From assembly GCF_009828745.1 (NCBI RefSeq), contig NZ_WTSX01000004.1, positions 1 through 64,000 of the forward strand: 64,000 nucleotides of DNA, given 5' to 3'. The notes beneath the pieces were generated by a model. The model did no database searches. It was not told the DNA's origin and was given only the letters and a program-made list of their open reading frames with translations. Position numbers and translations under genes: made by a program. Positions 1 to 64,000 of this stretch are shown here, in pieces. Position 1 is the first letter of the stretch, and each line of letters opens with the position of its first letter. The DNA comes from Erysipelothrix anatis (GTDB lineage Bacteria; Bacillota_I; Bacilli_A; Erysipelotrichales; Erysipelotrichaceae).

Positions 1-241
1 ACATGATAAAGCTAAGTACGAACATGTAGATTCTATTAAGTACAATTCATAATGAATTGACTCTATTTGCATACACTACTCTGCCTTATTCGTTAACTTA
101 TCCCATCAGATAACCTACATGTTATTTGAATTTTGTGAACTCCACTCAAAGCCTTTATAGAGTTGCTTAGAGTTATGTTTTTGATTTTGATAGTTTTTGT
201 TATTAAATATGCTAATATACTTAGAGATAGGAGGATTATTT
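1..241. other. Non-coding left edge of the window, inside the prophage
   Basis: AT-rich sequence without a convincing gene. It ends in a good ribosome binding site (AGGAGG at about 229-234) that serves the gene starting at 242. Small reading frames here lack ribosome binding sites and recognisable sequence. Confidence 0.5.
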
Positions 242-991
242 ATGTATCGTATTTTCTCTTTATTCTTAACGTTAGACCTTTTAAATATCTTCGGATTTGT
301 TTCATCCATAATTGTTCCAATTATTACGACTTTACTAACTATTTCGGCTTTTTACTTTTCACGTAGAAAACTTAAAATTACTTCAGCACTAGATGATGAT
401 AAGACATATCATAGCTTCTACGAAAATGATCTTTCCGTATTTAAATTTGGTGGCGATGATAGTCCCAAATTGAAAACACCTAAAGATTGGCCAAACTACT
501 ATAGGATACTCACAGTAATTATTACTAATGAATCTCCTAAACCAATTCGTATTCAAAATCTACTCATTCATGATCGGAATAAAATGATTCCAATTGTCGA
601 TCGCTTTAATTTTAATTTTGCAAACAACAGGACATTTACCAATGACGAAGTAACACTTATTTCTTCGGGTATACTCTCTGGTGAGAATAATATTTGGTTC
701 CAAAAAGTCAACCTATTCAACCCTACTAATATTTTGGTTGAACCTTACGAATCTATGATCCTAAATTATGCAATTGATGCTAACGTAAACACACTAACCG
801 TTGATGCATATACCACACTAGTTCAAAATTGGATATTTAAGTCGTTCTTTATAGTCCGAGAGCGTTGCAAATCTGATTTAAATAGATTATTCAAAGCTAT
901 CAAGATTAATTTCTTAATAAATCAGAAAACCACTGAGCACGACTATAAAACCTTTTCTTCGAAGGCGAAAGGAAGTAAAATTCCAATTTAA
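242..991 (+). CDS. Membrane-anchored hypothetical protein, likely prophage cargo
   Basis: Unrecognised 249-residue protein. The start at 242 is chosen because AGGAGG lies 7 bases upstream; an upstream in-frame start at 197 has no such site. Residues about 12-37 form one hydrophobic segment followed by a basic stretch (RRKLK), so the rest is probably cytoplasmic. The body is Asn/Asp-rich and beta-like. It is transcribed against the - strand early genes and convergent with the pcfJ-like gene, the usual position of an independently expressed accessory gene. Single-helix anchored proteins of this kind are often exclusion or defence proteins, but nothing in the sequence proves that. Confidence 0.6.
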   Translation: MYRIFSLFLTLDLLNIFGFVSSIIVPIITTLLTISAFYFSRRKLKITSALDDDKTYHSFYENDLSVFKFGGDDSPKLKTPKDWPNYYRILTVIITNESPKPIRIQNLLIHDRNKMIPIVDRFNFNFANNRTFTNDEVTLISSGILSGENNIWFQKVNLFNPTNILVEPYESMILNYAIDANVNTLTVDAYTTLVQNWIFKSFFIVRERCKSDLNRLFKAIKINFLINQKTTEHDYKTFSSKAKGSKIPI

Positions 992-1072
992 AAGTAACAT
1001 TTAGATATACTTGCTTCTCCATCTTTTACAATCGTCATTTTATTTCCATTTACTGAACACTCTTTACAACCT

Positions 1073-2458
1073 TTATATGCTGGCTGCGAGAGTGTTTTTA
1101 TTATTTGATAGTTTTTTGCGTTTCTTACCCTGTTTGCTATTTTTAATAACCCAAGGTAACCACTCATTATTTAAGAATTCTTTAACTGATTCATAATGTT
1201 CATTTGATGAATCTCTGTTTCCATACCCATGAACTGCACTAATTTTATGATTGTAGTGGTATGTGAATGTATAGAGCGAAGTTTCTTTACGATTTTTCAA
1301 TCTAACAAACATAATTGCAATTTCTTTATTAGAGTGGCGCTTTAGATAGGATTCACCACCTACACAATGTGATAAGTTTTTACCTTCCTGAACAATGTCT
1401 GCCAATCCTGATGGAGCAACCACTGAATACAGATCACCATCATACTCTAGTGTTTTTAGTTTCTTGGTAACGTCTTTAACCTTAGAGTTTTCTTTCGCAA
1501 CTTTAACAAGGTTCAACGCAGCAACTGCTTTATCGTGCGCAACTTCTAAGTCTTTCGGGTAATTGATTAAATCAATATCGTCATAAGCATTTAGTTCATT
1601 CATAGTGCCGATGTAATCGTCGTAGTAAGATAGGTTTTTATTTTGCTTGATAAGATAGTTTTGCACTTTAACCCAATTGGTACTCTTGCTACGTGTTTTA
1701 ACTGCACTAATCGGTATAAGCTTTCTCGCTTCCTTTACTACATCTACTCCGGTTTCTACTTTTAATAAATGGAATCTGTAGTCCAGAAACGACATATCTT
1801 CAGTTGCAATAGTTTTCCAATCGCGAGTTATTCGCTTCTTGGTTAGTATTCGATAATCAATTCTATTGTTTAAAATATCGTCAAACATGTTAATCGAACC
1901 ATTCTTGTATGTTAGAGCAAGATTTTTACGATGCTCATATACGTGCTCGTACGATTTACCATTAATCAAATCATGCGGGATCCGATACAGTGGTGAGTTT
2001 TCAACCAACTGCTTGTGATTGTGTTCGTAATGATAAAACATCGTATACATCCAACCACCTATCCCTGATGTTGCATTTGTACCTGATGCATACCATCCGT
2101 AATTCGTATGATGAATTTTTAAAATCTCGTCATTTTGCATAACGGTCATATTCCAAAGTGTATATTCAAAGCATTCTTTTAGTGTTTTTCGATTGATACG
2201 CTTTTCAACTCGCCACGTTTGATATTCAATCTTCGAACGATTACTCACATAAACTCCAAAATATCCATAGGCTTCTAATTTTATGAAGTTAGTGTTAGAA
2301 CGTAGATGAAGTACTCGTTCGCGATCTGTTCTGCTTGTTGTAGCAATCAATTCCCCCTTACGTTTGAAGATTATCGATTCAAAGTGTGATTCAGCCCAAC
2401 TTTTAAAATCTTCTGGAAGTGGTAATCGATTATCAAATAGTTCTTTTTCATTCATCAA
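1073..2458 (-). CDS. PcfJ-like protein
   Basis: 461 residues. The C-terminal part (about 357-440) has the PcfJ signature: an EGKxLxHCVGG core, then an (I/M)FVRL strand and a G-Y-G-N-R turn. PcfJ was named from the conjugative plasmid pCF10, and relatives are common in phages and integrative elements; the biochemical role is not established. The invariant Cys-Val-Gly-Gly suggests a nucleotide- or metal-related active site, which is inference. The start overlaps the end of the PcfK-like gene by 11 bases, so the two are translationally coupled, as in other elements. No frameshift is visible. Confidence 0.75.
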   Translation of the reverse strand: MMNEKELFDNRLPLPEDFKSWAESHFESIIFKRKGELIATTSRTDRERVLHLRSNTNFIKLEAYGYFGVYVSNRSKIEYQTWRVEKRINRKTLKECFEYTLWNMTVMQNDEILKIHHTNYGWYASGTNATSGIGGWMYTMFYHYEHNHKQLVENSPLYRIPHDLINGKSYEHVYEHRKNLALTYKNGSINMFDDILNNRIDYRILTKKRITRDWKTIATEDMSFLDYRFHLLKVETGVDVVKEARKLIPISAVKTRSKSTNWVKVQNYLIKQNKNLSYYDDYIGTMNELNAYDDIDLINYPKDLEVAHDKAVAALNLVKVAKENSKVKDVTKKLKTLEYDGDLYSVVAPSGLADIVQEGKNLSHCVGGESYLKRHSNKEIAIMFVRLKNRKETSLYTFTYHYNHKISAVHGYGNRDSSNEHYESVKEFLNNEWLPWVIKNSKQGKKRKKLSNNKNTLAASI

Positions 2459-2978
2459 ACAGTGACTCCTGATGTTCTTTTTCCATCATTTTGGTAATTT
2501 TACGAGTTTTCTTCGTGCGTTCCAGTTTCTGTTCCGCAGTTTCGTTAGCGATGTATTCGCCGATTTGTTCCATTGTAGGAGTTACATACACTTCTTTGAC
2601 GACCTCTTTGATTACTTCTTTAACGACTTCTTTAGTTTCAACTTTAAATTTTTCTTTTGGTGCAGTAGGCCACTCCATCAATTCTTTCGGATCAATAGTT
2701 TCGGACGTAAAGTACTTGGTTGCCATTTCATGTTCCCATTCCGGTGTTGCATCAAAAACACCATGACTACCAAATCTTTGCGCTTCCTTAGCACCCTGGG
2801 CGTAGCAATATTCAGTAGCACCTTTTATTGTTCTATCATCTTTCAAAATACCATTAATCAATAATTCATCATCTTGATTGCATAACCAGACATGTAATCG
2901 CTCCCCAACTGGTCCTAAATCATTCTTCATTTCTTCTAGCATTTTCTCATGTGCAAATTCAATTTTGCTTTTTTCCAT
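2448..2978 (-). CDS. PcfK-like / AcrIIA9-family protein
   Basis: 176 residues from ATG at 2978, chosen because AAGGAGG lies about 8 bases upstream; an upstream in-frame start at 3014 is unsupported. The N-terminal 100 residues resemble the PcfK family, some members of which (AcrIIA9) inhibit Cas9. A middle segment of repeated VVKEV/VIKEV units is probably a charged coiled coil. The protein ends in QESLFDE, which resembles the QxxLF motif for binding the DNA polymerase sliding clamp. It sits directly upstream of and overlapping the PcfJ-like gene. Assignment to the family is fairly secure; anti-CRISPR activity is only a possibility. Confidence 0.65.
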   Translation of the reverse strand: MEKSKIEFAHEKMLEEMKNDLGPVGERLHVWLCNQDDELLINGILKDDRTIKGATEYCYAQGAKEAQRFGSHGVFDATPEWEHEMATKYFTSETIDPKELMEWPTAPKEKFKVETKEVVKEVIKEVVKEVYVTPTMEQIGEYIANETAEQKLERTKKTRKITKMMEKEHQESLFDE

Positions 2979-3201
2979 GTAATGGTACCTCCTTGAACTT
3001 CTTCGCAAAGTCATTCGCTTTAAGTGTTATTAATTGAGAATTGTGAATGAACCCAATAATGTCGTTACCATCTTCATCCATCAACAATTGACGAACCTTT
3101 ATTTCTGTGCCTTTTTCAAACCATGTTCCTTGAATATAGTCAGATTTTCGAGCCGTCCAGTATATATTTTTCTCTTCAATAAGTGCTGCCACTAATTCCA
3201 T
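2959..3201 (-). CDS. Small phage early protein, unknown function
   Basis: 80 residues, mixed alpha/beta with a basic C-terminus, not recognised. It overlaps the upstream helicase-loader-like gene by 10 bases and the downstream PcfK-like gene by 20 bases, so it belongs to one tightly packed early operon. The central segment (KGTEIKVRQLLMDEDGNDIIGFIHN) looks like a small beta-barrel found in short phage proteins, but no family can be named. Confidence 0.65.
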   Translation of the reverse strand: MELVAALIEEKNIYWTARKSDYIQGTWFEKGTEIKVRQLLMDEDGNDIIGFIHNSQLITLKANDFAKKFKEVPLHGKKQN

Positions 3202-3707
3202 TCTCCTCTCATGTATGATTCAATACTTTCGTTTTTAATATCCGTATCACCATAAGCATTAATTAAGTCACTCATGATTAATGCGTAAATCATTTCAAAC
3301 TCATTTAAATCTCCTGTGCCGTTGATTACATGTTCTTGAACTCGTTTATCGAACAAACTTCTTTCGTTGCTTGTGAGCGAAATTAGATATGATTCCAAAC
3401 GTTTTACGCTAGCTAATGAATCATGGCCAATACTCACATTCTCGGATTGTTTGCTTGATTCTTCTAATCGCTCTAGAATGTCTGCAAGTTTTGGTATGTA
3501 TTTAGATGATGCTGCAATTTCCAAAGTAGCTCTCTTCACATCATGTGCACTAAATTGTTTAAGACTGTAGTGCCATGCCTTAGCGAGACGTGCTTCATCA
3601 CTAACATTCCAGTTAGGATGAAGGTCTTTTATCACGGCCAAGCACTCGACAATATCTCTTAATTGGACAAGATTATTTTGTTCTTGCAGGTTTTTTGAGA
3701 TTGTCAT
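3192..3707 (-). CDS. Helicase-loader-like phage replication protein (G39P-type)
   Basis: 171 residues. The N-terminal 90 residues have the pattern of the phage G39P/DnaI-like helicase loader family: an aromatic 'HPNWNVSDEARLAKAWHYSL' helix, then 'A..DVKRATLEIAASSKYIPKLADILERL'. Such proteins bring replicative helicase to the phage origin. No Walker motif is present, so it would be a loader of the G39P kind rather than a DnaC/DnaI ATPase. Its ATG overlaps the stop of the preceding replication gene (ATGA at 3704-3707), consistent with joint action. Confidence 0.6.
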   Translation of the reverse strand: MTISKNLQEQNNLVQLRDIVECLAVIKDLHPNWNVSDEARLAKAWHYSLKQFSAHDVKRATLEIAASSKYIPKLADILERLEESSKQSENVSIGHDSLASVKRLESYLISLTSNERSLFDKRVQEHVINGTGDLNEFEMIYALIMSDLINAYGDTDIKNESIESYMRGEWN

Positions 3708-4429
3708 TCCATTTCTCTCAACATGTCGGCAAATCCGTTCGAAGATTTTTGTTTATTCTTGGTAACTTCTTGATTCAAGTAATTTTGAAACTTTGTACCG
3801 AACAAAGTTGATGGTTGCAAGTATTTACTCATTTTTGAGTCATTGATCCACTCAAGGCATTTTTTATCGATAACATCTTTAAAGTCCTGGAGTGTAAAAC
3901 CTTCATTGAATCTTGCATTTACATGAGATTTGACATCTGCAGTTACCTTAAATCTTTTTCCAGCTCTAAGATTCAAGTAATTTACAATTTCTTCGAAAGG
4001 CACATTATCTTTAATATCTTTATTATTTAGTAGTTGTTCTTCAGTAGTTATTAAATCAGTAGTTATTTGTGTCTGATTTCCCGACATCGGTTTAACCGTC
4101 GACGGTTCTTCCGTGTCGGTAAACCGGACACGGTGAGGTGTTTCGTAGAGAAAGTAATCATATCCACCAAATTTGCCATCCGTACGAGATTTTTTATCTC
4201 GAACTAAGTAGCCATAATCTTCCAATTCTTTTAATCCAGTGCGAATGCTTTCTCTACCTTCTTTTAGCACAGATACCAAGCCCATTTCTGTATAATCCCA
4301 TGTATCTGGAAGTGACAACATAAATGACATTAGTCCTTTTGCTTTTAGTGTCAGATTTTTGTTTCTCAAATGATGATTAGACATCATCGTGTAGCCTTTA
4401 TTTTTTTCAATTTTAAACTTCGTTGACAT
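3704..4429 (-). CDS. Phage replication initiation protein with winged helix and phage-conserved C-terminal domain
   Basis: 241 residues from ATG 4429, which has GGAGGG upstream; an in-frame start at 4444 has no such site. Residues about 1-95 form a winged helix of the RepA_N/DnaD-associated type ('NLTLKAKGLMSFMLSLPDTWDYTE..GLVSVLKEGRESIRTGLKELEDYGYL'). Residues about 150-225 match the phage-conserved C-terminal domain ('VNYLNLRAGKRFKVT...PSTLFGTKFQNYLNQ'). In related phages this protein binds the origin and works with the helicase loader, which is the next gene. The stretch between the domains is polar and low in complexity. Confidence 0.8.
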   Translation of the reverse strand: MSTKFKIEKNKGYTMMSNHHLRNKNLTLKAKGLMSFMLSLPDTWDYTEMGLVSVLKEGRESIRTGLKELEDYGYLVRDKKSRTDGKFGGYDYFLYETPHRVRFTDTEEPSTVKPMSGNQTQITTDLITTEEQLLNNKDIKDNVPFEEIVNYLNLRAGKRFKVTADVKSHVNARFNEGFTLQDFKDVIDKKCLEWINDSKMSKYLQPSTLFGTKFQNYLNQEVTKNKQKSSNGFADMLREME

Positions 4430-4598
4430 GATTCCCTCCATCACTTTTCAATACCTTGAATTGGCCATCAATTATTTTTTCATTCATTGCATATGACCAG
4501 TGCAATCGAGTTCTTGAAATTTTAGTTTCTTTTTCAATATGTGGAATTGATCCAGATGCTATGACTTTTCCAGTCGTAACATCGACTAATAGATACAT
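4413..4598 (-). CDS. Small phage early protein, unknown function
   Basis: 61 residues from ATG 4598, with AAGGAG about 7 bases upstream; a GTG at 4607 lies too close to that site. The sequence (MYLLVDVTTGKVIASGSIPHIEKETKISRTRLHWSYAMN) resembles short phage proteins with a small beta-hairpin followed by a helix-turn-helix-like segment. It is the first gene of the replication block and overlaps the next start by 17 bases. No function is assigned. Confidence 0.6.
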   Translation of the reverse strand: MYLLVDVTTGKVIASGSIPHIEKETKISRTRLHWSYAMNEKIIDGQFKVLKSDGGNHVNEV

Positions 4599-4734
4599 AT
4601 TTATCACTCCTTTTCTCTATTTATTTCGGTAGATAACCTGTATATTATTTGTAATTTCAAAAACTAGATAATTGGCACTCACCAAGCCTTCTAATAACCT
4701 TTTTAAAAATCTATACTTTTTTATATTTAAGTCA

Positions 4735-4763
4735 TTGATTTTCATGCGTCCCCATGTTAAGAT
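4735..4763 (+). promoter_or_regulatory. Sigma-A-type promoter of the Abi RNA/Abi_2 unit
   Basis: TTGATT (4735-4740), a 17-base spacer, then TAAGAT (4758-4763). A start near 4770 would begin the transcript just before the GTGAACGGGG element. Confidence 0.55.
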
Positions 4764-4769
4764 TCATAT

Positions 4770-4823
4770 GTGAACGGGGTACCTTAGTACCAGCAAAGGG
4801 AGCTACAGCTTCCTTTGTTTTTT
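4770..4823 (+). ncRNA. Structured, terminator-ended leader RNA of the Abi_2 gene
   Basis: From the predicted start the RNA holds a GGTAC-CTTA-GTACC hairpin (about 4780-4793), then a stem of about 10 pairs (CAAAGGGAGCT with AGCTTCCTTTG, 4795-4818), followed by at least 8 T. This is a complete intrinsic terminator placed before the Abi_2 start codon, so most transcripts should stop as a short RNA of about 50 bases. I recall that a structured RNA motif has been described upstream of abiF genes, and this looks like a member; membership needs a covariance-model search. Confidence 0.55.
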
Positions 4824-4835
4824 TTAGGAGAAAAT

Positions 4836-5723
4836 ATGGCTGACATTTTTTTGACTCATAATACTCAACTAAAGAAGTTGAGAAACAAAAATTTAGAAGT
4901 TCCTGCAAGAGCAAAACGAATACTAGAATCCGAAGGATACCATGCCGTAATAAATGGATATAGAGATCCCTTTAAGGCAACTACCAGTCCTGAGTTTATT
5001 TTTTTACCAGGAACACATTTTGATGAAATATATGCACTTTATGAGATGGATAGAGATTTAAGAAATGTATTCTTAAAAAAAATACTGAAGATTGAACAAG
5101 CACTGAGGTCCTCCATCGCATACCATTTTTCTAGTAATAATAAATCTAATAATCGAGCATACTTAGACTTTAGAAATTTTGATTATACTAGAACTCAAAA
5201 GAATATTATGAAGCACGGAAAACTAAGGACAAAATATATTGGCACCGATGTACACAATGTAATCGCTACTCTATCAAAAAAAATGTCAAGCTCTCATAAT
5301 GAAGTAATTAAGCATTATATTACTGAGCATCAATCTGTTCCGCTATGGATACTTGTTAACACTCTAACGATGGGCGAATTGCTTTATCTATATACTTTTC
5401 TTATGCCAAATCAAAGAGCTGCTGTAGCCAAAGATTTTAACGTCACTGATGATGAGTTGCATTGGTTTATCGAACAGTTGAAAATTTATAGAAATAAATG
5501 TGCTCATGAAGAGAGATTCTATTGTTATAAGCAAAGTTGGGGAATGACAGATGTCTATCATTTACACAACCGTATGAAGTTCTTTTTCACAAAATCTGAT
5601 GCAAATAAATTGGATAGAAATGTAATAAATACGTTTACAAAGTATTCATCAAGTTTTAAGACAATACCGTTCTCCAATCTTTTGACAGAAATGGGTTATC
5701 CTGCCAATTATCTAACTACCTAA
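4836..5723 (+). CDS. Abi_2 (AbiD/AbiF-type) abortive infection protein with HEPN motif
   Basis: 295 residues from ATG 4836, with AGGAG 5 bases upstream; an earlier in-frame start at 4815 lies inside the terminator. The N-terminus ('YHAVINGYRDPF', 'FDEIYALYEMDRDLRNVFL..ILKIEQALRSSIAYHFS') is typical of the Abi_2 family. Near residues 219-224 it has R-N-K-C-A-H, the R-x4-H motif of HEPN ribonucleases. The family gives phage resistance by abortive infection, and some members act as toxins held in check by an RNA. It stands alone on the + strand within the prophage early arm and ends 8 bases into the convergent recombinase gene, as expected for a defence cargo gene. Confidence 0.85.
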   Translation: MADIFLTHNTQLKKLRNKNLEVPARAKRILESEGYHAVINGYRDPFKATTSPEFIFLPGTHFDEIYALYEMDRDLRNVFLKKILKIEQALRSSIAYHFSSNNKSNNRAYLDFRNFDYTRTQKNIMKHGKLRTKYIGTDVHNVIATLSKKMSSSHNEVIKHYITEHQSVPLWILVNTLTMGELLYLYTFLMPNQRAAVAKDFNVTDDELHWFIEQLKIYRNKCAHEERFYCYKQSWGMTDVYHLHNRMKFFFTKSDANKLDRNVINTFTKYSSSFKTIPFSNLLTEMGYPANYLTT

Positions 5724-6636
5724 TATCCTCCATAGATTTTAAATAGTCTTCTAGTGTACCTCTTGTATATACTCTCGTTGTTTCAACGCTCGAGTGGCCA
5801 AGGATATCACTTAATTGTGCGAGCTTCAGCTCGCCTTTTTTATTTACAAAGTTGAAACCAAAGTAATGACGGAATGCGTGTGGTTTGACTTTCTTTTTAT
5901 TGATTTTGCACATACCGGCAACTACTTTTAAACCATCATAGATTTGCCTGTATTCAAGATTAACAACCTTATCGACATCTTTATCCAATGCCTTGGTGAA
6001 TGTTCTTATTTCACGCCCTAGAGGTCCTGGTAATGGAACTCTACGCACTTTACCCTTGTTATCAACCGATACAAAGTTATTCTTAACTGCAGCAACTGTA
6101 AAACTTGGAAGTTCATTGACACGTACTCCAGTTTCGCCCATTATCCGAATGGCAAAGTATAAGTTCATATTTTCTAATGCTTTTGCTTTCATCCACATTC
6201 TTTTGTATTCGTGTTCATAGATACGATGCGGAAGCGTGTTGTCGTTTTGACTTTTGACCTTAGAGATTTTCAAATCACCCAGATCACAATAAAATAGGAA
6301 ACGATTAACCGAAGTTATGTATGAATTAATTGTTGATACTGCTTCATATTCTTCGAGCAAATCTTGCTTCAGTTGAATTAAGTCATCTTTACTCATAAAA
6401 TCATCAAAACTCGAATATTCGTTGATTAGCTTCTTAGCGCCTCGCATGTAGACTTTTATGGTGCTATCTGCAAACTCGCTTTCATGCAATGATTTAGGAT
6501 AACTCTCTAAGTATTCCAATAAATCTTCTTTAGTTAGTTCAGGCACTTCATCTAGTTCCTTTTGGATTGCTTCAAGTTGAGCCTGCAAGAACGCTCGTTT
6601 AGAGTTCTTGTTTAAGTTTTTGTTTTTCTTAGCCAT
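5716..6636 (-). CDS. Tyrosine recombinase (second site-specific recombinase of the element)
   Basis: 306 residues. Catalytic residues are visible: R172 (TGVRVNEL), H253 and R256 (HAFRH), H281 (GHSSVETT) and Y290 (VYTRG). The N-terminal 60 residues are basic and Glu-rich, followed by a SAM-like core-binding domain. It differs clearly from the att-proximal integrase at 11295. Being inside the early region, it is unlikely to be the phage integrase; it may mobilise the cargo island, resolve dimers or invert DNA. Its 3' end overlaps the Abi gene by 8 bases convergently. No inverted repeats flanking the cargo were found by eye. Confidence 0.85.
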   Translation of the reverse strand: MAKKNKNLNKNSKRAFLQAQLEAIQKELDEVPELTKEDLLEYLESYPKSLHESEFADSTIKVYMRGAKKLINEYSSFDDFMSKDDLIQLKQDLLEEYEAVSTINSYITSVNRFLFYCDLGDLKISKVKSQNDNTLPHRIYEHEYKRMWMKAKALENMNLYFAIRIMGETGVRVNELPSFTVAAVKNNFVSVDNKGKVRRVPLPGPLGREIRTFTKALDKDVDKVVNLEYRQIYDGLKVVAGMCKINKKKVKPHAFRHYFGFNFVNKKGELKLAQLSDILGHSSVETTRVYTRGTLEDYLKSMEDIR

Positions 6637-6652
6637 TAAGGTTCCTCCATTC

Positions 6653-7162
6653 TCATGTCAAAGCCTCCAATTCTTTGTAATAAAGTTCAGTGAAAGTATT
6701 TAAATCACTCTCTCCGCAGTTCTCGCAATAACGATTTCGTATTGCTTTTAAGTCATATCCATAGGTATTGACATAATCTGTTAATAATTCTCGCAGCGCT
6801 AAGATGCTTTCATATTTCGCATCAAATATTCGGTAGTTATCCAGGGTACATTGCTCGTTTGGGGATCCGTTGCATTTATAACCACCTGCATTATTGTTGT
6901 AGACCCATAGGTCACTTGTTCCATATCCTGTCTCTAGGTTGAATGTAGCGTTCACTAGGGCTTCAAATTGATAATCAACAGTTGATACTTCTACTTCTTC
7001 TAATTCTTGTTGTGGCTGGATTAAAGTGGGGATTTTAGCGATTGAACTTGTGATTACCTGTTCTTCATGAGATAATTTAGAAGAACTACTAACACAAGCA
7101 GTAGATTCTAAGAACACTACCAGGACAGCAATCGTGATAAGTGTTCTTTTTTTATGCTTCAT
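6653..7162 (-). CDS. Exported glucosaminidase/muramidase-like protein
   Basis: 169 residues. Residues 1-23 form a basic, hydrophobic N-terminus ending in STAC, which could be a poor lipobox or an ordinary signal or anchor. Residues about 64-169 resemble phage glucosaminidase (lysozyme-superfamily) domains: catalytic-type Glu77 in NLETGYGTS, then 'NNAGGYKC', 'YRIFDAKYESILALRELL.DYV..YG', 'IRNRYCENCGESDLNTF'. Four Cys could form two disulfides, fitting an extracellular location. It is preceded and overlapped by a 40-residue membrane protein gene, so the pair might be a lysis or cell-entry cassette. The substrate is inferred only. Confidence 0.65.
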   Translation of the reverse strand: MKHKKRTLITIAVLVVFLESTACVSSSSKLSHEEQVITSSIAKIPTLIQPQQELEEVEVSTVDYQFEALVNATFNLETGYGTSDLWVYNNNAGGYKCNGSPNEQCTLDNYRIFDAKYESILALRELLTDYVNTYGYDLKAIRNRYCENCGESDLNTFTELYYKELEALT

Positions 7163-7274
7163 CGTCAGTCCACACCTCTTTGAGCCATTTGCTGACTGCG
7201 TATGTTAGTAAAATCGTTGCACCAGCTTGACTTGTTACCATTACAGTAGATACTGTTATCATTGCGTTAATCAT
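7152..7274 (-). CDS. Small membrane protein (40 residues)
   Basis: The frame runs from ATG 7274 (CAT at 7272-7274) to TAA at 7152. AGGAG lies about 7 bases upstream. The start overlaps the end of the antirepressor gene by 8 bases, and the end overlaps the start of the muramidase-like gene by 11, so it is wedged in a coupled operon. The protein (MINAMITVSTVMVTSQAGAT...) has one hydrophobic helix and an acidic tail (WTDDEA). It is a holin-sized protein, but a single short helix does not prove that role. Confidence 0.6.
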   Translation of the reverse strand: MINAMITVSTVMVTSQAGATILLTYAVSKWLKEVWTDDEA

Positions 7275-8019
7275 GACCGTTCTCCTGTTCTATTGTTGGC
7301 AGTACATTGTTATCTTTTAATAAGTCATATAGGAATAAACGTCCTTTTTGTGTCCACTTAGTATTCATAACTGTTTTTTCTAAACCGATAGCATCTTCAA
7401 TTACAACGGTTTCGGAGTGTGTATATCCTTTTGCCTGGTGTTTTTGATATAAGAGCCACTGATCAGATTGTTTAAACTGAACACCTAATTTATGCAATAA
7501 CTTATTCAATGCTTGTCCACTCATTCCATAGTCTTTAGCAATCTGTGTTATGGTAACTAATGACTTTGATTTTAAAATACGGTCCATGTAGTCGACTTTA
7601 GGTTTGTATTCTCCAATTAATTGGTTTTGCATATCGATTAGTTTTTGTTGATTCGCTGCAAGCATTAACGCATCCGAATATGTTTGAGGAACCTCATATT
7701 TTCCGTATAGCCTAATATCTTTAAGTATTTTCTTAATCTGCTTTTTAAACTGTTTTGCAATAGGTTTTCGAGATTGCATCAATACTTCGTAGAGACCATC
7801 CTCAGTTAAGAACCACATTTCTCGATTTTGACCTGAGGTAAAGATTGTTTCCTTCAGCTTTTCGTCGTCATCGACAGTTTCTAACATCACACTTGCTTTA
7901 GAGTGTTCAATCCATTCCGCGACATCCTGCGCTAAAAATAGTGGGTTGTCTGTATTTCCATAAATCTTGAAATTTTTATTCAATACTTCAGTTTCTTTAA
8001 TTATTTGTAAATCATTCAT
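7267..8019 (-). CDS. Phage antirepressor (BRO-N plus KilAC/ANT domains)
   Basis: 250 residues. Residues about 5-115 are a BRO-N domain ('FKIYGNTDNPLFLAQDVAEWI..SKASVMLETVDDDEK', 'MWFLTEDGLYEVLMQSRKPIAKQFKKQIKKIL'). Residues about 145-245 are the ANT/KilAC domain ('SLVTITQIAKDYGMSGQALNKLLHKLGVQFKQSDQWLLY', 'TKWTQKGRLFLYDLL'). Such proteins antagonise or replace the lytic repressor during induction. It lies downstream of the cro-like gene, separated by two small genes and the opposite-strand gene at 8093. The family assignment is firm; the target is not shown. Confidence 0.9.
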   Translation of the reverse strand: MNDLQIIKETEVLNKNFKIYGNTDNPLFLAQDVAEWIEHSKASVMLETVDDDEKLKETIFTSGQNREMWFLTEDGLYEVLMQSRKPIAKQFKKQIKKILKDIRLYGKYEVPQTYSDALMLAANQQKLIDMQNQLIGEYKPKVDYMDRILKSKSLVTITQIAKDYGMSGQALNKLLHKLGVQFKQSDQWLLYQKHQAKGYTHSETVVIEDAIGLEKTVMNTKWTQKGRLFLYDLLKDNNVLPTIEQENGHD

Positions 8020-8092
8020 TAAATTTCCTCTCTTTCGTTTAGTGTATTAGCTTCACCTCGTGCTATCATTGATATGAAAGGAGGCTATGACT

Positions 8093-8320
8093 ATGTATAA
8101 TGCAGTTGTTAGGTACTCTAACGGTTTCACTCAAGAACTTATAAATGTTAGTAAAGTGATTACATTTGTTCAATACGAAGCAAAGATCACACACGATATT
8201 AAGACCTTTATTGCTGATGATGTAACCGATGCCGTTTACGCGATACTGTCCGAGGACGGTAAATATGTAATTTTCGATAAAAGTTTACTTTTAGATATTC
8301 AATTCTATAAGAGTAATTAA
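8093..8320 (+). CDS. Small hypothetical phage protein on the + strand
   Basis: 75 residues from ATG 8093: AAAGGAGG ends 8 bases before it, whereas the ATG at 8087 is only 2 bases from that site. The protein begins MYNAVVRYSNGFTQELINV and looks like a small alpha/beta protein ('IKTFIADDVTDAVYAILSEDGKYVIFD'). It lies opposite to the early operon, between the antirepressor and the gene at 8317, whose stop it meets. Function unknown. A small opposite-strand gene in this position could be a regulator or an immunity-associated protein. Confidence 0.6.
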   Translation: MYNAVVRYSNGFTQELINVSKVITFVQYEAKITHDIKTFIADDVTDAVYAILSEDGKYVIFDKSLLLDIQFYKSN

Positions 8321-8505
8321 CGTTCAATTGTAGTTAATGAAATAAAAATGCTAACTGCTTGTGCGAGATTCAGTACATCTTGCGACGTTCTGCAGTTTGT
8401 TGCTTCTATTTCTGACAAAAGTTTTGAGACTGTTCTTTCGTACAGAGCAGTTTCTTTTTTTATATAAATAGCACCATCAATTACGATTTCTTTTTCTTTA
8501 TCCAT
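8317..8505 (-). CDS. Small phage early protein
   Basis: 62 residues from ATG 8505, with GAAAGGAG about 6 bases upstream; an in-frame ATG at 8565 lies inside the preceding gene with no such site. The protein starts MDKEKEIVIDGAIYIKKET and is largely helical afterwards. It overlaps the preceding gene by 8 bases. Not recognised. Confidence 0.6.
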   Translation of the reverse strand: MDKEKEIVIDGAIYIKKETALYERTVSKLLSEIEATNCRTSQDVLNLAQAVSIFISLTTIER

Positions 8506-8782
8506 TGCTAGTCTCCTTTCGTTCTTTTTCTGATAGGTATTGTTTAAGTGCAAAATTAAAATCAATACCTGTAACTTTAAACACTAATTTCTTCTGAACC
8601 TTAGTAGGCCTTGCATCAAACTCTTTCGGAGTTTTTAAACGTTCAATACGCTTACATTCATTAAAGATGTTGTCAATTACATCTTCTTTAGAAGATCCAA
8701 TAAAATGCTTAATTGTCGTCTTAGACACAAAAGGAGTTGGATCCTCTAGCATGATTCTGTATGCTCGTTCTTTACTTGTCAT
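8498..8782 (-). CDS. Small phage early protein
   Basis: 94 residues, basic and helical ('VSKTTIKHFIGSSKEDVIDNIFNECKRIERLKTP'), perhaps nucleic-acid binding. The start overlaps the 3' end of the cro-like gene by 11 bases and the 3' end overlaps the next gene, so it is the second gene of the early transcript. An operator-like palindrome (8794-8810) lies just upstream of its start. No family recognised. Confidence 0.6.
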   Translation of the reverse strand: MTSKERAYRIMLEDPTPFVSKTTIKHFIGSSKEDVIDNIFNECKRIERLKTPKEFDARPTKVQKKLVFKVTGIDFNFALKQYLSEKERKETSNG

Positions 8783-9017
8783 AACACCCCGTTGTAGATT
8801 TAAAATCTACTTTCTTTCCAAAAAAAATCGCATCACTTTCTTCCCGAGATAAATCTAACATTTCCACTATTCTTGTTATCTCACTCCCCTTCCACTCATT
8901 TATACCATTTACTTTCCTGTAAACAGATTGTGGGGTAATGCTTAGAGTCTCAGCTATTTGTTTTTGCTTGATCCCTTTTTTTAACATTAAAATCTTAAGA
9001 AGTTGTGTATTAGTCAT
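8772..9017 (-). CDS. Cro-like helix-turn-helix repressor
   Basis: 81 residues, first gene of the - strand early transcript and divergent from the cI-like gene. Residues about 5-55 form an XRE-type helix-turn-helix ('LKILMLKKGIKQKQIAETLSITPQSVYRKVNGINEW'). Length, position and divergent arrangement are those of Cro. The intergenic palindromes at 9032-9127 are the obvious binding sites shared with the opposing repressor. The C-terminal codons (VDFKS) coincide with a further operator copy, so the coding sequence doubles as a binding site. Confidence 0.8.
   Translation of the reverse strand: MTNTQLLKILMLKKGIKQKQIAETLSITPQSVYRKVNGINEWKGSEITRIVEMLDLSREESDAIFFGKKVDFKSTTGCYDK
8794..8810. promoter_or_regulatory. 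Intragenic copy of the phage operator
   Basis: GTAGATTTAAAATCTAC is a perfect 8+1+8 palindrome inside the 3' end of the cro-like gene. It is the same 17-base site as the one at 9032-9048, read from the other strand (only the central base differs). Confidence 0.6.
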
Positions 9018-9031
9018 ATAACTCCTTTCTA

Positions 9032-9048
9032 GTAGATTTTAAATCTAC
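9032..9048. promoter_or_regulatory. Phage operator O1, perfect palindrome
   Basis: GTAGATTTTAAATCTAC, 8+1+8 symmetric, just upstream of the cro-like start codon where it would block early transcription or ribosome access. Confidence 0.65.
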
Positions 9049-9067
9049 AAACAGATAATACCATTCA

Positions 9068-9084
9068 GTTGATTTTCAGTCAAC
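9068..9084. promoter_or_regulatory. Phage operator O2, degenerate
   Basis: GTTGATTTTCAGTCAAC matches O1 at 13 of 17 positions and keeps its own 5-base symmetric ends. Its centre is 36 bases from that of O1. Confidence 0.5.
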
Positions 9085-9110
9085 TATTTTATTGATAACT
9101 AAACAAAAAT

Positions 9111-9127
9111 GTTGATTTTAAATATAC
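9111..9127. promoter_or_regulatory. Phage operator O3, overlapping the cI promoter
   Basis: GTTGATTTTAAATATAC matches O1 at 15 of 17 positions. It contains the likely -35 (TTGATT, 9112-9117) of a promoter with TAGATT at 9135-9140 (17-base spacer) reading into the cI-like gene, as expected for repressor autoregulation. Confidence 0.5.
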
Positions 9128-9166
9128 AAAGTGTTAGATTAAGTATGTAATACTTAGGAGGTGAAT

Positions 9167-9619
9167 ATGTCAAAACTAGGAGAACGAATAAAAAAACAAA
9201 GGCTAACCGTTCATTTAACTCAAGAAGAACTCGCAAATAAGCTTGGCTACAAATCTAAGTCATCCATTAATAAGATTGAGAATGGGGAAAATGATTTACC
9301 TCAATCAAAAATTAGTTCTTTTGCAGATGCACTCAATACTACGCCCGCTTATTTGATGGGTTGGACTGATAATAATTCAGTCGAACTATCATCGGATCCT
9401 TCAATTAGTGATGCCAATGACAATGACTATTATGGTGATCACCACGCTAATTTGAAACATTTATCTGATAAGCCTGACTTGTTACACCTTTATAACGAAA
9501 TATATAACAATCATACTTTGCAGTTATTGTTTGATAAAACACAGGATTTAACACCAGAGGATTTAGAAATAGTGTTAAACCTGATTGATGGTTACAGAAA
9601 AGGCAAAGGGTTAGAATAA
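9167..9619 (+). CDS. cI-like phage repressor (XRE family)
   Basis: 150 residues from ATG 9167; AGGAGG ends at 9161, so an in-frame GTG at 9161 overlaps that site and is unlikely. Residues about 3-62 are an XRE helix-turn-helix ('LGERIKKQRLTVHLTQEELANKLGYKSKSSINKIENGENDLPQSKI..FADAL'). The rest is a short acidic linker and helical C-terminus, with no Ser-Lys LexA-type peptidase domain. A repressor without self-cleavage fits the ImmA-like metallopeptidase encoded next, which would inactivate it on induction. It is the first gene of the lysogeny transcript that leads to the integrase. Confidence 0.85.
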   Translation: MSKLGERIKKQRLTVHLTQEELANKLGYKSKSSINKIENGENDLPQSKISSFADALNTTPAYLMGWTDNNSVELSSDPSISDANDNDYYGDHHANLKHLSDKPDLLHLYNEIYNNHTLQLLFDKTQDLTPEDLEIVLNLIDGYRKGKGLE

Positions 9620-9639
9620 ATTTATTGGAGGATGTGTGT

Positions 9640-9912
9640 GTGAGTTTTGAAGATTTTTGTAGTTTCAATAATATTGTTGTATGTTTAGATAAAAATATCG
9701 GGACACATGTAAGAGGATTTTGCTATCATGACGGGATCAATTACGTTATTTTTTTAAATAATAGGTTTGATAGACATCAGTTAGGCGATACTATGATTCA
9801 TGAAATTATTCACATTATGGAAAATCATTTCGTCATAGATCGTTCAAATTACCTAGATGCAGAACAAGAAGTTGACTTATTAATAAACACAATGAAGATT
9901 TCATTCACATAG
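9640..9912 (+). CDS. ImmA/IrrE-type metallopeptidase
   Basis: 90 residues from GTG 9640, placed 8 bases after GGAGG (9627-9631); earlier TTG and GTG codons overlap that site. The zinc-binding HExxH motif is visible as HEIIH in 'TMIHEIIHIMENH'. In ICEBs1 and related phages ImmA cleaves the partner repressor; here that would be the cI-like protein ending 20 bases upstream. At 90 residues it is a minimal version of the family with a short tail after the motif, so activity is likely but not certain. Confidence 0.75.
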   Translation: MSFEDFCSFNNIVVCLDKNIGTHVRGFCYHDGINYVIFLNNRFDRHQLGDTMIHEIIHIMENHFVIDRSNYLDAEQEVDLLINTMKISFT

Positions 9913-9921
9913 GAGAAAAAA

Positions 9922-11196
9922 ATGACTTTTATAACAATTTTAATGGCTGCAGCCTCAATAGTTTTTGCCGTTTTAGGAATTAATCAAATTTATTCCGGAG
10001 AAATACTATTATCATTTATATCAATTTTAGGTTCTATTATCTGTCTCTTTAATATTTATTTAATTATGACTACAGATTCTGAACCAATTAAGAAAAGAAA
10101 TACATCACAAAAAGGAGAATATTTGAATTCAAGAATAAATGAATACAAAGATAACAATGGAACAACCTTAAACGACCAAATTCTCGAACCCTTGTATGAA
10201 TCCGGTAGGTCAACTAATGTTAAAAATACCACTAAATCAAATATTCTATTTATTAGCAGCTCAATTGGATTAATCTATTTTTTATATTTAATTACTTATA
10301 TACTCACATCAATGTTTACAATTAGTGGTGACTCATTTTATGATTTAGGCACAGCAATTGGAGTTACTTTATTGATACCACATGCAATAGCAGTTCTTTC
10401 AGCTCTAATATTTTCATTTGTAGGATGGTACTTTAATAAAAAATGGGCTGCGCTAACAAGTGGTATTCTATACATTGTATCAATTCTTTTTATGCCTCTA
10501 TATTTTCTATTTGTCGTTGTGCAAGCAGTTTTATCGTTCGTTGGAGCATTCAAAGTAGATTCAAGAAACTTAAATAGTGATCCTGAAATTTTAAACCATA
10601 GAAAAAATTCAATAGCCAATAATAAAATTGTAAAAGTTGTATTTGGAATCGTGCTTATTACTGCACCGATATTAGTTGGTATACAAGCAGCAAATTCTAA
10701 TAAACAAAACATAGCACCAATAACAGATACACCGGATAAATCAAAAACTACGACATCTTATAACAAGCCAGTGGTGCAAGAAGAGAATGAACAAGAAAAA
10801 TCATATGGAATTGGAGAGCCTATAATTATTTCTGAAAAAGGAAAAGATCTTTACTCATTCACTGTGAACTCCATAAAAACAACAGATGAACGCAATCAAT
10901 TTTCCGAAAAAGAAGTAGAACAGGTCATCGTTATTAACTACTCCTACGAGAATATCGCAAATCCTGAAGATGTGTATATATTCTCAAGTCACTTTAGTGT
11001 GATTGACGAATCAGGAAATGTGTCCGAAACCTATCCAGCGGGTAGTAACGTTTTCCCACAAAAAGCACCAATCGGTGCAAAAAGCCATGGTGAAGAGAGC
11101 TTTGGATTATTATCATCAAGCAGTAAAGTAACAATGTACTTTAAGCCTGAAATGTTTGGTGACTTAAAAATAAAACTAGAATTACCAGTCGAATAA
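9922..11196 (+). CDS. Polytopic membrane protein with extracytoplasmic C-terminal domain
   Basis: 424 residues. About seven hydrophobic segments: two near 1-52, three or four between 100 and 215, one near 235-255. A Ser/Thr/Pro-rich linker follows, then a folded C-terminal domain (about 295-424) like DUF4352-type domains ('GIGEPIIISEKGKDLYSFTVNSIKTTDERNQ', 'VIVINYSYENI'). It sits between ImmA and the integrase, transcribed with the repressor, so it should be expressed in the lysogen. That position is typical of superinfection exclusion or lysogenic conversion genes. The role is inferred from position only. Confidence 0.7.
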   Translation: MTFITILMAAASIVFAVLGINQIYSGEILLSFISILGSIICLFNIYLIMTTDSEPIKKRNTSQKGEYLNSRINEYKDNNGTTLNDQILEPLYESGRSTNVKNTTKSNILFISSSIGLIYFLYLITYILTSMFTISGDSFYDLGTAIGVTLLIPHAIAVLSALIFSFVGWYFNKKWAALTSGILYIVSILFMPLYFLFVVVQAVLSFVGAFKVDSRNLNSDPEILNHRKNSIANNKIVKVVFGIVLITAPILVGIQAANSNKQNIAPITDTPDKSKTTTSYNKPVVQEENEQEKSYGIGEPIIISEKGKDLYSFTVNSIKTTDERNQFSEKEVEQVIVINYSYENIANPEDVYIFSSHFSVIDESGNVSETYPAGSNVFPQKAPIGAKSHGEESFGLLSSSSKVTMYFKPEMFGDLKIKLELPVE

Positions 11197-11202
11197 AAAA
11201 AA

Positions 11203-11262
11203 CACCGGCGGTCACCGGTGCTAAGTACAACTAAGAATCGCGCAGATTCCCTTTTGTTGTAC
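11203..11262 (+). other. Two hairpins before the integrase gene
   Basis: CACCGG-N6-CCGGTG (about 11203-11220) and GTACAAC...GTTGTAC (11225-11262), the latter enclosing GAATC...GATTC. The first has a T-run only when read on the - strand; the second is followed by CTTAATTTT on the + strand. They probably reduce read-through into the integrase. Confidence 0.4.
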
Positions 11263-11294
11263 CTTAATTTTACAAAAAATGGAGGTTAATAGCA

Positions 11295-12314
11295 ATGGCA
11301 GTGACAAAAACAAACTCTGGTAGATGGAAAGCTAAAATTAATTATAGAGATGATGAAGGTTCTGTACGAACAAAAGAAAAGCTTTTCGACACAAAAAGTG
11401 AAGCGAGGAATTTTGAAGTTGATTTTAGACGACAAGTCAAAAGCGATACCCATGAGAGAGATTCTATAACTTATCAAGAAGTATTTGATTCTTATTTACT
11501 CTCAGTAAAAATGAGAATATCCAATAAAACCTATAATGAAAAATTATACTATGTTAATACATTCTGGAAGAACATGCTTCCAAAACGTTACACGAGTATC
11601 TCGAAAAAAGATTGGATGAACGTCTATAACAATATTTTAAGTTTAGATTATTCGATAGGTTACAAAAATAAAATTATAATAAACCTTAAAGCAGTAGCCC
11701 ATCACGCATACCTTTATTATGATTTGCCGGACAACACTAAACTATTAGAAACAATTCCAGAACGGAAGAAGATTGACCACCCTTTTTGGGATGCTGAGGA
11801 AATGACAAAAGTCTTGGATTCCATTTCTAATAGAACAACTCGACTTTTGGTGAAATCACTCTTCTATACAGGTGCAAGGCGAGAAGAATTGAGGATGATA
11901 ACTAAAAGTGACTTTGATGTTAAGAATAATTCATTTATGATCCGAGATAACAAATATAGAACATTAAAAACCGCAGGCAGCAGTCGCATCGTAAAGATTC
12001 ATGAAGAGTTGGCCCTAGAGATAAAAGAAGTGCTCAAATTCGAAGGAGAGTTCATTTTCGGTGGCATTGAACCTATTTCCAAAACAACGCTCACAAGGCA
12101 CTTTAAACAAGCAATTAAAGATAGTGGTGTAAAAGAAATCAGATTACATGATTTAAGGCACTCACACGCTACAATATTAATTAACCAGGGAGCCAATATT
12201 ATTGCCGTTTCTAGACGACTTGGGCACTCAACAACCTCACAAACTCTCAAAACGTACGCACATTTAATGCAAAAAAGTGACGATGAATTACTGGATATAA
12301 TTGAAAGAATCTAA
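11295..12314 (+). CDS. int: Phage integrase (tyrosine recombinase)
   Basis: 339 residues; GGAGG precedes the ATG. The N-terminal 60 residues form an arm-binding domain ('GRWKAKINYRDDEGSVRTKEKLFDTKSEARNFEVDFR'), then a core-binding domain. The catalytic residues R195 (GARREEL), H285 and R288 (HDLRHSH), H311 (LGHSTT) and Y321 (TYAHLM) are all present. It ends 76 bases from the 3' end of tRNA-Arg(TCT), the standard place for an integrase whose attachment site is the tRNA 3' end. It would integrate and, with an excisionase not seen here, excise the element. Confidence 0.93.
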   Translation: MAVTKTNSGRWKAKINYRDDEGSVRTKEKLFDTKSEARNFEVDFRRQVKSDTHERDSITYQEVFDSYLLSVKMRISNKTYNEKLYYVNTFWKNMLPKRYTSISKKDWMNVYNNILSLDYSIGYKNKIIINLKAVAHHAYLYYDLPDNTKLLETIPERKKIDHPFWDAEEMTKVLDSISNRTTRLLVKSLFYTGARREELRMITKSDFDVKNNSFMIRDNKYRTLKTAGSSRIVKIHEELALEIKEVLKFEGEFIFGGIEPISKTTLTRHFKQAIKDSGVKEIRLHDLRHSHATILINQGANIIAVSRRLGHSTTSQTLKTYAHLMQKSDDELLDIIERI

Positions 12315-12319
12315 GATTG

Positions 12320-12341
12320 TAGGGGTTTTGTAGGGGTTTTC
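12320..12341 (+). repeat. Tandem 11-base repeats, candidate integrase arm sites
   Basis: TAGGGGTTTTG directly followed by TAGGGGTTTTC, between the integrase stop codon and the tRNA. Short direct repeats next to the core are typical arm-type integrase sites. Confidence 0.45.
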
Positions 12342-12352
12342 TACATAATGGT

Positions 12353-12380
12353 ACAAAAAAACCCACTATTAAGTGGGTAT
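12353..12380 (-). terminator. Intrinsic terminator after tRNA-Arg
   Basis: CCCACT-ATTA-AGTGGG with a run of seven T when read on the - strand. It lies on the element side of the attachment site, so the tRNA terminator would be supplied by the prophage. Confidence 0.65.
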
Positions 12381-12389
12381 TATTTCAAT

Positions 12390-12465
12390 TGGCGTCCTCG
12401 GAGGGATTTGAACCCCCGACCACACGCTTAGAAGGCGCGTGCTCTATCCACTGAGCTACGAAGAC
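12390..12465 (-). tRNA. tRNA-Arg (anticodon TCT), likely attachment site
   Basis: Complete 76-base cloverleaf with acceptor GTCTTCG/CGAGGAC, anticodon loop CTTCTAA, T-loop GGTTCAAATC and encoded CCA. The integrase gene ends next to its 3' end, so the 3' half is probably the att core. No second copy of the core is seen in this window; it should lie to the left. Confidence 0.93.
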
Positions 12466-12512
12466 ACTGCGACTATTATAATAACAAATAGTACAGCCAT
12501 TTACAACGCCTT

Positions 12513-12983
12513 TTATAAATCTTTCGAAAATAATTTTTCAGCGGAGATAATGTCATTTTCTATCGTAATTCTGGCATAACTTGGATCACTTCCGTCACGA
12601 TTATAATAGAGTGATCCTGGGTTAATAACAGTTACTCCATCAATCGTTCTAAAATCAAATTTATGGGTATGTCCATAGCAAGCAATTTCACAGTCTTGTG
12701 CTTTTGCACGTGCTACTAAAGTCTCAATTGCTTTACCATACGGAAGCGTATGACTGTGCGTAACGTAGATACGTTTTCCGCCAAGCGTCACTATCATATA
12801 TTCTGGAAATTTAAAGTAATAGTCGTTGTTACCCGCTACGACAGTAAAATTCTTTAAATCACGAGGATCCATCTCACTGTCGCCACAATGGACAAATCCT
12901 TCTGCATTAGGGTGTTTTTCCAAAATTTGTTGGAGCACCTTTGCATTACCATGATTATCACTTACAACGATAAACTCTTTCAT
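12513..12983 (-). CDS. YfcE/MJ0936-family metallophosphoesterase
   Basis: 156 residues. The calcineurin-like motifs occur in order: DNHGN (about 9-13), HCGDSE (about 33-38), GNND (about 51-54), HSH (about 75-77) and GHTHKFD (about 101-107), then INPGSL. These bind two metals and hydrolyse phosphodiesters or phosphomonoesters; the substrate is not known. Its start overlaps the murI stop by 4 bases, and the murI neighbour is conserved in Firmicutes (ysnB-like). It ends the cvpA-mutS2-uvrC-murI operon before tRNA-Arg. Confidence 0.85.
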   Translation of the reverse strand: MKEFIVVSDNHGNAKVLQQILEKHPNAEGFVHCGDSEMDPRDLKNFTVVAGNNDYYFKFPEYMIVTLGGKRIYVTHSHTLPYGKAIETLVARAKAQDCEIACYGHTHKFDFRTIDGVTVINPGSLYYNRDGSDPSYARITIENDIISAEKLFSKDL

Positions 12984-13720
12984 ACACCTTCAACCTCGAC
13001 ATCTTCTAGAAATAACGCTTTGATTTGTTCTCGCATAATAGCAGGATTTCCACTCGTTACAACGCGGATGAATCCATCCTGATTGCTTTCATAATGTTTT
13101 AAAACCTTATAAATCGGTTCTCTTGAATCTACAATTTCCCCATCAAAGAAGCGTTCGAATGTATCTAATATCAAAGGGTAGTGTGTACAACCTAGAATTA
13201 GCGTTGTTGCCTCTTGAATCGGTTCAAGTGCTTTTTGAAGATACTCTGACGGATCTTCCATGTTTTCTATATAGTTCACGAGGTCACCCAACGGCAGGCT
13301 TACAACATTATAGATACCACGAGCATGTAAAGATTTGGTATATGCCTTGGATCGATGTGTTGCCAATGTTGATACAACCGCCACCGTATCGTTAGTACCT
13401 GTCATTTGCGACGTCGTGAGATCAATAATCCCCATAATATTTAAAGCCGGATAGACCTTTGAAATTGCTGCCATCGCAATTGAAGATACGGTGTTACATG
13501 CAATCACGATGTCGGTAATTCCTTGAGCCTCAAACCAAGCCATTGCATGAATTGTATGCTCAATAATCGCTTGGTCACTTTGGTTGCCATATGGCGCATT
13601 TTTTTGATCCGCATAGAGCACGAGATTTAACGATGGTAGATGGGTTTTTAAATATTGAAAAACGCTATATCCACCCAACCCAGAATCAAAAAGTCCTATT
13701 GTCTTATTATTTCTCATCAT
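12980..13720 (-). CDS. murI: Glutamate racemase
   Basis: 246 residues. Supplies D-glutamate for peptidoglycan. Both catalytic cysteines are present, C75 in IACNT and C178 in LGCTHYP, as are the DSGLGG motif near residue 12 and the 'APYG' loop near 42. At 246 residues it is slightly shorter than the usual 260-270. It overlaps uvrC by 14 bases upstream and the phosphodiesterase gene by 4 downstream, placing a cell-wall gene in a DNA repair operon. Confidence 0.93.
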   Translation of the reverse strand: MMRNNKTIGLFDSGLGGYSVFQYLKTHLPSLNLVLYADQKNAPYGNQSDQAIIEHTIHAMAWFEAQGITDIVIACNTVSSIAMAAISKVYPALNIMGIIDLTTSQMTGTNDTVAVVSTLATHRSKAYTKSLHARGIYNVVSLPLGDLVNYIENMEDPSEYLQKALEPIQEATTLILGCTHYPLILDTFERFFDGEIVDSREPIYKVLKHYESNQDGFIRVVTSGNPAIMREQIKALFLEDVEVEGV

Positions 13721-15476
13721 TATGTTCCGTCCAATCTATATGAATTATATCATAGAGTTCGCGTGCAACATCTTCTGGAATAATCGTTTCTAATTCTTCG
13801 ATGCTTGCGCCACGGATTCCACGAAGCGATCCAAAGGTCTTAAAGAGTTGTTTCTGTCGTACCGGTCCTAAGCCCGGAACCTCGTCTAAGATTGATTTGG
13901 TCATCGCTTTTTTACGTAAATTTCGATGGTACCCAATAACGTAACGGTGGACCTCATCTTGCATATGCGTCATTAATGCATACAAGGATGATGTTTTATC
14001 GACATTGAGAATCTCACCACTTGCATTTAGTAGCGCATGAGTACGGTGACGATCATCTTTCACAAGTCCTGCAACGGTTATGTTTAAGTCTAACATTTCC
14101 ATAATTTCGAGTGCAGCATTGACTTGCGGCTTCCCACCATCTACTAAAATTAAATCTGGAAAGATACCATCTTCTTTCAGAATTCTAAAATAACGACGGT
14201 ATAGAACCTCTTTCATTGATGCTACATCATCATTGCCTTGGTGTAGACGGTATCTACGATACAACGATTTGTTCGGTTCTCCATCATCAAAAACAACACA
14301 TGCCGAAACGGCGAAGGTTCCCGAAATATGCGAGTTATCAAAAACCTCAATCCTATGAATTGTCTCGGAAAAGGATAGTAATTGCGATAAGTGCAAGAGT
14401 GCTTCTTCTTTGAAATTTTGACGATTTTTGAGGAGTTGAAATTGATCATCTAATTGTTGTTGTGCATTTTTTTCAGCGATATCCATTAATGCTCGCTTTT
14501 TCCCACGTTGGGCATGCAAAACTTCAGTTTGAATCATCGCCTGTATCGAATCTTTATCTAGCAATTCTGGTACATATACGTATTTAGGAGTAGGTTGGTT
14601 TTGGTAGAACTGCGCGATAAATGATGTCAGTGCATCTTCTGGTTCTTCGAGGCTTGCTTCAACCGCCATGGTTCGCTCAAGCAAACGACCCGCACGGACA
14701 AACAAACCGGTAATCGCAATGTATCCTTGATAGTATGCAAAGTTGAACACATCAAAGTTTTCAGTTCGACTGAATTGGACTTGTTGGCGGTCTCCTACAT
14801 ACTCGATTGCCTGAAGCTTTTCTTTATAGCGTTGTGCTAATTCAAAATTCATATCTTGACTGGCTTCAAGCATCTTCGCTTCTAGAGCATCAATGAACGA
14901 TTTCGAATTACCATTAAGGATGCTGACAACGTTTTGTCGCCACAACGCTAACTCTTCTTTCGAGTATTTTTTTTCGGTACGGTTAAAGCTATTGTAGATT
15001 GCTTGTGTATTCGGAAGCAAATCATCTCCTGTTGGAATAGAATCATTCAGAACACTTGCCATAGCTCGAGCAGCAGTAGCATCTGGATATGGACCAAAGT
15101 AGGTGTAATTCGGTGAATGTTTTTTATCACGGGATACAATAACTTCTGGTTTGCCAGTACGACTCACCTTCAGGTAAGGATATGATTTATCGTCCATAAA
15201 TAGGATATTGAAGCGCGGACGGTGTTCTTTAATGAGGTTAATCTCGAGAATCAACGATTCCTTCTCTGTTGACGTTATAATTGTGTCAAAATCTCGCACT
15301 TGACTCACCATCTTGGTTGTCTTGTGATCATGCGCACCATGAAAATAGGAACTTACACGGTTCTTAAGTTTTTTTGCTTTCCCAACGTAGATAATTTCTC
15401 CGTTTTTATCTTTCATGAGATAACAACCGGGCTCTGTTGGAAGTAATGCTAGTTTCTCTTCAATGGTATGCTTCAT
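13707..15476 (-). CDS. uvrC: Excinuclease ABC subunit C
   Basis: 589 residues. The N-terminal GIY-YIG nuclease domain has 'PGCYLMKDKNGEIIYVGKAKKLKNRVSSYF' (about 16-45). UVR motif near 200-235, RNase-H-like domain with 'EVFDNSHISGT' and 'LILVDGGKPQVNAA', and a terminal helix-hairpin-helix pair ('VPGLGPVRQKQLFKTFGSLRGI'). It makes both incisions in nucleotide excision repair. Unusually, the cysteine-rich segment that normally follows YFGPYP (CLYYHxGxCxxPC) is replaced by a Cys-free stretch, so the iron-sulfur ligands are missing. It overlaps mutS2 by 4 bases. Confidence 0.95.
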   Translation of the reverse strand: MKHTIEEKLALLPTEPGCYLMKDKNGEIIYVGKAKKLKNRVSSYFHGAHDHKTTKMVSQVRDFDTIITSTEKESLILEINLIKEHRPRFNILFMDDKSYPYLKVSRTGKPEVIVSRDKKHSPNYTYFGPYPDATAARAMASVLNDSIPTGDDLLPNTQAIYNSFNRTEKKYSKEELALWRQNVVSILNGNSKSFIDALEAKMLEASQDMNFELAQRYKEKLQAIEYVGDRQQVQFSRTENFDVFNFAYYQGYIAITGLFVRAGRLLERTMAVEASLEEPEDALTSFIAQFYQNQPTPKYVYVPELLDKDSIQAMIQTEVLHAQRGKKRALMDIAEKNAQQQLDDQFQLLKNRQNFKEEALLHLSQLLSFSETIHRIEVFDNSHISGTFAVSACVVFDDGEPNKSLYRRYRLHQGNDDVASMKEVLYRRYFRILKEDGIFPDLILVDGGKPQVNAALEIMEMLDLNITVAGLVKDDRHRTHALLNASGEILNVDKTSSLYALMTHMQDEVHRYVIGYHRNLRKKAMTKSILDEVPGLGPVRQKQLFKTFGSLRGIRGASIEELETIIPEDVARELYDIIHIDWTEHNDEK

Positions 15477-17761
15477 GACTGTTTTAGTTTAACGACGGTA
15501 GCTCCCGAGCCACCTTCACCAATACTTCCAAGCTCGAATGAACCGACATGTTTATTCTTTCGAAGTCTATCGTGAACAGCGTTACGGAGTTGTCCGGTAC
15601 CGTGCCCGTGTACTATTCGGAATTGAACGACATTGTTGACAAGGGCATCATCAATAAATTTATCTACCATTGGAATTGCTTCCGCAACACGTTTACCGAT
15701 TATATTTAACTCTGTATTGAATGATGAACGAGCACTGATAGAATGTGATTTCCGTTGTTTTGATTTCACTTTTGGTGCTGGTCCAGCAATCTTAGTCAAT
15801 TTTGATAAATCGACTTTAACTTTTAGACCAGAGATTGATACGTGTGCGGTATTCTTTTCAATACTTTCTACCACACCAACCTGGCTGGTTGATTTTAGTT
15901 TAACCCGATCACCAATCGCAATATCATCTACTACAATTTCACGTTGCATTGATTCAATCTTTTTGACGGCTTGTTTTCTAAAATCAGGACGGCTTGATTG
16001 ATTAATCACATCAAGTTGTTTCTGAGCTTCTGAAAGCATCTCTTCGAGATAGGATTCATTTTCTTCAACTAATTTTTCTTTTTCTTTTTCAAATGCACGT
16101 TGCATTGCTTCACGATCTAACAGAAGCTGCGCTTTGTCTTTTTCTAACTCATTTTCTTTCTCATTCAGCTCAACAATTTTTTGTTCTTGCTCTTGAATTT
16201 TGGCCTCAAGAATTTCCATCATATGTTCTGTTTCATATTGACTTGCTTCTTTATACTCCTGAGCCTGATTGATAATCGCTTCGTTTAAGCCAAGGCGTTT
16301 AGCAATCGCAAACGCATTCGATTCGCCCATGATGTTTTCACGGTAGCGATACGTTGGCATCAAATTTTGAAGGTCAAATTCAACGCTAGCAATTAGAATA
16401 TCCTCAAATTGCGTACCATATTGTTTTAATCTTGAGAAGTGCGTTGTTGCGACAACCCAACATCCAACATCTCGGAAATGGTCAAGAATCGCCATGGAAA
16501 GACTCTCTCCTTCGAGAGGATCCGTTTGCGAACCGAGCTCGTCAAGCAGTACAATCGAATTGCGTGTTGCATCTTCACTGACCGTTGTCATCGTTTGCAT
16601 ATGTGCTGAAAACGACGATAACGACTTCTCAATAGACTGTTGATCCCCAATATCCACAAAAATTTTGTCAACCAACATAACTTCTGCTTCTTCAGCGCAC
16701 ACTGGGAAGCCCGCTAAGGTCATCATAATACTCAAACCTATTGTTTTGAGCGACACTGATTTACCACCAGTGTTCGGCCCTGAAATGAGTATCATTCGGT
16801 GAGGCGGAATCATTTGATATGTATTTGAAACGACTGTTTTAGGGTCAATTAGTGGATGACGTGCGTTCTTCAACTTTAAAGAATCTTTGGTCAATGTTGC
16901 GACGACCGCGTCATTTTTATGGCCCCATTCTGCTTTCGCAAAGAGCGCATCAAGAATTCCTGCAGTATCAACATCAGCTTCTAATTGTAGGGCTTCCCCA
17001 GCAATTAGACCCGATGTTTCGCGACAAATTCGCTCAATTTCATCGGCTTCTTGATGATGTAAACCTTGAAGTTCATTTTGCATGCGTGATAAAAACGCAG
17101 GCTCAAAATATACAGATTGTCCACTTGCGGATTCACCATATATTGTTCCATCGAGTTTGTTTTTCTCGGATGGCTTGATTAAGAATGTTTTACGACCATG
17201 TTGTAATGAAACAACCGCTTCGCTCAACATGGAACGATTTTTCGTCAAAAACTCTTGCGTTTGTTTATCGATATTTCCTTCAAGCTGCGTAATACTTCTT
17301 CGAATCGAAGAAAGTGTTGTGCTTGCTCGATCAAGAACATTCCCTTGTTCTCCAAATGCATGATTGATATGATCAAGCACTTTTTCATTCACAACTAAAC
17401 TTTCAAACAAGTCATCCAAAGCAGGATAACTGCCTTCAACTTTCTCGTATTGATTTTTTAAGCGTTGAATCCCTTGCATAAAGCGACCGACATCGATGAT
17501 TTCATCAATTGCGAGTGTTCCACCTTTTGCTGCGAACCCTAGTGCAAAATTTACATCGGTAATACCACCAAAAGATAATGATCCGTTGGTTATAACTAGT
17601 TGCAGTGCATCTTTTGCACGTGCTAAATCTCGACGAACGATTAAAGCAGAAAAAGAAGGCTCACTTTGTAGCACCTTCTCTTTCCCTAGTGAGAACGATG
17701 CGTAAAATGATACTCGTTCTAGTACTTTATCGAACTCGAGACGAGACGATATATTATTCAT
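15473..17761 (-). CDS. mutS2: MutS2 family ATPase with Smr domain
   Basis: 762 residues. Walker A is GPNTGGKS (about 330), followed by 'STFS'-like and 'LLDELGSQTDP' Walker B and signature motifs. A long charged coiled coil spans about 505-600, then a KOW-like segment, then a C-terminal Smr domain with 'VHGHGTGQLR'. MutS2 binds branched DNA and, in Bacillus, collided ribosomes. The Smr motif usually written LDLxG reads LNIIG here. The start overlaps cvpA by 8 bases. Confidence 0.93.
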   Translation of the reverse strand: MNNISSRLEFDKVLERVSFYASFSLGKEKVLQSEPSFSALIVRRDLARAKDALQLVITNGSLSFGGITDVNFALGFAAKGGTLAIDEIIDVGRFMQGIQRLKNQYEKVEGSYPALDDLFESLVVNEKVLDHINHAFGEQGNVLDRASTTLSSIRRSITQLEGNIDKQTQEFLTKNRSMLSEAVVSLQHGRKTFLIKPSEKNKLDGTIYGESASGQSVYFEPAFLSRMQNELQGLHHQEADEIERICRETSGLIAGEALQLEADVDTAGILDALFAKAEWGHKNDAVVATLTKDSLKLKNARHPLIDPKTVVSNTYQMIPPHRMILISGPNTGGKSVSLKTIGLSIMMTLAGFPVCAEEAEVMLVDKIFVDIGDQQSIEKSLSSFSAHMQTMTTVSEDATRNSIVLLDELGSQTDPLEGESLSMAILDHFRDVGCWVVATTHFSRLKQYGTQFEDILIASVEFDLQNLMPTYRYRENIMGESNAFAIAKRLGLNEAIINQAQEYKEASQYETEHMMEILEAKIQEQEQKIVELNEKENELEKDKAQLLLDREAMQRAFEKEKEKLVEENESYLEEMLSEAQKQLDVINQSSRPDFRKQAVKKIESMQREIVVDDIAIGDRVKLKSTSQVGVVESIEKNTAHVSISGLKVKVDLSKLTKIAGPAPKVKSKQRKSHSISARSSFNTELNIIGKRVAEAIPMVDKFIDDALVNNVVQFRIVHGHGTGQLRNAVHDRLRKNKHVGSFELGSIGEGGSGATVVKLKQS

Positions 17762-18419
17762 ATTTATTTAAAAACTCCTTAATTTCTTGATCTGTAAAAT
17801 TATTATCCGTTAGCCATTTTACCATTGCCTGTTCTTGTTCGTCGGGTAGTTTTTGTTCCATGATAATCGATTGAATTGCATCATTTCGAATGATAAAGTC
17901 ATCGACAAATACGAGTACAGGCTGTCCGACTTCATTGACTTGTTTTAACCACGTATTATTAACAACATCTTGGCCATTGATAATTAATGGTGTTGAGAGT
18001 AGTAAAATCGCAATCATTAATTTAACTCCGAACATCACGACAGCAAACACACCGCCAATTGCTGAATTAACTTGTTTAATTAGTGGCATCTTGGATATGA
18101 ATGATGCAAGTGGTGTTACAAGTAACAAGAGGATACGTATTACTACAAATAGAATTACGAACCAAATCAGGCGGTTAACCTGATTGCCTACGAATTGATT
18201 AATCGTAACAAGTCCATTACCATCTAACTTGACGAATGTGATGACTTTGGAAAATGCAGGAGAAAGAAGCCATGCTGCAAAAAGTGCAACAAAAGTTCCT
18301 ACTACGTCTACGATTTGCAAGAGCATTCCCCGCTTGTAACCTCTATATAGGTCAATGAGGAACCATATGATAATCACACCGTTTAAGTAGATCATCCAAT
18401 CTGATGGAAATGTAATCAT
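17754..18419 (-). CDS. CvpA family membrane protein
   Basis: 221 residues with four predicted membrane segments (about 8-25, 30-52, 78-100, 118-140) and a glycine-rich 'DVVGTFVALFAAWLL' stretch typical of the CvpA family. The C-terminus is a soluble acidic helical tail. The family is linked to cell envelope and colicin V production phenotypes, and the cvpA-mutS2 pairing is common in Firmicutes. It is the first gene of the repair operon, and 72 bases separate it from the divergent rnhC. Confidence 0.8.
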   Translation of the reverse strand: MITFPSDWMIYLNGVIIIWFLIDLYRGYKRGMLLQIVDVVGTFVALFAAWLLSPAFSKVITFVKLDGNGLVTINQFVGNQVNRLIWFVILFVVIRILLLLVTPLASFISKMPLIKQVNSAIGGVFAVVMFGVKLMIAILLLSTPLIINGQDVVNNTWLKQVNEVGQPVLVFVDDFIIRNDAIQSIIMEQKLPDEQEQAMVKWLTDNNFTDQEIKEFLNKYE

Positions 18420-18456
18420 TGTATCACTCCTTTATTTAATCATAATCTAAAAATAT

Positions 18457-18485
18457 TTGTGATTCAACTTCAAATAGTCTATATT
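18457..18485 (+). promoter_or_regulatory. Promoter giving a probably leaderless rnhC transcript
   Basis: TTGTGA (18457-18462), a 17-base spacer and TATATT (18480-18485) place the transcription start at or next to the ATG at 18492. No ribosome binding site is present. Confidence 0.5.
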
Positions 18486-18491
18486 ATTGTT

Positions 18492-19394
18492 ATGAAACCA
18501 ATCACATTAAAACTTACAAACGATCAAATATTTGATCTTAAAAAGCGTTATTACGCTTACAAAATACGGACTGACTTACCGTACACACATTTCCAGATTC
18601 GTGGTGACGATTTTACAATTACCGCATACACAAGTGGAAAAGTAGTATTTCAAGGTCATTCTGCTGTTTTTCATGCTTCACTTTATGGATACGTCGAATC
18701 AGAAGAAACGCAATCGACTAAGAAAGTATCTACTCAAAGTAACGCAACACCAACTCGCTATCCTATGGCAGGATCTGATGAGGTTGGTACCGGAGACTAC
18801 TTTGGTCCAATTACCGTGTGTGCTGCTTATCTTACTGATGCAGACCTAAATGTCCTTCCCGTCAGCAAAATCGTAGATTCTAAACAGATTAATGACGACA
18901 CGATTCGACAACTCGCACCCGTTATCATGGAGACCATCACATATAGTCTGCTCGTATTAGAAAATGCTAAATACAACAGTGTCCATAAAACAATGAATAT
19001 GAACGTTATCAAAGCAAAGCTTCATAATAAGGCTTTCCTGAATTTATCGAATAAAATAACAATGCCCACTTTATCCGTAATTGATCAATTCATGCCTAAG
19101 GATGCTTATTTCAAAGCCCTTGCTCAAGAACCCGAAGTCTATAAAGACTTAACGTTTGAAACAAAGGCCGAGAATAAATATTTAGCTGTAGCATGCGCTG
19201 CAATCATTGCACGCTTTGCATTTCTTGAAGCGCTCGACCAATTAGGAACACTTTATGATTTCGAATTCCCTAAAGGTGCTGGAGCTCATGTAGATATTGC
19301 AGGTAAAGTATTTATCGAACGCTATGGGCAGGATGCCTTACATAAAGTCGCAAAAACCCATTTTGCAAATACTCAAAAAATAATTAATCTTTAA
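18492..19394 (+). CDS. rnhC: Ribonuclease HIII
   Basis: 300 residues from ATG 18492; an upstream in-frame ATG at 18459 lies in the promoter. The N-terminal TBP-like domain (1-75) is followed by the RNase H fold with 'GSDEVGTGDYFGP' (about 97-109; catalytic Asp and Glu), 'DSKQIND' and 'IDQFMP'. It removes RNA from RNA-DNA hybrids. The start has no ribosome binding site and a promoter immediately upstream. It is convergent with the dCMP deaminase gene, which it overlaps by 11 bases. Confidence 0.93.
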   Translation: MKPITLKLTNDQIFDLKKRYYAYKIRTDLPYTHFQIRGDDFTITAYTSGKVVFQGHSAVFHASLYGYVESEETQSTKKVSTQSNATPTRYPMAGSDEVGTGDYFGPITVCAAYLTDADLNVLPVSKIVDSKQINDDTIRQLAPVIMETITYSLLVLENAKYNSVHKTMNMNVIKAKLHNKAFLNLSNKITMPTLSVIDQFMPKDAYFKALAQEPEVYKDLTFETKAENKYLAVACAAIIARFAFLEALDQLGTLYDFEFPKGAGAHVDIAGKVFIERYGQDALHKVAKTHFANTQKIINL

Positions 19395-19863
19395 CCAGTT
19401 CAATACGGACTGGTTTTTCTAACCGTCGTAACGAAACACCTGCACTCATAAGCATTCTTTTTGAAGCGATGACAGAGTCCGTTGCCGCATACTTATCGTC
19501 TTCATAGACAACCTCGGTAATTCCACTCTGAACTATCGCTTTCGTACACTCATGACATGGAAATAGCGAAACATAAATCGAACATCCTCTTAAAGATGTC
19601 GTAGCATTCAGAATTGCATTGAGTTCAGCATGTACAACATAAGGATATTTTGTTGCTAACATTTCACCGTCACGCTCCCACGGAAATTCATCATCACTTA
19701 CTCCGATTGGAAATCCGTTGTACCCGATTCCAACAATTTTTTTGTGCGGGTCAATGATTGCTGCTCCGACCTGGGTTGAGGGATCCTTTGAACGTTTAGC
19801 AGATAAATGTGCTAAACCCATAAAATATTCATCCCAAGAAATTGCATTTTGACGTTTCGACAT
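19384..19863 (-). CDS. comEB: dCMP deaminase (ComEB type)
   Basis: 159 residues. The cytidine-deaminase zinc motifs are HAELNAIL (about 84-91) and PCHECTKAI (about 113-121), with Glu as the proton shuttle. It converts dCMP to dUMP for thymidylate synthesis. Close resemblance to ComEB of Bacillus, although no competence genes adjoin it. It starts 8 bases after the rhomboid-like gene and so is probably the last gene of the lspA operon. Confidence 0.9.
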   Translation of the reverse strand: MSKRQNAISWDEYFMGLAHLSAKRSKDPSTQVGAAIIDPHKKIVGIGYNGFPIGVSDDEFPWERDGEMLATKYPYVVHAELNAILNATTSLRGCSIYVSLFPCHECTKAIVQSGITEVVYEDDKYAATDSVIASKRMLMSAGVSLRRLEKPVRIELVKD

Positions 19864-19871
19864 AAAGCCTC

Positions 19872-21062
19872 CTATGAAAGTATATTTTTTAAGTGTTCAG
19901 AATAGCCAGTAAATCCAAAGCTATCCCATGATTTGATTAAATTCTCTGCAATCGTTGCATTACTAATTGCATCTTTTTGCATCACCATGATCGCAATAAG
20001 AAGAATATAGAAGATAGGCATTAAGACTTTTAATCCTGTGCGAATGCTTTCCCAATCTCGGCGCTTGGAGAACAAGAAGCCAAGAAGAAGACCAGCAAAC
20101 AGACCACCACCCATCGCTGTATAGCTAGAGCCTGGTAGCATCATAATCAAAATGTTCATGAATACAATCGAAGAAATTTGACTAAGTACACGAGGCACTT
20201 TATAAATTTGAGTTTCATACACATAGATTAGAAGTGCACCCAGTGTTGCCGCAAGTCCTGCAGCCATACCATATCCGATAGCAGTATCTTGCATGATAAA
20301 GAGGAACATATTTCCTGATATCGTTCCAACAAAGAATATGATAAGGAAACGTTTCCATCCAACAACGGGTTCTAACAACGTTGCAATGTTTCTTAGTATC
20401 ATCAGATTTAGCAGAAGATGAAAGAAATCAATATGCACGAATGCTGATGTGACAAAACGCCACACTTCGTAACCATAGCCGACTAAGGGTTTATAGAATC
20501 CACCTGCCATGATCATAACACTATCAAAGTCGAAGCCTTGCATTGCCAAGAACAGTGCAAGTCCATACCCTATCATCGCCATAATCATAATAGCATTGGT
20601 AGCTGGGAACATTTTGCGTTGAACTTGTTTTTGTGCTTTAAACATTGTTTTTCGAAGATCCATCACTGCTTTTGATAATGATTTTTCTGGATTGCTACTC
20701 ATTGAAATTGAGTTTTCAATGTTTGGAAATTGTTCCATGAATTTTGAATGCGATGTATACCCTGGCAACACAACGACATTTTCGTCATTACGTACCGTTG
20801 TATTGTCATCAACAGAAATATTAAGGCCTTTAGCCTCCGTTTTAAAAACGACGGCAAGCGATTCTCGATGCGCTTGAATTGCAAGTGGATCAATCGCCTG
20901 CAGCGGTTTGCTCGTAATCATAATAATCGGCAATGACGCATGCGTTGCATTGGTTAACCAAATCTCATCATTTGCTTTTGTCATTGTAATCATTTGATAA
21001 CCATGTTCTTTGATTAAATAATTTGAAAGTTCGATAAGCCATGCACCATAGAGCTTATTCAC
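19872..21062 (-). CDS. Rhomboid-fold membrane protein, probably catalytically inactive
   Basis: 396 residues. A cytoplasmic N-terminal domain of about 170 residues, as in GluP/YqgP, precedes six or seven membrane segments. The structural motif 'HIDFFHLLLNLM' and the GWKR loop are kept. At the position of the GxSG nucleophile motif the sequence is GMAAGLAATLGALL, so Ser is replaced by Ala. The His that should precede GGL is replaced by Met (AMGGGL). It therefore looks like a rhomboid pseudoprotease. The operon order lspA-rluD-rhomboid-comEB places it with membrane protein maturation. Confidence 0.85.
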   Translation of the reverse strand: MNKLYGAWLIELSNYLIKEHGYQMITMTKANDEIWLTNATHASLPIIMITSKPLQAIDPLAIQAHRESLAVVFKTEAKGLNISVDDNTTVRNDENVVVLPGYTSHSKFMEQFPNIENSISMSSNPEKSLSKAVMDLRKTMFKAQKQVQRKMFPATNAIMIMAMIGYGLALFLAMQGFDFDSVMIMAGGFYKPLVGYGYEVWRFVTSAFVHIDFFHLLLNLMILRNIATLLEPVVGWKRFLIIFFVGTISGNMFLFIMQDTAIGYGMAAGLAATLGALLIYVYETQIYKVPRVLSQISSIVFMNILIMMLPGSSYTAMGGGLFAGLLLGFLFSKRRDWESIRTGLKVLMPIFYILLIAIMVMQKDAISNATIAENLIKSWDSFGFTGYSEHLKNILS

Positions 21063-21970
21063 GAATCGAGGCGTCTCACTTCATTGATTGTATCTTGCAT
21101 AATTTGTGGCATTTGACTTTCAAATTCTAGGGCTTCATGTGTAATTGGGTGCGTAAATTTTAGACGGAATGCATGAAGACATTGTCCTTGTGTATCCAGT
21201 GTATTCTTGTAGCTGTAGGTTGCATCGCCTACAATTGGATGTTGGATGTAACTGCAGTGAACACGAATTTGGTGTGTACGACCGGTTTCCAATTTACATC
21301 TGAGTAAGCTATGATCTTTAAACTTTTCAACCAAGAAAAGGTGTGTAACTGCTTCTTTACTATTTTTATCTGTGACAGTCATTCGTTGGCGATTACGGGT
21401 ATCGCGACCAATTGGTGCATCTACAGTTGCACTTTGGTGTGGGAATGCATGGTGTACCAGTGCATAATACTCACGAGAAATCTCACGATTCTTGAGGGCC
21501 TCTACCAAAAGTTCATGTGCTTCATTTGTTTTAGCAACAATTAATAGACCCGATGTATCTTTATCGAGACGATGGACAATACCTGGGCGCAATTCACCAT
21601 TTAAATCACTCAAATGGTTTGTGTGTGCAAGCAGTCCATGTACCAAAGTTGCTTGGTTTAGTGTCGACGGTGACGGGTGAACAATTAATCCTTTGGGTTT
21701 GTTCACAACCATAAGATGCTCATCTTCATACACGATATCCAAGTCCATTTTTATCGGTTGAATTGTTGTATCTTTTTCTGTGATTTCATAACTCACAACA
21801 TCAGACTCTTTCAAGCGATAATTTCGCTTCGTTGTTTTATCATTAACAAGAATTTTCCCATCTTCAATCCATGCTTGAATAACACTACGGGAGTAATCTC
21901 CAAGCAGTAGTGCCATATACTGGTCAATGCGTATTCCTTCTAATTGTTCATCAATCATTATTTTGTTCAT
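21059..21970 (-). CDS. rluD: RluD-type 23S rRNA pseudouridine synthase
   Basis: 303 residues. An S4-like domain (about 12-75) precedes the catalytic domain with HRLDKDTSGLL (about 130-140, catalytic Asp) and the 'RTHQIRVH' motif. It modifies helix 69 uridines in 23S rRNA. The start overlaps lspA by 20 bases, and the end overlaps the rhomboid start by 4. The lspA-rluD pairing is common in Firmicutes. Residue choice among RluA/C/D paralogues is by position and length, so the exact target is likely but not certain. Confidence 0.9.
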   Translation of the reverse strand: MNKIMIDEQLEGIRIDQYMALLLGDYSRSVIQAWIEDGKILVNDKTTKRNYRLKESDVVSYEITEKDTTIQPIKMDLDIVYEDEHLMVVNKPKGLIVHPSPSTLNQATLVHGLLAHTNHLSDLNGELRPGIVHRLDKDTSGLLIVAKTNEAHELLVEALKNREISREYYALVHHAFPHQSATVDAPIGRDTRNRQRMTVTDKNSKEAVTHLFLVEKFKDHSLLRCKLETGRTHQIRVHCSYIQHPIVGDATYSYKNTLDTQGQCLHAFRLKFTHPITHEALEFESQMPQIMQDTINEVRRLDS

Positions 21971-22424
21971 GTTTTAACCTCATCTCCTCACGAAGAATAA
22001 TCAATATTACTAAAAAAACTCCAAATACCACTGCCATGTCCGCAACATTGAAAACTGGGAAGGCATAGCCAAATATATTAAAACTAAACATATCTCTTAC
22101 ATATCCAAATACGACACGATCTACAAAATTCCCAACTGCACCAGCAAGTATAAAAGCAATTGCTGTTAAGTGGAGGGGTTCAGACTGTTTTACGTAGTAA
22201 TAGACCAATGCTCCAATAATAATTGGTGTCACAAATAAGAACACAAATTGCTTACCTGATAATAGACTCCATGCAGCACCATAATTACGGACATATGTTA
22301 ATTCGAAAAAATTAGGGATAATTGTTATAGATTGACCTAAGCGTAATGTCGTTTCAATCCAATATTTTACGAATAAATCAAGTGCTAAGATTCCTGCACT
22401 TAATACCAATAATAGTTTTTTCAT
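21951..22424 (-). CDS. lspA: Lipoprotein signal peptidase II
   Basis: 157 residues with four membrane helices. The catalytic aspartates lie in 'GAVGNFVDRVVFGYVRDMF' (about 98-116) and 'VFNVADMAVVFG' (about 124-135), and the 'NYGAAWS' motif is near residue 52. It cleaves lipoprotein signal peptides in the membrane. First gene of the lspA-rluD-rhomboid-comEB operon. Confidence 0.95.
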   Translation of the reverse strand: MKKLLLVLSAGILALDLFVKYWIETTLRLGQSITIIPNFFELTYVRNYGAAWSLLSGKQFVFLFVTPIIIGALVYYYVKQSEPLHLTAIAFILAGAVGNFVDRVVFGYVRDMFSFNIFGYAFPVFNVADMAVVFGVFLVILIILREEMRLKHEQNND

Positions 22425-22473
22425 AAATTCCTCGCTTTATGATTTATTATAACACGCTATGCGTATCGTTGCA

Positions 22474-22503
22474 TTAAAAAAGGACCGCTAACCAGCGACC
22501 CTC
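22474..22503 (-). terminator. Terminator of the esterase operon
   Basis: GGxCGCT-GGTT-AGCGGTCC stem followed by TTTTTT on the - strand, overlapping the end of the esterase gene. Confidence 0.6.
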
Positions 22504-23495
22504 ACTAAAAATTCAACAAAGCGTTCAAATGTTATTTGTGACTGTTCGAGTGTCATGATAAATTGATATTCATGAACCAACTCCGCTTCAGATTCATCAT
22601 AAAATGCTGCAGTCACATCAACGCCCAGATTTTGAAGCGCATCAACCAGTTTCAAGCCATCCTGGGTGAATGTCATTGTATTGCCATCAGTAACGAAGGC
22701 AGGTGGAAAATCTTCATTTACATAATCGATGATGGTCAGTTCATCAATGTAGTCCCCTTGACGCCAATTTTTTTCACCAAAATATGCCCAACCAATTCGC
22801 TCAAAGAAGAAGTCCAATGCACCTTTGCCAAAATCTGCAAACGAGAGAATTTCATTCAAGTCATACGGACCACTGAATAATCCAACTCCCGTTATTGTAT
22901 TTGGAGCCATCACAGGCTTGATCCCTACTTTTTCTGAGTATGCAGCATCATTTTGAATGAGGACAAATTGAGACACAATGTGAGCACCGGCAGAATCTCC
23001 CGCATAAAACACTTTATCCATGTTCAGGTTGTACGAATCACGATTGGATAACAAGTGCGAGTAGAGCTCCCCAACTTGTATAATTTGACTTGGATAGTTA
23101 GCCTCAGGAGCACGTTGATAATTCATATTTGCCACAACAAAACCACGTTGTGCTAATAATACTGAATACTCTGTGATATCCACTTTATCACCACCTACAA
23201 ATGCACCACCATGTACCCAAATAATGACCGGCTCCATTCCAGTTGCATTTTTTGGTTTATAGAGATCAAAGATGTTATCTGTTTCAACTGATGGATAGAC
23301 CAGATTTTCTTGGACATCAACTTGTGCTCGAATTTCATCATAATTTTCAGGCGGTTTCGCAATTCCCACATCAAAAGCACGACGAACCACCGTCGCGGAT
23401 ACATACGGATTAAAATAGATATAACCAAACAGCCCCGAAAAAACGATTGTGAGTGTTAGAAATATGCCAATAATGTTGCGTTGGTATTGTTTCAC
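22488..23495 (-). CDS. Alpha/beta hydrolase (hormone-sensitive lipase-like esterase)
   Basis: 335 residues with an N-terminal membrane anchor or signal (about 8-30). The oxyanion motif HGGAFVGG lies near 103-110, the nucleophile elbow is GDSAG (about 166-170), and acid and His candidates lie towards the C-terminus ('DGNTM', 'LVHEYQF'). It is probably a surface-anchored carboxylesterase acting outside the cytoplasm. It overlaps the preceding isochorismatase-like gene by 4 bases. The substrate cannot be told from sequence. Confidence 0.8.
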   Translation of the reverse strand: MKQYQRNIIGIFLTLTIVFSGLFGYIYFNPYVSATVVRRAFDVGIAKPPENYDEIRAQVDVQENLVYPSVETDNIFDLYKPKNATGMEPVIIWVHGGAFVGGDKVDITEYSVLLAQRGFVVANMNYQRAPEANYPSQIIQVGELYSHLLSNRDSYNLNMDKVFYAGDSAGAHIVSQFVLIQNDAAYSEKVGIKPVMAPNTITGVGLFSGPYDLNEILSFADFGKGALDFFFERIGWAYFGEKNWRQGDYIDELTIIDYVNEDFPPAFVTDGNTMTFTQDGLKLVDALQNLGVDVTAAFYDESEAELVHEYQFIMTLEQSQITFERFVEFLVRVAG

Positions 23496-24025
23496 GCTTC
23501 AGTACCAACAATATCAATTTGGAATCCTGCCATAACTTCCAATGCTTTTAAATCTAAGGATTCATCAAAACTCGATGTTAAATTTCGATTCACAACAATC
23601 CGAGCTTCTGGAAGTGCAGCTTTCGCAATCGCAGCATTTGTGATGACGCAAATATTCGAGACTAAACCCATGATTTCAATTTCATCAAAATCCTGTGTTT
23701 TTAAATAATTTCCCAGTTCGAGTGACCCGAATGTTGGTTTATCAAATATCTGCGTCGAAGTTTTGATCCATGGCGATAATGCTTCAACGATTTCCCAACC
23801 ATAGGTTCCATGGATGCAATGAGGAATTGGTAATCGTTTCCCTTCTTGCGTTTCTAAGTAGTTTTCATAATGGGTGTCTCGCGTAAATACAACGACATCT
23901 TCAGGCTCAAGCTTTGTTTCTAATGTCTCCACGATTTGTTTCACAACATCATCGGCTTTTTCAAATCCTAACGCACCGTCAACAAAATCATTTTGTACAT
24001 CAACTATCATGTATAATTTTTTCAT
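23492..24025 (-). CDS. Isochorismatase-like cysteine hydrolase (nicotinamidase family)
   Basis: 177 residues. Asp in VDVQNDFVDG (about 8-17), 'VVFTRDTHYENY' (about 45-56) and the catalytic Cys in 'GLVSNICVITNA' (about 120-131) match the nicotinamidase arrangement, including the metal-binding 'DTH'. Nicotinamidase would hydrolyse nicotinamide to nicotinate. Related pyrazinamidase-type hydrolases cannot be excluded. First gene of a two-gene unit with the esterase. Confidence 0.8.
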   Translation of the reverse strand: MKKLYMIVDVQNDFVDGALGFEKADDVVKQIVETLETKLEPEDVVVFTRDTHYENYLETQEGKRLPIPHCIHGTYGWEIVEALSPWIKTSTQIFDKPTFGSLELGNYLKTQDFDEIEIMGLVSNICVITNAAIAKAALPEARIVVNRNLTSSFDESLDLKALEVMAGFQIDIVGTEA

Positions 24026-24115
24026 ACAACCACCTCCCTTTAATCATATCACAGCTCGTTTTTTACTGCCTTTTTTACACTTTAATTTCTTGTATTATTT
24101 TTATTTCTTTTAGTA

Positions 24116-24144
24116 TTGTATAATGTGAAATCTAATGTTATAAT
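24116..24144 (+). promoter_or_regulatory. Promoter of tRNA-Leu
   Basis: TTGTAT (24116-24121), 17 bases, TATAAT (24139-24144); the tRNA begins at 24164. Confidence 0.6.
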
Positions 24145-24163
24145 ACATTAGCATTAAGGCAAT

Positions 24164-24247
24164 GCACCAGTGGCGGAACGGTAGACGCGCACGCTTGAGG
24201 GGCGTGTAGAGCAATCTGTGGAAGTTCAAATCTTCTCTGGTGCACCA
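24164..24247 (+). tRNA. tRNA-Leu (anticodon GAG)
   Basis: 84-base class II tRNA with acceptor GCACCAG/CTGGTGC, anticodon loop TTGAGGG, a variable arm and encoded CCA. Confidence 0.93.
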
Positions 24248-24259
24248 ATAAATAATTTA

Positions 24260-24284
24260 GCTGAGATTCACTCTCAGTTTTTTT
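24260..24284 (+). terminator. Terminator of tRNA-Leu
   Basis: CTGAGA-TTCAC-TCTCAG followed by seven T. Confidence 0.75.
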
Positions 24285-24300
24285 ATGCCTACAAACAAAA

Positions 24301-24336
24301 GGATGGTAATCGTCTACGGATTACCATCCTTTTTTA
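24301..24336. terminator. Bidirectional terminator between tRNA-Leu and the RpiR gene
   Basis: GGATGGTAATC-N7-GATTACCATCC with T-runs on both strands, abutting the stop of the RpiR-family gene. Confidence 0.7.
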
Positions 24337-25164
24337 TTATTTGAAATAATCTGAAACGACAATAGCTTTTTGTAAGCCATATCGGGTCACGTATGCACTG
24401 TACAAGATATCGATTGCAATAAATTGTGCATAAATAGAATTTGTAAGCGCAGTTGGTTCGGTGCTTACCGGTGCAGTATAGAGATTATAATCACTATTGT
24501 GTTCAATACGACTGTCTGCACGACGACTAATTGCTAGTGTCTTAAATCCGATACTCTTCGCAAACAACATCAGTTCTAAGACTTTTGATGAGTTCCCTGA
24601 ATTTGAAATTGCTACATAAACAGAGTCTTCCTTTTGCGAATACATGGTCACACGATCTGACCCCTGATCGTTTACCACAAACACCGCTTTACCAACACGT
24701 AACCATTTTTGTCTAAAGTTTTCAACAGCCAACACAGAAAATCCATCCCCATATAGGAATATGTTCTTCGCATGATAGAGTAATTCGACAATGGGATTGA
24801 TCTCTTCCATTGTCAAATCTTCTGTTGTTTGATTCATTGCTTCAAATGCTGATTTCAAAATATCATGCTTGGCTTCTTGCGGTTTCGAATAGTGCAAGAT
24901 TTCATTCGCTGACTTATAGCTGTGGCGCGCAAGTTCACTCGAAAGCATAACTTTGAACGTTTGAAAACTTTCGACTCCAATTTTACGACATAAGCGACTA
25001 ACCGCTGATGCACTCGTCTCTGTTTCAACCGCAAGGGTTTGAATTGACATACCGACAACGCGTTGGGGTTTCTCTAAGATAAAGTCTGCAAGTCTTTGCT
25101 CGGTTTGTGTTAAGTCTGCGCGATGGAATTCTAGGGCATCGAGAACGCGGAGTTGATTTCCCAT
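24337..25164 (-). CDS. MurR/RpiR family transcriptional regulator
   Basis: 275 residues. The N-terminal helix-turn-helix ('LTQTEQRLADFILEKPQRVVGMSIQTLAVETETSASAVSRLCRKIGVESFQTFKVML') spans about 18-75. A SIS phosphosugar-binding domain follows (about 115-255: 'AKNIFLYGDGFSVLAVENF', 'VYVAISNSGNSSKVLELMLFAKSIGFKTLAIS'). The family senses phosphosugars such as MurNAc-6-P or glucosamine-6-P. It has no co-oriented partner here, but the PTS/MupG genes elsewhere in the window are plausible targets; that link is inference. Confidence 0.88.
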   Translation of the reverse strand: MGNQLRVLDALEFHRADLTQTEQRLADFILEKPQRVVGMSIQTLAVETETSASAVSRLCRKIGVESFQTFKVMLSSELARHSYKSANEILHYSKPQEAKHDILKSAFEAMNQTTEDLTMEEINPIVELLYHAKNIFLYGDGFSVLAVENFRQKWLRVGKAVFVVNDQGSDRVTMYSQKEDSVYVAISNSGNSSKVLELMLFAKSIGFKTLAISRRADSRIEHNSDYNLYTAPVSTEPTALTNSIYAQFIAIDILYSAYVTRYGLQKAIVVSDYFK

Positions 25165-25330
25165 TTATTCTTCCTTTCTACAGTCTTGGTTGATAGACAT
25201 ACATATAGGCTATCTTATCACTTTTTCCCCCATTTCTACAATCAATCCTTTTGATTATATGCAAATTATGTACTTTCAATTAGGTATCTTACCTAATTTT
25301 TATGAATTAAGTGCTCTCCGTTTACAAAAA

Positions 25331-25480
25331 CTAATAGATTAGATAAAGAATAAGAGGTACAAGTAACAACAGTAATAAAAGTACCTTGAGTTTATGATTA
25401 CCTAGAGCTTCGTCGATTTGTCGTCGAAAAACTATACCAATTATCAATAAAATAATAACCACAATATCCTGAATCTCCAT
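25331..25480 (-). CDS. Small two-helix membrane protein (49 residues)
   Basis: Frame from ATG 25480 to TAG 25331; AAGGAG lies 6 bases upstream. It begins MEIQDIVVIILLIIGIVF and ends in an almost pure Leu/Val/Ile helix, with a short polar loop (RRQIDEALGNHKLK) between. Two membrane helices and a strong ribosome binding site support a real gene in an otherwise empty 0.5 kb. It resembles small stress or toxin-like membrane peptides only in general features. The flanking 25165-25330 and 25481-25640 stretches hold nothing else recognisable. Confidence 0.6.
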   Translation of the reverse strand: MEIQDIVVIILLIIGIVFRRQIDEALGNHKLKVLLLLLLLVPLILYLIY

Positions 25481-25644
25481 GACATTCTCCTTATTTAACC
25501 ATGCCTTTTCACTTGATATCCACTATATCATACCATCGTGCTACCCATACAAGGTGATGTTTATACAGTCATCTTTGACGGCTAAATCGTTGTATATGCA
25601 CCTGATAAAATTTTAAAAGCTCCCTTGTGTTTCTACCACAACAC

Positions 25645-25670
25645 TAAAAAACCCACGTTTAGGTGGGTTG
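25645..25670 (-). terminator. Terminator of tRNA-Arg(CCT)
   Basis: AACCCAC-CTAAA-GTGGGTT followed by TTTTT on the - strand. Confidence 0.7.
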
Positions 25671-25679
25671 ACTTGATAT

Positions 25680-25756
25680 TGGTGCGAACAACAGGAATCG
25701 AACCTGTGGCCTAGCGCTTAGGAGGCGCTCGCTCTATCCTACTGAGCTATGTCCGC
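25680..25756 (-). tRNA. tRNA-Arg (anticodon CCT)
   Basis: 77-base cloverleaf, acceptor GCGGACA/TGTTCGC, anticodon loop CTCCTAA, encoded CCA. Confidence 0.92.
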
Positions 25757-25788
25757 AAAAAAGAAATAGCAAGTTTCAGCTATTTCTC
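25757..25788 (-). terminator. Terminator at the end of coaD
   Basis: GAAATAGC-N8-GCTATTTC followed by TTTTTT on the - strand; it overlaps the coaD stop and precedes the tRNA. Confidence 0.55.
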
Positions 25789-26262
25789 TTGAGCATAACG
25801 CTCGATGAGTCGATCCGCTACATTGCACGGAACGAGTGATTTTAAATCGCCACCAAAGCGTGCAATTTCTCGCGCAACTGACGACGAAATATATGAATAA
25901 TGGGGATCTGCCACCAAAAATAATGTTTCAATTTTAGGATTCAAGACTCGGTTCGTTGCAGCGTGTTGTAACTCATACTCGTAATCCATAACCGCACGGA
26001 TACCACGAATTAACAATGTACAGTTTTCTTTAACTGCATAGTCTACGGTCAGACCATCACCAATTTTAACTTCTACATTGGGTAGATGTTTAACACTTTC
26101 TTGCGCTAGCTCTAAACGTTCCGCCATCGAAAATGTTCCTTGTTTGCTATCATTACCCATGATTGCGACAACTACTTCTTCAAACATTCGAGAACAACGT
26201 TCGATTAAGTCAATGTGACCTAAAGTGATTGGATCAAAAGATCCTGGATACATAACTCTCAT
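25780..26262 (-). CDS. coaD: Phosphopantetheine adenylyltransferase
   Basis: 160 residues from ATG 26262, with AGAGG about 7 bases upstream; the in-frame start at 26283 is too early for the family length. Nucleotidyltransferase motif 'YPGSFDPITLGHID' (about 4-17) and 'RGIRAVMDYEYE' (about 87-98) are diagnostic. The C-terminal 'YSYISSSVAREIA' replaces the usual ISSS/TR motif as expected. It adenylates 4'-phosphopantetheine in CoA synthesis. A promoter-hairpin-terminator leader lies upstream. Confidence 0.95.
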   Translation of the reverse strand: MRVMYPGSFDPITLGHIDLIERCSRMFEEVVVAIMGNDSKQGTFSMAERLELAQESVKHLPNVEVKIGDGLTVDYAVKENCTLLIRGIRAVMDYEYELQHAATNRVLNPKIETLFLVADPHYSYISSSVAREIARFGGDLKSLVPCNVADRLIERYAQEK

Positions 26263-26300
26263 ATGAATACCTCTCGTTAACATTATACGCTATGACAAAC

Positions 26301-26449
26301 AAAAAACACACCCTACCGTGTGTTTTTATAAAGGAGACGATTCGTTGTTACTGATGGAGGAAATATAAATGTATTTCATTAGTTGAGGAAATAGTGTCAA
26401 CGAATCTTCTTGAGGACAAGTATTATATAAGATAGTTTGGCTATCTATG
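26301..26449 (-). ncRNA. Candidate small RNA or attenuated coaD leader with repeated UCCUC
   Basis: Predicted start near 26448 from a strong promoter. The RNA contains a GATAG/CTATC hairpin, a closing stem GATTCGTTG (around 26398-26406) with CAACGAATC (around 26339-26347), and ends in ACACAC-GGTAGG-GTGTGTTTTTT (26302-26325). UCCUC occurs three times (TTGTCCTCAAG, ATTTCCTCAAC, ATTTCCTCCATC), plus a related CGTCTCCTTT. These could pair with ribosome binding sites. It is either an independent sRNA or a leader that can stop before coaD. Confidence 0.5.
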
Positions 26450-26454
26450 TTTAC

Positions 26455-26482
26455 ATTATACATTGAAAAATGTAAAAGTCAA
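26455..26482 (-). promoter_or_regulatory. Promoter of the sRNA/coaD leader
   Basis: On the - strand TTGACT (26477-26482), 16 bases, TATAAT (26455-26460). Upstream are direct repeats of GTAAAAAATAGTG type that may act as an UP element. Confidence 0.6.
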
Positions 26483-26531
26483 CGGACTTTCACTATTTTT
26501 TACACTATTTTTACATTAACCATGAAACAAG

Positions 26532-26954
26532 TTACATTTTGAAGTAAGACGTTACTTTTTCCTTCACATTTGCGAGTTGCTCATCATTAGGTTCCCATTG
26601 GATTTGATAGCGATCGAGTACCTCTGCACCTGAATCAATCATCTCCTGATTCCAGCTGACCATCCATTCGCCATCACCCCAGTCGTAGGAACCAAAAAGA
26701 ACAACTTTTTTTCCAGCAACATGTGGGAGTAAATCGTCTAAGAATGGCCTAAATTCATATTCTTCAACAGCTTCTCCGGACATCGAAGGACATCCCAAAA
26801 AGAATATATCCGAATCCTTTACGTCATCTGCAGTGACATCACTGACGTAATTACTTTCACATTGCATTCCTAAGTCTTCGATTGCTTCTTGTATCGCTTC
26901 AGCGATAATTTGTGTGTTACCAGACCCCGTCCAGTATACGATTGATGGTTTCAT
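26532..26954 (-). CDS. Flavodoxin
   Basis: 140 residues. FMN phosphate-binding loop 'WTGSGNTQ' (about 8-15), then the 50s loop 'LGCPSMSGEAVEEYEF' and the 90s loop 'FGSYDWGDGEWM', both flanking the isoalloxazine in flavodoxins. It is a one-electron carrier; partners are not evident. It follows the IIB gene on the - strand but is separated from it by a hairpin terminator (26978-27003), so it has its own promoter. Confidence 0.92.
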   Translation of the reverse strand: MKPSIVYWTGSGNTQIIAEAIQEAIEDLGMQCESNYVSDVTADDVKDSDIFFLGCPSMSGEAVEEYEFRPFLDDLLPHVAGKKVVLFGSYDWGDGEWMVSWNQEMIDSGAEVLDRYQIQWEPNDEQLANVKEKVTSYFKM

Positions 26955-26977
26955 ATTTAGCTCCTTGCTTTGACAAT

Positions 26978-27003
26978 AAAAAATGTTAGTTTCCTAACAT
27001 TTT
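26978..27003 (-). terminator. Terminator of the PTS IIB gene
   Basis: AATGTTAG-GAAA-CTAACATT followed by TTTT on the - strand. Confidence 0.65.
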
Positions 27004-27014
27004 TAGTGATTTAA

Positions 27015-27317
27015 TTAGTCACCCAATACTTTTTTAACTTCAGCAATAACTGCTTCACCGTTCATTGTTCCGTATGCGCGCATATCGATAACTTCGATTG
27101 GTTTTTCAGGAAGTTGTTTTTGAACTGTACTTAAGTTAAAACGAACTTGTGGTCCTAAAAGAACGATATCTGCATCCGCTCCAACACGTGCAGCTTCACT
27201 TACTGAGTGAGCTGAGATTTCAACTTCATAACCTTGTGAGTCTGCTGACTCTTTCATTTTGTTCACTAAGATGCTTGTTGACATACCAGCTGAACATAGT
27301 AGAATAATTTTTCTCAT
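27015..27317 (-). CDS. PTS lactose/cellobiose-family IIB component
   Basis: 100 residues. Phosphorylated Cys8 in 'IILLCSAGMSTSILV', as in CelA/ChbB and related IIB proteins, with the 'GPQVRFNL' motif near 55-62. It passes phosphate from IIA to the sugar at IIC. No IIC gene adjoins it; IIA lies 0.6 kb upstream on the same strand, and the nearest family IIC is at 59670. A possible CcpA site (27372-27385) lies upstream. Confidence 0.9.
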   Translation of the reverse strand: MRKIILLCSAGMSTSILVNKMKESADSQGYEVEISAHSVSEAARVGADADIVLLGPQVRFNLSTVQKQLPEKPIEVIDMRAYGTMNGEAVIAEVKKVLGD

Positions 27318-27371
27318 AATACCCTCCTTGATACAAGAACATTATAACAATTTACGTTTCAATAGTCTATA

Positions 27372-27385
27372 AGAAAGCGTTGACA
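27372..27385. promoter_or_regulatory. Candidate cre (CcpA) site before PTS IIB
   Basis: AGAAAGCGTTGACA matches the cre consensus TGWAANCGNTNWCA at 13 of 14 positions. The IIB promoter (TAGACT-N17-TATAAT on the - strand, start near 27335) lies downstream. Confidence 0.45.
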
Positions 27386-27407
27386 TTGCACTAACTAGTG
27401 CAAATCC

Positions 27408-27860
27408 TTAACGGAAATTTTTTCCAGCAAATTTTTGTTCAAGGGCCTTCATGTCTGTAAGTGGCATTCGCAGTTTGAATGGTTGTCCCTTTAATAAGAA
27501 AGATAGGCGTCCTTTTTCATACTTAACACGTGTAATATCCTTAACGTAAAATGAGTGTTCGAGTATAAAAATAACCTTTTTACCCCATGCCACAATACGA
27601 CGTGTATGATAAAACGTCACAATGAGCATAATAAAACCATAAAAGGTCAAGAATGAAACATTAGCTTTCAAGTCTGGATAAATAATAAAGCCAATATTCA
27701 GCACACCCACAACGACGATTTCGATCCAACTTCTTACGTCAAACTTCAATTTCAACGTATCATCAATACGTTTTCCGCGATTGTATCGCATCATTTCAAA
27801 TCCGTAGAGCGCTATGATTACAAAGCGACAAATCATAACGACAATTTCACTCATGTTCAT
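27408..27860 (-). CDS. Hypothetical membrane protein
   Basis: 150 residues with three predicted membrane helices (about 5-22, 44-62, 66-84), followed by a soluble basic C-terminal domain (85-150; 'KKVIFILEHSFYVKDITRVKYEKGRLSFLLKGQPFKLRMPLTDM') that looks like a small PH-like barrel. The arrangement is that of short bacterial PH-domain membrane proteins. It lies between PTS IIA and IIB, but its role in sugar uptake is doubtful. A TTGCACT-AACT-AGTGCAA hairpin (27386-27403) lies past its stop. Confidence 0.65.
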   Translation of the reverse strand: MNMSEIVVMICRFVIIALYGFEMMRYNRGKRIDDTLKLKFDVRSWIEIVVVGVLNIGFIIYPDLKANVSFLTFYGFIMLIVTFYHTRRIVAWGKKVIFILEHSFYVKDITRVKYEKGRLSFLLKGQPFKLRMPLTDMKALEQKFAGKNFR

Positions 27861-27921
27861 TTTCTTTCCTCACTTTTGTACATTGTATCATGTAGTCCTA
27901 TATTTTAGGGACTTTCTTAAC

Positions 27922-27947
27922 AAAAAACCACCCTAGGGTGGTTTTTA
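27922..27947 (-). terminator. Terminator of the PTS IIA gene
   Basis: AACCACCCTAGGGTGGTT palindrome followed by TTTTT on the - strand. Confidence 0.65.
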
Positions 27948-28256
27948 TTATTGAATTCGTTTGTGAATGTCAATAAGTTCAGCTGCAATAATTTTTAATA
28001 CTTCTGCACTCATCATTTGATCTTCCGCATGGATTAACAATAAGTTGATTGCTGTATTACCTTCTTGAGCTTCTTGTTGAATTAATTGAGCATGTACACG
28101 GTGTCCTTCAACGAATTGTTCTTCACCTTCTGCCATCAATTGTTCTGCACGATCGAAATCGCCTTCTTTTGCAGCTGCGATTGCTTCGATGAAGCATGAG
28201 CGTGCTGATCCGTTGAATGAGATCATTTGAAAACTTAGTAGTTCAATACCTTCCAT
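27948..28256 (-). CDS. PTS lactose/cellobiose-family IIA component
   Basis: 102 residues, all-helical. The phosphorylated His76 is in 'LLLIHAEDQMM', matching the HAQDHLM motif of LacF/CelC-type IIA proteins, with 'NGSARSCFIEAI' in the N-terminal helix. It takes phosphate from HPr and passes it to a IIB such as the one at 27015. It stands alone between terminators, so the transporter is encoded in pieces. Confidence 0.9.
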   Translation of the reverse strand: MEGIELLSFQMISFNGSARSCFIEAIAAAKEGDFDRAEQLMAEGEEQFVEGHRVHAQLIQQEAQEGNTAINLLLIHAEDQMMSAEVLKIIAAELIDIHKRIQ

Positions 28257-28391
28257 AGTTAATTACTCTCCTTTTATTACAAAATCATTATAACAAATTT
28301 CATTTTGCTTTCCTAGTCAAATAGCCTTGGATTGCGTTTTCTTCCCATTCCATAAAAAAACTGTATGATTACATACAGTGTACCTAGTAAA

Positions 28392-28467
28392 TGGTGCCGA
28401 CTAGAGGACTTGAACCCCCAACCTACTGATTACGATTCAGTTGCTCTACCAATTGAGCTAAGTCGGC
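28392..28467 (-). tRNA. tRNA-Thr (anticodon CGT)
   Basis: 76-base cloverleaf with acceptor GCCGACT/AGTCGGC, anticodon loop ATCGTAA and encoded CCA. Confidence 0.92.
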
Positions 28468-28557
28468 GTAAGATTATTGTATTCCTTTTTGATGCAGGTT
28501 TCAATCTTTTTCGAATGATTTTGGATTTACTGGCATTTGTTAATTATTTATACACTG

Positions 28558-28593
28558 TATCGCAAAAGCGACAATTGTGTCACTTTTGCGATA
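28558..28593. promoter_or_regulatory. Second copy of the TetR operator, past the bpsA-speD gene
   Basis: A 36-base inverted repeat with 16-base arms and one mismatch. Its core AAAAGCGACA-N4-TGTCACTTTT (28564-28587) matches the operator at 30432-30455 in 19 of 20 arm positions. The T-run lies on the wrong side for a terminator of the upstream gene. A TTGTCG-N16-TATAAA pair on the - strand overlaps it and would read into tRNA-Thr. Confidence 0.55.
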
Positions 28594-28600
28594 AAAAAAT

Positions 28601-29911
28601 TTAATATGACCGTTCTAATTTTCGGACTGTTGCCTGCCGCGACTCAAAAAGAACTTTTAACTGTTGAAGAATCTCGTATTCATGAATATCTTCATGGCAT
28701 ACAAATAAGTCCAGACCCGCATAACCATGCTCAGGCCACGTGTGAATTGTAAAGTGAGATTCACTCAGAATAATTGCTCCGCTGACGCCATATGGATCAA
28801 ACTGATGAAACTCATCAGTTACAGCAGTGAGCTTGAATGTGTCGACAATTCTATACATCGCTTCCTTAACATACGCGATATTTTTGAGGAGCGAAGCATT
28901 ACTATCCCGTAATTCATACAAGCTATGATACCCCAATACTTGCGTTTGCCCCTTACGTTTTGAATCATAGGTGTACATACTCGTTTCAAAAGACGACGCT
29001 GTAGCACGTTCAAGGATGTATAAATTGCTCTGATTACCAATAATTCCACCGCCCTGATATTTATTAAAGTTTTCGATGATTTCTGAATAGTACCACCCTG
29101 TTGCTGTAATATGTTTTTGTAGTTCGTGTTGATGTGCGCGTTGCTTATCGCTAAAAGACAAATAGACGGTTCCGGTTTCACTAATTAGATTTTGAGCGAA
29201 TTCCAAGAAGCTTGCCACACCCGCAACTGTATATGGTGGATCCATAAATATAAGATCAGCAATTTTATTTGTATTTAGAGATTGTCGAAAATCTGCTTGA
29301 ATACACCTAATGCTTCTATCCGCTTTTTGAATATGGTTCAAAACCCTTTGGTCAATATCATATACAGTTATTTGAGTTTGCTTTAGTCCCAATGACTTCA
29401 ATACTTGTGCAAGGAGAATGGAAACTAAATCATCATCACCTAAGAATACAATTTGTTTTTTGAAAATCAGTGGATCGAGGATATAGCGACTGACACGAGC
29501 TATGACCGTTTGCAATGTCGCATGTGCTTGATCTAATGTCACATCTGCATCGGGTCTTGTTTCATAGTATAAATTTAGCGCATCCAGCTGTGACTGGATA
29601 TACTTCAATCGTGCTGTTTCGTCTTTGATGAGTTGCATATAAAATTCTTTATTGATTCCTCGGTAGCCTAAGTCCGACTCAACATAATCAATCCCCATGG
29701 GTGTTAGCATATAGAAACTCTCACGCTTCAAGTATCCTGCTTTTACAAGTTCCTTTTTAAGTGCTGTCGCAAGCGGTGTTGGAACTTTCATAATTCGTGC
29801 CAACTCTTTCGTGGCAATCGTCTTGTTTAAGTATAATGTGACCATACCAATCTCGATTTGGTACATCGTATCAAGCCCAATATGCTTTTGTATTATCTTT
29901 AAATCTTTCAT
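28601..29911 (-). CDS. Fusion of branched-chain polyamine synthase (BpsA) and S-adenosylmethionine decarboxylase (SpeD)
   Basis: 436 residues. Residues about 20-75 are a winged helix. Residues about 85-300 are a BpsA (N4-bis(aminopropyl)spermidine synthase) domain with GDDD (158-161), YDID (184-187), DPPYT (224-228) and GGGIIGNQS (287-295). Residues about 325-430 are a complete SpeD: H-rich 'DEFHQF', processing site E384-S385 (SES/HFTIHTWPEHGYA), H390 and C405. SpeD makes decarboxylated AdoMet, the aminopropyl donor BpsA uses, so both steps are joined in one chain. SpeD is normally about 120 residues alone. It follows a TetR gene by 16 bases. Confidence 0.88.
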   Translation of the reverse strand: MKDLKIIQKHIGLDTMYQIEIGMVTLYLNKTIATKELARIMKVPTPLATALKKELVKAGYLKRESFYMLTPMGIDYVESDLGYRGINKEFYMQLIKDETARLKYIQSQLDALNLYYETRPDADVTLDQAHATLQTVIARVSRYILDPLIFKKQIVFLGDDDLVSILLAQVLKSLGLKQTQITVYDIDQRVLNHIQKADRSIRCIQADFRQSLNTNKIADLIFMDPPYTVAGVASFLEFAQNLISETGTVYLSFSDKQRAHQHELQKHITATGWYYSEIIENFNKYQGGGIIGNQSNLYILERATASSFETSMYTYDSKRKGQTQVLGYHSLYELRDSNASLLKNIAYVKEAMYRIVDTFKLTAVTDEFHQFDPYGVSGAIILSESHFTIHTWPEHGYAGLDLFVCHEDIHEYEILQQLKVLFESRQATVRKLERSY

Positions 29912-29927
29912 TTCTTAACCTCTTAAT

Positions 29928-30416
29928 TTATCTGTATTTATTTTTAAATGTGTCAATAACTGCATCATTTAGAATACCTGACAATGCCATGACCGTCATG
30001 CCTTCGACCTGCGTAAAAATCATCGTCGCTTCGGACTCATTACAATGACTGTATGTCATAATTTGTTTGATGTTTACGTCGTAAATCCGTTGTGCCAAAG
30101 TAGACGTTTGAGCATATTTCATCATGTATTCGTATCCCGCAAATCGTAATGTACCTCGAATATTGCGTAATTCTAGAATTTCTTCATTTAAGTAGTCTGC
30201 AAAGCTTCCGTACTCACGATTTTTGTTTATCGAGAGCTCTGTTTCCATTAGTGCTTCAAATACCTCTTTGACACTTTGAAAATAGCGGTAGACACCACCG
30301 CGACTTAATCCGCTTGCATCTACAATATCGGTCATTGTAACGCCATTTAGCCCATTCTCTATAAATAAAGAACGGGAAGATACCACAATCTGATTACGTG
30401 TTTGTGCTGCTTTCAT
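29928..30416 (-). CDS. TetR family regulator of the polyamine fusion gene
   Basis: 162 residues from ATG 30416, with GGAGGG 4 bases upstream; an in-frame start at 30485 lies inside the promoter. Residues 5-50 are a TetR helix-turn-helix ('RNQIVVSSRSLFIENGLNGVTMTDIVDASGLSRGGVYRYFQSVKEVFEAL'), and the rest is an all-helical ligand domain. It shares a transcript with bpsA-speD and has a 32-base palindrome over its own promoter, so it should repress the operon. The ligand is plausibly a polyamine or AdoMet derivative, which is inference. Confidence 0.9.
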   Translation of the reverse strand: MKAAQTRNQIVVSSRSLFIENGLNGVTMTDIVDASGLSRGGVYRYFQSVKEVFEALMETELSINKNREYGSFADYLNEEILELRNIRGTLRFAGYEYMMKYAQTSTLAQRIYDVNIKQIMTYSHCNESEATMIFTQVEGMTVMALSGILNDAVIDTFKNKYR

Positions 30417-30427
30417 AAGTCCCTCCA

Positions 30428-30459
30428 AGTAAAAAGCGACATCGTTGTCGCTTTTTACT
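30428..30459. promoter_or_regulatory. TetR operator upstream of tetR-bpsA-speD
   Basis: Perfect 14-base arms (AGTAAAAAGCGACA and its complement) around TCGT. It overlaps the -10 and start of the tetR promoter. Confidence 0.75.
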
Positions 30460-30485
30460 ATACTGTATTTTTTTGGGTATTGCAA
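30457..30485 (-). promoter_or_regulatory. Promoter of tetR-bpsA-speD
   Basis: On the - strand TTGCAA (30480-30485), 17 bases, TATAGT (30457-30462); the operator covers the -10 and start site. Confidence 0.6.
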
Positions 30486-30495
30486 GACCCATACA

Positions 30496-30987
30496 CTACT
30501 TAGTTTTTAGGGCACTTATAATGAGTTGGGTTATCTCTAGTGCATCTTGTTGTTCGTTAAGTAAGGTTTCATCAATATCACTGAGCAAATCACCCTTGAC
30601 CCACCAGCGTTTTAAGGCATCCAACCCAAACTCTGCTGTATCTTTCATAAGGTGTCGTGTATAGCTTGCCTCAAACGATAGATCGAAGTAGTAGAAATAG
30701 GTAGGGAGTGCTAAAGCCGTAACTTCTCGGAACATTTCCTGGTATTTCCAACTGTTAAAAATCCCTTCAATCACAATTAAGTCATATTTCCCTAGACCAA
30801 ATTTAAGCATATTAACAATTAGTGATGCTGAGAGGTTGCCTTCAGTATCTTTTACATTGAGAATTTCTCGACGAATCAGATCTTGCGACAAGATCATTGT
30901 GGATCCAGGATAGTGCTCCCGAAGCATATGCGCAATCGTTGTTTTCCCACTACCACTATTTCCTCGTATTACAACAATTTGTGTCAT
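30496..30987 (-). CDS. P-loop kinase (zeta-toxin/AAA-like small kinase)
   Basis: 163 residues. Walker A GNSGSGKTT (about 9-17) and 'SQDLIRREIL' resemble small phosphotransferases of the zeta-toxin/shikimate-kinase fold; 'LIVIEGIF' (Walker B-like) follows, and a basic lid includes 'RRHLMKD'-type residues near 110. The substrate is unknown: small metabolite kinase or chloramphenicol-phosphotransferase-like enzyme are both possible. Convergent neighbours are absent. It lies just upstream of the tetR promoter region and probably ends there. Confidence 0.75.
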   Translation of the reverse strand: MTQIVVIRGNSGSGKTTIAHMLREHYPGSTMILSQDLIRREILNVKDTEGNLSASLIVNMLKFGLGKYDLIVIEGIFNSWKYQEMFREVTALALPTYFYYFDLSFEASYTRHLMKDTAEFGLDALKRWWVKGDLLSDIDETLLNEQQDALEITQLIISALKTK

Positions 30988-31051
30988 TTCAACTGTCCTC
31001 GACTTTCCTTTCTATGGTAACACGAGATTCTATCACGTATCCTTACAATAA

Positions 31052-31083
31052 AGTAAGGACCGTGTATCAATCGTTACACGGTC
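31052..31083. terminator. Terminator before the kinase gene
   Basis: AAGGACCGTGTA-N7-TACACGGTCCTT, a 12-pair stem at the end of the PPC-domain gene. Confidence 0.6.
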
Positions 31084-31089
31084 CTTGTT

Positions 31090-31506
31090 TTAGCCTTTTT
31101 GGCATTGATTGCTGATTTCGCGAATGCGTAATTCTTTAAAATCTGTTAGTTCGCCTTTCGTACGCGACAATTCGTGATTTTCTAATTCTATGAGGACTAT
31201 TTCTGCTGTCGATTTTACCTGACTCCCTTGAACGATGTGTCCACCAAAGACTTTAAACTCAGAATCACTCACAGATGCATGAATGTGCATCCCTTGCATG
31301 GACAATGTCCCAACACACGATACGATTTCAAATGGACCATCCATCACAAACATGGTCTGATTGTATCCTTTGCGGAATACAACTTTTTCAAGACTTCCGA
31401 CGACAGTACCAATGTATGCTGCTTTAATTTCATATTTTTTACAGTATTGGTCCAACGCCACAATGATATCTTCACCAGGCATTAATTTAATAACATGTTC
31501 TTTCAT
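31090..31506 (-). CDS. PPC/DUF296 domain protein
   Basis: 138 residues, one PPC (PCC, DUF296) domain. The metal-site pattern H-x-H and G-G-H-I is visible in 'MHIHASVSDSEFKVFGGHIVQGSQV' (about 74-98). Single-domain bacterial PPC proteins form trimers and are sometimes called DNA-binding, but their function is not established. It is followed by a strong terminator and preceded 24 bases away by the deoxyribosyltransferase gene, so the two may be one unit. Confidence 0.85.
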   Translation of the reverse strand: MKEHVIKLMPGEDIIVALDQYCKKYEIKAAYIGTVVGSLEKVVFRKGYNQTMFVMDGPFEIVSCVGTLSMQGMHIHASVSDSEFKVFGGHIVQGSQVKSTAEIVLIELENHELSRTKGELTDFKELRIREISNQCQKG

Positions 31507-31529
31507 ATCTACACTTCCTTAATTAGTGA

Positions 31530-32006
31530 TTAAATATAGTTTCCAATGAGTTCAATCATACTTGCCTCATCATTAACAACAACACCATTTAATTTGATGA
31601 GACCGATCGTATAGAGGTTAACATATGAAAATTGAGACTCGCCAATTTCAGCTAAAGCTGCAATTTTTTTCGGGTTTTCAAAACCTTGCTGACGGGAGTC
31701 TGTATACAATCCAATCACCGGAATATTTGCGTGATACGCAACACCAATTTCTGAAGCTACACCTGCATCAATGCTGATGCCATCCAATACAGCTACTACA
31801 ACATCAGATGCCAGCAATGCTTCTGTATCAAATTTAGCAATCATCGTCGAATCTGCATAACTTGATTTATCATTAATATCCCCTTGTTCTTGGGGCAAGT
31901 AAACTTCTAATTCGGGGTATGCTTTACGAATTTCAGCAACAACGCTTGCGTTGTAACGAAACTCCATATTTGAGAATAGCGGACTTGCAAAATACATTTT
32001 TTTCAT
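31530..32006 (-). CDS. Nucleoside 2-deoxyribosyltransferase
   Basis: 158 residues. 'FASPLFS' near the start, 'DVVVAVLDGISIDAGVASEIGVAY' with the nucleophilic Glu in SEIG (about 84), and the C-terminal NLYTIGLI match the family that exchanges purine or pyrimidine bases on deoxyribose for nucleoside salvage. It lies upstream of the PPC gene on the same strand. Confidence 0.88.
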   Translation of the reverse strand: MKKMYFASPLFSNMEFRYNASVVAEIRKAYPELEVYLPQEQGDINDKSSYADSTMIAKFDTEALLASDVVVAVLDGISIDAGVASEIGVAYHANIPVIGLYTDSRQQGFENPKKIAALAEIGESQFSYVNLYTIGLIKLNGVVVNDEASMIELIGNYI

Positions 32007-32065
32007 GAATGACGCCTCCTTGTGTTTCTTCTATTCTATCCAATCTTAATGAAATTGTCACGATA

Positions 32066-33751
32066 TCATTGTGTTACTTCTAATGTCACATCTTTCAAAA
32101 GACCACCGTACACATACTCAGAAATATTAACAGCATGACCACCAATTCGTACAAGTGTTGTTAATATGTCGATGAATAGCGAACTTGCATAGTTCGAGTC
32201 ACAGGTTCCCTGTGCCATCCGTTTAAAGTGACGTTCTCGGTATTTCATGTCCATTTGGTGTAATGCACGATTATTCTCAGCAAGAACAATAAAGTCTTGC
32301 ATATCATCAGTCTCAAACATCTTTAATGCCTGATCCAACATAATTTTGACATGGTCGTACATCGTGTTTAAATCTTGGCGTGCTGCATCACTCATTGATT
32401 CACGGTTATTAAAAATTGTTTGATAAATGCCTACAAGACTCGTCGATAAATCCGCAACACGTTCTAAGTTTTTTACTGTGTCCAAACTAATTGCATACTC
32501 TTCAGCAAAATGATCGGTTGTCGATACCTTTTTCGCAATTTCAAGAAGGTATCGTGTCAATTGCTTATCGAGATCATTAATCATCTCTTCAAGTTGCATG
32601 ACAATATCAAACTCTTCTTCATCTCTTGAGTTTAGATAACTCTTGGAAGTCTCAAAAGACTCTATAACAAGATCAGACATACTTGCGATTCCTTGCTTTG
32701 CAAGTTGCTTCGCGCCTTCTGGATAACTTTCGATTAGATTGTAATCAAGTGGTTTAATTTTCTCACGCTCTTTGATTCGATCCTCACCTGGAATAACTTT
32801 CTCCAAAATACGGATACAGAGCGGAATGAATGGAATAATTCCTACAACCCAAATTAAATTAAACACAAAATGATTGAGTCCAACCGCCATTTCTGGAGAA
32901 CCACCCATAGACGCATTCAACGATATAATAAAGTCCGAATAGACTCCGATGAAAGGCATCATAACCAGCGCACCTAGAATATTATAGAGAGCATGGAACC
33001 AACCAGCACGGCGTGTTGATACGGAACCTCCGACTGAAGCAAGCACTGCAGTCAGTGTCGTTCCGACATTTGACCCAAAGACAAAAGCAGATGCAGCCAC
33101 CATGGTCATCCCACCTGCTCCATAAATAGTTTGTACCAAAACGATAACGGCCATAGAAGAGTTGATTAAAGCTGTAGCTAGAGTACCCGCAAGCAATGCA
33201 AGCCATGGATTTTGAGACATGTATACCGTGAATGATTCAAATTCAGGTAACGTTGACAGAATAATCAATTCATTACTCATCAATTGGAGTCCCACAAAGG
33301 TAATTCCAAATCCAAAGATAATTTGTGCGTAGGCTTTTATTTGATTTCGTTTTACAAACATTAGCATAAAGGCACCCACAAAAACGAAATAGTATCCAAA
33401 GGCTTCTATATTTAATCCAACCATTAGCGCAGTCACAGTTGTACCAAGGTTTGCTCCTACTGAAATACCAATTGCTTGTTCAAGTCGCATTAAGCCCGCT
33501 CTAACAAGACTTATTGAAATTACGGTCGCTGCGGTACTTGACTGCATCAAAGCAGTTAAAATTGTTCCAACTAGTATTGCCGAAAAGATATTCCCGGTGT
33601 ATTTCTCGATATAATCACGTATCCGAGGTCCAGCGGCATCCTTAAAACCATCACCAAGTAATTTGATTCCCAATAGAAACAAACCAAATCCACCAAGGAT
33701 TACATTAAATTGAATATCTGATAAACTTCCTAGACTTGACGTTACATCCAT
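32066..33751 (-). CDS. Na/Pi cotransporter family protein with PhoU-like tail (copy 1)
   Basis: 561 residues from ATG 33751, 8 bases after GGAGG; a GTG at 33766 and the ATG at 33757 are too close to that site. Two NptA/SLC34-like repeats (about 15-150 and 170-320), each with a QSSTAAT/NSSMAV-type motif ('MQSSTAATVISISLVRAG', 'INSSMAVIVLVQTIYG'), form the transport core. Residues about 345-560 are a helical PhoU-like domain. It would move phosphate with sodium. It is the second of two tandem paralogues of equal length. Confidence 0.88.
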   Translation of the reverse strand: MDVTSSLGSLSDIQFNVILGGFGLFLLGIKLLGDGFKDAAGPRIRDYIEKYTGNIFSAILVGTILTALMQSSTAATVISISLVRAGLMRLEQAIGISVGANLGTTVTALMVGLNIEAFGYYFVFVGAFMLMFVKRNQIKAYAQIIFGFGITFVGLQLMSNELIILSTLPEFESFTVYMSQNPWLALLAGTLATALINSSMAVIVLVQTIYGAGGMTMVAASAFVFGSNVGTTLTAVLASVGGSVSTRRAGWFHALYNILGALVMMPFIGVYSDFIISLNASMGGSPEMAVGLNHFVFNLIWVVGIIPFIPLCIRILEKVIPGEDRIKEREKIKPLDYNLIESYPEGAKQLAKQGIASMSDLVIESFETSKSYLNSRDEEEFDIVMQLEEMINDLDKQLTRYLLEIAKKVSTTDHFAEEYAISLDTVKNLERVADLSTSLVGIYQTIFNNRESMSDAARQDLNTMYDHVKIMLDQALKMFETDDMQDFIVLAENNRALHQMDMKYRERHFKRMAQGTCDSNYASSLFIDILTTLVRIGGHAVNISEYVYGGLLKDVTLEVTQ

Positions 33752-33861
33752 CGTCATTTCCTCCACCCATATGTGTTCTATTATACATCGTTTCCGATGT
33801 ATCTTGAAAGCGATAAATACATGCTATATAGAGAAAAAGCAGCCGGGACGACTGCTATATT

Positions 33862-35547
33862 CTAAAGTTCATTATCACTGTCGTGACGTTTTACTGTTGA
33901 AACCATATAACGTGAGACATTGACACCATGATCGCCAATTCGTTCTAAGATTCCAAGAATATCAATAAAGATGCTACTTGCAACTTTTGTTTCGCAGATT
34001 CCTTCTGCAAGACGTTGGAAGTGTTTCTCGCGGTATTTTTCTTCAATTAGATCAAGATATTCTTCATCTTTAGAAAGTTTCTCAAAGCGCGAGATATCTT
34101 CTGTCTTAAAGATTTTCAACGAACGACGCAACATGTCATCGAGGAGTTGATACATTGTATCTAAATCTCGAATTGCTTCACTCGAAAAATCCTCACGATT
34201 ATCAAATGCTAATTGATAGAGTTCAACTAAATTTGTCGATAAATCACTCATACGCTCATAGTTTTTAATAATCTCTAGCTGACGTGTGTATGCTTCTGCA
34301 ATATTTGGTTGATTGCCTGCAGACTTCATAACTTTTAGAAGATAAGCAGTTAGGTTGGTATCAATTTTATTTACCATTTCCTCCAACTGCATTACGACAT
34401 CGTAATCTTCTTTATCTTTAGTACGCAAATAACTTTGAGATGCTTCTAGAGATTCATGGACTAAATCAGCCATAACGATCGTACGGTCCTTCACAAGGCG
34501 TAGTGCACCTTCTGGGAAACGTGAAATAATTTCCTCATCCAACGGTTCGAGTTTATCTCGGTTCTTAATTTTATCTTCCCCTGGAATAATAACTTTCAAG
34601 AGTTTGATAAATGATGGAACAAACGGTATTACAAGAATACAGAAGATTAAGTTAAAGAAGAAATGCGCAACACCGATAGCCATCGCATTCGACCCACCCA
34701 TCATTCCATTTACGTAGAGAATAAAGTTTGAATAAGGAACAATAAAGAACATCATAATCACTGCACCAAACACGTTAAAGAGTGTATGGAACAAGGATGC
34801 ACGGCGTGCGGATGCCGATCCTCCGATGGATGCAAAAAATGCTGTAATCGTCGTTCCAATGTTTGATCCAAAAACAAAGGCAACAGCTGCAATAATTGAC
34901 ATTCCACCATTTTCATAAATTTTTTGCACAACCGCAATCGTTGCCGACGACGAGTTAACAATCGCAGTTAATCCCGCACCACCCAACATCGACCACCATG
35001 GATGTTCTGAAAGTTGAAGCATCATTGCTTCAAACCAAGGCATTTGTTGTACTAAAAGTAGTTTATCACTCATAATTTGTAATCCGACAAATGTCATCCC
35101 AAATGCCAAGACAACTTTGCCATAGTTTTTAATTGATTGTTTTCCTGAAAAGAGTAACATCATAGCACCTAAGAATAGGAAGAAATAACCCATTTCATCA
35201 ACATTGAGACCAATAATAATTGCGGTCATTGTTGTTCCAATGTTTGCACCTAAAGAAATTCCAATTGCTTGATCCAATCGCATTAATCCTGCACGGACAA
35301 GACTAATTGAAATTACGGTTGCTGCTGAACTTGACTGCATAATTCCAGTCATGATTGCTCCTACTAAAATTGCTGATAATAAGTTGCTTGTATATTTGTC
35401 GATATAGTCACGCATGCGGTCACCCGCAACTGCCTTGAAACCATCTCCTAAAAGGGTGATTCCCAGCATAAACAAGCCAAATCCCCCTAAAATAATATGT
35501 ATTCCCAAATCCATCCAGGTTTGAGTAAATGCATTAATAAGCTCCAT
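33862..35547 (-). CDS. Na/Pi cotransporter family protein with PhoU-like tail (copy 2)
   Basis: 561 residues from ATG 35547, 6 bases after GGAGG; a start at 35553 abuts that site. Same architecture as the neighbouring copy: 'MQSSSAATVISISLVRAG' and 'VNSSSATIAVVQKIYENG' motifs in the two repeats, then a PhoU-like tail ('MADLVHESLEASQSYLRTKDKEDYDVVMQLEEMV'). The pair clearly arose by tandem duplication with later divergence. The 110-base gap between the genes contains no strong terminator. Confidence 0.88.
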   Translation of the reverse strand: MELINAFTQTWMDLGIHIILGGFGLFMLGITLLGDGFKAVAGDRMRDYIDKYTSNLLSAILVGAIMTGIMQSSSAATVISISLVRAGLMRLDQAIGISLGANIGTTMTAIIIGLNVDEMGYFFLFLGAMMLLFSGKQSIKNYGKVVLAFGMTFVGLQIMSDKLLLVQQMPWFEAMMLQLSEHPWWSMLGGAGLTAIVNSSSATIAVVQKIYENGGMSIIAAVAFVFGSNIGTTITAFFASIGGSASARRASLFHTLFNVFGAVIMMFFIVPYSNFILYVNGMMGGSNAMAIGVAHFFFNLIFCILVIPFVPSFIKLLKVIIPGEDKIKNRDKLEPLDEEIISRFPEGALRLVKDRTIVMADLVHESLEASQSYLRTKDKEDYDVVMQLEEMVNKIDTNLTAYLLKVMKSAGNQPNIAEAYTRQLEIIKNYERMSDLSTNLVELYQLAFDNREDFSSEAIRDLDTMYQLLDDMLRRSLKIFKTEDISRFEKLSKDEEYLDLIEEKYREKHFQRLAEGICETKVASSIFIDILGILERIGDHGVNVSRYMVSTVKRHDSDNEL

Positions 35548-35624
35548 GAGCATCCTCCATCAATATAGACCATGCTCATAATATCATGAAATTTTCACAA
35601 TAGTGTGAAAAGAAATTAACAATT

Positions 35625-36065
35625 CTATTGTGACTGATACTTCATGTGAAGCATCGGATTACGATTTCCAGCTTGATCGATTGGATTAACCCGATCCAGT
35701 TTAAATCCTAAATTTTGATAAAACAGTTTTTCATGTAAATTTGTCTCTGGAATATCCACTGTTATTGCTTGATTGAGCTGTAAAACTTCTCGAACCAGTG
35801 AACCTGCAATATCTTTGTTACGAAACTCCGGGCTCACGTACAACATCTCGATTGCGCCATTTAGAACTCCAATAAATCCTTGCATGAAACGGTTGCTTTC
35901 GAAAACGTAGACAGCATCCATCGACGCGAGTCCAGTAAGTATTGTTGGGCGCATTGATTCAATCATAGATTCATTGATTGTCGTATGCGTCGCTTTTACA
36001 GATTGTTCCCAAACATCAAGTAACCGATTCAAATCATCTTCTAAAACATTAATTTTTGTAATCAT
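35625..36065 (-). CDS. GNAT family acetyltransferase
   Basis: 146 residues from ATG 36065; the longer frame upstream runs through the terminator. 'MLYVSPEFRNKDIAGSLVREVLQ' (about 75-97) is the acetyl-CoA-binding motif A, and 'LHEKLFYQNLGFKLDRV' is motif B. The GNAT fold is clear; the acceptor is unknown. It lies upstream of the Na/Pi transporters on the - strand with a gap of 77 bases. Confidence 0.85.
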   Translation of the reverse strand: MITKINVLEDDLNRLLDVWEQSVKATHTTINESMIESMRPTILTGLASMDAVYVFESNRFMQGFIGVLNGAIEMLYVSPEFRNKDIAGSLVREVLQLNQAITVDIPETNLHEKLFYQNLGFKLDRVNPIDQAGNRNPMLHMKYQSQ

Positions 36066-36133
36066 TGTGCCACCCCTTTGTATCTTTATTATAACGCGTC
36101 TTGATGCAGATGTATAATGGACGTTGTAGGAAC

Positions 36134-36163
36134 AAAAAAAACATCCGTTATGGATGTCATTAT
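36134..36163 (-). terminator. Terminator of the tRNA-Ile/tRNA-Ala unit
   Basis: ACATCC-GTTAT-GGATGT hairpin followed by TTTTTTTT on the - strand. Confidence 0.75.
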
Positions 36164-36171
36164 TTAAAATA

Positions 36172-36247
36172 TGGTGGAGCTTAGCGGGATCGAACCGCTG
36201 ACCTCCTGCGTGCAAGGCAGGCGCTCTCCCAGCTGAGCTAAAGCCCC
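36172..36247 (-). tRNA. tRNA-Ala (anticodon TGC)
   Basis: 76-base cloverleaf, acceptor GGGGCTT/AAGCTCC, anticodon loop CTTGCAC, encoded CCA. Cotranscribed with the tRNA-Ile upstream. The gene sequence is identical to the three other tRNA-Ala copies in the window. Confidence 0.94.
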
Positions 36248-36273
36248 ATATATTTTGTCATTACTTAAAGAAA

Positions 36274-36350
<77 letters not shown>

Positions 36351-36368
36351 ATTCCTTATTGCTAAGAT

Positions 36369-36397
36369 AATATATCATTCTGAATTAGGAGTGTCAA
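36369..36397 (-). promoter_or_regulatory. Promoter of the tRNA-Ile/tRNA-Ala unit at 36 kb
   Basis: TTGACA (36392-36397), 17 bases, TATATT (36369-36374) on the - strand; the same layout occurs before the copies at 48 and 49 kb. Confidence 0.7.
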
Positions 36398-36656
36398 CAC
36401 GTTTTCATAATTATTCCCAATTAATCCTATTTCCGTCCAAAATCATCCCAACATTACATTCTTTTATCTGTTTTTACAGGAATTTCATCGTATAATTCGT
36501 GAATAGTGAAATAATAATCACTATCATACCCTTTCATGGATTTTGTATGCTATTTATTAAGAATATTTTTATAATTCTCTATTTTCAAACACATTCATCA
36601 AATATTCCCAGTGCTATACTAACTATAGTGAACGATTCACTACAGGAGGAAGTAAA
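36398..36656. other. AT-rich intergenic region with two GTGA...TCAC palindromes before nox
   Basis: Apart from the tRNA promoter (to its left), this stretch holds an ATAGTGA-N8-TCACTAT repeat (36513-36534) and TAGTGAA-CGA-TTCACTA (36626-36642). No small gene is evident. Confidence 0.45.
36626..36642. promoter_or_regulatory. Palindrome between the nox promoter and its ribosome binding site
   Basis: TAGTGAA-CGA-TTCACTA, immediately downstream of a TATACT -10 (36615-36620). Half-sites GTGAA/TTCAC resemble Rex sites, but the spacer is 3 bases and the outer bases differ. Confidence 0.45.
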
Positions 36657-37991
36657 ATGAGTAAAGTAGTTTTAATTGGAGCAAACCATGCTGGAATTGC
36701 AGCTGCAAATACGATCTTGGACAACTATCCAGATCACACATTAACAATACTTGACCGTAACACAAACCTTAGTTATTTAGGTTGTGGTACAGCTCTATGG
36801 GTGGGGCAACAAATTGATTCTTCTGACCAATTGTTCTATACGAACAAAGATGCATTTATCGCTAAAGGCGCAGATGTGCATATGCAAACAAACGTTGATC
36901 ACGTTGATTTTGCGGCAAAGAAGGTTCACTATGTTGACTCCGAAAATCGTGAAACAGTCATCGATTATGACCAATTAATTTTGGCAACTGGATCATTACC
37001 AATTACACCAAAATTACCAGGAATGGATTTAGGCGGAGTTCACTTTGTCAAACTTTTCCAAGATTCACAAAAAGTTGACGCACTATTAAGTCAAGAACAT
37101 GTTAAAAATGTTGTTGTCGTTGGTGCTGGATATATTGGTGTTGAAATGGCCGAAGCTGCGCGCCGTCGCGGTAAAAACGTTCGAATCGTCGAATCTGCAT
37201 CGACATGCTTAAGTAGCTACTATGATGAATGGTTCTCAAAAGACATGGACAAAGTTATGAGCGATAAAGGTATCGATCTGAACTACGGCGAAATGGTTAC
37301 TGCCTTCGAAGGTGATGGTAATGTTTCAAAAGTTGTTACAGATAAAGGTTCTTATGATGCTGAACTTGTCATCATGGCTATCGGCTTTAGACCCAATAAT
37401 GAATTAGGCAAGAACGATCTTGAATTATTTAATAATGGCGCTTACCTCGTTGATTTACAACAACGAACAAGCTTACCAGATGTATATGCTGTCGGGGACT
37501 GTGCTACTTTATATTCAAATGCCTTACAAGAAACAACATATATTGCGCTTGCTACGAACGCAGTACGTTCAGGAATTGTTGCTGGACATAATGTTGGAGG
37601 AACACCGCTTAAATCATTAGGGGTTCAAGGTTCAAATGGTATTTCCATTTACGGGTATAACATGGTTTCAACAGGTCTTAATATCGAAGCAGCTAAAAAA
37701 GCTGGAATTGATGTTGTCTACACTGACTTTGAAGACCTCCAAAAACCAGGCTTCATGAGCGAAAATAATAAAGTTAAGATTCGAATTCTATACGAACGTG
37801 CAAGTCGCCGCGTAATCGGAGCACAACTTGCATCATACACGGATATTTCGATGACCATCCATATGTTCTCATTAGCAATCATGAAAGAAGTCACAATTGA
37901 AGAAATCCAACTCTTAGATATCTTCTTCTTGCCTCACTTCAATCAACCATACAACTACATTACGATGGCTGCACTTTCAGCTAAAGAGTAA
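36657..37991 (+). CDS. nox: NADH oxidase (H2O-forming) / CoA-disulfide reductase family
   Basis: 444 residues. FAD-binding 'IGANHAGIAAANTI' (8-21), the redox-active Cys43 in 'SYLGCGTALW', NAD-binding 'VVVGAGYIGVEMAEA' (about 158-172) and 'AVGDCATL' (about 278-285). A single reactive Cys at this position is typical of NADH oxidases that reduce oxygen to water and of the related CoA-disulfide reductases. The gene has AGGAGG 8 bases upstream, its own terminator (38001-38026), and palindromes in the promoter. It would regenerate NAD+ for the PDH operon. Confidence 0.9.
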   Translation: MSKVVLIGANHAGIAAANTILDNYPDHTLTILDRNTNLSYLGCGTALWVGQQIDSSDQLFYTNKDAFIAKGADVHMQTNVDHVDFAAKKVHYVDSENRETVIDYDQLILATGSLPITPKLPGMDLGGVHFVKLFQDSQKVDALLSQEHVKNVVVVGAGYIGVEMAEAARRRGKNVRIVESASTCLSSYYDEWFSKDMDKVMSDKGIDLNYGEMVTAFEGDGNVSKVVTDKGSYDAELVIMAIGFRPNNELGKNDLELFNNGAYLVDLQQRTSLPDVYAVGDCATLYSNALQETTYIALATNAVRSGIVAGHNVGGTPLKSLGVQGSNGISIYGYNMVSTGLNIEAAKKAGIDVVYTDFEDLQKPGFMSENNKVKIRILYERASRRVIGAQLASYTDISMTIHMFSLAIMKEVTIEEIQLLDIFFLPHFNQPYNYITMAALSAKE

Positions 37992-38000
37992 ATTTTTAAT

Positions 38001-38026
38001 AGGAGTCTTTAAGACTCCTTTTTTTA
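38001..38026 (+). terminator. Terminator of nox
   Basis: AGGAGTCTT-TA-AGACTCCT stem followed by seven T. Confidence 0.8.
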
Positions 38027-38114
38027 TGCGCCGGGTTATATTATAGTTGTCCAACGCTACTATTCAGATTTAATCATCTTTTTAACTAATAAGAATTATT
38101 ATAAAATAAAATAA

Positions 38115-38146
38115 AAAACGAATCCTGGCATTGGATTCGTTTTATT
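38115..38146 (-). terminator. Terminator of the LysR gene and PDH operon
   Basis: AACGAATCC-N7-GGATTCGTT followed by TTTTTATTTT on the - strand. Confidence 0.7.
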
Positions 38147-39053
38147 TCGATGTTGACTCAGTACTGAGAAGTGTCTGTTGGAAACTATTATAGAAAATTC
38201 GGTTATCGTAGTCTTTTAAATCCAGACTTGTGATCAAAACTACATTGAATCGAGCAACTTCCGCATCTTCCAAGGGAATCCATACAATATCATCCCGTTG
38301 TAAGACATCTTGGATTGCGAATGGAAGGAATGTTACTGATTTATATGTCGCAACATGTTCAACGATAACTTCCCAATTTTCATTCACAAAGACAATGTCA
38401 GGATAGTAGCCAAGATTTATGCAACGTTTCTCGATTTCGTTTCCCATTGCAAACGCATCTGTCATCATACTGAATCGTTCATTTTTAAGCTGTTCAAGCG
38501 ATAAGGAGGTTGCTTGACACAGACGATGCCCCTTTGGCAAAACAACGGCAACGTCATAATAGTAGTCATCAAGAATTACTTTAGATTCATTGAGGATTGG
38601 AAAATAAATCGGCGTTGAGACCATCCCAATATCCAACTGCCCGTTTGCGACGAGTTGCTGAATTTCTTTTGAACCGCGTTGCGTATAGTCAAGGCGATAG
38701 TCGGGATAGAACTCTGTAAATTTTTGAAAGATACTCATGTATTCAATTGAAGAGAGTATTGTTAATCCAAAACGGATCCGCCGTTTTTGAAGTTGACCCG
38801 CATAACGAACTGAACGCATTAGGTTATCTGCATCCATTAGTAAAGTTTTCGCACCTGTATAGAGCGCATTTCCTGCCTCAGTTATTTCAATACCGGTTGT
38901 TGATCTCTTAACCAACTGGGTCCCCATCATTTCCTCAAGTTCTTTAACATTCCAACTAAGTGCTGGTTGTGTTATATATAGTGCTTTCGCAGCACGAGAG
39001 AAATTACCTTCTTCAACTAATGTTACAAAATACCCTAATTTTTTTAGGTCCAT
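38142..39053 (-). CDS. LysR family transcriptional regulator
   Basis: 303 residues. Residues 1-60 are the LysR winged helix ('MDLKKLGYFVTLVEEGNFSRAAKALYITQPALSWNVKELEEMMGTQLVKRS'), followed by a periplasmic-binding-like effector domain. It follows buk by 8 bases and is the last gene of the pdh-ptb-buk operon, so it is probably co-expressed with it. Such terminal LysR genes often regulate the operon itself or an acid-related target; the effector might be a 2-oxo acid or acyl phosphate, which is inference. Confidence 0.85.
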   Translation of the reverse strand: MDLKKLGYFVTLVEEGNFSRAAKALYITQPALSWNVKELEEMMGTQLVKRSTTGIEITEAGNALYTGAKTLLMDADNLMRSVRYAGQLQKRRIRFGLTILSSIEYMSIFQKFTEFYPDYRLDYTQRGSKEIQQLVANGQLDIGMVSTPIYFPILNESKVILDDYYYDVAVVLPKGHRLCQATSLSLEQLKNERFSMMTDAFAMGNEIEKRCINLGYYPDIVFVNENWEVIVEHVATYKSVTFLPFAIQDVLQRDDIVWIPLEDAEVARFNVVLITSLDLKDYDNRIFYNSFQQTLLSTESTSK

Positions 39054-39061
39054 GCTGCCCC

Positions 39062-40129
39062 CTACGTGTTTCTTTTGAAACGCTGTACAGGCTCCTCTTG
39101 TTTATAGGCACGATAGCCACCCATTGATAATGCTTCAAGTTCATACTCACCTGGGTAGATGACTACCTCGGCAAGGAAAGAAACACGCTCTGTTACCCAG
39201 TTCATGACGCGGGCAGAACGAGAGAAACCCCCACTTATTACGATTGCATCAATGTCTCCTGATAAAACTGGAGCAAGTGTTCCAACACTCTTCGCAATTT
39301 GATATGCCATTGCTTCGAGAATGAGTGCTGCTTCGGTATTACCAGCATCAATTAATGCTTCAACATCACGAACGTCGTTAGTGTCAAAATATGATACTAA
39401 CCCCCCACGATGGCGAATGTCTTTCGTAACCGATTCTTTAGGTATATTATAGCATAAATCCATAAATGGTCGTAGTGGCAATCCTCCAGACCGCTCTGGT
39501 GAAAATGCGCCTTCATCATCACCGACAAGATCAATCATACGACCTTTTTGGTGTGCTGTCACTGTAATACCAGTTCCAGCATGTACAACAATCAAATTTA
39601 ATGAATTGTAAGGTTTATTTGAGTCTTTTGCATATTTATGAGCAACGGCCCGAGAATTAAGCATATGACCCACACTTTTTCGCTCTATACCGTTAAGCCC
39701 TGAAACACGGGCAATATCATTTAACTGATCTACGGATATAGGGTCATAGACATACGCCTTACCCTTTCCGTTTGTATCAACAATGCGTTTCGCCATTGCG
39801 GCTGCTAGATTTGCTGGATGTGATACGCTAGATTCATTCAAAAGATATGATACAAGTGCATCATCAATTTCGATGGCGCCCGCATCAACAGGTGGGAGGA
39901 TCCCCCCTCGAGCAACAACCACATCAATATCTGAGACAGAATATCCATGCTTACGAATTGCTTCTAGAATGGATTCATAGCGCATCTCCAACTGATCAAT
40001 GAGGCGATCGTAGGCTTCAATTTGTTTGATATCATAACGTACTTCATCCGTAAATACTTCAGTTGTATCTTTATATAATGCACATTTTGTTGATGTCGCA
40101 CCAGGATTAATACTTAGAATGTATGTCAT
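39062..40129 (-). CDS. buk: Butyrate/branched-chain fatty acid kinase
   Basis: 355 residues from ATG 40129, which lies 2 bases past the ptb stop; an earlier in-frame ATG at 40150 overlaps ptb. Acetokinase-superfamily motifs 'LSINPGATSTKCALY' (about 4-18), 'VVHAGTGITVTAHQKGRMIDL' and 'DAIVISGGFSRS' are present. Butyrate kinase turns acyl phosphate plus ADP into the acid plus ATP. It forms a pair with the upstream Ptb-like gene. The exact acyl chain is not visible from sequence. Confidence 0.88.
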   Translation of the reverse strand: MTYILSINPGATSTKCALYKDTTEVFTDEVRYDIKQIEAYDRLIDQLEMRYESILEAIRKHGYSVSDIDVVVARGGILPPVDAGAIEIDDALVSYLLNESSVSHPANLAAAMAKRIVDTNGKGKAYVYDPISVDQLNDIARVSGLNGIERKSVGHMLNSRAVAHKYAKDSNKPYNSLNLIVVHAGTGITVTAHQKGRMIDLVGDDEGAFSPERSGGLPLRPFMDLCYNIPKESVTKDIRHRGGLVSYFDTNDVRDVEALIDAGNTEAALILEAMAYQIAKSVGTLAPVLSGDIDAIVISGGFSRSARVMNWVTERVSFLAEVVIYPGEYELEALSMGGYRAYKQEEPVQRFKRNT

Positions 40130-40130
40130 G

Positions 40131-41030
40131 TTAAGATTCCTCATTTCCAATAAAGCATGAGAGTAAAATGGAGTTTATTTTTTCATCTAATGTTGAACCC
40201 CTTGAGGTAAGAACAATTGGTACTTTCGCACCTTGAACGATGCCTGCCATTTTCCCTTCTGTAAAAAGCGTCCCCACCTTTCCAAGTATATTTCCACTAA
40301 TAATATCTGGAACAACGAGAATATTTGCATCACCTTGAATTTTACCCGCGTATTTCTTTGTGGTAGCGATGGTAGAAGATACTGCCAAATCGATCGAAAT
40401 TGGCCCTTCGACAGTTGCATCCTTCCAGGTCTTTTGTGAAATTTTCTCTGAGTCAAGCGAGGCTTGTATGTGTGGATTGGTGTGCTCAGCCGCATCAACG
40501 AGTGCAACTTTCGGGACTGCAACCCCTAGAGCATGTGCAACGTGTACTGCATTTTCAATAATACCTATTTTTTGTTCAAAATTTGGATAAGGTATCATTC
40601 CACCATCAGTAATCATAAACATACGCTCCAAATACGGAATTTCAACCAAAGCAACATGTGATAAAACTGGCTGATTACGAATACCTGTATCGCGATTCAC
40701 CACTTCACGCAAGAGATCACTCGTCTGAATAAAACCTTTCATTAAGATATCTGCATCCCCGTCACGAACACATTCAACGGCTTTAAAAGCTGCTTCTTTA
40801 TCTGAATCTGCATGTATAATTTTGAGAACATCGCGTATTTTATGAGCTTCAAGTATTGCTAATATTTGAGGTTCATTACCAATTAACGTTGGCTCAATAT
40901 ACCCACGTTTCATAATTTCAACAACTGATAATAGTGAAGCTTCTTCATGAGCATTCACAAGCACAAGTTTGCGCGGTTTTATTTTATTTCGAATTAGCAA
41001 CGTTTCGAGTTCAACAAAGTTTTTAATCAT
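40131..41030 (-). CDS. ptb: Phosphate butyryltransferase family protein
   Basis: 299 residues from ATG 41030, with AGGTG about 8 bases upstream; an earlier start at 41069 overlaps the IIC gene. 'DADILMKGFIQTSDLLREVV' (about 85-104) and 'HVALVEIPYLERMFMITDGGMIPYPN' (about 112-137) match Ptb/Pta enzymes. It converts acyl-CoA plus phosphate into acyl phosphate, which Buk then uses. Acetyl-CoA from the PDH upstream would be the most direct substrate if the enzyme accepts it. Confidence 0.88.
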   Translation of the reverse strand: MIKNFVELETLLIRNKIKPRKLVLVNAHEEASLLSVVEIMKRGYIEPTLIGNEPQILAILEAHKIRDVLKIIHADSDKEAAFKAVECVRDGDADILMKGFIQTSDLLREVVNRDTGIRNQPVLSHVALVEIPYLERMFMITDGGMIPYPNFEQKIGIIENAVHVAHALGVAVPKVALVDAAEHTNPHIQASLDSEKISQKTWKDATVEGPISIDLAVSSTIATTKKYAGKIQGDANILVVPDIISGNILGKVGTLFTEGKMAGIVQGAKVPIVLTSRGSTLDEKINSILLSCFIGNEES

Positions 41031-41031
41031 A

Positions 41032-42087
41032 TTATTGCACCTCGATTTTGTAATCCTCTGGCGAAACAATTGGTTTCATTGTTGTAAAAACATAACGGAA
41101 AATGAAGGCAAGCGCGACCGGAACAACAATGAATGCAATGATTGCTTGAAGAATATTGATGAATGTCCAACCACCTGCAAGATTAATAGCATTGATTGGT
41201 CCGATGAATCCACTAATTCCAAAACCTGCTGACATCGGCGTTCCTTGTTGACCAAGAATTGCTCCAATCATCCCTGCAATTGCAGCATTACAGACAATTG
41301 GCAACATAATTTTCGGTTTTTTGATAACGTTGGCCATTGCCATCTTTGGCGAACCGGCCATGAGCGCAATACTGATACCTGTTGAGTTTGCTTTCCAACC
41401 TGTGATTGCTAGTCCAAAAGCAGTTGCGCAGATTCCAATATTAGCAGCTGCCGACCCAATTCCCGTTAAGTTGATAGCAAGTGCTATACCAACCGTTGAA
41501 ATTGGCGAAACGATCATCACTGCGAAGATTGATGCCATGAGTAAAGACATAATAATTGGTTGGAAATCCATTAATGATCCGATCATCGATGCCAAACCAC
41601 CGGTGAACATTTTGACATAAGGTAATGTCAAGACACCAATGCCACCCGCTATAATCAACACGAGTGTTGGTGTTAAAAGTAGCGTATATGCTTTAAACCG
41701 ACCATTTATGTATAAAATCATGATGGTCGCAATCGTTGCAGTAATGGAGATGTTGATAATATCTCCACTTCCTGCAAAGAGGAAGCCGCCCCCTTCCGCA
41801 AATTTCCATGCTCCTGACCCCAGGCCTGCTGCCATAGCAACAGAAGCTGTTTCAATCGGTGTAAATTTAAATTGCATAGATATTGCATATCCAATAACCA
41901 CCGCCATCATCGTCATCGCTAAAGATGTTGCGTCTAAGACAAATTGTCCTTGTGGAAAGATTGGCAGAAGTGCTTTGAATAGCTCATTGAGTAACGCTCC
42001 AGGTATTAATACAACAACAGACCCGACAGCGATACCATTCAATATTTTCATCCCAAATCCTTTTTCAAAAATTGGTTTTTTTGTCAT
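41032..42087 (-). CDS. PTS IIC-like permease (EIIC_2 family), orphan
   Basis: 351 residues, about ten membrane segments, alanine- and glycine-rich, with the 'GAWKFAEGGGFLFAGSGD' and 'ISPISTVGIALAINLTGIGSAAANIGI' features of the EIIC_2 family. No IIA or IIB gene adjoins it. It lies between lpd and ptb, so the operon context points to an acyl, keto acid or short-chain acid substrate rather than a sugar. That is inference; no substrate is proven for the family as far as I know. It starts 9 bases after lpd. Confidence 0.8.
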   Translation of the reverse strand: MTKKPIFEKGFGMKILNGIAVGSVVVLIPGALLNELFKALLPIFPQGQFVLDATSLAMTMMAVVIGYAISMQFKFTPIETASVAMAAGLGSGAWKFAEGGGFLFAGSGDIINISITATIATIMILYINGRFKAYTLLLTPTLVLIIAGGIGVLTLPYVKMFTGGLASMIGSLMDFQPIIMSLLMASIFAVMIVSPISTVGIALAINLTGIGSAAANIGICATAFGLAITGWKANSTGISIALMAGSPKMAMANVIKKPKIMLPIVCNAAIAGMIGAILGQQGTPMSAGFGISGFIGPINAINLAGGWTFINILQAIIAFIVVPVALAFIFRYVFTTMKPIVSPEDYKIEVQ

Positions 42088-42096
42088 ATTTTTCTC

Positions 42097-43503
42097 CTAT
42101 ATGTGTATTGGAAGTCCTTTCGCAAGTTCACTCGCATCCATAATTGATTCGGATAATGAAGGGTGAACATGAATGATAAGGCTAATATCATCAAGAGTCA
42201 GTTGTGTTTCAATTGCCATTGTTAACTCAGCAATTAACTCACTCGCTTGTTCCCCAACAAGCTCGGCACCAAGAATTGATGATGTTTCAGTATCCACAAT
42301 AATACGAACAAATCCTTGTGTTTTTCCCATTGAAAGTGCACGACCATTCGCCTGAAGTGGGAATGTAAATCCTTTTGCTTTAAATCCTGATTTTTTTGCT
42401 GAATCGACAGTATGGCCTACGACCGCGATTTCCGGATCTGTAAAACTCACTGCTGGAATCACAGTATAGTCAAATCCTGACGCTTGTCCGGCAATTACTT
42501 CAGCAACAACTTTTCCTTCATAACTTGCTTTATGCGCAAGCTGAGGACCCGGAATTACGTCACCGATAGCATAGATATGATCGACAGATGTCCTACCTTG
42601 TGTATCAACTTCAATAATTCCGCGTTGATCTTTTTTAACATCTGTATATTCCAAACCGATTGCATCGGTGTTAACGCTTCGGCCAACTGTTACCAAGACA
42701 TAATCAGCAGATATCGATTCTTGTTTGCCATTTGCTTCGTATGACACCGTTACATGATCAGGTTCAGATAGAGCTTTTGTAGCTTTGACATCTGTCAGAA
42801 TTTCAACACCTTTGTGCTCAAAATTTCGAATGACCTCTTTGACAAGGTCTTTACTAAATGTCGGCAGAATCGTTGACGTTCCTTCTAGTATTGTAACTTT
42901 CGTTCCTAGATTCGCGTACACACCTGCGAGCTCACTACCAATGTATCCGCCACCAACGATAACCATTGATTTTGGCACTTCGTTGAGGTTAAGCGCTCCG
43001 GTTGAATCTAAAATGCGATCACCAAATTTAAATCCAGGTATTTCAATTGGTCGACTTCCAGTGGCAATAATTGCATTGTCGAAAGAGAATGTTTGACCCT
43101 CACTACCACCAACCACGCGTACTTTTTCGTTGCCAATGAACATCGCTTCACCATATACAACAGAAATTTTATTTTTTTTCATGAGTGCAGCAATTCCACC
43201 AGTTAGTGCATCCACAACTTGAGTCTTTTTCCATTGTTGTGTCTGAACCATATCTAAAGTTGATGGACCATAACTTAATCCATACTCATTTTTTTCTTGT
43301 GTAGCTCGGAATTCCTTACTCACATGAATCATGGCTTTTGATGGAATACACCCCACATTGAGACAAACGCCACCTAAAGTATCCTTTTCAATTAAAGTAA
43401 CCTTTTGCCCCAGCTGGGCTGCGCGTATCGCAGCCACATACCCACCAGGACCTCCTCCGATAACAAGAGTTTGAGCGTGTTTACTAAAATCTCCTACTAC
43501 CAT
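42097..43503 (-). CDS. pdhD: Dihydrolipoyl dehydrogenase (E3)
   Basis: 468 residues. FAD motif 'IGGGPGGYVAAIRAAQLG' (15-32), redox disulfide C47/C52 in 'GGVCLNVGCIPS', NAD motif 'IVGGGYIGSELAGVYANLG' and the catalytic 'HVHPSLSE' at the C-terminus. It reoxidises dihydrolipoamide of E2. Fourth gene of the PDH operon, with 6 bases between the E2 stop and its start. Confidence 0.95.
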   Translation of the reverse strand: MVVGDFSKHAQTLVIGGGPGGYVAAIRAAQLGQKVTLIEKDTLGGVCLNVGCIPSKAMIHVSKEFRATQEKNEYGLSYGPSTLDMVQTQQWKKTQVVDALTGGIAALMKKNKISVVYGEAMFIGNEKVRVVGGSEGQTFSFDNAIIATGSRPIEIPGFKFGDRILDSTGALNLNEVPKSMVIVGGGYIGSELAGVYANLGTKVTILEGTSTILPTFSKDLVKEVIRNFEHKGVEILTDVKATKALSEPDHVTVSYEANGKQESISADYVLVTVGRSVNTDAIGLEYTDVKKDQRGIIEVDTQGRTSVDHIYAIGDVIPGPQLAHKASYEGKVVAEVIAGQASGFDYTVIPAVSFTDPEIAVVGHTVDSAKKSGFKAKGFTFPLQANGRALSMGKTQGFVRIIVDTETSSILGAELVGEQASELIAELTMAIETQLTLDDISLIIHVHPSLSESIMDASELAKGLPIHI

Positions 43504-43509
43504 ATAACC

Positions 43510-44787
43510 CTACCCTTCTAAGACGATTTTATTAGGATCAGCTAAGAGTGATTTTAATTCGTCTAGTGCTTTCTGTGCTTCGACACCGTCAATAACACGA
43601 TGATCAAAAGTAAATGAAAGTTTCATAACTGGTGCTACTTCAAGTTCACGATCCGCATTTACAACGGGTTCATACGTAATACGTGATGTCCCCAAGATTG
43701 CAACCTCTGGGTAATTAATAATTGGTGTTGAGTAGACTGAATCTTTTGAAACTCCGCCGACATTTGTAATTGTAAATGAGCCATCACGCATACTTGATCC
43801 TGGTAATTTTCCTTCAGTAGCAAGTTCTGCATTCTTTTGGATTTCCTCGGAAATTTCGAATAGGTTTTTCGAATCTGCATGTTTGATGTTTGGTACATAT
43901 AAACCACCATCTGTATTGGTTGCTACACCAATGTTGATTGCATTTCGATATACAATTTCAAAGTTTTTCTCATCTACAAAAGCATTGAATATTGGATATT
44001 TTTTTAACATCGCTGTCGCCGCTTTTACAAAATAAGCTGTATAGGTTAAATTAACACCCTTTTCTTTGGCATATGCTTTGTAGCTCTCGCGATGTTCCAC
44101 TAATTTTGTTGCATTCAAATCTGCAAAGACTGTAACACGTGGAATTTCAGTTGCTGAACGAACCATCGCTTGCATCGTTGCTTTACGCATTGGTGACATA
44201 GTTTCGCGACGGTAACCACCACTATCCACAGTGATTTCAGGTTCAAATACAGGTGCAATAGGTGCCGCAGATTCAACGACCGAAGCCACTACAGATGCAC
44301 CATTTAGGAATAAATCAATATCCTCACGCGTCACAGTATTATTTCTACCTGTAGCAGGGATTCCGTTAATATCTACACCCTTTTCACGCGCATATTTTCT
44401 AACCGATGGAATTGCTTTCGCCTTAGCTAAGACTACACCTTCTTTTGGTGCAACAACTGCCGCCGGCACCTCAACCATTGAAGCTTCTGGTTCATCTTCT
44501 ATATGCGCTTCACCTTCAATTTTGAAACCTGTTTTTGCTGCCCATGCATCGTCAACATCAATTTCTACTAATATTTGACCGACTGTCGCAATATTTCCAT
44601 CGTCAATAAAAATGGATTTAACCAAACCGGTTACTGGCGATGGTACTTCTATCGTTGTTTTATCATTCGCAACTTCAAGCAATAGATCATCTTGCTTGAT
44701 TGTATCGCCATTTTTAACACCCCAGCTTACAATTTCACTTTCTGTAATTCCTTCTCCAAGATCGGGAAGTCTATATTGAAATTTCAT
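43510..44787 (-). CDS. pdhC: Pyruvate dehydrogenase E2 (dihydrolipoamide acetyltransferase)
   Basis: 425 residues. One lipoyl domain (1-80) with lipoylation site K43 in '[14 protein letters not shown]', a peripheral subunit-binding domain (about 120-155: '[32 protein letters not shown]'), and a catalytic domain ending in '[11 protein letters not shown]'. It transfers acetyl from lipoamide to CoA. The single lipoyl domain and PSBD match Gram-positive PDH. It lies between pdhB and pdhD. Confidence 0.95.
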
Positions 44788-44795
44788 ACAATCAC

Positions 44796-45776
44796 CTAGT
44801 ATCCTTCCTTAACAGTTTTTACTGCATCCATGATATCCTTAGCATTTGGAAGCCAGATTGTTTCGGCTGCAGGTAATGGATATGTTGTATCCGGTGCAGA
44901 AACACGTGTAACAGGTGCAAGTAGATCCAAGAAGAATCGCTCATTAATTTCTGATACGACATTCGCTGAAATACCCGCTTGACGTTGTGCCTCTTGAACT
45001 ACGACAACTCGTCCTGTTTTACCAACTGAAGCTCCGATTGTTTCATAATCTGGATGTGACACAGTTCGCAAGTCGATGACTTCAACACTAATGCCTTCAT
45101 CAACAAGTGCTTCTGCAGCTTTGAGTGCTTCAATAACCATCGCACCGTAAGCAATAACAGTTACATCTGTTCCCTCTTTCGTAACAGCAGCTTTATCTAA
45201 TGGCACTTCATAGAGTCCTTCTGGAACCTCCATTTTCGCACCACGGTAGAGTTTTAAATGTTCTAAGAAAACAACGGGATCATTACTACGAATTGAAGAT
45301 ACAAGTAACCCTTTTGCATCATAGGCGTTCGTTGGTACGACAACACGAATTCCCGGCATTTGAGCCACGATACCCTCATAACTATCAGAGTGAATTTCAG
45401 GAGTTGCAACACCACCTCCGAAGGGACTACGGATCGTAATTGGAGCCGTGATGTTTCCTTCTGTTCTAAAACGCATACGCGCCATTTGATTTGTAAGTGA
45501 ATCGATTGCTTCTGTTACAAACCCAAAGAATTGAATTTCAGGAATTGGACGAAAACCCTCTGCAGCCAATCCAATAGCAAGACCTAAAATTGCAGATTCC
45601 GCAAGTGGTGTATCAAAGACACGGCTATCTGTATGAATTTGTTGTAATCCATTAGTAGCACGGAAAACGCCACCATTTAATCCAACATCTTCACCAAATA
45701 TAAGTGTTTTCTCATCTTCTTTTAAAATTTCATCCAATGCATTTGTGATTGCTTCAACCATATTGAGTTGTGCCAT
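44796..45776 (-). CDS. pdhB: Pyruvate dehydrogenase E1 beta
   Basis: 326 residues, close to Bacillus PdhB: '[20 protein letters not shown]', '[33 protein letters not shown]' and '[21 protein letters not shown]'. Forms the alpha2beta2 E1 with PdhA. Its start codon is adjacent to the pdhA stop. The sequence resembles PDH more than branched-chain keto acid dehydrogenase. Confidence 0.95.
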
Positions 45777-46885
45777 TATTCTTGCTCCTCCTTAATTTTG
45801 AATGCTTCGTATTGTTCTTTTACAGAAGGTGGCATGACTTCAAACATATTTTTCAGATAACCTGAGACTGTTTGTTTCTCTGCTTTACGTGCAATTTCAA
45901 GTGCTTCCTTAACTTCTGCTTGCGTTTTTTCTAGAACAGCTTCCTCTTTTTCTTCATTCCAAAGGCCGCGTTCCGTTAAGAAATTACGCATTCTGATAAG
46001 TTGATCTTTTGGTAACCAGCGCTCAACCATTTCATTTTCACGATAACGACGTGGATCATCACTTAAAGTATGCGGTCCATATCGGAATGTTAAGAACTCG
46101 AGCAGTACTGGACCATGACCATTCACTGCATGATCACGAGCTGCTTTTGTTGCAGTATATACTGCAAGAGGATCCATACCATCCACAAACAAGTGCGCAA
46201 TTCCAACACCATGACCTTTTTGTGATAATGTTGCGGAGCGTGTTTGGAAACTACGTGGAACCGAAATTCCAAATCCATTATTCTGTGCTACGAAGATGAC
46301 CGGAGCATCATAAACACCAGCAAAGTTCAGACCTTCATAAAAGTCACCTTGAGATGTACCTCCATCACCAATATAGGTTAGGGCTACATTTTTCTTATTA
46401 TTTTTTTTCAACCCTAAACCAACACCTGTTGCTTGGATAATTTGAGCCCCAATTATAACTTGTGGTGGGAACGATTTAATGTCTTTGTCATATGAGAATC
46501 CATTAGTATGACCAATATACCAGTTCATTGCTTGAGACATTGGAACACCGTGGCGGATCATCGGTGGAACATCCCGGTAACTTGGTAACAACCAATCACC
46601 TTTTTCTAAGACATATTGACTGATCAACTGACTTGCTTCCTGGCCTTCTGTTGGCGGAAGATTTCCAATAATTCCTTGACGGCTAAGAATACTGACTCGA
46701 TTATTGTATTCTCGACCCCACACCATAATTTCCATCATTTCAACAAGTTGATCATCAGTGAGTTCTGGCATATAAGCCTCATTCACAATTTTTCCAGTTT
46801 CGTCCATGATTTGAAATAAATCTGGAAGTTTGTTCGATTCTTCTAGAATCTCTTTAAAATCTAATACTTTACTTTTTTTAGACAT
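45776..46885 (-). CDS. pdhA: Pyruvate dehydrogenase E1 alpha
   Basis: 369 residues from ATG 46885 (AGAGG upstream); an in-frame start at 46924 is unlikely. Thiamine-diphosphate-binding '[31 protein letters not shown]' and '[15 protein letters not shown]' motifs match PdhA. First gene of the operon pdhA-pdhB-pdhC-pdhD-IIC-ptb-buk-lysR. Expression is probably repressed by CcpA through the site at 46954-46967. Confidence 0.95.
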
Positions 46886-46953
46886 ACGATTTCCTCTCTT
46901 TTTCGCATTTAAAAATGACAGCAATAAACTTCTGACTTCCTGAAACTTAGAAT

Positions 46954-46967
46954 TGTAAGCGCTAACA
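46954..46967. promoter_or_regulatory. Perfect cre (CcpA) site of the PDH operon
   Basis: TGTAAGCGCTAACA matches TGWAANCGNTNWCA at every fixed base and extends to the palindrome TTGTAAGCGCTAACAA. It lies just downstream of the predicted start, the usual place for CcpA repression. Confidence 0.7.
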
Positions 46968-46979
46968 ACTTCTACCCAA

Positions 46980-47009
46980 ATTATAGTTTGTATGCCCTTT
47001 CATGACCAA
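46980..47009 (-). promoter_or_regulatory. Promoter of the PDH operon
   Basis: TTGGTC (47004-47009), 18 bases, TATAAT (46980-46985) on the - strand. Confidence 0.5.
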
Positions 47010-47020
47010 TAGAAAATATT

Positions 47021-47049
47021 TTAACCTATAAAAAAAATTTATAGGTTAA
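47021..47049. promoter_or_regulatory. 12-base-arm palindrome upstream of the PDH promoter
   Basis: TTAACCTATAAA-N5-TTTATAGGTTAA, placed at about -48 to -76 relative to the predicted start, where an activator or repressor could bind. Confidence 0.5.
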
Positions 47050-47082
47050 TAAAAAAGCTGAAGAACGAATGTTCCTCAGCTT
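47050..47082 (-). terminator. Terminator of the alpha/beta hydrolase gene
   Basis: AAGCTGAGGAAC-ATTC-GTTCTTCAGCTT followed by TTTTTATT on the - strand. Confidence 0.7.
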
Positions 47083-47087
47083 CATGA

Positions 47088-47924
47088 TTACATAATTAAA
47101 TCTAGATATTTTTTATATTGTATTGGTTCTTCTAGCATTGGGTTATGGCCACTGGCTTGAAACTGACCATAAGTTATGTTTGCATTGTCAAAGACAATGT
47201 CTTTCCATAAACTTGTCGGTGCAACTAAATAGTCATATGGTGACAAGAGAAGCAAGACCGGTTTTTGATACCTCTCAAAAAATGATACCGTATCGAACGT
47301 AGCAAATGCTTCGCCCCACAAATGATCTAAAGCAGGCATGTTATTGACAACATCATCCCACAAGTATGCACCATCAAATGTATAATTATAAAAACTGTGC
47401 GCTTGCATCGCTATATTCATCAATGAGAAACGCTCAGATTCATAATCTTGAACCGACGCTTGGAAGGTTTCCCATGCTTGATAAAACGTTGCTTTACGTT
47501 CTACTGATGCCGTGTCTTCAAAGTATTGAATGCTTCCTTGTTGTCTTTTGGCTGTATTAGTTGGCGCTAGGTTTGATAGTATTAGTGTCGCCACATGATC
47601 AGGATATGCTCTCGCATAGGCCATAGCCATGAATCCGTGTCCAGAGTGACCCAACACGTGCATCTTGTCGATTCCAAGTATAATACGCATTGCCTCAATG
47701 TCTTCAACAATTACATCAAGACTATAGGGCGCTCCATCATCTACAGATTTTGAAAAACCTCTGTGGTCTGCAAAGACAAAGTTAGTCGAATCATAAATTG
47801 AGTCAGCAAAGAGTTTGGGATAATATACCGAACTACCGATTACAAATATCGGAGTATCTGTATCCTTTCTCATATCATTAATATTTAGTGTGTAACCATC
47901 TCGGTTAATTGATAATTTATTCAT
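47088..47924 (-). CDS. Alpha/beta hydrolase
   Basis: 278 residues. The nucleophile elbow is GHSGHG (about 92-97, Ser94), in 'MHVLGHSGHGFMAMAYARAYPDHVATLILSNL'; 'YDYLVAP' and 'SGHNPMLEEP' supply the acid and His. It resembles proline-iminopeptidase or epoxide-hydrolase-like enzymes; the substrate is unknown. It is bounded by a strong terminator downstream and an AT-rich stretch upstream. Confidence 0.8.
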   Translation of the reverse strand: MNKLSINRDGYTLNINDMRKDTDTPIFVIGSSVYYPKLFADSIYDSTNFVFADHRGFSKSVDDGAPYSLDVIVEDIEAMRIILGIDKMHVLGHSGHGFMAMAYARAYPDHVATLILSNLAPTNTAKRQQGSIQYFEDTASVERKATFYQAWETFQASVQDYESERFSLMNIAMQAHSFYNYTFDGAYLWDDVVNNMPALDHLWGEAFATFDTVSFFERYQKPVLLLLSPYDYLVAPTSLWKDIVFDNANITYGQFQASGHNPMLEEPIQYKKYLDLIM

Positions 47925-48149
47925 TGTTTTTCTCCTTTTATTTTTAAATGAATTGTGTCGTTTAAAATTGAAAGAAGTAAATTATTTATGCTACTTCAAT
48001 CAATTATCAAAAATTGAGTAGCTATACGCTTTTACACGCTTATCTATACCGAAATACATAGTATCAACTCCTTAAGGAAATATTATAACCAATAATTTAT
48101 ATAAGGTCAAAAAAAGACCATCTTACGATGGTCTGTGATTTACAATTTA
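47925..48149. other. AT-rich intergenic region with a tRNA terminator
   Basis: No gene is visible. AGACCATC-GTAA-GATGGTCT followed by T7 on the - strand (48110-48136) terminates the tRNA-Ile/Ala/Ala unit. Confidence 0.55.
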
Positions 48150-48225
48150 TGGTGGAGCTTAGCGGGATCGAACCGCTGACCTCCTGCGTGCAAGGCAGGC
48201 GCTCTCCCAGCTGAGCTAAAGCCCC
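48150..48225 (-). tRNA. tRNA-Ala (anticodon TGC)
   Basis: 76 bases, identical to the copy at 48267-48342. Third tRNA of a unit transcribed Ile-Ala-Ala. Confidence 0.93.
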
Positions 48226-48266
48226 ATAATTTGGTTACAGATACTGTAACCATTCAATTGTAAATT

Positions 48267-48342
48267 TGGTGGAGCTTAGCGGGATCGAACCGCTGACCTC
48301 CTGCGTGCAAGGCAGGCGCTCTCCCAGCTGAGCTAAAGCCCC
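48267..48342 (-). tRNA. tRNA-Ala (anticodon TGC)
   Basis: 76 bases with encoded CCA, a tandem duplicate of the neighbouring tRNA-Ala. Confidence 0.93.
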
Positions 48343-48365
48343 AAATATTTAGCAATCATTAGAAA

Positions 48366-48442
<77 letters not shown>

Positions 48443-48461
48443 ATATCTTGACTGCTTAATT

Positions 48462-48490
48462 AATATACCATTATGACCTCTAAGTGTCAA
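48462..48490 (-). promoter_or_regulatory. Promoter of the tRNA-Ile-Ala-Ala unit
   Basis: TTGACA (48485-48490), 17 bases, TATATT (48462-48467) on the - strand. Confidence 0.7.
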
Positions 48491-48681
48491 CAAATTTTGA
48501 ACAATATCAGTCAAAAAAAGAGAACTTTATTTTCCATTTGAATTCCTATCTGAAAAACCTACAAACTTAGCACACTTTAGCCGATTATTAAGTACCACCA
48601 TCCATAGTGTACGCCGCTTTTTAAACGCGCTACTAAATCCATAAAATTGTTGAAATCGAACCCTTCTTATGAGCATATTAC

Positions 48682-48710
48682 TTTACCAAATATACCCCTT
48701 AGGGTATATT
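48682..48710 (+). promoter_or_regulatory. Promoter of the rhodanese pair, covered by a CsoR/CstR-type operator
   Basis: TTTACC-N17-TATATT (48682-48710). The palindrome ATATACCC-CTTA-GGGTATAT (48690-48709) overlaps spacer and -10. This pattern is that of CsoR-family operators, notably the persulfide sensor CstR. Confidence 0.55.
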
Positions 48711-48737
48711 GTATTCATGAAATCAAGGAGGCAATCA

Positions 48738-49007
48738 ATGTTTTTCAATAAAGTTCCATCAGTTGCTTATCACGAATTACCTGCAAATGCAGTCATTATA
48801 GACGTTCGCGAACGGCATGAGTACCAACAACGTAAACTACCCCGGACAAAAAATGTACCTTTGAGTCAGCTTGACGGGTTTCAAAGTTCAAAAACAGTCT
48901 ATGTAATCTGTGCAAGCGGCTCGAGGAGTAAACGTGCTGTAAAATCATTACGCAAGCGCAATATTGACGCCATTAACATTCGCGGCGGCATGATGCACAT
49001 ACGTTAG
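48738..49007 (+). CDS. Single-domain rhodanese (copy 1)
   Basis: 89 residues from ATG 48738, 6 bases after AAGGAGG; an in-frame start at 48669 lies in the promoter. 'VIIDVRERHEYQQRKLP' and the active-site loop 'VICASGSRSKRAVKSL' with its catalytic Cys identify a rhodanese, which moves sulfane sulfur (for example from persulfide or thiosulfate to thiols). The active loop CASGSRS is complete. It precedes a second rhodanese by 9 bases, and a CstR-type site controls the pair. Confidence 0.88.
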   Translation: MFFNKVPSVAYHELPANAVIIDVRERHEYQQRKLPRTKNVPLSQLDGFQSSKTVYVICASGSRSKRAVKSLRKRNIDAINIRGGMMHIR

Positions 49008-49016
49008 GAGATAATT

Positions 49017-49298
49017 ATGTTTCAAACTATACTCATCAATGAGTTCAAATACAATCAACAGGAACATCATGTTATTGATGTTCGCGAACCTATTGAGTTT
49101 GCTATGGGTTCAATCCCAAATGCACTCAATATCCCTTTACAGACGATCCCTTACAATTTAGGATTACTGGATAAGAGTAAAACTTATCACATTGTTTGCC
49201 AAAGTGGGTCCCGTTCTTATACTGCGGCACAATTTTTAGCGCAACAAGGGTATAAAGTCGTCAATATGTTAGGTGGCATGTCTGCATATCGCGGATAA
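49017..49298 (+). CDS. Single-domain rhodanese (copy 2)
   Basis: 93 residues. 'HHVIDVREPIEFAMGSIPNALNIPLQ' and 'HIVCQSGSRSYTAAQFLAQQGYKVVNMLGGM' give the rhodanese fold with active-site Cys in CQSGSRS. The two rhodaneses share about 30 percent identity by eye and could be partners in sulfide or persulfide detoxification. A terminator (49301-49327) follows immediately. Confidence 0.88.
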   Translation: MFQTILINEFKYNQQEHHVIDVREPIEFAMGSIPNALNIPLQTIPYNLGLLDKSKTYHIVCQSGSRSYTAAQFLAQQGYKVVNMLGGMSAYRG

Positions 49299-49300
49299 AA

Positions 49301-49327
49301 AAACATCCATTTAGGATGTTTTTTTAT
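49301..49327 (+). terminator. Terminator of the rhodanese unit
   Basis: AACATCC-ATTTA-GGATGTT followed by TTTTT. Confidence 0.75.
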
Positions 49328-49392
49328 GGGTTTGTCCTGTGTCTAACGATAAACACACCACCTAATCAATTTTTGACTATGTTATTTAATTG

Positions 49393-49422
49393 AATAAAAA
49401 AAAACTTTCTTCATCAGAAAGT
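49393..49422 (-). terminator. Terminator of the third tRNA-Ile/Ala unit
   Basis: ACTTTC-N7-GAAAGT followed by T8 on the - strand. Confidence 0.6.
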
Positions 49423-49437
49423 TGATTTCACAATTTA

Positions 49438-49513
49438 TGGTGGAGCTTAGCGGGATCGAACCGCTGACCTCCTGCGTGCAAGGCAGGCGCTCTCCCAGCT
49501 GAGCTAAAGCCCC
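49438..49513 (-). tRNA. tRNA-Ala (anticodon TGC)
   Basis: 76 bases, identical to the other copies; second gene of an Ile-Ala pair. Confidence 0.93.
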
Positions 49514-49539
49514 ATATATTTTGTTATTACTTAAAGAAA

Positions 49540-49616
<77 letters not shown>

Positions 49617-49634
49617 ATTTCTGACTGCCTTAAT

Positions 49635-49663
49635 AATATACCACTCGCATTTAGGGGTGTCAA
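49635..49663 (-). promoter_or_regulatory. Promoter of the tRNA-Ile/tRNA-Ala unit at 49 kb
   Basis: TTGACA (49658-49663), 17 bases, TATATT (49635-49640) on the - strand. Confidence 0.7.
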
Positions 49664-49782
49664 CCGGAATTGAACTTTATTTCTTAATATCTCAAATATT
49701 TGAGAAATCACATCAAACACCGCTTAAAATTACACTATTATAACTGTAAGAAAGGCGCCATCATCAGATGAACGCCTTTTAT

Positions 49783-50436
49783 TTATGTTAAATTATGACG
49801 CAGTGCAAATTGATACAATGCGTTTACATCTCCACTTGAAATGTAAGGCAATGCTAAGACAATAATATCATGAGGCCACGTATACCAAGCAATCTCATTT
49901 AACATCAAAATCTCTGACTCACTGAAGCGCATTTTAAGGCGTTTCGCAGGATTGCCGCCTACAACTTCATAATCCGCTACATCACGCGTTACAACCGCTC
50001 CAGACGCGATAATAGCACCATTCCCGATTGTTACGCCAGGCATAATTGTTGCTCCCATCCCGATCCATGAGTCGTGCCCAATTATTGTATTACCTTTCGG
50101 TGAATACGATGCCTGAATCGTTTCCGCGAATGGATAGAGCGAAATCCATTCTGTATTATGGTTATTGTTTCCTCCCATAAGAATTACGACTCCACTAGCA
50201 ATGCAGACATAGTTTCCAATTATTAATCGATCCAGTTCCCATTGATTGGATTCAATTGGATTAAACAACGTCCTTGAAAATGCATCTCCCCATAAAAAGC
50301 GGACACATCCATCTTCAAAATCATTAGACCCATAATAGCCAGAATAATACGAATATTCTCCGACCTCAATTAGGGGATTAGTAATTATATCTTTTAAGTA
50401 TCTTGGCTCTGACCAATGTCGATAATCAATTTTCAT
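49783..50436 (-). CDS. CatB/Vat-type xenobiotic acetyltransferase (hexapeptide repeat)
   Basis: 217 residues. Left-handed beta-helix repeats ('IGNYVCIASGVVILMGGNNNHN', 'IIGHDSWIGMGATIMPGVTIGNGAIIASGAVVTRDVADYEVVGGNPAK') and the catalytic-type His93 in 'GGNNNHNTEW' match the xenobiotic acyltransferase family (Vat streptogramin and CatB chloramphenicol acetyltransferases). The start at 50436 has AGAGG 7 bases upstream, but that site is inside a perfect hairpin. A leader peptide frame precedes it. A hairpin (49752-49780) lies past its stop. The acceptor drug is not visible from sequence. Confidence 0.88.
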   Translation of the reverse strand: MKIDYRHWSEPRYLKDIITNPLIEVGEYSYYSGYYGSNDFEDGCVRFLWGDAFSRTLFNPIESNQWELDRLIIGNYVCIASGVVILMGGNNNHNTEWISLYPFAETIQASYSPKGNTIIGHDSWIGMGATIMPGVTIGNGAIIASGAVVTRDVADYEVVGGNPAKRLKMRFSESEILMLNEIAWYTWPHDIIVLALPYISSGDVNALYQFALRHNLT

Positions 50437-50444
50437 GTTTATAC

Positions 50445-50476
50445 CTCTCTTCTATCGATTTTTACTTAGAAGAGAG
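50445..50476 (-). promoter_or_regulatory. Hairpin masking the acetyltransferase ribosome binding site
   Basis: CTCTCTTCTA (5' arm, 50467-50476) pairs with TAGAAGAGAG (50445-50454) over a 12-base loop. The 3' arm contains most of the Shine-Dalgarno sequence, and the 5' arm is inside the leader peptide frame. Confidence 0.75.
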
Positions 50477-50521
50477 CACGACCACTGCGACATTTCGGAG
50501 CTGTTTTAATTTTCGAATCAA
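50462..50521 (-). CDS. 19-residue leader peptide of the acetyltransferase
   Basis: Frame TTG (50521) to TAA (50462) encodes MIRKLKQLRNVAVVVLSSK. It has a strong AGGTGAT ribosome binding site with the TTG a few bases downstream, and an in-frame stop just upstream limits the start. The last codons (CTC TCT TCT AAG) form the 5' arm of the masking hairpin, as in translational attenuators of cat and erm genes. Stalling there would free the acetyltransferase start. Confidence 0.65.
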   Translation of the reverse strand: MIRKLKQLRNVAVVVLSSK

Positions 50522-50544
50522 CTCATCACCTCATTTGTTTAATC

Positions 50545-50572
50545 ATTATGCCATAATTTTACGTCATGTCAA
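50545..50572 (-). promoter_or_regulatory. Promoter of the acetyltransferase leader
   Basis: TTGACA (50567-50572), 16 bases, CATAAT (50545-50550) on the - strand; predicted start near 50538. Confidence 0.6.
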
Positions 50573-50576
50573 ATAA

Positions 50577-50599
50577 AAAGACTTCCCAAAGGAAGTCTT
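50577..50599 (-). terminator. Terminator of rplM-rpsI
   Basis: AGACTTCC-TTTG-GGAAGTCT followed by TTTTATTTG on the - strand. Confidence 0.8.
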
Positions 50600-50622
50600 G
50601 ATAGTCTCTAAAGTTAATAGTA

Positions 50623-51024
50623 TTAACGTTTTGAGAATTGTGGTGCACGACGAGCGCCGCGAAGACCTGGTTTTTTACGTTCTTTAGCACGTGGGTCACG
50701 TGTAACGAATCCAGCTGCTTTGAGGGCAGGACGGTAATCTGCTGATGCTTCGATTAAAGCACGAGTAATTCCGTGACGGATTGCTCCGGCTTGACCTGTA
50801 AGTCCTCCACCTTTAACGTTAACATTAACGTCAAATTGGTCAACAGTTGATGTCACTTCAAAAGGTGAACGAACTGTCATTTGTAATAATTCTGAAGGCA
50901 AATGCGCTTCAATAGGTTTGTGGTTAATTGTAATAACACCAGTTCCTGGAGTCAAATAGACACGAGCAACGGATGTCTTACGACGACCTGTACCTAAGTA
51001 AGTTACTTTATTTTTTGTTGTCAT
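50623..51024 (-). CDS. rpsI: Ribosomal protein S9
   Basis: 133 residues. '[16 protein letters not shown]' near the start, '[20 protein letters not shown]' in the middle and the conserved C-terminal '[15 protein letters not shown]' reaching the P-site tail. It lies 9 bases after rplM and is cotranscribed with it. Confidence 0.97.
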
Positions 51025-51033
51025 ACTCTTCTC

Positions 51034-51471
51034 CTATCCCTTGATTACCATTTCCACTGGTTGTTGAGCTGCATGTGGATGGTTTTCACCTTTGTAAACA
51101 AATAAATGTTTACGTTGAACATCGCCCAAGCTTGTGTGTGGTAACATACCGTGAATAGCTCTTTCGACCCATTCTACTGTGTATGCTTCACGCATTACAC
51201 GTGTTGAACGTGTACGCATTCCACCAGGGTAGTGTGAGTGATTGTAGTAGAATTTTTTGAATTCTTGATCTCCGCTGACTTTAATTTTGTCTGCATTGAT
51301 AACGATTACGTAATCTCCACCGTCTACGTTAGGTGTGTAAGTTGGTTTGTGCTTTCCACGTAATACTGTTGCAACTTCACTTGCAAGACGTCCTAGAGTC
51401 TTGTCAGTTCCATCAACAACATACCATTGGCGCACAACATCTGCTGGTTTCGTCATAGTTGTTTGACGCAT
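51034..51471 (-). CDS. rplM: Ribosomal protein L13
   Basis: 145 residues from ATG 51471 (AGGAGG 9 bases upstream); a longer in-frame start at 51519 lies inside the leader. 'WYVVDGTDKTLGRLASEVATVLRGKHKPTYTPNVDGGDYVIVINADKI' is diagnostic. First gene of rplM-rpsI. A structured leader (51474-51528) follows its own promoter. Confidence 0.97.
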   Translation of the reverse strand: MRQTTMTKPADVVRQWYVVDGTDKTLGRLASEVATVLRGKHKPTYTPNVDGGDYVIVINADKIKVSGDQEFKKFYYNHSHYPGGMRTRSTRVMREAYTVEWVERAIHGMLPHTSLGDVQRKHLFVYKGENHPHAAQQPVEMVIKG

Positions 51472-51473
51472 AA

Positions 51474-51528
51474 AATTTCCTCCTAAACCAAAAGTAGTTT
51501 CCGGGGCTACTATTGGCATAAAGTGCCG
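51474..51528 (-). ncRNA. L13-type leader RNA of rplM
   Basis: On the - strand GGCA-CTTTA-TGCC and AGTAG-CCCCGGAA-ACTAC hairpins precede the ribosome binding site; the length and hairpin pair fit the L13 autoregulatory leader described in Firmicutes. Confidence 0.5.
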
Positions 51529-51534
51529 ATATAA

Positions 51535-51563
51535 ATTATATGTTCTTTGGCAATAAAAGTCAA
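51535..51563 (-). promoter_or_regulatory. Promoter of rplM-rpsI
   Basis: TTGACT (51558-51563), 17 bases, TATAAT (51535-51540) on the - strand; predicted start near 51528. Confidence 0.7.
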
Positions 51564-51571
51564 GAAACTAA

Positions 51572-52309
51572 TTAGGAATTGTACGTGACTTTTTCTAAAT
51601 AAAGACCACACCCGGGCACATTGTGTTTTGCAATATCTTTGTCCTTAGCATCTCGGTACATTTTGACCGTATCAGGACTTATTTTTTCAGATCCGACCAT
51701 GACCATCGATGCGACGATCATTCGTACCATATATCTTAAAAATCCAGTTCCAGTAATCCGAAATTCAAGAATATCGTCCGAAACTGTCATTTCAAAACTG
51801 TGAACTGTACGAACTTGATTGGGAAACAAATCAAGTGGTGAACTATTAAAACTTGTAAAATCATGTTCGCCCACAATATATTCCATAGCTTCTTCAATTT
51901 TTGAAAGATTAAGCGGATGATTGACCTGATATACATAGTTTCGTTCAAAGACATTGTACGGCCCGACATTAATTCGGTAAACATACGTCTTTGCAATTGC
52001 ATCGTGGCGAGCATGAAAAGTATCATCAACACGTTCCACTTTGAGAATATTAATTGCATCTGAGGTTTGCGTGTTGAGTGCCTTAATCCAATTTGCAATT
52101 GGCATGTTTATATCAGAATCAAAATGAAAGACTTGAGCCAATGCATGAACCTGTGTATCAGTTCGACCCGATCCATGAATTGGTACAGGTTTACGGTGGA
52201 GCCTTTTTAGTGCTCCTTCAATGTCGTCTTGAACACTGTCTTTCGATGGCTGTTTTTGCCAACCTGAGAAGGCGGATCCATCGTAAGCAACCGTCACTTT
52301 GTAGCGCAT
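51572..52309 (-). CDS. truA: tRNA pseudouridine synthase A
   Basis: 245 residues from ATG 52309, which overlaps the ecfT stop codon (TAATG). 'AYDGSAFSGWQKQ' (about 8-20) and the catalytic Asp in 'GSGRTDTQVHALAQV' (about 47-61) are diagnostic. Modifies positions 38-40 of tRNAs. It follows ecfT as in most Firmicutes and probably shares the ECF operon. Confidence 0.95.
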   Translation of the reverse strand: MRYKVTVAYDGSAFSGWQKQPSKDSVQDDIEGALKRLHRKPVPIHGSGRTDTQVHALAQVFHFDSDINMPIANWIKALNTQTSDAINILKVERVDDTFHARHDAIAKTYVYRINVGPYNVFERNYVYQVNHPLNLSKIEEAMEYIVGEHDFTSFNSSPLDLFPNQVRTVHSFEMTVSDDILEFRITGTGFLRYMVRMIVASMVMVGSEKISPDTVKMYRDAKDKDIAKHNVPGCGLYLEKVTYNS

Positions 52310-53106
52310 TAGATACGTCCAATCATGATTGTTGCTATGAGGATAGCAATTGACAGAACAATGAACATCCAATCACTTGGTTTTACTTCAAGTTGTTTGT
52401 AACGTGTTCGTGTTTTTCCTGGGTAATATCCACGGGCTTCCATCGCATCTGCTAAATCTTCCGCACGCATATAACTCATCATGAATAAAGGGCTGATCAT
52501 CGAAACGATTCCGGTTATTTTTTCTTTTAACGACCCTTCGTCTAAATCTACACCACGGCTTGCTTGCGCATTCATAATCCGTTGTGTATCTTCGATTAAA
52601 GTTGGTATATAGCGCAGCACAATTGATATCATCATTGCTATCTCGTGCGCGGGAACTTTAATGCGACGTAAAGGACTTAGTAAATCCTCTATTCCAAGTG
52701 TCAATTCTAGTGGTTGAGTTGTTGCTGTCAAAAGTGTTGTTACCATGATCATCTGAATTAAACGGCTAACAATGAACAATGTTGAAAAAATAGCACCACT
52801 GTAAATATTCCATCCAAAAATCGAAACAAGAACATAACCTTCTCGGATTGCGAACATATTTAGAATGAATAAGAAAATCAACATAAACATCATCGGTTTC
52901 ATCGATTTTAGAATAAATTTGAATGTGAGTTTCGACGCAAGAATAGCTGCACCTAAAATAACAAACATAAAGATACTTCCAGCAGCATTATTGACATTAA
53001 AGATAGCAATCATCAAGATAATCATTGCCACCATTTTAAAACGCGGATCCATTTTATGGATTTTTGAATCGAGCGGAACGTAACGTCCTAAAGCAATATT
53101 ATTCAT
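52309..53106 (-). CDS. ecfT: ECF transporter T component
   Basis: 265 residues from ATG 53106, with GGAGGG 6 bases upstream. It has about six membrane helices and the coupling-helix motif 'ARGY' towards the C-terminus ('AMEARGYYPG'). It couples the two ECF ATPases to various substrate-specific S components (vitamins, metals). Overlaps ecfA2 by 8 bases and truA at the stop codon. Confidence 0.93.
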   Translation of the reverse strand: MNNIALGRYVPLDSKIHKMDPRFKMVAMIILMIAIFNVNNAAGSIFMFVILGAAILASKLTFKFILKSMKPMMFMLIFLFILNMFAIREGYVLVSIFGWNIYSGAIFSTLFIVSRLIQMIMVTTLLTATTQPLELTLGIEDLLSPLRRIKVPAHEIAMMISIVLRYIPTLIEDTQRIMNAQASRGVDLDEGSLKEKITGIVSMISPLFMMSYMRAEDLADAMEARGYYPGKTRTRYKQLEVKPSDWMFIVLSIAILIATIMIGRI

Positions 53107-53950
53107 GACGTCCCTCCTTAACCATTTGTGCAATGTTATCAAGGTCAAGTTCTGTTCCTGTATCAATACCACGTTGTTTCAAAGATGCTTTCAGTTGTAA
53201 AACTTTCGGGACAACAAATTCTAAACTATCCAAACGACTGGTATCTTCAAAGAAATTCTGAGTTGTTCCACTAAAGAACACCTGACCATCTTTTAGCACA
53301 AGGACTTCGTCTGCGTAGTTTAGTACATGATCCATATCATGAGTTACCATGATAACTGTCTTATTATAGTCTTTATTGAGCGTCATGAACAATTGCATCA
53401 TATCACGACTTCCTTGCGGATCAAGACCAGCAGTAGGTTCGTCTAGCACGATAATTTCTGGGTCTGTTGCCAAAACTCCTGCAATAGCAACACGTCGTTT
53501 TTGACCGCCAGAAAGGTCAAAGGGAGATTGTTGCCATAACGCTTCATCAATTCCGACTAAACGGAGCGCTCGTTCTACATTTGTTTTAATTGTTTCGTCA
53601 CTGAACCCAAAGTTCTTAGGACCAAATGCAACATCTTGATAAATTGTTTCTTCGAATAATTGCATTTCTGGGAACTGGAAGACCAACCCGACTTTAGAAC
53701 GCAATGCTTTCAATTTAGAGGGCTTTTCATTCGCGACATGTGTATGGTCAAGAATCTGAACTTCGCCTGCTGTAGGGCGTAACAAACCGTTTAGGTGTTG
53801 GACAAGGGTTGATTTCCCACTACCAGTAGCACCAATAATTGCAGTGACTACACCTGCGTTAATTGTGGCATTGATATCACGCAATGCAACATATGCAAAA
53901 GGCGATTTCGGAGCATACTCAAAACCAACATTTTTAAATGTTATTGCCAT
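53099..53950 (-). CDS. ecfA2: ECF transporter ATPase (EcfA2)
   Basis: 283 residues. Walker A GATGSGKST, Q-loop region 'LVFQFPEMQLFEET', signature 'LSGGQKRRVAIA' and 'VLDEPTAGLDPQG' Walker B, followed by 'VTHDMDH'. Pairs with EcfA1 to energise EcfT. Start overlaps ecfA1 by 10 bases. Confidence 0.95.
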   Translation of the reverse strand: MAITFKNVGFEYAPKSPFAYVALRDINATINAGVVTAIIGATGSGKSTLVQHLNGLLRPTAGEVQILDHTHVANEKPSKLKALRSKVGLVFQFPEMQLFEETIYQDVAFGPKNFGFSDETIKTNVERALRLVGIDEALWQQSPFDLSGGQKRRVAIAGVLATDPEIIVLDEPTAGLDPQGSRDMMQLFMTLNKDYNKTVIMVTHDMDHVLNYADEVLVLKDGQVFFSGTTQNFFEDTSRLDSLEFVVPKVLQLKASLKQRGIDTGTELDLDNIAQMVKEGRHE

Positions 53951-54762
53951 AATTCCTCAATCATCCTTTCTACATCATACATCTCATCCAGTTCAATTCC
54001 CTGAGCCTTCAGTGCATTATGAAACTTAACACTAAACGGAATATCTAATTGTAACTTTACAAGCGTCTCGGCTTGGTTCAAGATACTCTCTGGTGTTCCT
54101 TGCATTGCAATTGACCCACCGCTCATAACAATGACATAATCAGACATCAACACTTCTTCAATATCATGCGTGATGGATAAGATTGTCATTTTATTTTTAT
54201 GGTGTAATTCATGCACCAAATCATTTACTTCTTTACGGCCTTTGGGGTCTAGCATACTCGTTGCCTCATCCAAAACCAAAAGTTCTGGACTCATCGCAAG
54301 AGCACCTGCAATTGCTACTCGTTGTTTTTGTCCACCTGACAGTTTAGTCGGTTCATGACCTAAATAATCGAGCATTCCGACGCGACCTGCAAATGTTTCG
54401 ATAATACCATCCATTAGCGCAGGTTCCACAGTACGATTTTCTAGCCCAAATGCGATATCATCACGGACCGTGGATCCGATAAATTGATTATCTGGGTTTT
54501 GAAATACAATTGCGATTTTTTCGCGTACGTCATAAACATTGTCATGTGTAAGGATCATGTCATCGATTTGAATCTTCCCTTCATCAGCTTCAAGTAAGCC
54601 GATGATGAGTTTCGCAACAGTAGATTTTCCACTTCCATTATGGCCAATAATTGTTACGTAATCTCCTTTGTTAACCTCAAAATCAATGCCATCGACAGCA
54701 TTGACTTTTTTGTTATAGGAGAATTTTAAATTACTTACTGTTAATTGTTTCAAATTACTCAC
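53941..54762 (-). CDS. ecfA1: ECF transporter ATPase (EcfA1)
   Basis: 273 residues. Walker A GHNGSGKST, 'IVFQNPDNQFIGSTV', signature 'LSGGQKQRVAIA', 'VLDEATSMLDPKG' and 'ITHDIEE'. The order ecfA1-ecfA2-ecfT-truA-rplM-rpsI is a conserved Firmicute cluster. Upstream pepT ends 6 bases away. Confidence 0.95.
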   Translation of the reverse strand: MSNLKQLTVSNLKFSYNKKVNAVDGIDFEVNKGDYVTIIGHNGSGKSTVAKLIIGLLEADEGKIQIDDMILTHDNVYDVREKIAIVFQNPDNQFIGSTVRDDIAFGLENRTVEPALMDGIIETFAGRVGMLDYLGHEPTKLSGGQKQRVAIAGALAMSPELLVLDEATSMLDPKGRKEVNDLVHELHHKNKMTILSITHDIEEVLMSDYVIVMSGGSIAMQGTPESILNQAETLVKLQLDIPFSVKFHNALKAQGIELDEMYDVERMIEELWQ

Positions 54763-54768
54763 TCCAAA

Positions 54769-55995
54769 CTATTGAATTGCATTTAATTTTGATATTGCAA
54801 TAATAACCTCTGTTGCTTTTTCCATCGTTTCAACAACGGCAAATTCATGTTTTCCGTGGAAATTCTCTCCACCTGTAAAGATATTTGGTGTCGGTAACCC
54901 CATGTAAGAAAGTCTTGAACCGTCAGTTCCGCCACGTACAGGTGCAATGATGGGTTCAATATCACATACAAGCATTGCTTCTTTTGCTAGTTCAACAATA
55001 CTCATATCTTTTTCAATGATATTACGCATATTATAGTATGTTTCTTCAGTTTCTACCATTACTGTACCCGCACCATATTTGGCATTAAGATTCGCTGCGA
55101 TGGTGTCCATAAGGTCCATACGTGCTTCAAATTTACTATCATCATGATCACGAATAATAAATATCATCTTCGCATCTTCAACAGTCGATTCCATATCTGA
55201 CATCATAAAGAAACCTTCATAATCTTCAGTATGCTCTGGACGTTCGAGTGGAGGGAGTTGATTAAAGAATTCCATTGCTACAACACCCGCATTAATCATG
55301 GTATCTTTGGCAGATCCAGGATGAACACTGACTCCCTTAATGGTTACAAGTGATTCCGCAGCATTAAAGGTTTCATATTCCATTTCACCCAATCCGCCAC
55401 CATCTACGGTATATGCAAAATCTGCGTCAAATCCTTCAACATCGAAAGAATCAGCACCAGTTCCAATTTCCTCATCGATCGTAAATGCGATTCGGACATC
55501 ACCGTGCTCTACTTCTGGATGTTGTACTAAGTATTCCATGGCCGTCATAATTTCTGCAATGCCTGCTTTATTGTCTGCACCAAGAAGTGTCGTCCCGTCA
55601 GTAACAACCAGTGTCTTTCCAACATGGTTTTTTAAATTCGGGAACACATCAACTTTCGTTACAATATTTAATGCTTCATTCAATATAATATCCCGACCAT
55701 CGTAATTTTCGATGATTCGTGGTTGTACACTTTCTGAGTTAAAATCAGCTGTATCCATATGAGAAATGAAACCTACAGTACGAACATCTCTATCCACATT
55801 TGAAGGCAACAATGCAGTCACAATAGCATTATCATCGATTTTAACTTTTTCTAAACCAATCGCAATACATTCTTGATAAAGCATTTTCGCCAAATCAAAT
55901 TGTATTTGAGTTGAAGGGGTTGTCATTGATCCACTATCTGATCGTGTGTTTATTTTAGTATAACGTACTAAGCGTTCAATTAAAGTATCTTTCAT
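54769..55995 (-). CDS. pepT: Peptidase T (tripeptidase)
   Basis: 408 residues, M20 family. Metal-binding 'ISHMDTADF' (about 80-88), 'GADNKAGIAEIM' (about 139-150), 'DEEIGTGADSFD' (about 173-184) and C-terminal 'GGENFHGKHEFAVVETM' give the PepT pattern. It removes the N-terminal residue from tripeptides in the cytoplasm. The gene ends 6 bases before ecfA1 and may share its transcript. Confidence 0.94.
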   Translation of the reverse strand: MKDTLIERLVRYTKINTRSDSGSMTTPSTQIQFDLAKMLYQECIAIGLEKVKIDDNAIVTALLPSNVDRDVRTVGFISHMDTADFNSESVQPRIIENYDGRDIILNEALNIVTKVDVFPNLKNHVGKTLVVTDGTTLLGADNKAGIAEIMTAMEYLVQHPEVEHGDVRIAFTIDEEIGTGADSFDVEGFDADFAYTVDGGGLGEMEYETFNAAESLVTIKGVSVHPGSAKDTMINAGVVAMEFFNQLPPLERPEHTEDYEGFFMMSDMESTVEDAKMIFIIRDHDDSKFEARMDLMDTIAANLNAKYGAGTVMVETEETYYNMRNIIEKDMSIVELAKEAMLVCDIEPIIAPVRGGTDGSRLSYMGLPTPNIFTGGENFHGKHEFAVVETMEKATEVIIAISKLNAIQ

Positions 55996-56072
55996 TGTCT
56001 CTACCTCGCTAGTCTGTTGTTATTTTACCATATTTGATAACGGAAATGTTACAGAGTGATAGGCTAACCTCA

Positions 56073-56099
56073 TAAAAAAATCCACTATTCAGTGGATTA
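56073..56099 (-). terminator. Terminator of the small membrane protein gene
   Basis: AATCCACT-GAAT-AGTGGATT followed by TTTTTATG on the - strand. Confidence 0.75.
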
Positions 56100-56109
56100 A
56101 TTGATAATG

Positions 56110-56292
56110 CTATTCTGTTGGTTCTTCTACAACTTCATTGGCAAGATCTAAGACTGCGTTTTCTGCCTCTTGACTGATTGCATCTAAAGCATCAATTGTC
56201 TTCTCGACATGCTTTTTATTATTTGCGTTTAGATAGTATGCTGCAGCACCAACTGCACTACCGATTATTACGAGTGGTAAGAATTTTTTCAT
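56110..56292 (-). CDS. Small membrane-anchored acidic protein
   Basis: 60 residues: N-terminal hydrophobic helix (4-21, 'FLPLVIIGSAVGAAAYYL'), then an acidic helical tail ('EKTIDALDAISQEAENAVLDLANEVVEEPTE'). No family is recognised. It lies alone between the pepT and HAD genes, with its own terminator, so it is likely real. A ribosome binding site (AAGGCAGGAGAT) precedes its ATG. Confidence 0.65.
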   Translation of the reverse strand: MKKFLPLVIIGSAVGAAAYYLNANNKKHVEKTIDALDAISQEAENAVLDLANEVVEEPTE

Positions 56293-56374
56293 TGAATCTC
56301 CTGCCTTTCTTCTACTATTAGTGTATCATACTCATACTTGTTTAGAAAGTGAAGATATCACGAACTCTTTGTAT

Positions 56375-57193
56375 CTAACTGTCTTCTGATATGACATATT
56401 TATAGATTGCATGTGCGAATCCCTGCTCCGTATTTTTTTCTGTTTGAAATTGAGCAGCATCACGAACCGCTTGGTGTGCATTTCCCATCGCAACGGAAAT
56501 GCCTGCAATTTTTAACATCGCGATATCATTTGAGTCATCACCTATTGCGAATACATCATCCATGCTCAGACCTAGGTGTTCGCATAGGATTTGGAGCGAG
56601 CGTCCTTTGTTTGCTCCTTCTTGTGTTATTTCATAATAACGATTAGCGGACATTGGATAAGATATGCATTTGAGCGGCTCTAATTCTGATAAGACCCGTT
56701 CCAATTTTCGGTGTGACAATGTAAATATTTGAATTTTTTCGACTTCGTAATTATTGTCCTTGATGAAGGATGATAAATCACGAACTGTTGGATGTGATTT
56801 GAAGTCGTTATGAAAAAGTATTCTACGCCCCATTTTTTGTAACCAAGATTGATCATAACATTCACCATTAATATGTAACGATGTCCACACACGATAAGGT
56901 TTTACAATTTCCACAATTCTGATTGCAAGTTCAGTGGACATTAAATCCGAATCAATATCTTCCATTGTACGCAAATTTGTAATCCGAGCACCGTTTGAAC
57001 TTATCGCATAATCGCAAATATTTAAATCACGAATCGGTTTCGGAATCCCATCCAAAGAGCGTCCAGTAGTGGGCACAAGAATGTAACCTCGCTTTGAAAG
57101 ATCAATCAGGGCATTCAATGTTGATTGATCTACTTTTCGATAGTTATTGATGGTTGTACCATCGATGTCAAACGCAATAATTTTTGGTTTCAT
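56375..57193 (-). CDS. Cof-type HAD hydrolase
   Basis: 272 residues. HAD motif I 'AFDIDGTTINNYRK' (about 7-20), motif II 'TGRS', motif III/IV 'FAIGDDSNDIAML' (about 214-226) with a Cof-type cap domain in between. A phosphatase of sugar phosphates or similar. It is the next gene downstream of the sugar kinase gene on the - strand, but a terminator at 57223-57250 separates them. Confidence 0.88.
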   Translation of the reverse strand: MKPKIIAFDIDGTTINNYRKVDQSTLNALIDLSKRGYILVPTTGRSLDGIPKPIRDLNICDYAISSNGARITNLRTMEDIDSDLMSTELAIRIVEIVKPYRVWTSLHINGECYDQSWLQKMGRRILFHNDFKSHPTVRDLSSFIKDNNYEVEKIQIFTLSHRKLERVLSELEPLKCISYPMSANRYYEITQEGANKGRSLQILCEHLGLSMDDVFAIGDDSNDIAMLKIAGISVAMGNAHQAVRDAAQFQTEKNTEQGFAHAIYKYVISEDS

Positions 57194-57222
57194 TGAGTAC
57201 CTCGTATACTACTAACTATATA

Positions 57223-57250
57223 AAAAAACTTGCCTTATGACAAGTTTTTA
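57223..57250 (-). terminator. Terminator of the sugar kinase gene
   Basis: ACTTG-N8-CAAGT followed by T7 on the - strand. Confidence 0.7.
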
Positions 57251-58114
57251 CTGGAATAATAAATACGCTGCATATTCCACTGGATGATCACTGGTAACAA
57301 CTTCAAAATCAGAGGATAAGTTCTTCACAACTGCATTGTAGACGTGTTTATTGTTTAATAAAACGCCGCCGCCGAATGCAATTTTTGTTTTACCATTTAA
57401 TTCGAAGTTATTTGCGAGATCGGCAAGTTCTTGGCCTGCACGTTCGTAAACATTATCCGCATGAACACTTTGAACATTTCCTGCAATCTTACTGAATTGA
57501 GCAACCCATGTTCTATAATCACTTTGATGATTGTTTGCGATGCTGATGAGGTCATACGCTTCCGTCAATTCAAAATGATGCATAATTGCTGTATATAAAT
57601 CCGTTCGTGGTAAACGTCCATCAGCTTCTTTTGTAAATACTTCAAGGATGCGCTTACCAATCCAGAAAGCACTTCCTTCATCAGCCAATAGATATCCGAA
57701 CCCTCCGCGACGGTCATAGTTACAATCCTGTTTGCGGAATGCAATTGAACCGGTTCCCGAAATCAGATATACACCATCATTCATGGATAGTGCAGATGCC
57801 ATCGCAAATTTTGCATCGTTCATGATAACTGCTTTAGGGAATACACCCCATATTGCATCTTCAATTCCTTTACGTACTTGCTGATCCTCTCCATAACCAG
57901 CAGTACCAATGGCTACACCCATCGATTCAAAATCATAACCACGTTGCTCAAACTCGAGACGAACTTCTCCAAGTACCTTTTTAATACCATCAAAGCCCAC
58001 ACGCATAAAGTGGATACTATCGCGATCGATTCGGTCAATGTTTACACCTTTATCATCAAAGATGAGGAAACGCGTATGCGTTCCCCCTGCATCAATACCG
58101 AGGTATTGTTTCAT
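57248..58114 (-). CDS. BadF/BadG-type N-acetylglucosamine kinase
   Basis: 288 residues from ATG 58114, which overlaps the mupG stop (ATGA); an in-frame start at 58138 is less likely. ATP-binding 'YLGIDAGGTHTRFLIFD' (about 4-20), 'GVYLISGTGSIAFR' and 'RRGGFGYLLADEGSAFWIG' match BadF/BadG and eukaryotic-type GlcNAc kinases. Being coupled to mupG, it probably phosphorylates the GlcNAc released there. The precise sugar is inference. Confidence 0.85.
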   Translation of the reverse strand: MKQYLGIDAGGTHTRFLIFDDKGVNIDRIDRDSIHFMRVGFDGIKKVLGEVRLEFEQRGYDFESMGVAIGTAGYGEDQQVRKGIEDAIWGVFPKAVIMNDAKFAMASALSMNDGVYLISGTGSIAFRKQDCNYDRRGGFGYLLADEGSAFWIGKRILEVFTKEADGRLPRTDLYTAIMHHFELTEAYDLISIANNHQSDYRTWVAQFSKIAGNVQSVHADNVYERAGQELADLANNFELNGKTKIAFGGGVLLNNKHVYNAVVKNLSSDFEVVTSDHPVEYAAYLLFQ

Positions 58115-59199
58115 AGTGTAAACTCGAATTTTTGCCATGGTTTAATCTTGTCGAGTAAGAATACTTCTTCTTCAACAACATGACCGACAACATTTGAACG
58201 ACCTGTATTAACCATATCACGTTTCGCAATATTCAATTCACCTGCATAGTGTCCAAAATTATCACTCTCGATTACGATGTCTCCACGTTTAATCATCTCA
58301 GGAGCATTGAAGACTGGGAAGCCTTGCCCTTTGTATTTAACACGTGACATTGTTGAACGGAGTAGATAGTCATTGACATCCCCACGGTTGAAATGTGGTT
58401 CTTCAAGGACGATTTTTTTCATGAGCTCAGGAATATCATCAACAAGTTTAACTTGTAAGTTTAATTTTGTAAGGTTTACTTTTTTTACTTCCGCCATTTC
58501 AGCATCTGAAGGAACAAAGTTCGAAATAATAATGTCATCTAAAACATTACGTGCAACATAGTCTTTCATTTGGACGTGAAGTGGTAAATTACGATGTGAC
58601 TCGAGTGTCACCAAACCGTAATCTACAGGCCATGGTCCGTAAGCTTCAGGACTTTGACTTGCAACGAATGCAGCCGTACGTAAGCCATATTTTGTAAAAC
58701 GTTTTGTTGTGTTTACAAATTGTTCCTCATTCAATCCTGAGTATGGGTGTGGATAGAAGTTATGGCATGCAATCAAGTTATATTGATTTGGTTGATAATC
58801 CATAATTGTATCGATGTAATGCGTATCGTTACTCATATTGATTTCAATTTTGAGATCGAACTCATTGAATGTCATCATTGATTCTTGATGGCCACCAAAT
58901 CCTGCATCAAGACGAACGCCATCAGCACCAATTTCATGGAAGAATGTTAAATCATCATAGCTAATTCCTAAGTCAGCGAAAACTTTAGGACTAACGTCAA
59001 CAATGATTTCAAAACCATGATCACGTGCAAAATTATTGATTTCAATAAATTCTGCTTTGATTTCTTCTTGTGGCTTTTCGACAGAAAGTAAGCATGAAAA
59101 GATACGTGAGAACCCTGCATCTGCTGCTTTAACAATATAGTCTTTCATTTCTTCAACTGTTGATTTATCTGGATAAATCGATATTCCTAATTTTCTCAT
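58111..59199 (-). CDS. mupG: 6-phospho-N-acetylmuramidase family protein (MupG, DUF871)
   Basis: 362 residues, a TIM barrel with a C-terminal beta domain as in DUF871. Characteristic stretches: 'LGISIYPDKSTVEEMKDYI' (N-terminus), 'GADGVRLDAGFGG' and 'NFYPHPYSGL'. MupG in Staphylococcus aureus cleaves MurNAc-6-phosphate-GlcNAc taken up by a PTS. Here the gene lies between a membrane protein and a sugar kinase, downstream of a lactose-type PTS IIC, so it would recycle wall sugars. The family contains other phospho-sugar hydrolases, so the exact bond is not certain. Confidence 0.82.
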   Translation of the reverse strand: MRKLGISIYPDKSTVEEMKDYIVKAADAGFSRIFSCLLSVEKPQEEIKAEFIEINNFARDHGFEIIVDVSPKVFADLGISYDDLTFFHEIGADGVRLDAGFGGHQESMMTFNEFDLKIEINMSNDTHYIDTIMDYQPNQYNLIACHNFYPHPYSGLNEEQFVNTTKRFTKYGLRTAAFVASQSPEAYGPWPVDYGLVTLESHRNLPLHVQMKDYVARNVLDDIIISNFVPSDAEMAEVKKVNLTKLNLQVKLVDDIPELMKKIVLEEPHFNRGDVNDYLLRSTMSRVKYKGQGFPVFNAPEMIKRGDIVIESDNFGHYAGELNIAKRDMVNTGRSNVVGHVVEEEVFLLDKIKPWQKFEFTL

Positions 59200-59290
59200 A
59201 TAAACTCCTTTTATTTGTACCTACAACCTTAGTTTAACCAAACATTATAATGTTGTCAAATCTACAGACTTGCTACATTCCTGCGGTTGA

Positions 59291-59605
59291 CTAGATTGGG
59301 TAAATATTGAATATCCAATAGTAGGATATAAACATTGATAGTATTGCAATAAGTCCAAAAACAATCCAAAATCCTTTTTGCATTCCTTTGTTGGAATCAA
59401 CAAAATACAAGCAGTATGCGATCACACCACCTGAAGTAACTCCAATTACGATAACGCGAAGAAAGTTTAGTTGCAATCCGAATGCATCGAGCAACAAGGG
59501 AAACCCTAATGTTGATGCTAAGATTCCAAACATCACTATAAATGAACTTTTGAATGAAAAACGTGTTATGGAACTTGTCTTCTTTTCTGCTTTTCTTCTT
59601 GCCAT
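59291..59605 (-). CDS. Small membrane protein of the PTS/MupG unit
   Basis: 104 residues, basic N-terminus then three membrane helices (about 20-40, 47-67, 75-95). Not recognised. It lies between the PTS IIC and mupG genes on the same strand with its own ribosome binding site, just after a hairpin, so it could be part of the transport unit. Confidence 0.6.
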   Translation of the reverse strand: MARRKAEKKTSSITRFSFKSSFIVMFGILASTLGFPLLLDAFGLQLNFLRVIVIGVTSGGVIAYCLYFVDSNKGMQKGFWIVFGLIAILSMFISYYWIFNIYPI

Positions 59606-59619
59606 ATTGACTCCTTCTA

Positions 59620-59656
59620 ATTAAAAGGTCTTGCTCAATGCAAGACCTTTTAAGCA
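59620..59656 (-). terminator. Terminator or attenuator between PTS IIC and the following genes
   Basis: AAAAGGTCTTG-N7-CAAGACCTTTT hairpin followed by TTTT on the - strand; it reduces read-through from the PTS gene. Confidence 0.6.
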
Positions 59657-59669
59657 TTTATTGTATTTA

Positions 59670-60950
59670 TTATTTACCTTGTTCTTCAGCAACCAATGAG
59701 TTGTCATAGATTTTGTAGAATGGTAAGTACATTAGAGTAGCAATGATAATTAGAACGATGCTAAGTACGGCTGCTCTCCAATCAAATCCTGTAGCCATGT
59801 AAGCACCGATTGGTCCAGGCAATGTCCATGGCGCAATTTGTGTTACTTGGTTTACGAATCCCCATTTTGTTGCAAACCATGCAATTGTACCAAGTACAAG
59901 TGGTGTTACGACAAATGGAATCATTAAGACAGGGTTCATAACAACAGGTGTACCGAACATTAATGGTTCGTTGATGTTGAATAAAGCAGGAACGAATACT
60001 GTTTTACCTAATGATTTTGAGAATGCTGATTTACCAACAATAAGCATTGATAATGCAAGTCCGATTGTTGCTCCTGATCCACCGATGTAGATGAACCATT
60101 GGAAGAAAGGCTCAGCAGCAATAGCTGGTAATGCTTGCCCTGCTTCTAAAGCGATTTGGTTGTTTTCTAATAATACAACCCAGATTGGACGTGCGATGTT
60201 TCCGACGATTGATGCACCGTGGATACCAAATACCCAGAAGAATGAGTTCAAGAATGTTTGAATCATTACTGAAGCGTAGCTGTCAGCTGCTGAGATAAGT
60301 GGTGATACTAATTGAGCAATAAATGTATGCCAGTTAAAGCCTAACCAGTAAGTAATTGATCCGAAAAGGATTAATACGATTGTTGTTGGGAATAAAGCTT
60401 CAAATGAACGTGCAACTGATGGGGGCACTTGTTCTGGCATTGAAATTTTAATTCCTGAACGGTCTGTAAATCTGAAGATTTCAACTGCTAACATTGATGT
60501 AAGGATTGCTACGAACATTCCTCCACCACCAAGGTTTGCCATTGGTAATACCCAGCCAGCGATTCCAGCATTTAAAGTTGCAGGAACGTTTACAGGTGTG
60601 AAAGTTAGTAAGAATGCAAGTGTACCTAAGATACCACCTGACAATCCGTCTAAGTCATATGACTCAGCTAAGCTGAAGCCAATACCAAATGTTGCATATA
60701 ATGCCATGATTCCCATTGATAAACGGTAAGGCAATACGATGTTTGCAGCATTTTCTTTCAAGAAAATTTGAATTCCCCAGTCTGCAGGGAAAGGTAAGTT
60801 TCCTCCAATAATTAAGAAGAACGAACCGACGATGATGATTGGCAATGTAGCAACCATTCCGTCACGAATTGCTCGCAAATGTCTCTGGTTTGCAAGTTTC
60901 GTCATTGGACCACCAAGTTTTTGGTCCATGAAATTTGTTAAAGCTTCCAT
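59670..60950 (-). CDS. PTS lactose/cellobiose-family IIC permease
   Basis: About 426 residues from the ATG near 60950, the codon with the best ribosome binding site; a longer frame starts at 60974. Ten or so membrane helices and the family's 'FNINEPLMFGTPVVMNP' loop. Lacks IIA and IIB domains; family IIA and IIB genes are at 27948 and 27015. A perfect cre site (61003-61016) and a 16-base palindrome (about 60964-60979) precede it. Context with MupG suggests a wall-derived disaccharide or chitobiose. Confidence 0.88.
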   Translation of the reverse strand: MEALTNFMDQKLGGPMTKLANQRHLRAIRDGMVATLPIIIVGSFFLIIGGNLPFPADWGIQIFLKENAANIVLPYRLSMGIMALYATFGIGFSLAESYDLDGLSGGILGTLAFLLTFTPVNVPATLNAGIAGWVLPMANLGGGGMFVAILTSMLAVEIFRFTDRSGIKISMPEQVPPSVARSFEALFPTTIVLILFGSITYWLGFNWHTFIAQLVSPLISAADSYASVMIQTFLNSFFWVFGIHGASIVGNIARPIWVVLLENNQIALEAGQALPAIAAEPFFQWFIYIGGSGATIGLALSMLIVGKSAFSKSLGKTVFVPALFNINEPLMFGTPVVMNPVLMIPFVVTPLVLGTIAWFATKWGFVNQVTQIAPWTLPGPIGAYMATGFDWRAAVLSIVLIIIATLMYLPFYKIYDNSLVAEEQGK

Positions 60951-60963
60951 ATTCTCTCCTCTC

Positions 60964-60979
60964 GATACATGCATGTATC
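60964..60979. promoter_or_regulatory. 16-base palindrome before the PTS IIC gene
   Basis: GATACATG-CATGTATC, fully symmetric, close to the ribosome binding site; a GntR/TreR-type operator is plausible. It overlaps the longer possible start. Confidence 0.45.
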
Positions 60980-61002
60980 AACAGTATTAGTTTACTCATT
61001 TA

Positions 61003-61016
61003 TGTAAGCGATGTCA
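61003..61016. promoter_or_regulatory. Perfect cre (CcpA) site before the PTS IIC gene
   Basis: TGTAAGCGATGTCA agrees with TGWAANCGNTNWCA at all fixed positions. Confidence 0.7.
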
Positions 61017-61110
61017 ACGATATTTCACTCATTCACACATTCGGATGAAATATTATTACCCCTAAGCCATTTCTTGTCATTTTTAATCGAAAATAATCAA
61101 CTCGAGTAAA

Positions 61111-61137
61111 GAAAAAGCTATCCGAAGATAGCTTTTG
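61111..61137 (-). terminator. Terminator after rplQ
   Basis: AAAAGCTATC-TTCG-GATAGCTTTT followed by TCTTT on the - strand. Confidence 0.7.
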
Positions 61138-61146
61138 AATCGAATA

Positions 61147-61509
61147 TTAAACGAATTCGATGATTGCCATTGGAGCAGCATCACCACGACGCATTTCAGT
61201 TTTGATTACGCGTGTGTATCCACCTTGACGATCAGCATATTTTGGTCCGATTTCATCAAAGAGTTTTTGTAAAGCTGTTTGGCCTGTTTTCTCGTCAGCT
61301 ACAACGTTAAATACGATACGAGCTGCTTGACGACGTGCGTGAAGATCACCACGTTTTGCAAGTGTTACGAGTTTGTCAGCTACTGAACGAAGTTCTTTAG
61401 CTTTCATTTCTGTTGTTTCAATACGTCCTGAGACGATTAAACTTGTTGAAAGGTTACGAAGTAACGCTTTACGATGAGCGGCGTCACGACCTAATTTACG
61501 GTTTCTCAT
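61147..61509 (-). CDS. rplQ: Ribosomal protein L17
   Basis: 120 residues, '[22 protein letters not shown]' N-terminus and '[25 protein letters not shown]' C-terminus. Last gene of the S13-S11-rpoA-L17 block, 11 bases after rpoA. Confidence 0.97.
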
Positions 61510-61520
61510 TCTATATCCTC

Positions 61521-62480
61521 CTATTCAAATGATTTAAAGCCTAGTCCAAGATCATGGAGTTTGTCTTTAACTTCTTTTAATGACTTTTTACCCAGGTTAC
61601 GGATACGCATCATTTCATCCTCTGATTTGAGTGTTAACTCTTCAACAGTTTGGATTCCTGCACGTTTGAGGCAGTTATATGAACGTACTGATAGATCGAG
61701 ATCTTCGATCATCATTGTGGACATAGGATTTTCAACACCTGATACATCAGGGCGAATTACTGACTCACTTTCGTAAACTGAATCTTTGATTGCTACGATT
61801 TGTTCCAAGTGATCCATTAAGATTTTTGAACCTAATGATAGTGCAACTTGAGGTTGTACTGCTCCATTTGTCCAAATTTCCATAATTAAACGATCATACT
61901 TTGAATCTTGACCAACGCGTGTTGGCTCGACAAGATATTTAACTCTTTCGATTGGAGTATAAATAGAATCTGTGAAAATCGTGCCAATCCCTTGGGATGC
62001 GTTTTGATAGATTAGTTTGTTCTCATCGGAACTAACATAACCACGACCATTACGAGCTTTCAGTTCCATTTCTAAAACAGCACCTTCAGCTAATGTAGCG
62101 ATAATGTGATCTTTATTCAAGATTTCCACATTTGTTGGGCATTCAATGTCAGCTGCGGTTACAACCTTTGGACCTTTTTGTGATATACGAAGTGTATATA
62201 CTTCATCATCTGCAATATTAATTACAAGGTCTTTTACATTTAAAACAATACCAGTTACATCTTCTCCGACTCCAGCAATTGATGTGAACTCATGGTAAAC
62301 ACCTTCAATTTTAATTGAATAAACTGCTGCGCCTGGTAGTGATGAAAGAAGTACGCGTCTTAAGGCATTTCCGATTGTATTTCCGAACCCTCTTTCGAGA
62401 GGCTCGATTACAAACTTACCGTAATTTGCTGTTTCATCGAATTCTTTAACTTCAAATTTCGCACGTTCAAACTTGTTCAT
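61521..62480 (-). CDS. rpoA: RNA polymerase alpha subunit
   Basis: 319 residues. N-terminal domain with '[24 protein letters not shown]' and the C-terminal domain with '[44 protein letters not shown]' that binds UP elements and activators. Complete by length. Lies 40 bases after rpsK. Confidence 0.97.
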
Positions 62481-62520
62481 CTATGAATACCTCCTGGTTT
62501 TTTTTACTAGTTTAAAAATT

Positions 62521-62910
62521 TTATCCACGTGGACGTTTTGGTGGACGGCATCCGTTATGTGGAACTGGAGTAACGTCGTTAATTACGCTAATCTCAAGAC
62601 CAGCAACTTGTAATGCACGAACTGCTGACTCACGTCCAGGACCAGGTCCTTTAACACTTACTTCTACAGTTTTCATTCCATGATCAACTGCCGCTCTTGC
62701 TGCTGCTTCTGAAGCCATTTGAGCTGCATATGGTGTTGACTTACGTGAACCCTTAAATCCAAGAGCCCCAGCACTTGACCAAGCGAGAACATTTCCTTGT
62801 TCATCCGAAATTGTAACGATTGTGTTGTTAAATGTCGAATGGATATGTGCAACTCCGCGAGCTATATTCTTGCGGACACGGCGTTTACGTGTAACTTTTT
62901 GCTTTGCCAT
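62521..62910 (-). CDS. rpsK: Ribosomal protein S11
   Basis: 129 residues. '[51 protein letters not shown]' and '[13 protein letters not shown]' are diagnostic. The ribosome binding site precedes the ATG. Confidence 0.97.
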
Positions 62911-62930
62911 TATGATTTCCTCCTACTTAA

Positions 62931-63296
62931 TTATTTTTTCTTGTTCGCAACTGTACGACGAGGTCCTTTACGTGTACGTGCATTTGTTTTTGTACGTTGT
63001 CCACGAACTGGTAATCCACGACGGTGGCGGATTCCACGGAAGCTTCCGATTTCCATGAGACGTTTGATGTTAAGGTTTACTTCACGACGAAGATCCCCTT
63101 CAACTTTGATTTGTTCTACTTCACGACGAATTGCGTTAACTTGATCTTCAGTTAGATCTTTAACACGGATGTTCTCATCAATGTTTGTTTTCGCTAAGAT
63201 TTCTTGTGATGTTGGTAAACCAACTCCGTAGATATATGTTAATGAGACAACTACACGTTTGTTACGTGGAATGTCAATTCCTGCTATACGAGCCAT
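62931..63296 (-). CDS. rpsM: Ribosomal protein S13
   Basis: 121 residues. '[26 protein letters not shown]' and '[32 protein letters not shown]' are diagnostic. Follows rpmJ by 15 bases in the alpha operon. Confidence 0.97.
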
Positions 63297-63311
63297 TAAT
63301 ATGACGTCCTC

Positions 63312-63425
63312 CTATCCTTGTCTTTGTTTGTGTTTTGGATTTTCACAAATTATCATTACTCTACCATTGCGTCGAATAACTCTACATTTTTCACACATTG
63401 GTTTTACAGATGGTCTTACTTTCAT
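63312..63425 (-). CDS. rpmJ: Ribosomal protein L36
   Basis: 37 residues, ATG 63425 to TAG 63312: begins [20 protein letters not shown] and ends [10 protein letters not shown]. The zinc-ribbon pattern (C-x2-C, then C and H) is intact. AGGAGG lies upstream. It fills the gap between infA and rpsM as in Bacillus. Confidence 0.93.
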
Positions 63426-63446
63426 AGTATATCCTCCTAAAACTAT

Positions 63447-63665
63447 CTATTTATGTCTAAATGTAATGCGCCCACGTGATAAATCGTAAGGCGAAATCTC
63501 AACAGTCACGCGGTCTCCCGGTAAAATGCGAATGTAGTGCATACGGATTTTACCAGATACGTGAGCTAAAATTTCATGACCATTACTGAGTTCCACCTTA
63601 AACATTGCACCTGGCAATGTATCAAGTACTACTCCATCTACTTCAATTACGTTTTCTTTGCTCAT
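63447..63665 (-). CDS. infA: Translation initiation factor IF-1
   Basis: 72 residues, one OB fold: '[64 protein letters not shown]'. Its start overlaps the map stop (ATGA). Confidence 0.97.
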
Positions 63666-64000
63666 GAGTGTTTATATGCCTCCTTTGTTCGAGTGAGAAT
63701 TTCAAATTCATTCTCTAGAATTAGTACAGTATGTTCAAAATGAGCTGTCAACGATCGATCTGCGGAAACCACATTCCAACCATCTTCAAGTACTTCTGTT
63801 TTACTTGTACCAACTTGAACCATTGGTTCAATAGCGATAACCATATTTTTTCTAAGTAATGCACCTTTTCCAGGTACCCCTACATTAGGGACATAAGGAG
63901 CTTCATGCATTGATGTTCCTAAGCCATGTCCTGAATATTCAACAGGTAAACCATAACCATGTGGTGTAACAACGCTCATAACTGCATGACCGATATCACC
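63662..64000 (-). CDS. map: Methionine aminopeptidase, partial
   Basis: Only the C-terminal part (about 113 residues) is in the window; the gene runs off the right edge. '[26 protein letters not shown]' with the metal-binding His, 'IAIEPM' and 'FEHTVLI' are the M24A signature. The last bases before the edge encode GDIGHAV, in frame. Removes the N-terminal Met from new proteins; the map-infA-rpmJ-rpsM order is conserved. Confidence 0.93.

Follow-up and report, generated by a model that had tools for sequence, protein, structure and literature searches.

Branched-chain polyamine synthase (BpsA) has been characterized as an N4-bis(aminopropyl)spermidine synthase (EC 2.5.1.128) in Thermococcus kodakarensis (Tk-BpsA) and Thermus thermophilus (Tth-BpsA; PDB 5xnc, 6j27). 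In Tk-BpsA, the GDDD motif binds or positions the aminopropyl group of decarboxylated AdoMet (dcAdoMet), and a flexible tail at the C-terminus carries this group on its acidic residues (PMC12979288). Branched polyamines and bpsA are treated as exclusive to (hyper)thermophiles (PMC12175538, PMC12979288), and bpsA was stated in 2025 not to have been identified in mesophiles (PMC12175538). The AdoMet decarboxylase SpeD (AdoMetDC) is represented in its class 1b form by the T. maritima enzyme (PDB 1tlu), and the roles of its processing Ser, His and Cys have been described (PMC10407285). Joining of donor-making and donor-using enzymes is known from the SpeD-SpeE type fusions of Ca. Pelagibacter and other bacteria, in which both parts are active and which are ancestral to animal spermine synthase (PMC11107197, PMC12803844). 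As for a fusion between BpsA and SpeD, we found no earlier report in the open-access literature, although absence there is no proof.

The window analyzed here (the whole stretch of 64,000 nucleotides from Erysipelothrix anatis) carries such a gene on the minus strand at 28601..29911, where 436 open codons follow an ATG. A first-pass annotation had read this continuous frame as a single BpsA-SpeD fusion, and profile searches and fold comparison agree with it on both halves. The Pfam profile BpsA_C matches residues 117-295 (E 1e-24, 87.5 bits against a cut-off of 27), so that the first 300 or so residues do have a BpsA match; this match spans positions 11-193 of the 243 of PF01861 and leaves the final 50 unmatched. 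The second half is recognized by Pfam AdoMet_dc (residues 329-434, E 6e-29) and by NCBIfam TIGR03330, the equivalog of B. subtilis-type adenosylmethionine decarboxylase (104.8 against a cut-off of 75.65). No match to Spermine_synth (PF01564) was obtained in a Pfam search of the protein, indicating that a SpeE-family transferase domain is not part of the chain. The same head-to-tail, stop-free fusion occurs in the complete genome of E. inopinata, with 49% identity over a full-length homologue. Codon-position identities between the two species (first/second/third) are 0.59/0.73/0.32 for BpsA and 0.56/0.74/0.44 for SpeD; the second position is the most conserved in both, which argues for constraint at the protein level on both halves. 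Together with the E. inopinata gene, this constraint shows that the fusion results neither from a frame error nor from misassembly. The fusion is thus backed by profile, fold and conservation, and we are highly confident that its two parts are enzymes of the BpsA and SpeD families.

The fold was analyzed on an AlphaFold2 model built from a 17-row alignment (mean pLDDT 85.6, pTM 0.67), which does not fix the relative placement of the domains. The BpsA part (residues 1-304; 29000..29911, minus strand) consists of an N-terminal helical/winged-helix region followed by a Rossmann catalytic domain. In the model, this domain is closest to Tth-BpsA and Tk-BpsA (Z 20-22, rmsd 2.2-2.7 over 195-199 residues), while the best methyltransferase reaches a Z of at most 18, below the BpsA structures. 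The SpeD part (residues 324-436; 28604..28942, minus strand), a class 1b proenzyme, superimposes on T. maritima SpeD over 113 residues (Z 18.9, rmsd 1.6), with 39% sequence identity over the same length. A sequence comparison with solved structures places Pyrococcus 2qm3 and Tk-BpsA 5xnc nearest to the BpsA part, and T. maritima AdoMetDC nearest to the SpeD part. Between the two parts, residues 305-323 (28943..28999, minus strand) form the single disordered stretch of the model, with pLDDT <50.

The catalytic core aligns with those of characterized BpsAs; identity to Tk-BpsA and Tth-BpsA is 21-26%. The motifs GDDD (158-161), DPPYT (224-228) and FNxY (282-285) lie within the BpsA part, and the previously named GGGIIGN is in place at 287-293. 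GDDD is invariant in an alignment of 11 BpsA homologues, as are D224, the DPPYT Asp (Tk Asp225), and Y285, the FNxY Tyr (Tk Tyr290); GDDD, the DPP Asp and FNxY are common to the fusion and the thermophilic enzymes. On the other hand, two of the six mapped active-site positions of Tk-BpsA are changed, Glu259 aligning with Gln257 and Tyr316 with Asn293. For the mapping of Tk-BpsA residues, PDB chain and protein numbers were taken to differ by 20, which fits all residues but those of the tail as numbered in the review (Glu339, Asp342-Glu345); the tail is therefore cited here by its letters, ELYDDEE. As for SpeD, the annotated processing residues E384-S385, H390 and C405 align with E62-S63, H68 and C83 of T. 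maritima AdoMetDC, and HTWPE is intact. The predicted self-cleavage site is E384-S385 (28757..28762, minus strand), with the pyruvoyl group at S385. Unlike the T. maritima enzyme, which matches it over the whole domain, SpeD is here part of a longer chain, and BpsA would remain on the beta chain after cleavage.

The junction between the two parts deserves attention. Tk-BpsA ends in ELYDDEESSTT, as checked on its sequence, and every BpsA compared has a YT-x-[DE] motif at the place corresponding to its acidic tail. In mesophilic BpsAs this motif reads [LIM]YT[AGY][DE] and is followed in most of them by a short zinc-ribbon-like segment. The two Erysipelothrix fusions are without this segment, and SpeD comes straight after the YT motif. 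In E. anatis the motif is YTxD (313-316) within the linker, its Y313-T314 pair being invariant among the 11 BpsA proteins, and D316 is the only acidic residue left of the ELYDDEE cluster. Judged by motif and position, YTxD appears to correspond to the Tk-BpsA tail and, given the low pLDDT, to be likewise flexible; D316 would then be a candidate aminopropyl carrier. Since the zinc-ribbon segment is missing and SpeD directly follows, the formerly swinging tail of BpsA may serve as a tether to SpeD. The loss of Glu259 and Tyr316 and the reduction of the acidic cluster to D316 also imply that acceptor and product may differ from those of Tk-BpsA. The Cys4 zinc-ribbon-like segment itself is a C-terminal feature of mesophilic Bacillota and Bacteroides BpsAs (L034, L036-L041; e.g. 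L036:8950-9107), absent from the Thermococcus enzyme.

The fusion is patchily distributed. E. inopinata DSM 15511 carries it at a different chromosomal locus, and it is absent from 11 of the 13 Erysipelothrix genomes. Few BpsAs occur in the genomes sampled from the class and phylum, the one further clear match being in a Haloplasma MAG; the weak PF01861 matches from the class, at about 18-27 bits, were discounted collectively as generic methyltransferase-like. A scan of named genomes revealed unfused BpsA in Paenibacillus, Brevibacillus, Haloplasma, Roseburia and a Bacillota MAG. In Metaclostridioides mangenotii and a Clostridia MAG, it showed bpsA and speD side by side as separate genes with 36-49 bp between them. 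A second, longer fusion is present in Bacteroides stercorirosoris and relatives (L041, L111), with domain content and order as in Erysipelothrix. It differs by a Cys4 zinc-ribbon-like segment kept between BpsA and SpeD and by an AraC-like gene nearby in place of tetR; like the genomes of the two Erysipelothrix carriers, that of B. stercorirosoris has no SpeE. Among 159 Bacteroides genomes BpsA occurs in four, fused in all of them. The hosts of these BpsAs are known as mesophiles.

The trees favour separate fusion events in Erysipelothrix and Bacteroides, a single origin appearing in 6% of BpsA bootstraps, although AU tests do not reject a single origin (p 0.086 and 0.22). Because the Bacteroides form keeps the zinc ribbon and groups with unfused zinc-ribbon BpsAs, we lean to two origins, and the Bacteroides fusion probably arose independently. 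No relative was found in the viral contigs scanned, and the single match in the plasmid collection, 27% identical, lies on a Nonomuraea record of 11.9 Mb. The phage records include an unverified faecal clone of 4.3 kb, listed as Bacteriophage sp. (MT839461.1, L123). It carries an AraC-like gene and encodes a BpsA-SpeD fusion of 555 aa that is almost the same as the Bacteroides one, and the clone is probably bacterial DNA. With only the Nonomuraea record and this Bacteroides-type clone matched, there is no evidence for carriage by phages or plasmids.

The first-pass annotation recognized the fusion but missed the shortened BpsA C-terminus, the Clostridia linkage and the Bacteroides fusion, as well as the regulatory cassette with its palindromes. 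A gene for a TetR-family regulator of 162 aa (29928..30416, minus strand; TetR_N 44 bits) lies 16 bp upstream of the fusion gene. Its product is 53% identical to the TetR encoded beside the E. inopinata fusion, where the genes are a few bp apart, and the two genes are probably co-transcribed. Before tetR, at 30432..30455, lies the palindrome AAAAGCGACA-N4-TGTCGCTTTT, a predicted TetR operator found at the same position in E. inopinata. It directly follows a predicted promoter, TTGCAA-17-TATAGT (30457..30485, minus strand), from a consensus scan whose matches are no more numerous than by chance. The 24-bp palindrome (consensus AAAAGYGACA-N4-TGTCGYTTTT) has a second copy downstream of the fusion gene (28564..28587), and in the whole genome it occurs at these two places only, bracketing the cassette. 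Likewise, full matches in E. inopinata are confined to the cassette edges (G012:C1:259310 and 261182), with one further site with two mismatches elsewhere. All four copies fold as RNA hairpins, three strong (z -4.7 to -6.0) and the fourth weaker (-3.3), so the downstream copy, itself a strong hairpin, may be a terminator, an operator or both.

The segment 28528..30430, which holds the fusion gene and all of tetR, is absent from a sister genome (G007) whose flanks are about 95.5% identical by BLASTN. This empty site retains one degraded palindrome with two mismatches (C2:16877); loss of a formerly present cassette is the simplest explanation. The more distant G003 is without the cassette and has no palindrome at the homologous place. 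The site adjoins a tRNA-Thr gene common to the compared genomes. A small P-loop kinase-like gene beside the cassette (30496-30987) is kept in G007, and no counterpart was found at the corresponding place of G003, indicating that the spot beside tRNA-Thr varies within the genus.

The metabolic setting was then considered. The earlier remark that no spermidine synthase gene lies nearby extends to the genome scale: profile searches detected no SpeE (PF01564) in the whole genome of E. anatis or of E. inopinata, and the fusion is the only SpeD in both. E. anatis has no PLP-dependent ornithine/arginine decarboxylase of the PF02784 or PF01276 families, and in E. inopinata a single PF02784 match was found, next to a gene with an adenylation domain. 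Both genomes encode a complete pot operon (PuuR-like regulator, potA, potB, potC, potD), and PotA of E. anatis passes the spermidine/putrescine equivalog NF043075 (588 against a cut-off of 550). With no SpeE, second SpeD or PLP decarboxylase of ornithine or arginine, and with potABCD complete, BpsA is the only recognized user of dcAdoMet, and imported spermidine is the probable acceptor, as had been suggested. Of nine BpsA genomes compared, five have bpsA fused with or next to speD and none of these has a SpeE above cut-off, and all four with unlinked bpsA have one. The comparison is post hoc and includes one small MAG; its pattern is expected if the linked SpeD serves BpsA alone.

We infer activity, acceptor, product, regulation and the benefit of tethering as follows. 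The SpeD domain would cleave itself at E384-S385, forming the pyruvoyl group, and decarboxylate AdoMet to dcAdoMet, while BpsA would stay on the SpeD beta chain, tethered by its own flexible tail. PotABCD would import spermidine, the most likely acceptor, and the tethered BpsA would move one or two aminopropyl groups from dcAdoMet onto the polyamine, giving a branched product such as N4-aminopropyl- or N4-bis(aminopropyl)spermidine. TetR would be expressed with the fusion gene and would probably repress its own operon via the promoter-side palindrome. Taken as a whole, a bifunctional polyamine enzyme with an imported acceptor and a branched product is, in our judgement, likely.

The main rival is a bifunctional enzyme with an unbranched product, either a linear tetraamine or aminopropylated putrescine, agmatine or another imported amine. 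The altered acceptor-site positions Glu259 and Tyr316 and the reduced carrier tail would fit it, as would a host that makes no SpeE product, and Tth-BpsA already takes a broad range of acceptors (PMC12979288); yet the BpsAs characterized so far add branches to spermidine or related amines, and their catalytic core can be aligned with that of the fusion, and we consider an unbranched product unlikely. More improbable is that SpeD has become an arginine or ornithine decarboxylase making agmatine or putrescine, with the BpsA domain doing something else. SpeD-derived decarboxylases of this kind were found among SpeDs without SpeE (PMC10407285), and E. anatis shows the same pattern, also lacking SpeA/SpeC, so AdoMet is not certain as the substrate. 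Against this stand the TIGR03330 score and the proline of HTWPE, presumed to match the residue taken in PMC10407285 as the marker of AdoMetDC versus arginine decarboxylase. Furthermore, the Bacteroides carrier has PLP decarboxylase-family genes, and SpeD is joined or adjacent to a dcAdoMet-requiring family in three lineages; such a join favours AdoMet without proving it.

We give still less credit to a reading of the BpsA-like domain as an ordinary SAM methyltransferase with a DPPY motif. It could draw on DPPYT standing where Tk-BpsA has DPPET, on weak matches to N6-adenine methyltransferase families, all below cut-offs, and on METTL5 and similar structures reaching Z 18, but GDDD is invariant, the best matches by sequence and fold are BpsA structures, and the partner enzyme makes dcAdoMet. 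Finally, decaying or silent cargo is suggested by the gene's patchiness, including its lack in the nearest sister species, and is hardly credible for a gene with intact frame and catalytic residues, conservation highest at second codon positions in each domain, and tetR and palindromes conserved in two species.

The bifunctional enzyme with a branched product thus remains our preferred reading, and we give about an even chance to its wider form: that a single tethered enzyme produces branched polyamines from spermidine in mesophilic bacteria, among them human-gut Bacteroides and Erysipelothrix, that Erysipelothrix imports this spermidine and other carriers make or import it, and that in Erysipelothrix the swinging acidic tail doubles as the link to the donor-making enzyme. 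If so, branched polyamines are no signature of high-temperature life. A BpsA fused to its own donor supply, in mesophiles without another recognized use of dcAdoMet, is a clear genomic case against exclusivity to thermophiles, and carriers are available in culture (E. inopinata DSM 15511, B. stercorirosoris DSM 26884 and M. mangenotii DSM 1289). BpsA-SpeD would also be a second kind of donor-plus-transferase fusion: SpeD-SpeE proteins have a SpeE-family transferase and an N-terminal SpeD, whereas here the transferase is BpsA, with a mechanism unlike that of SpeE, and SpeD is C-terminal. Both transferase families coexist in Brevibacillus sp. L064 (G413:C27), which has an unlinked bpsA together with a SpeD-SpeE fusion with N-terminal SpeD.
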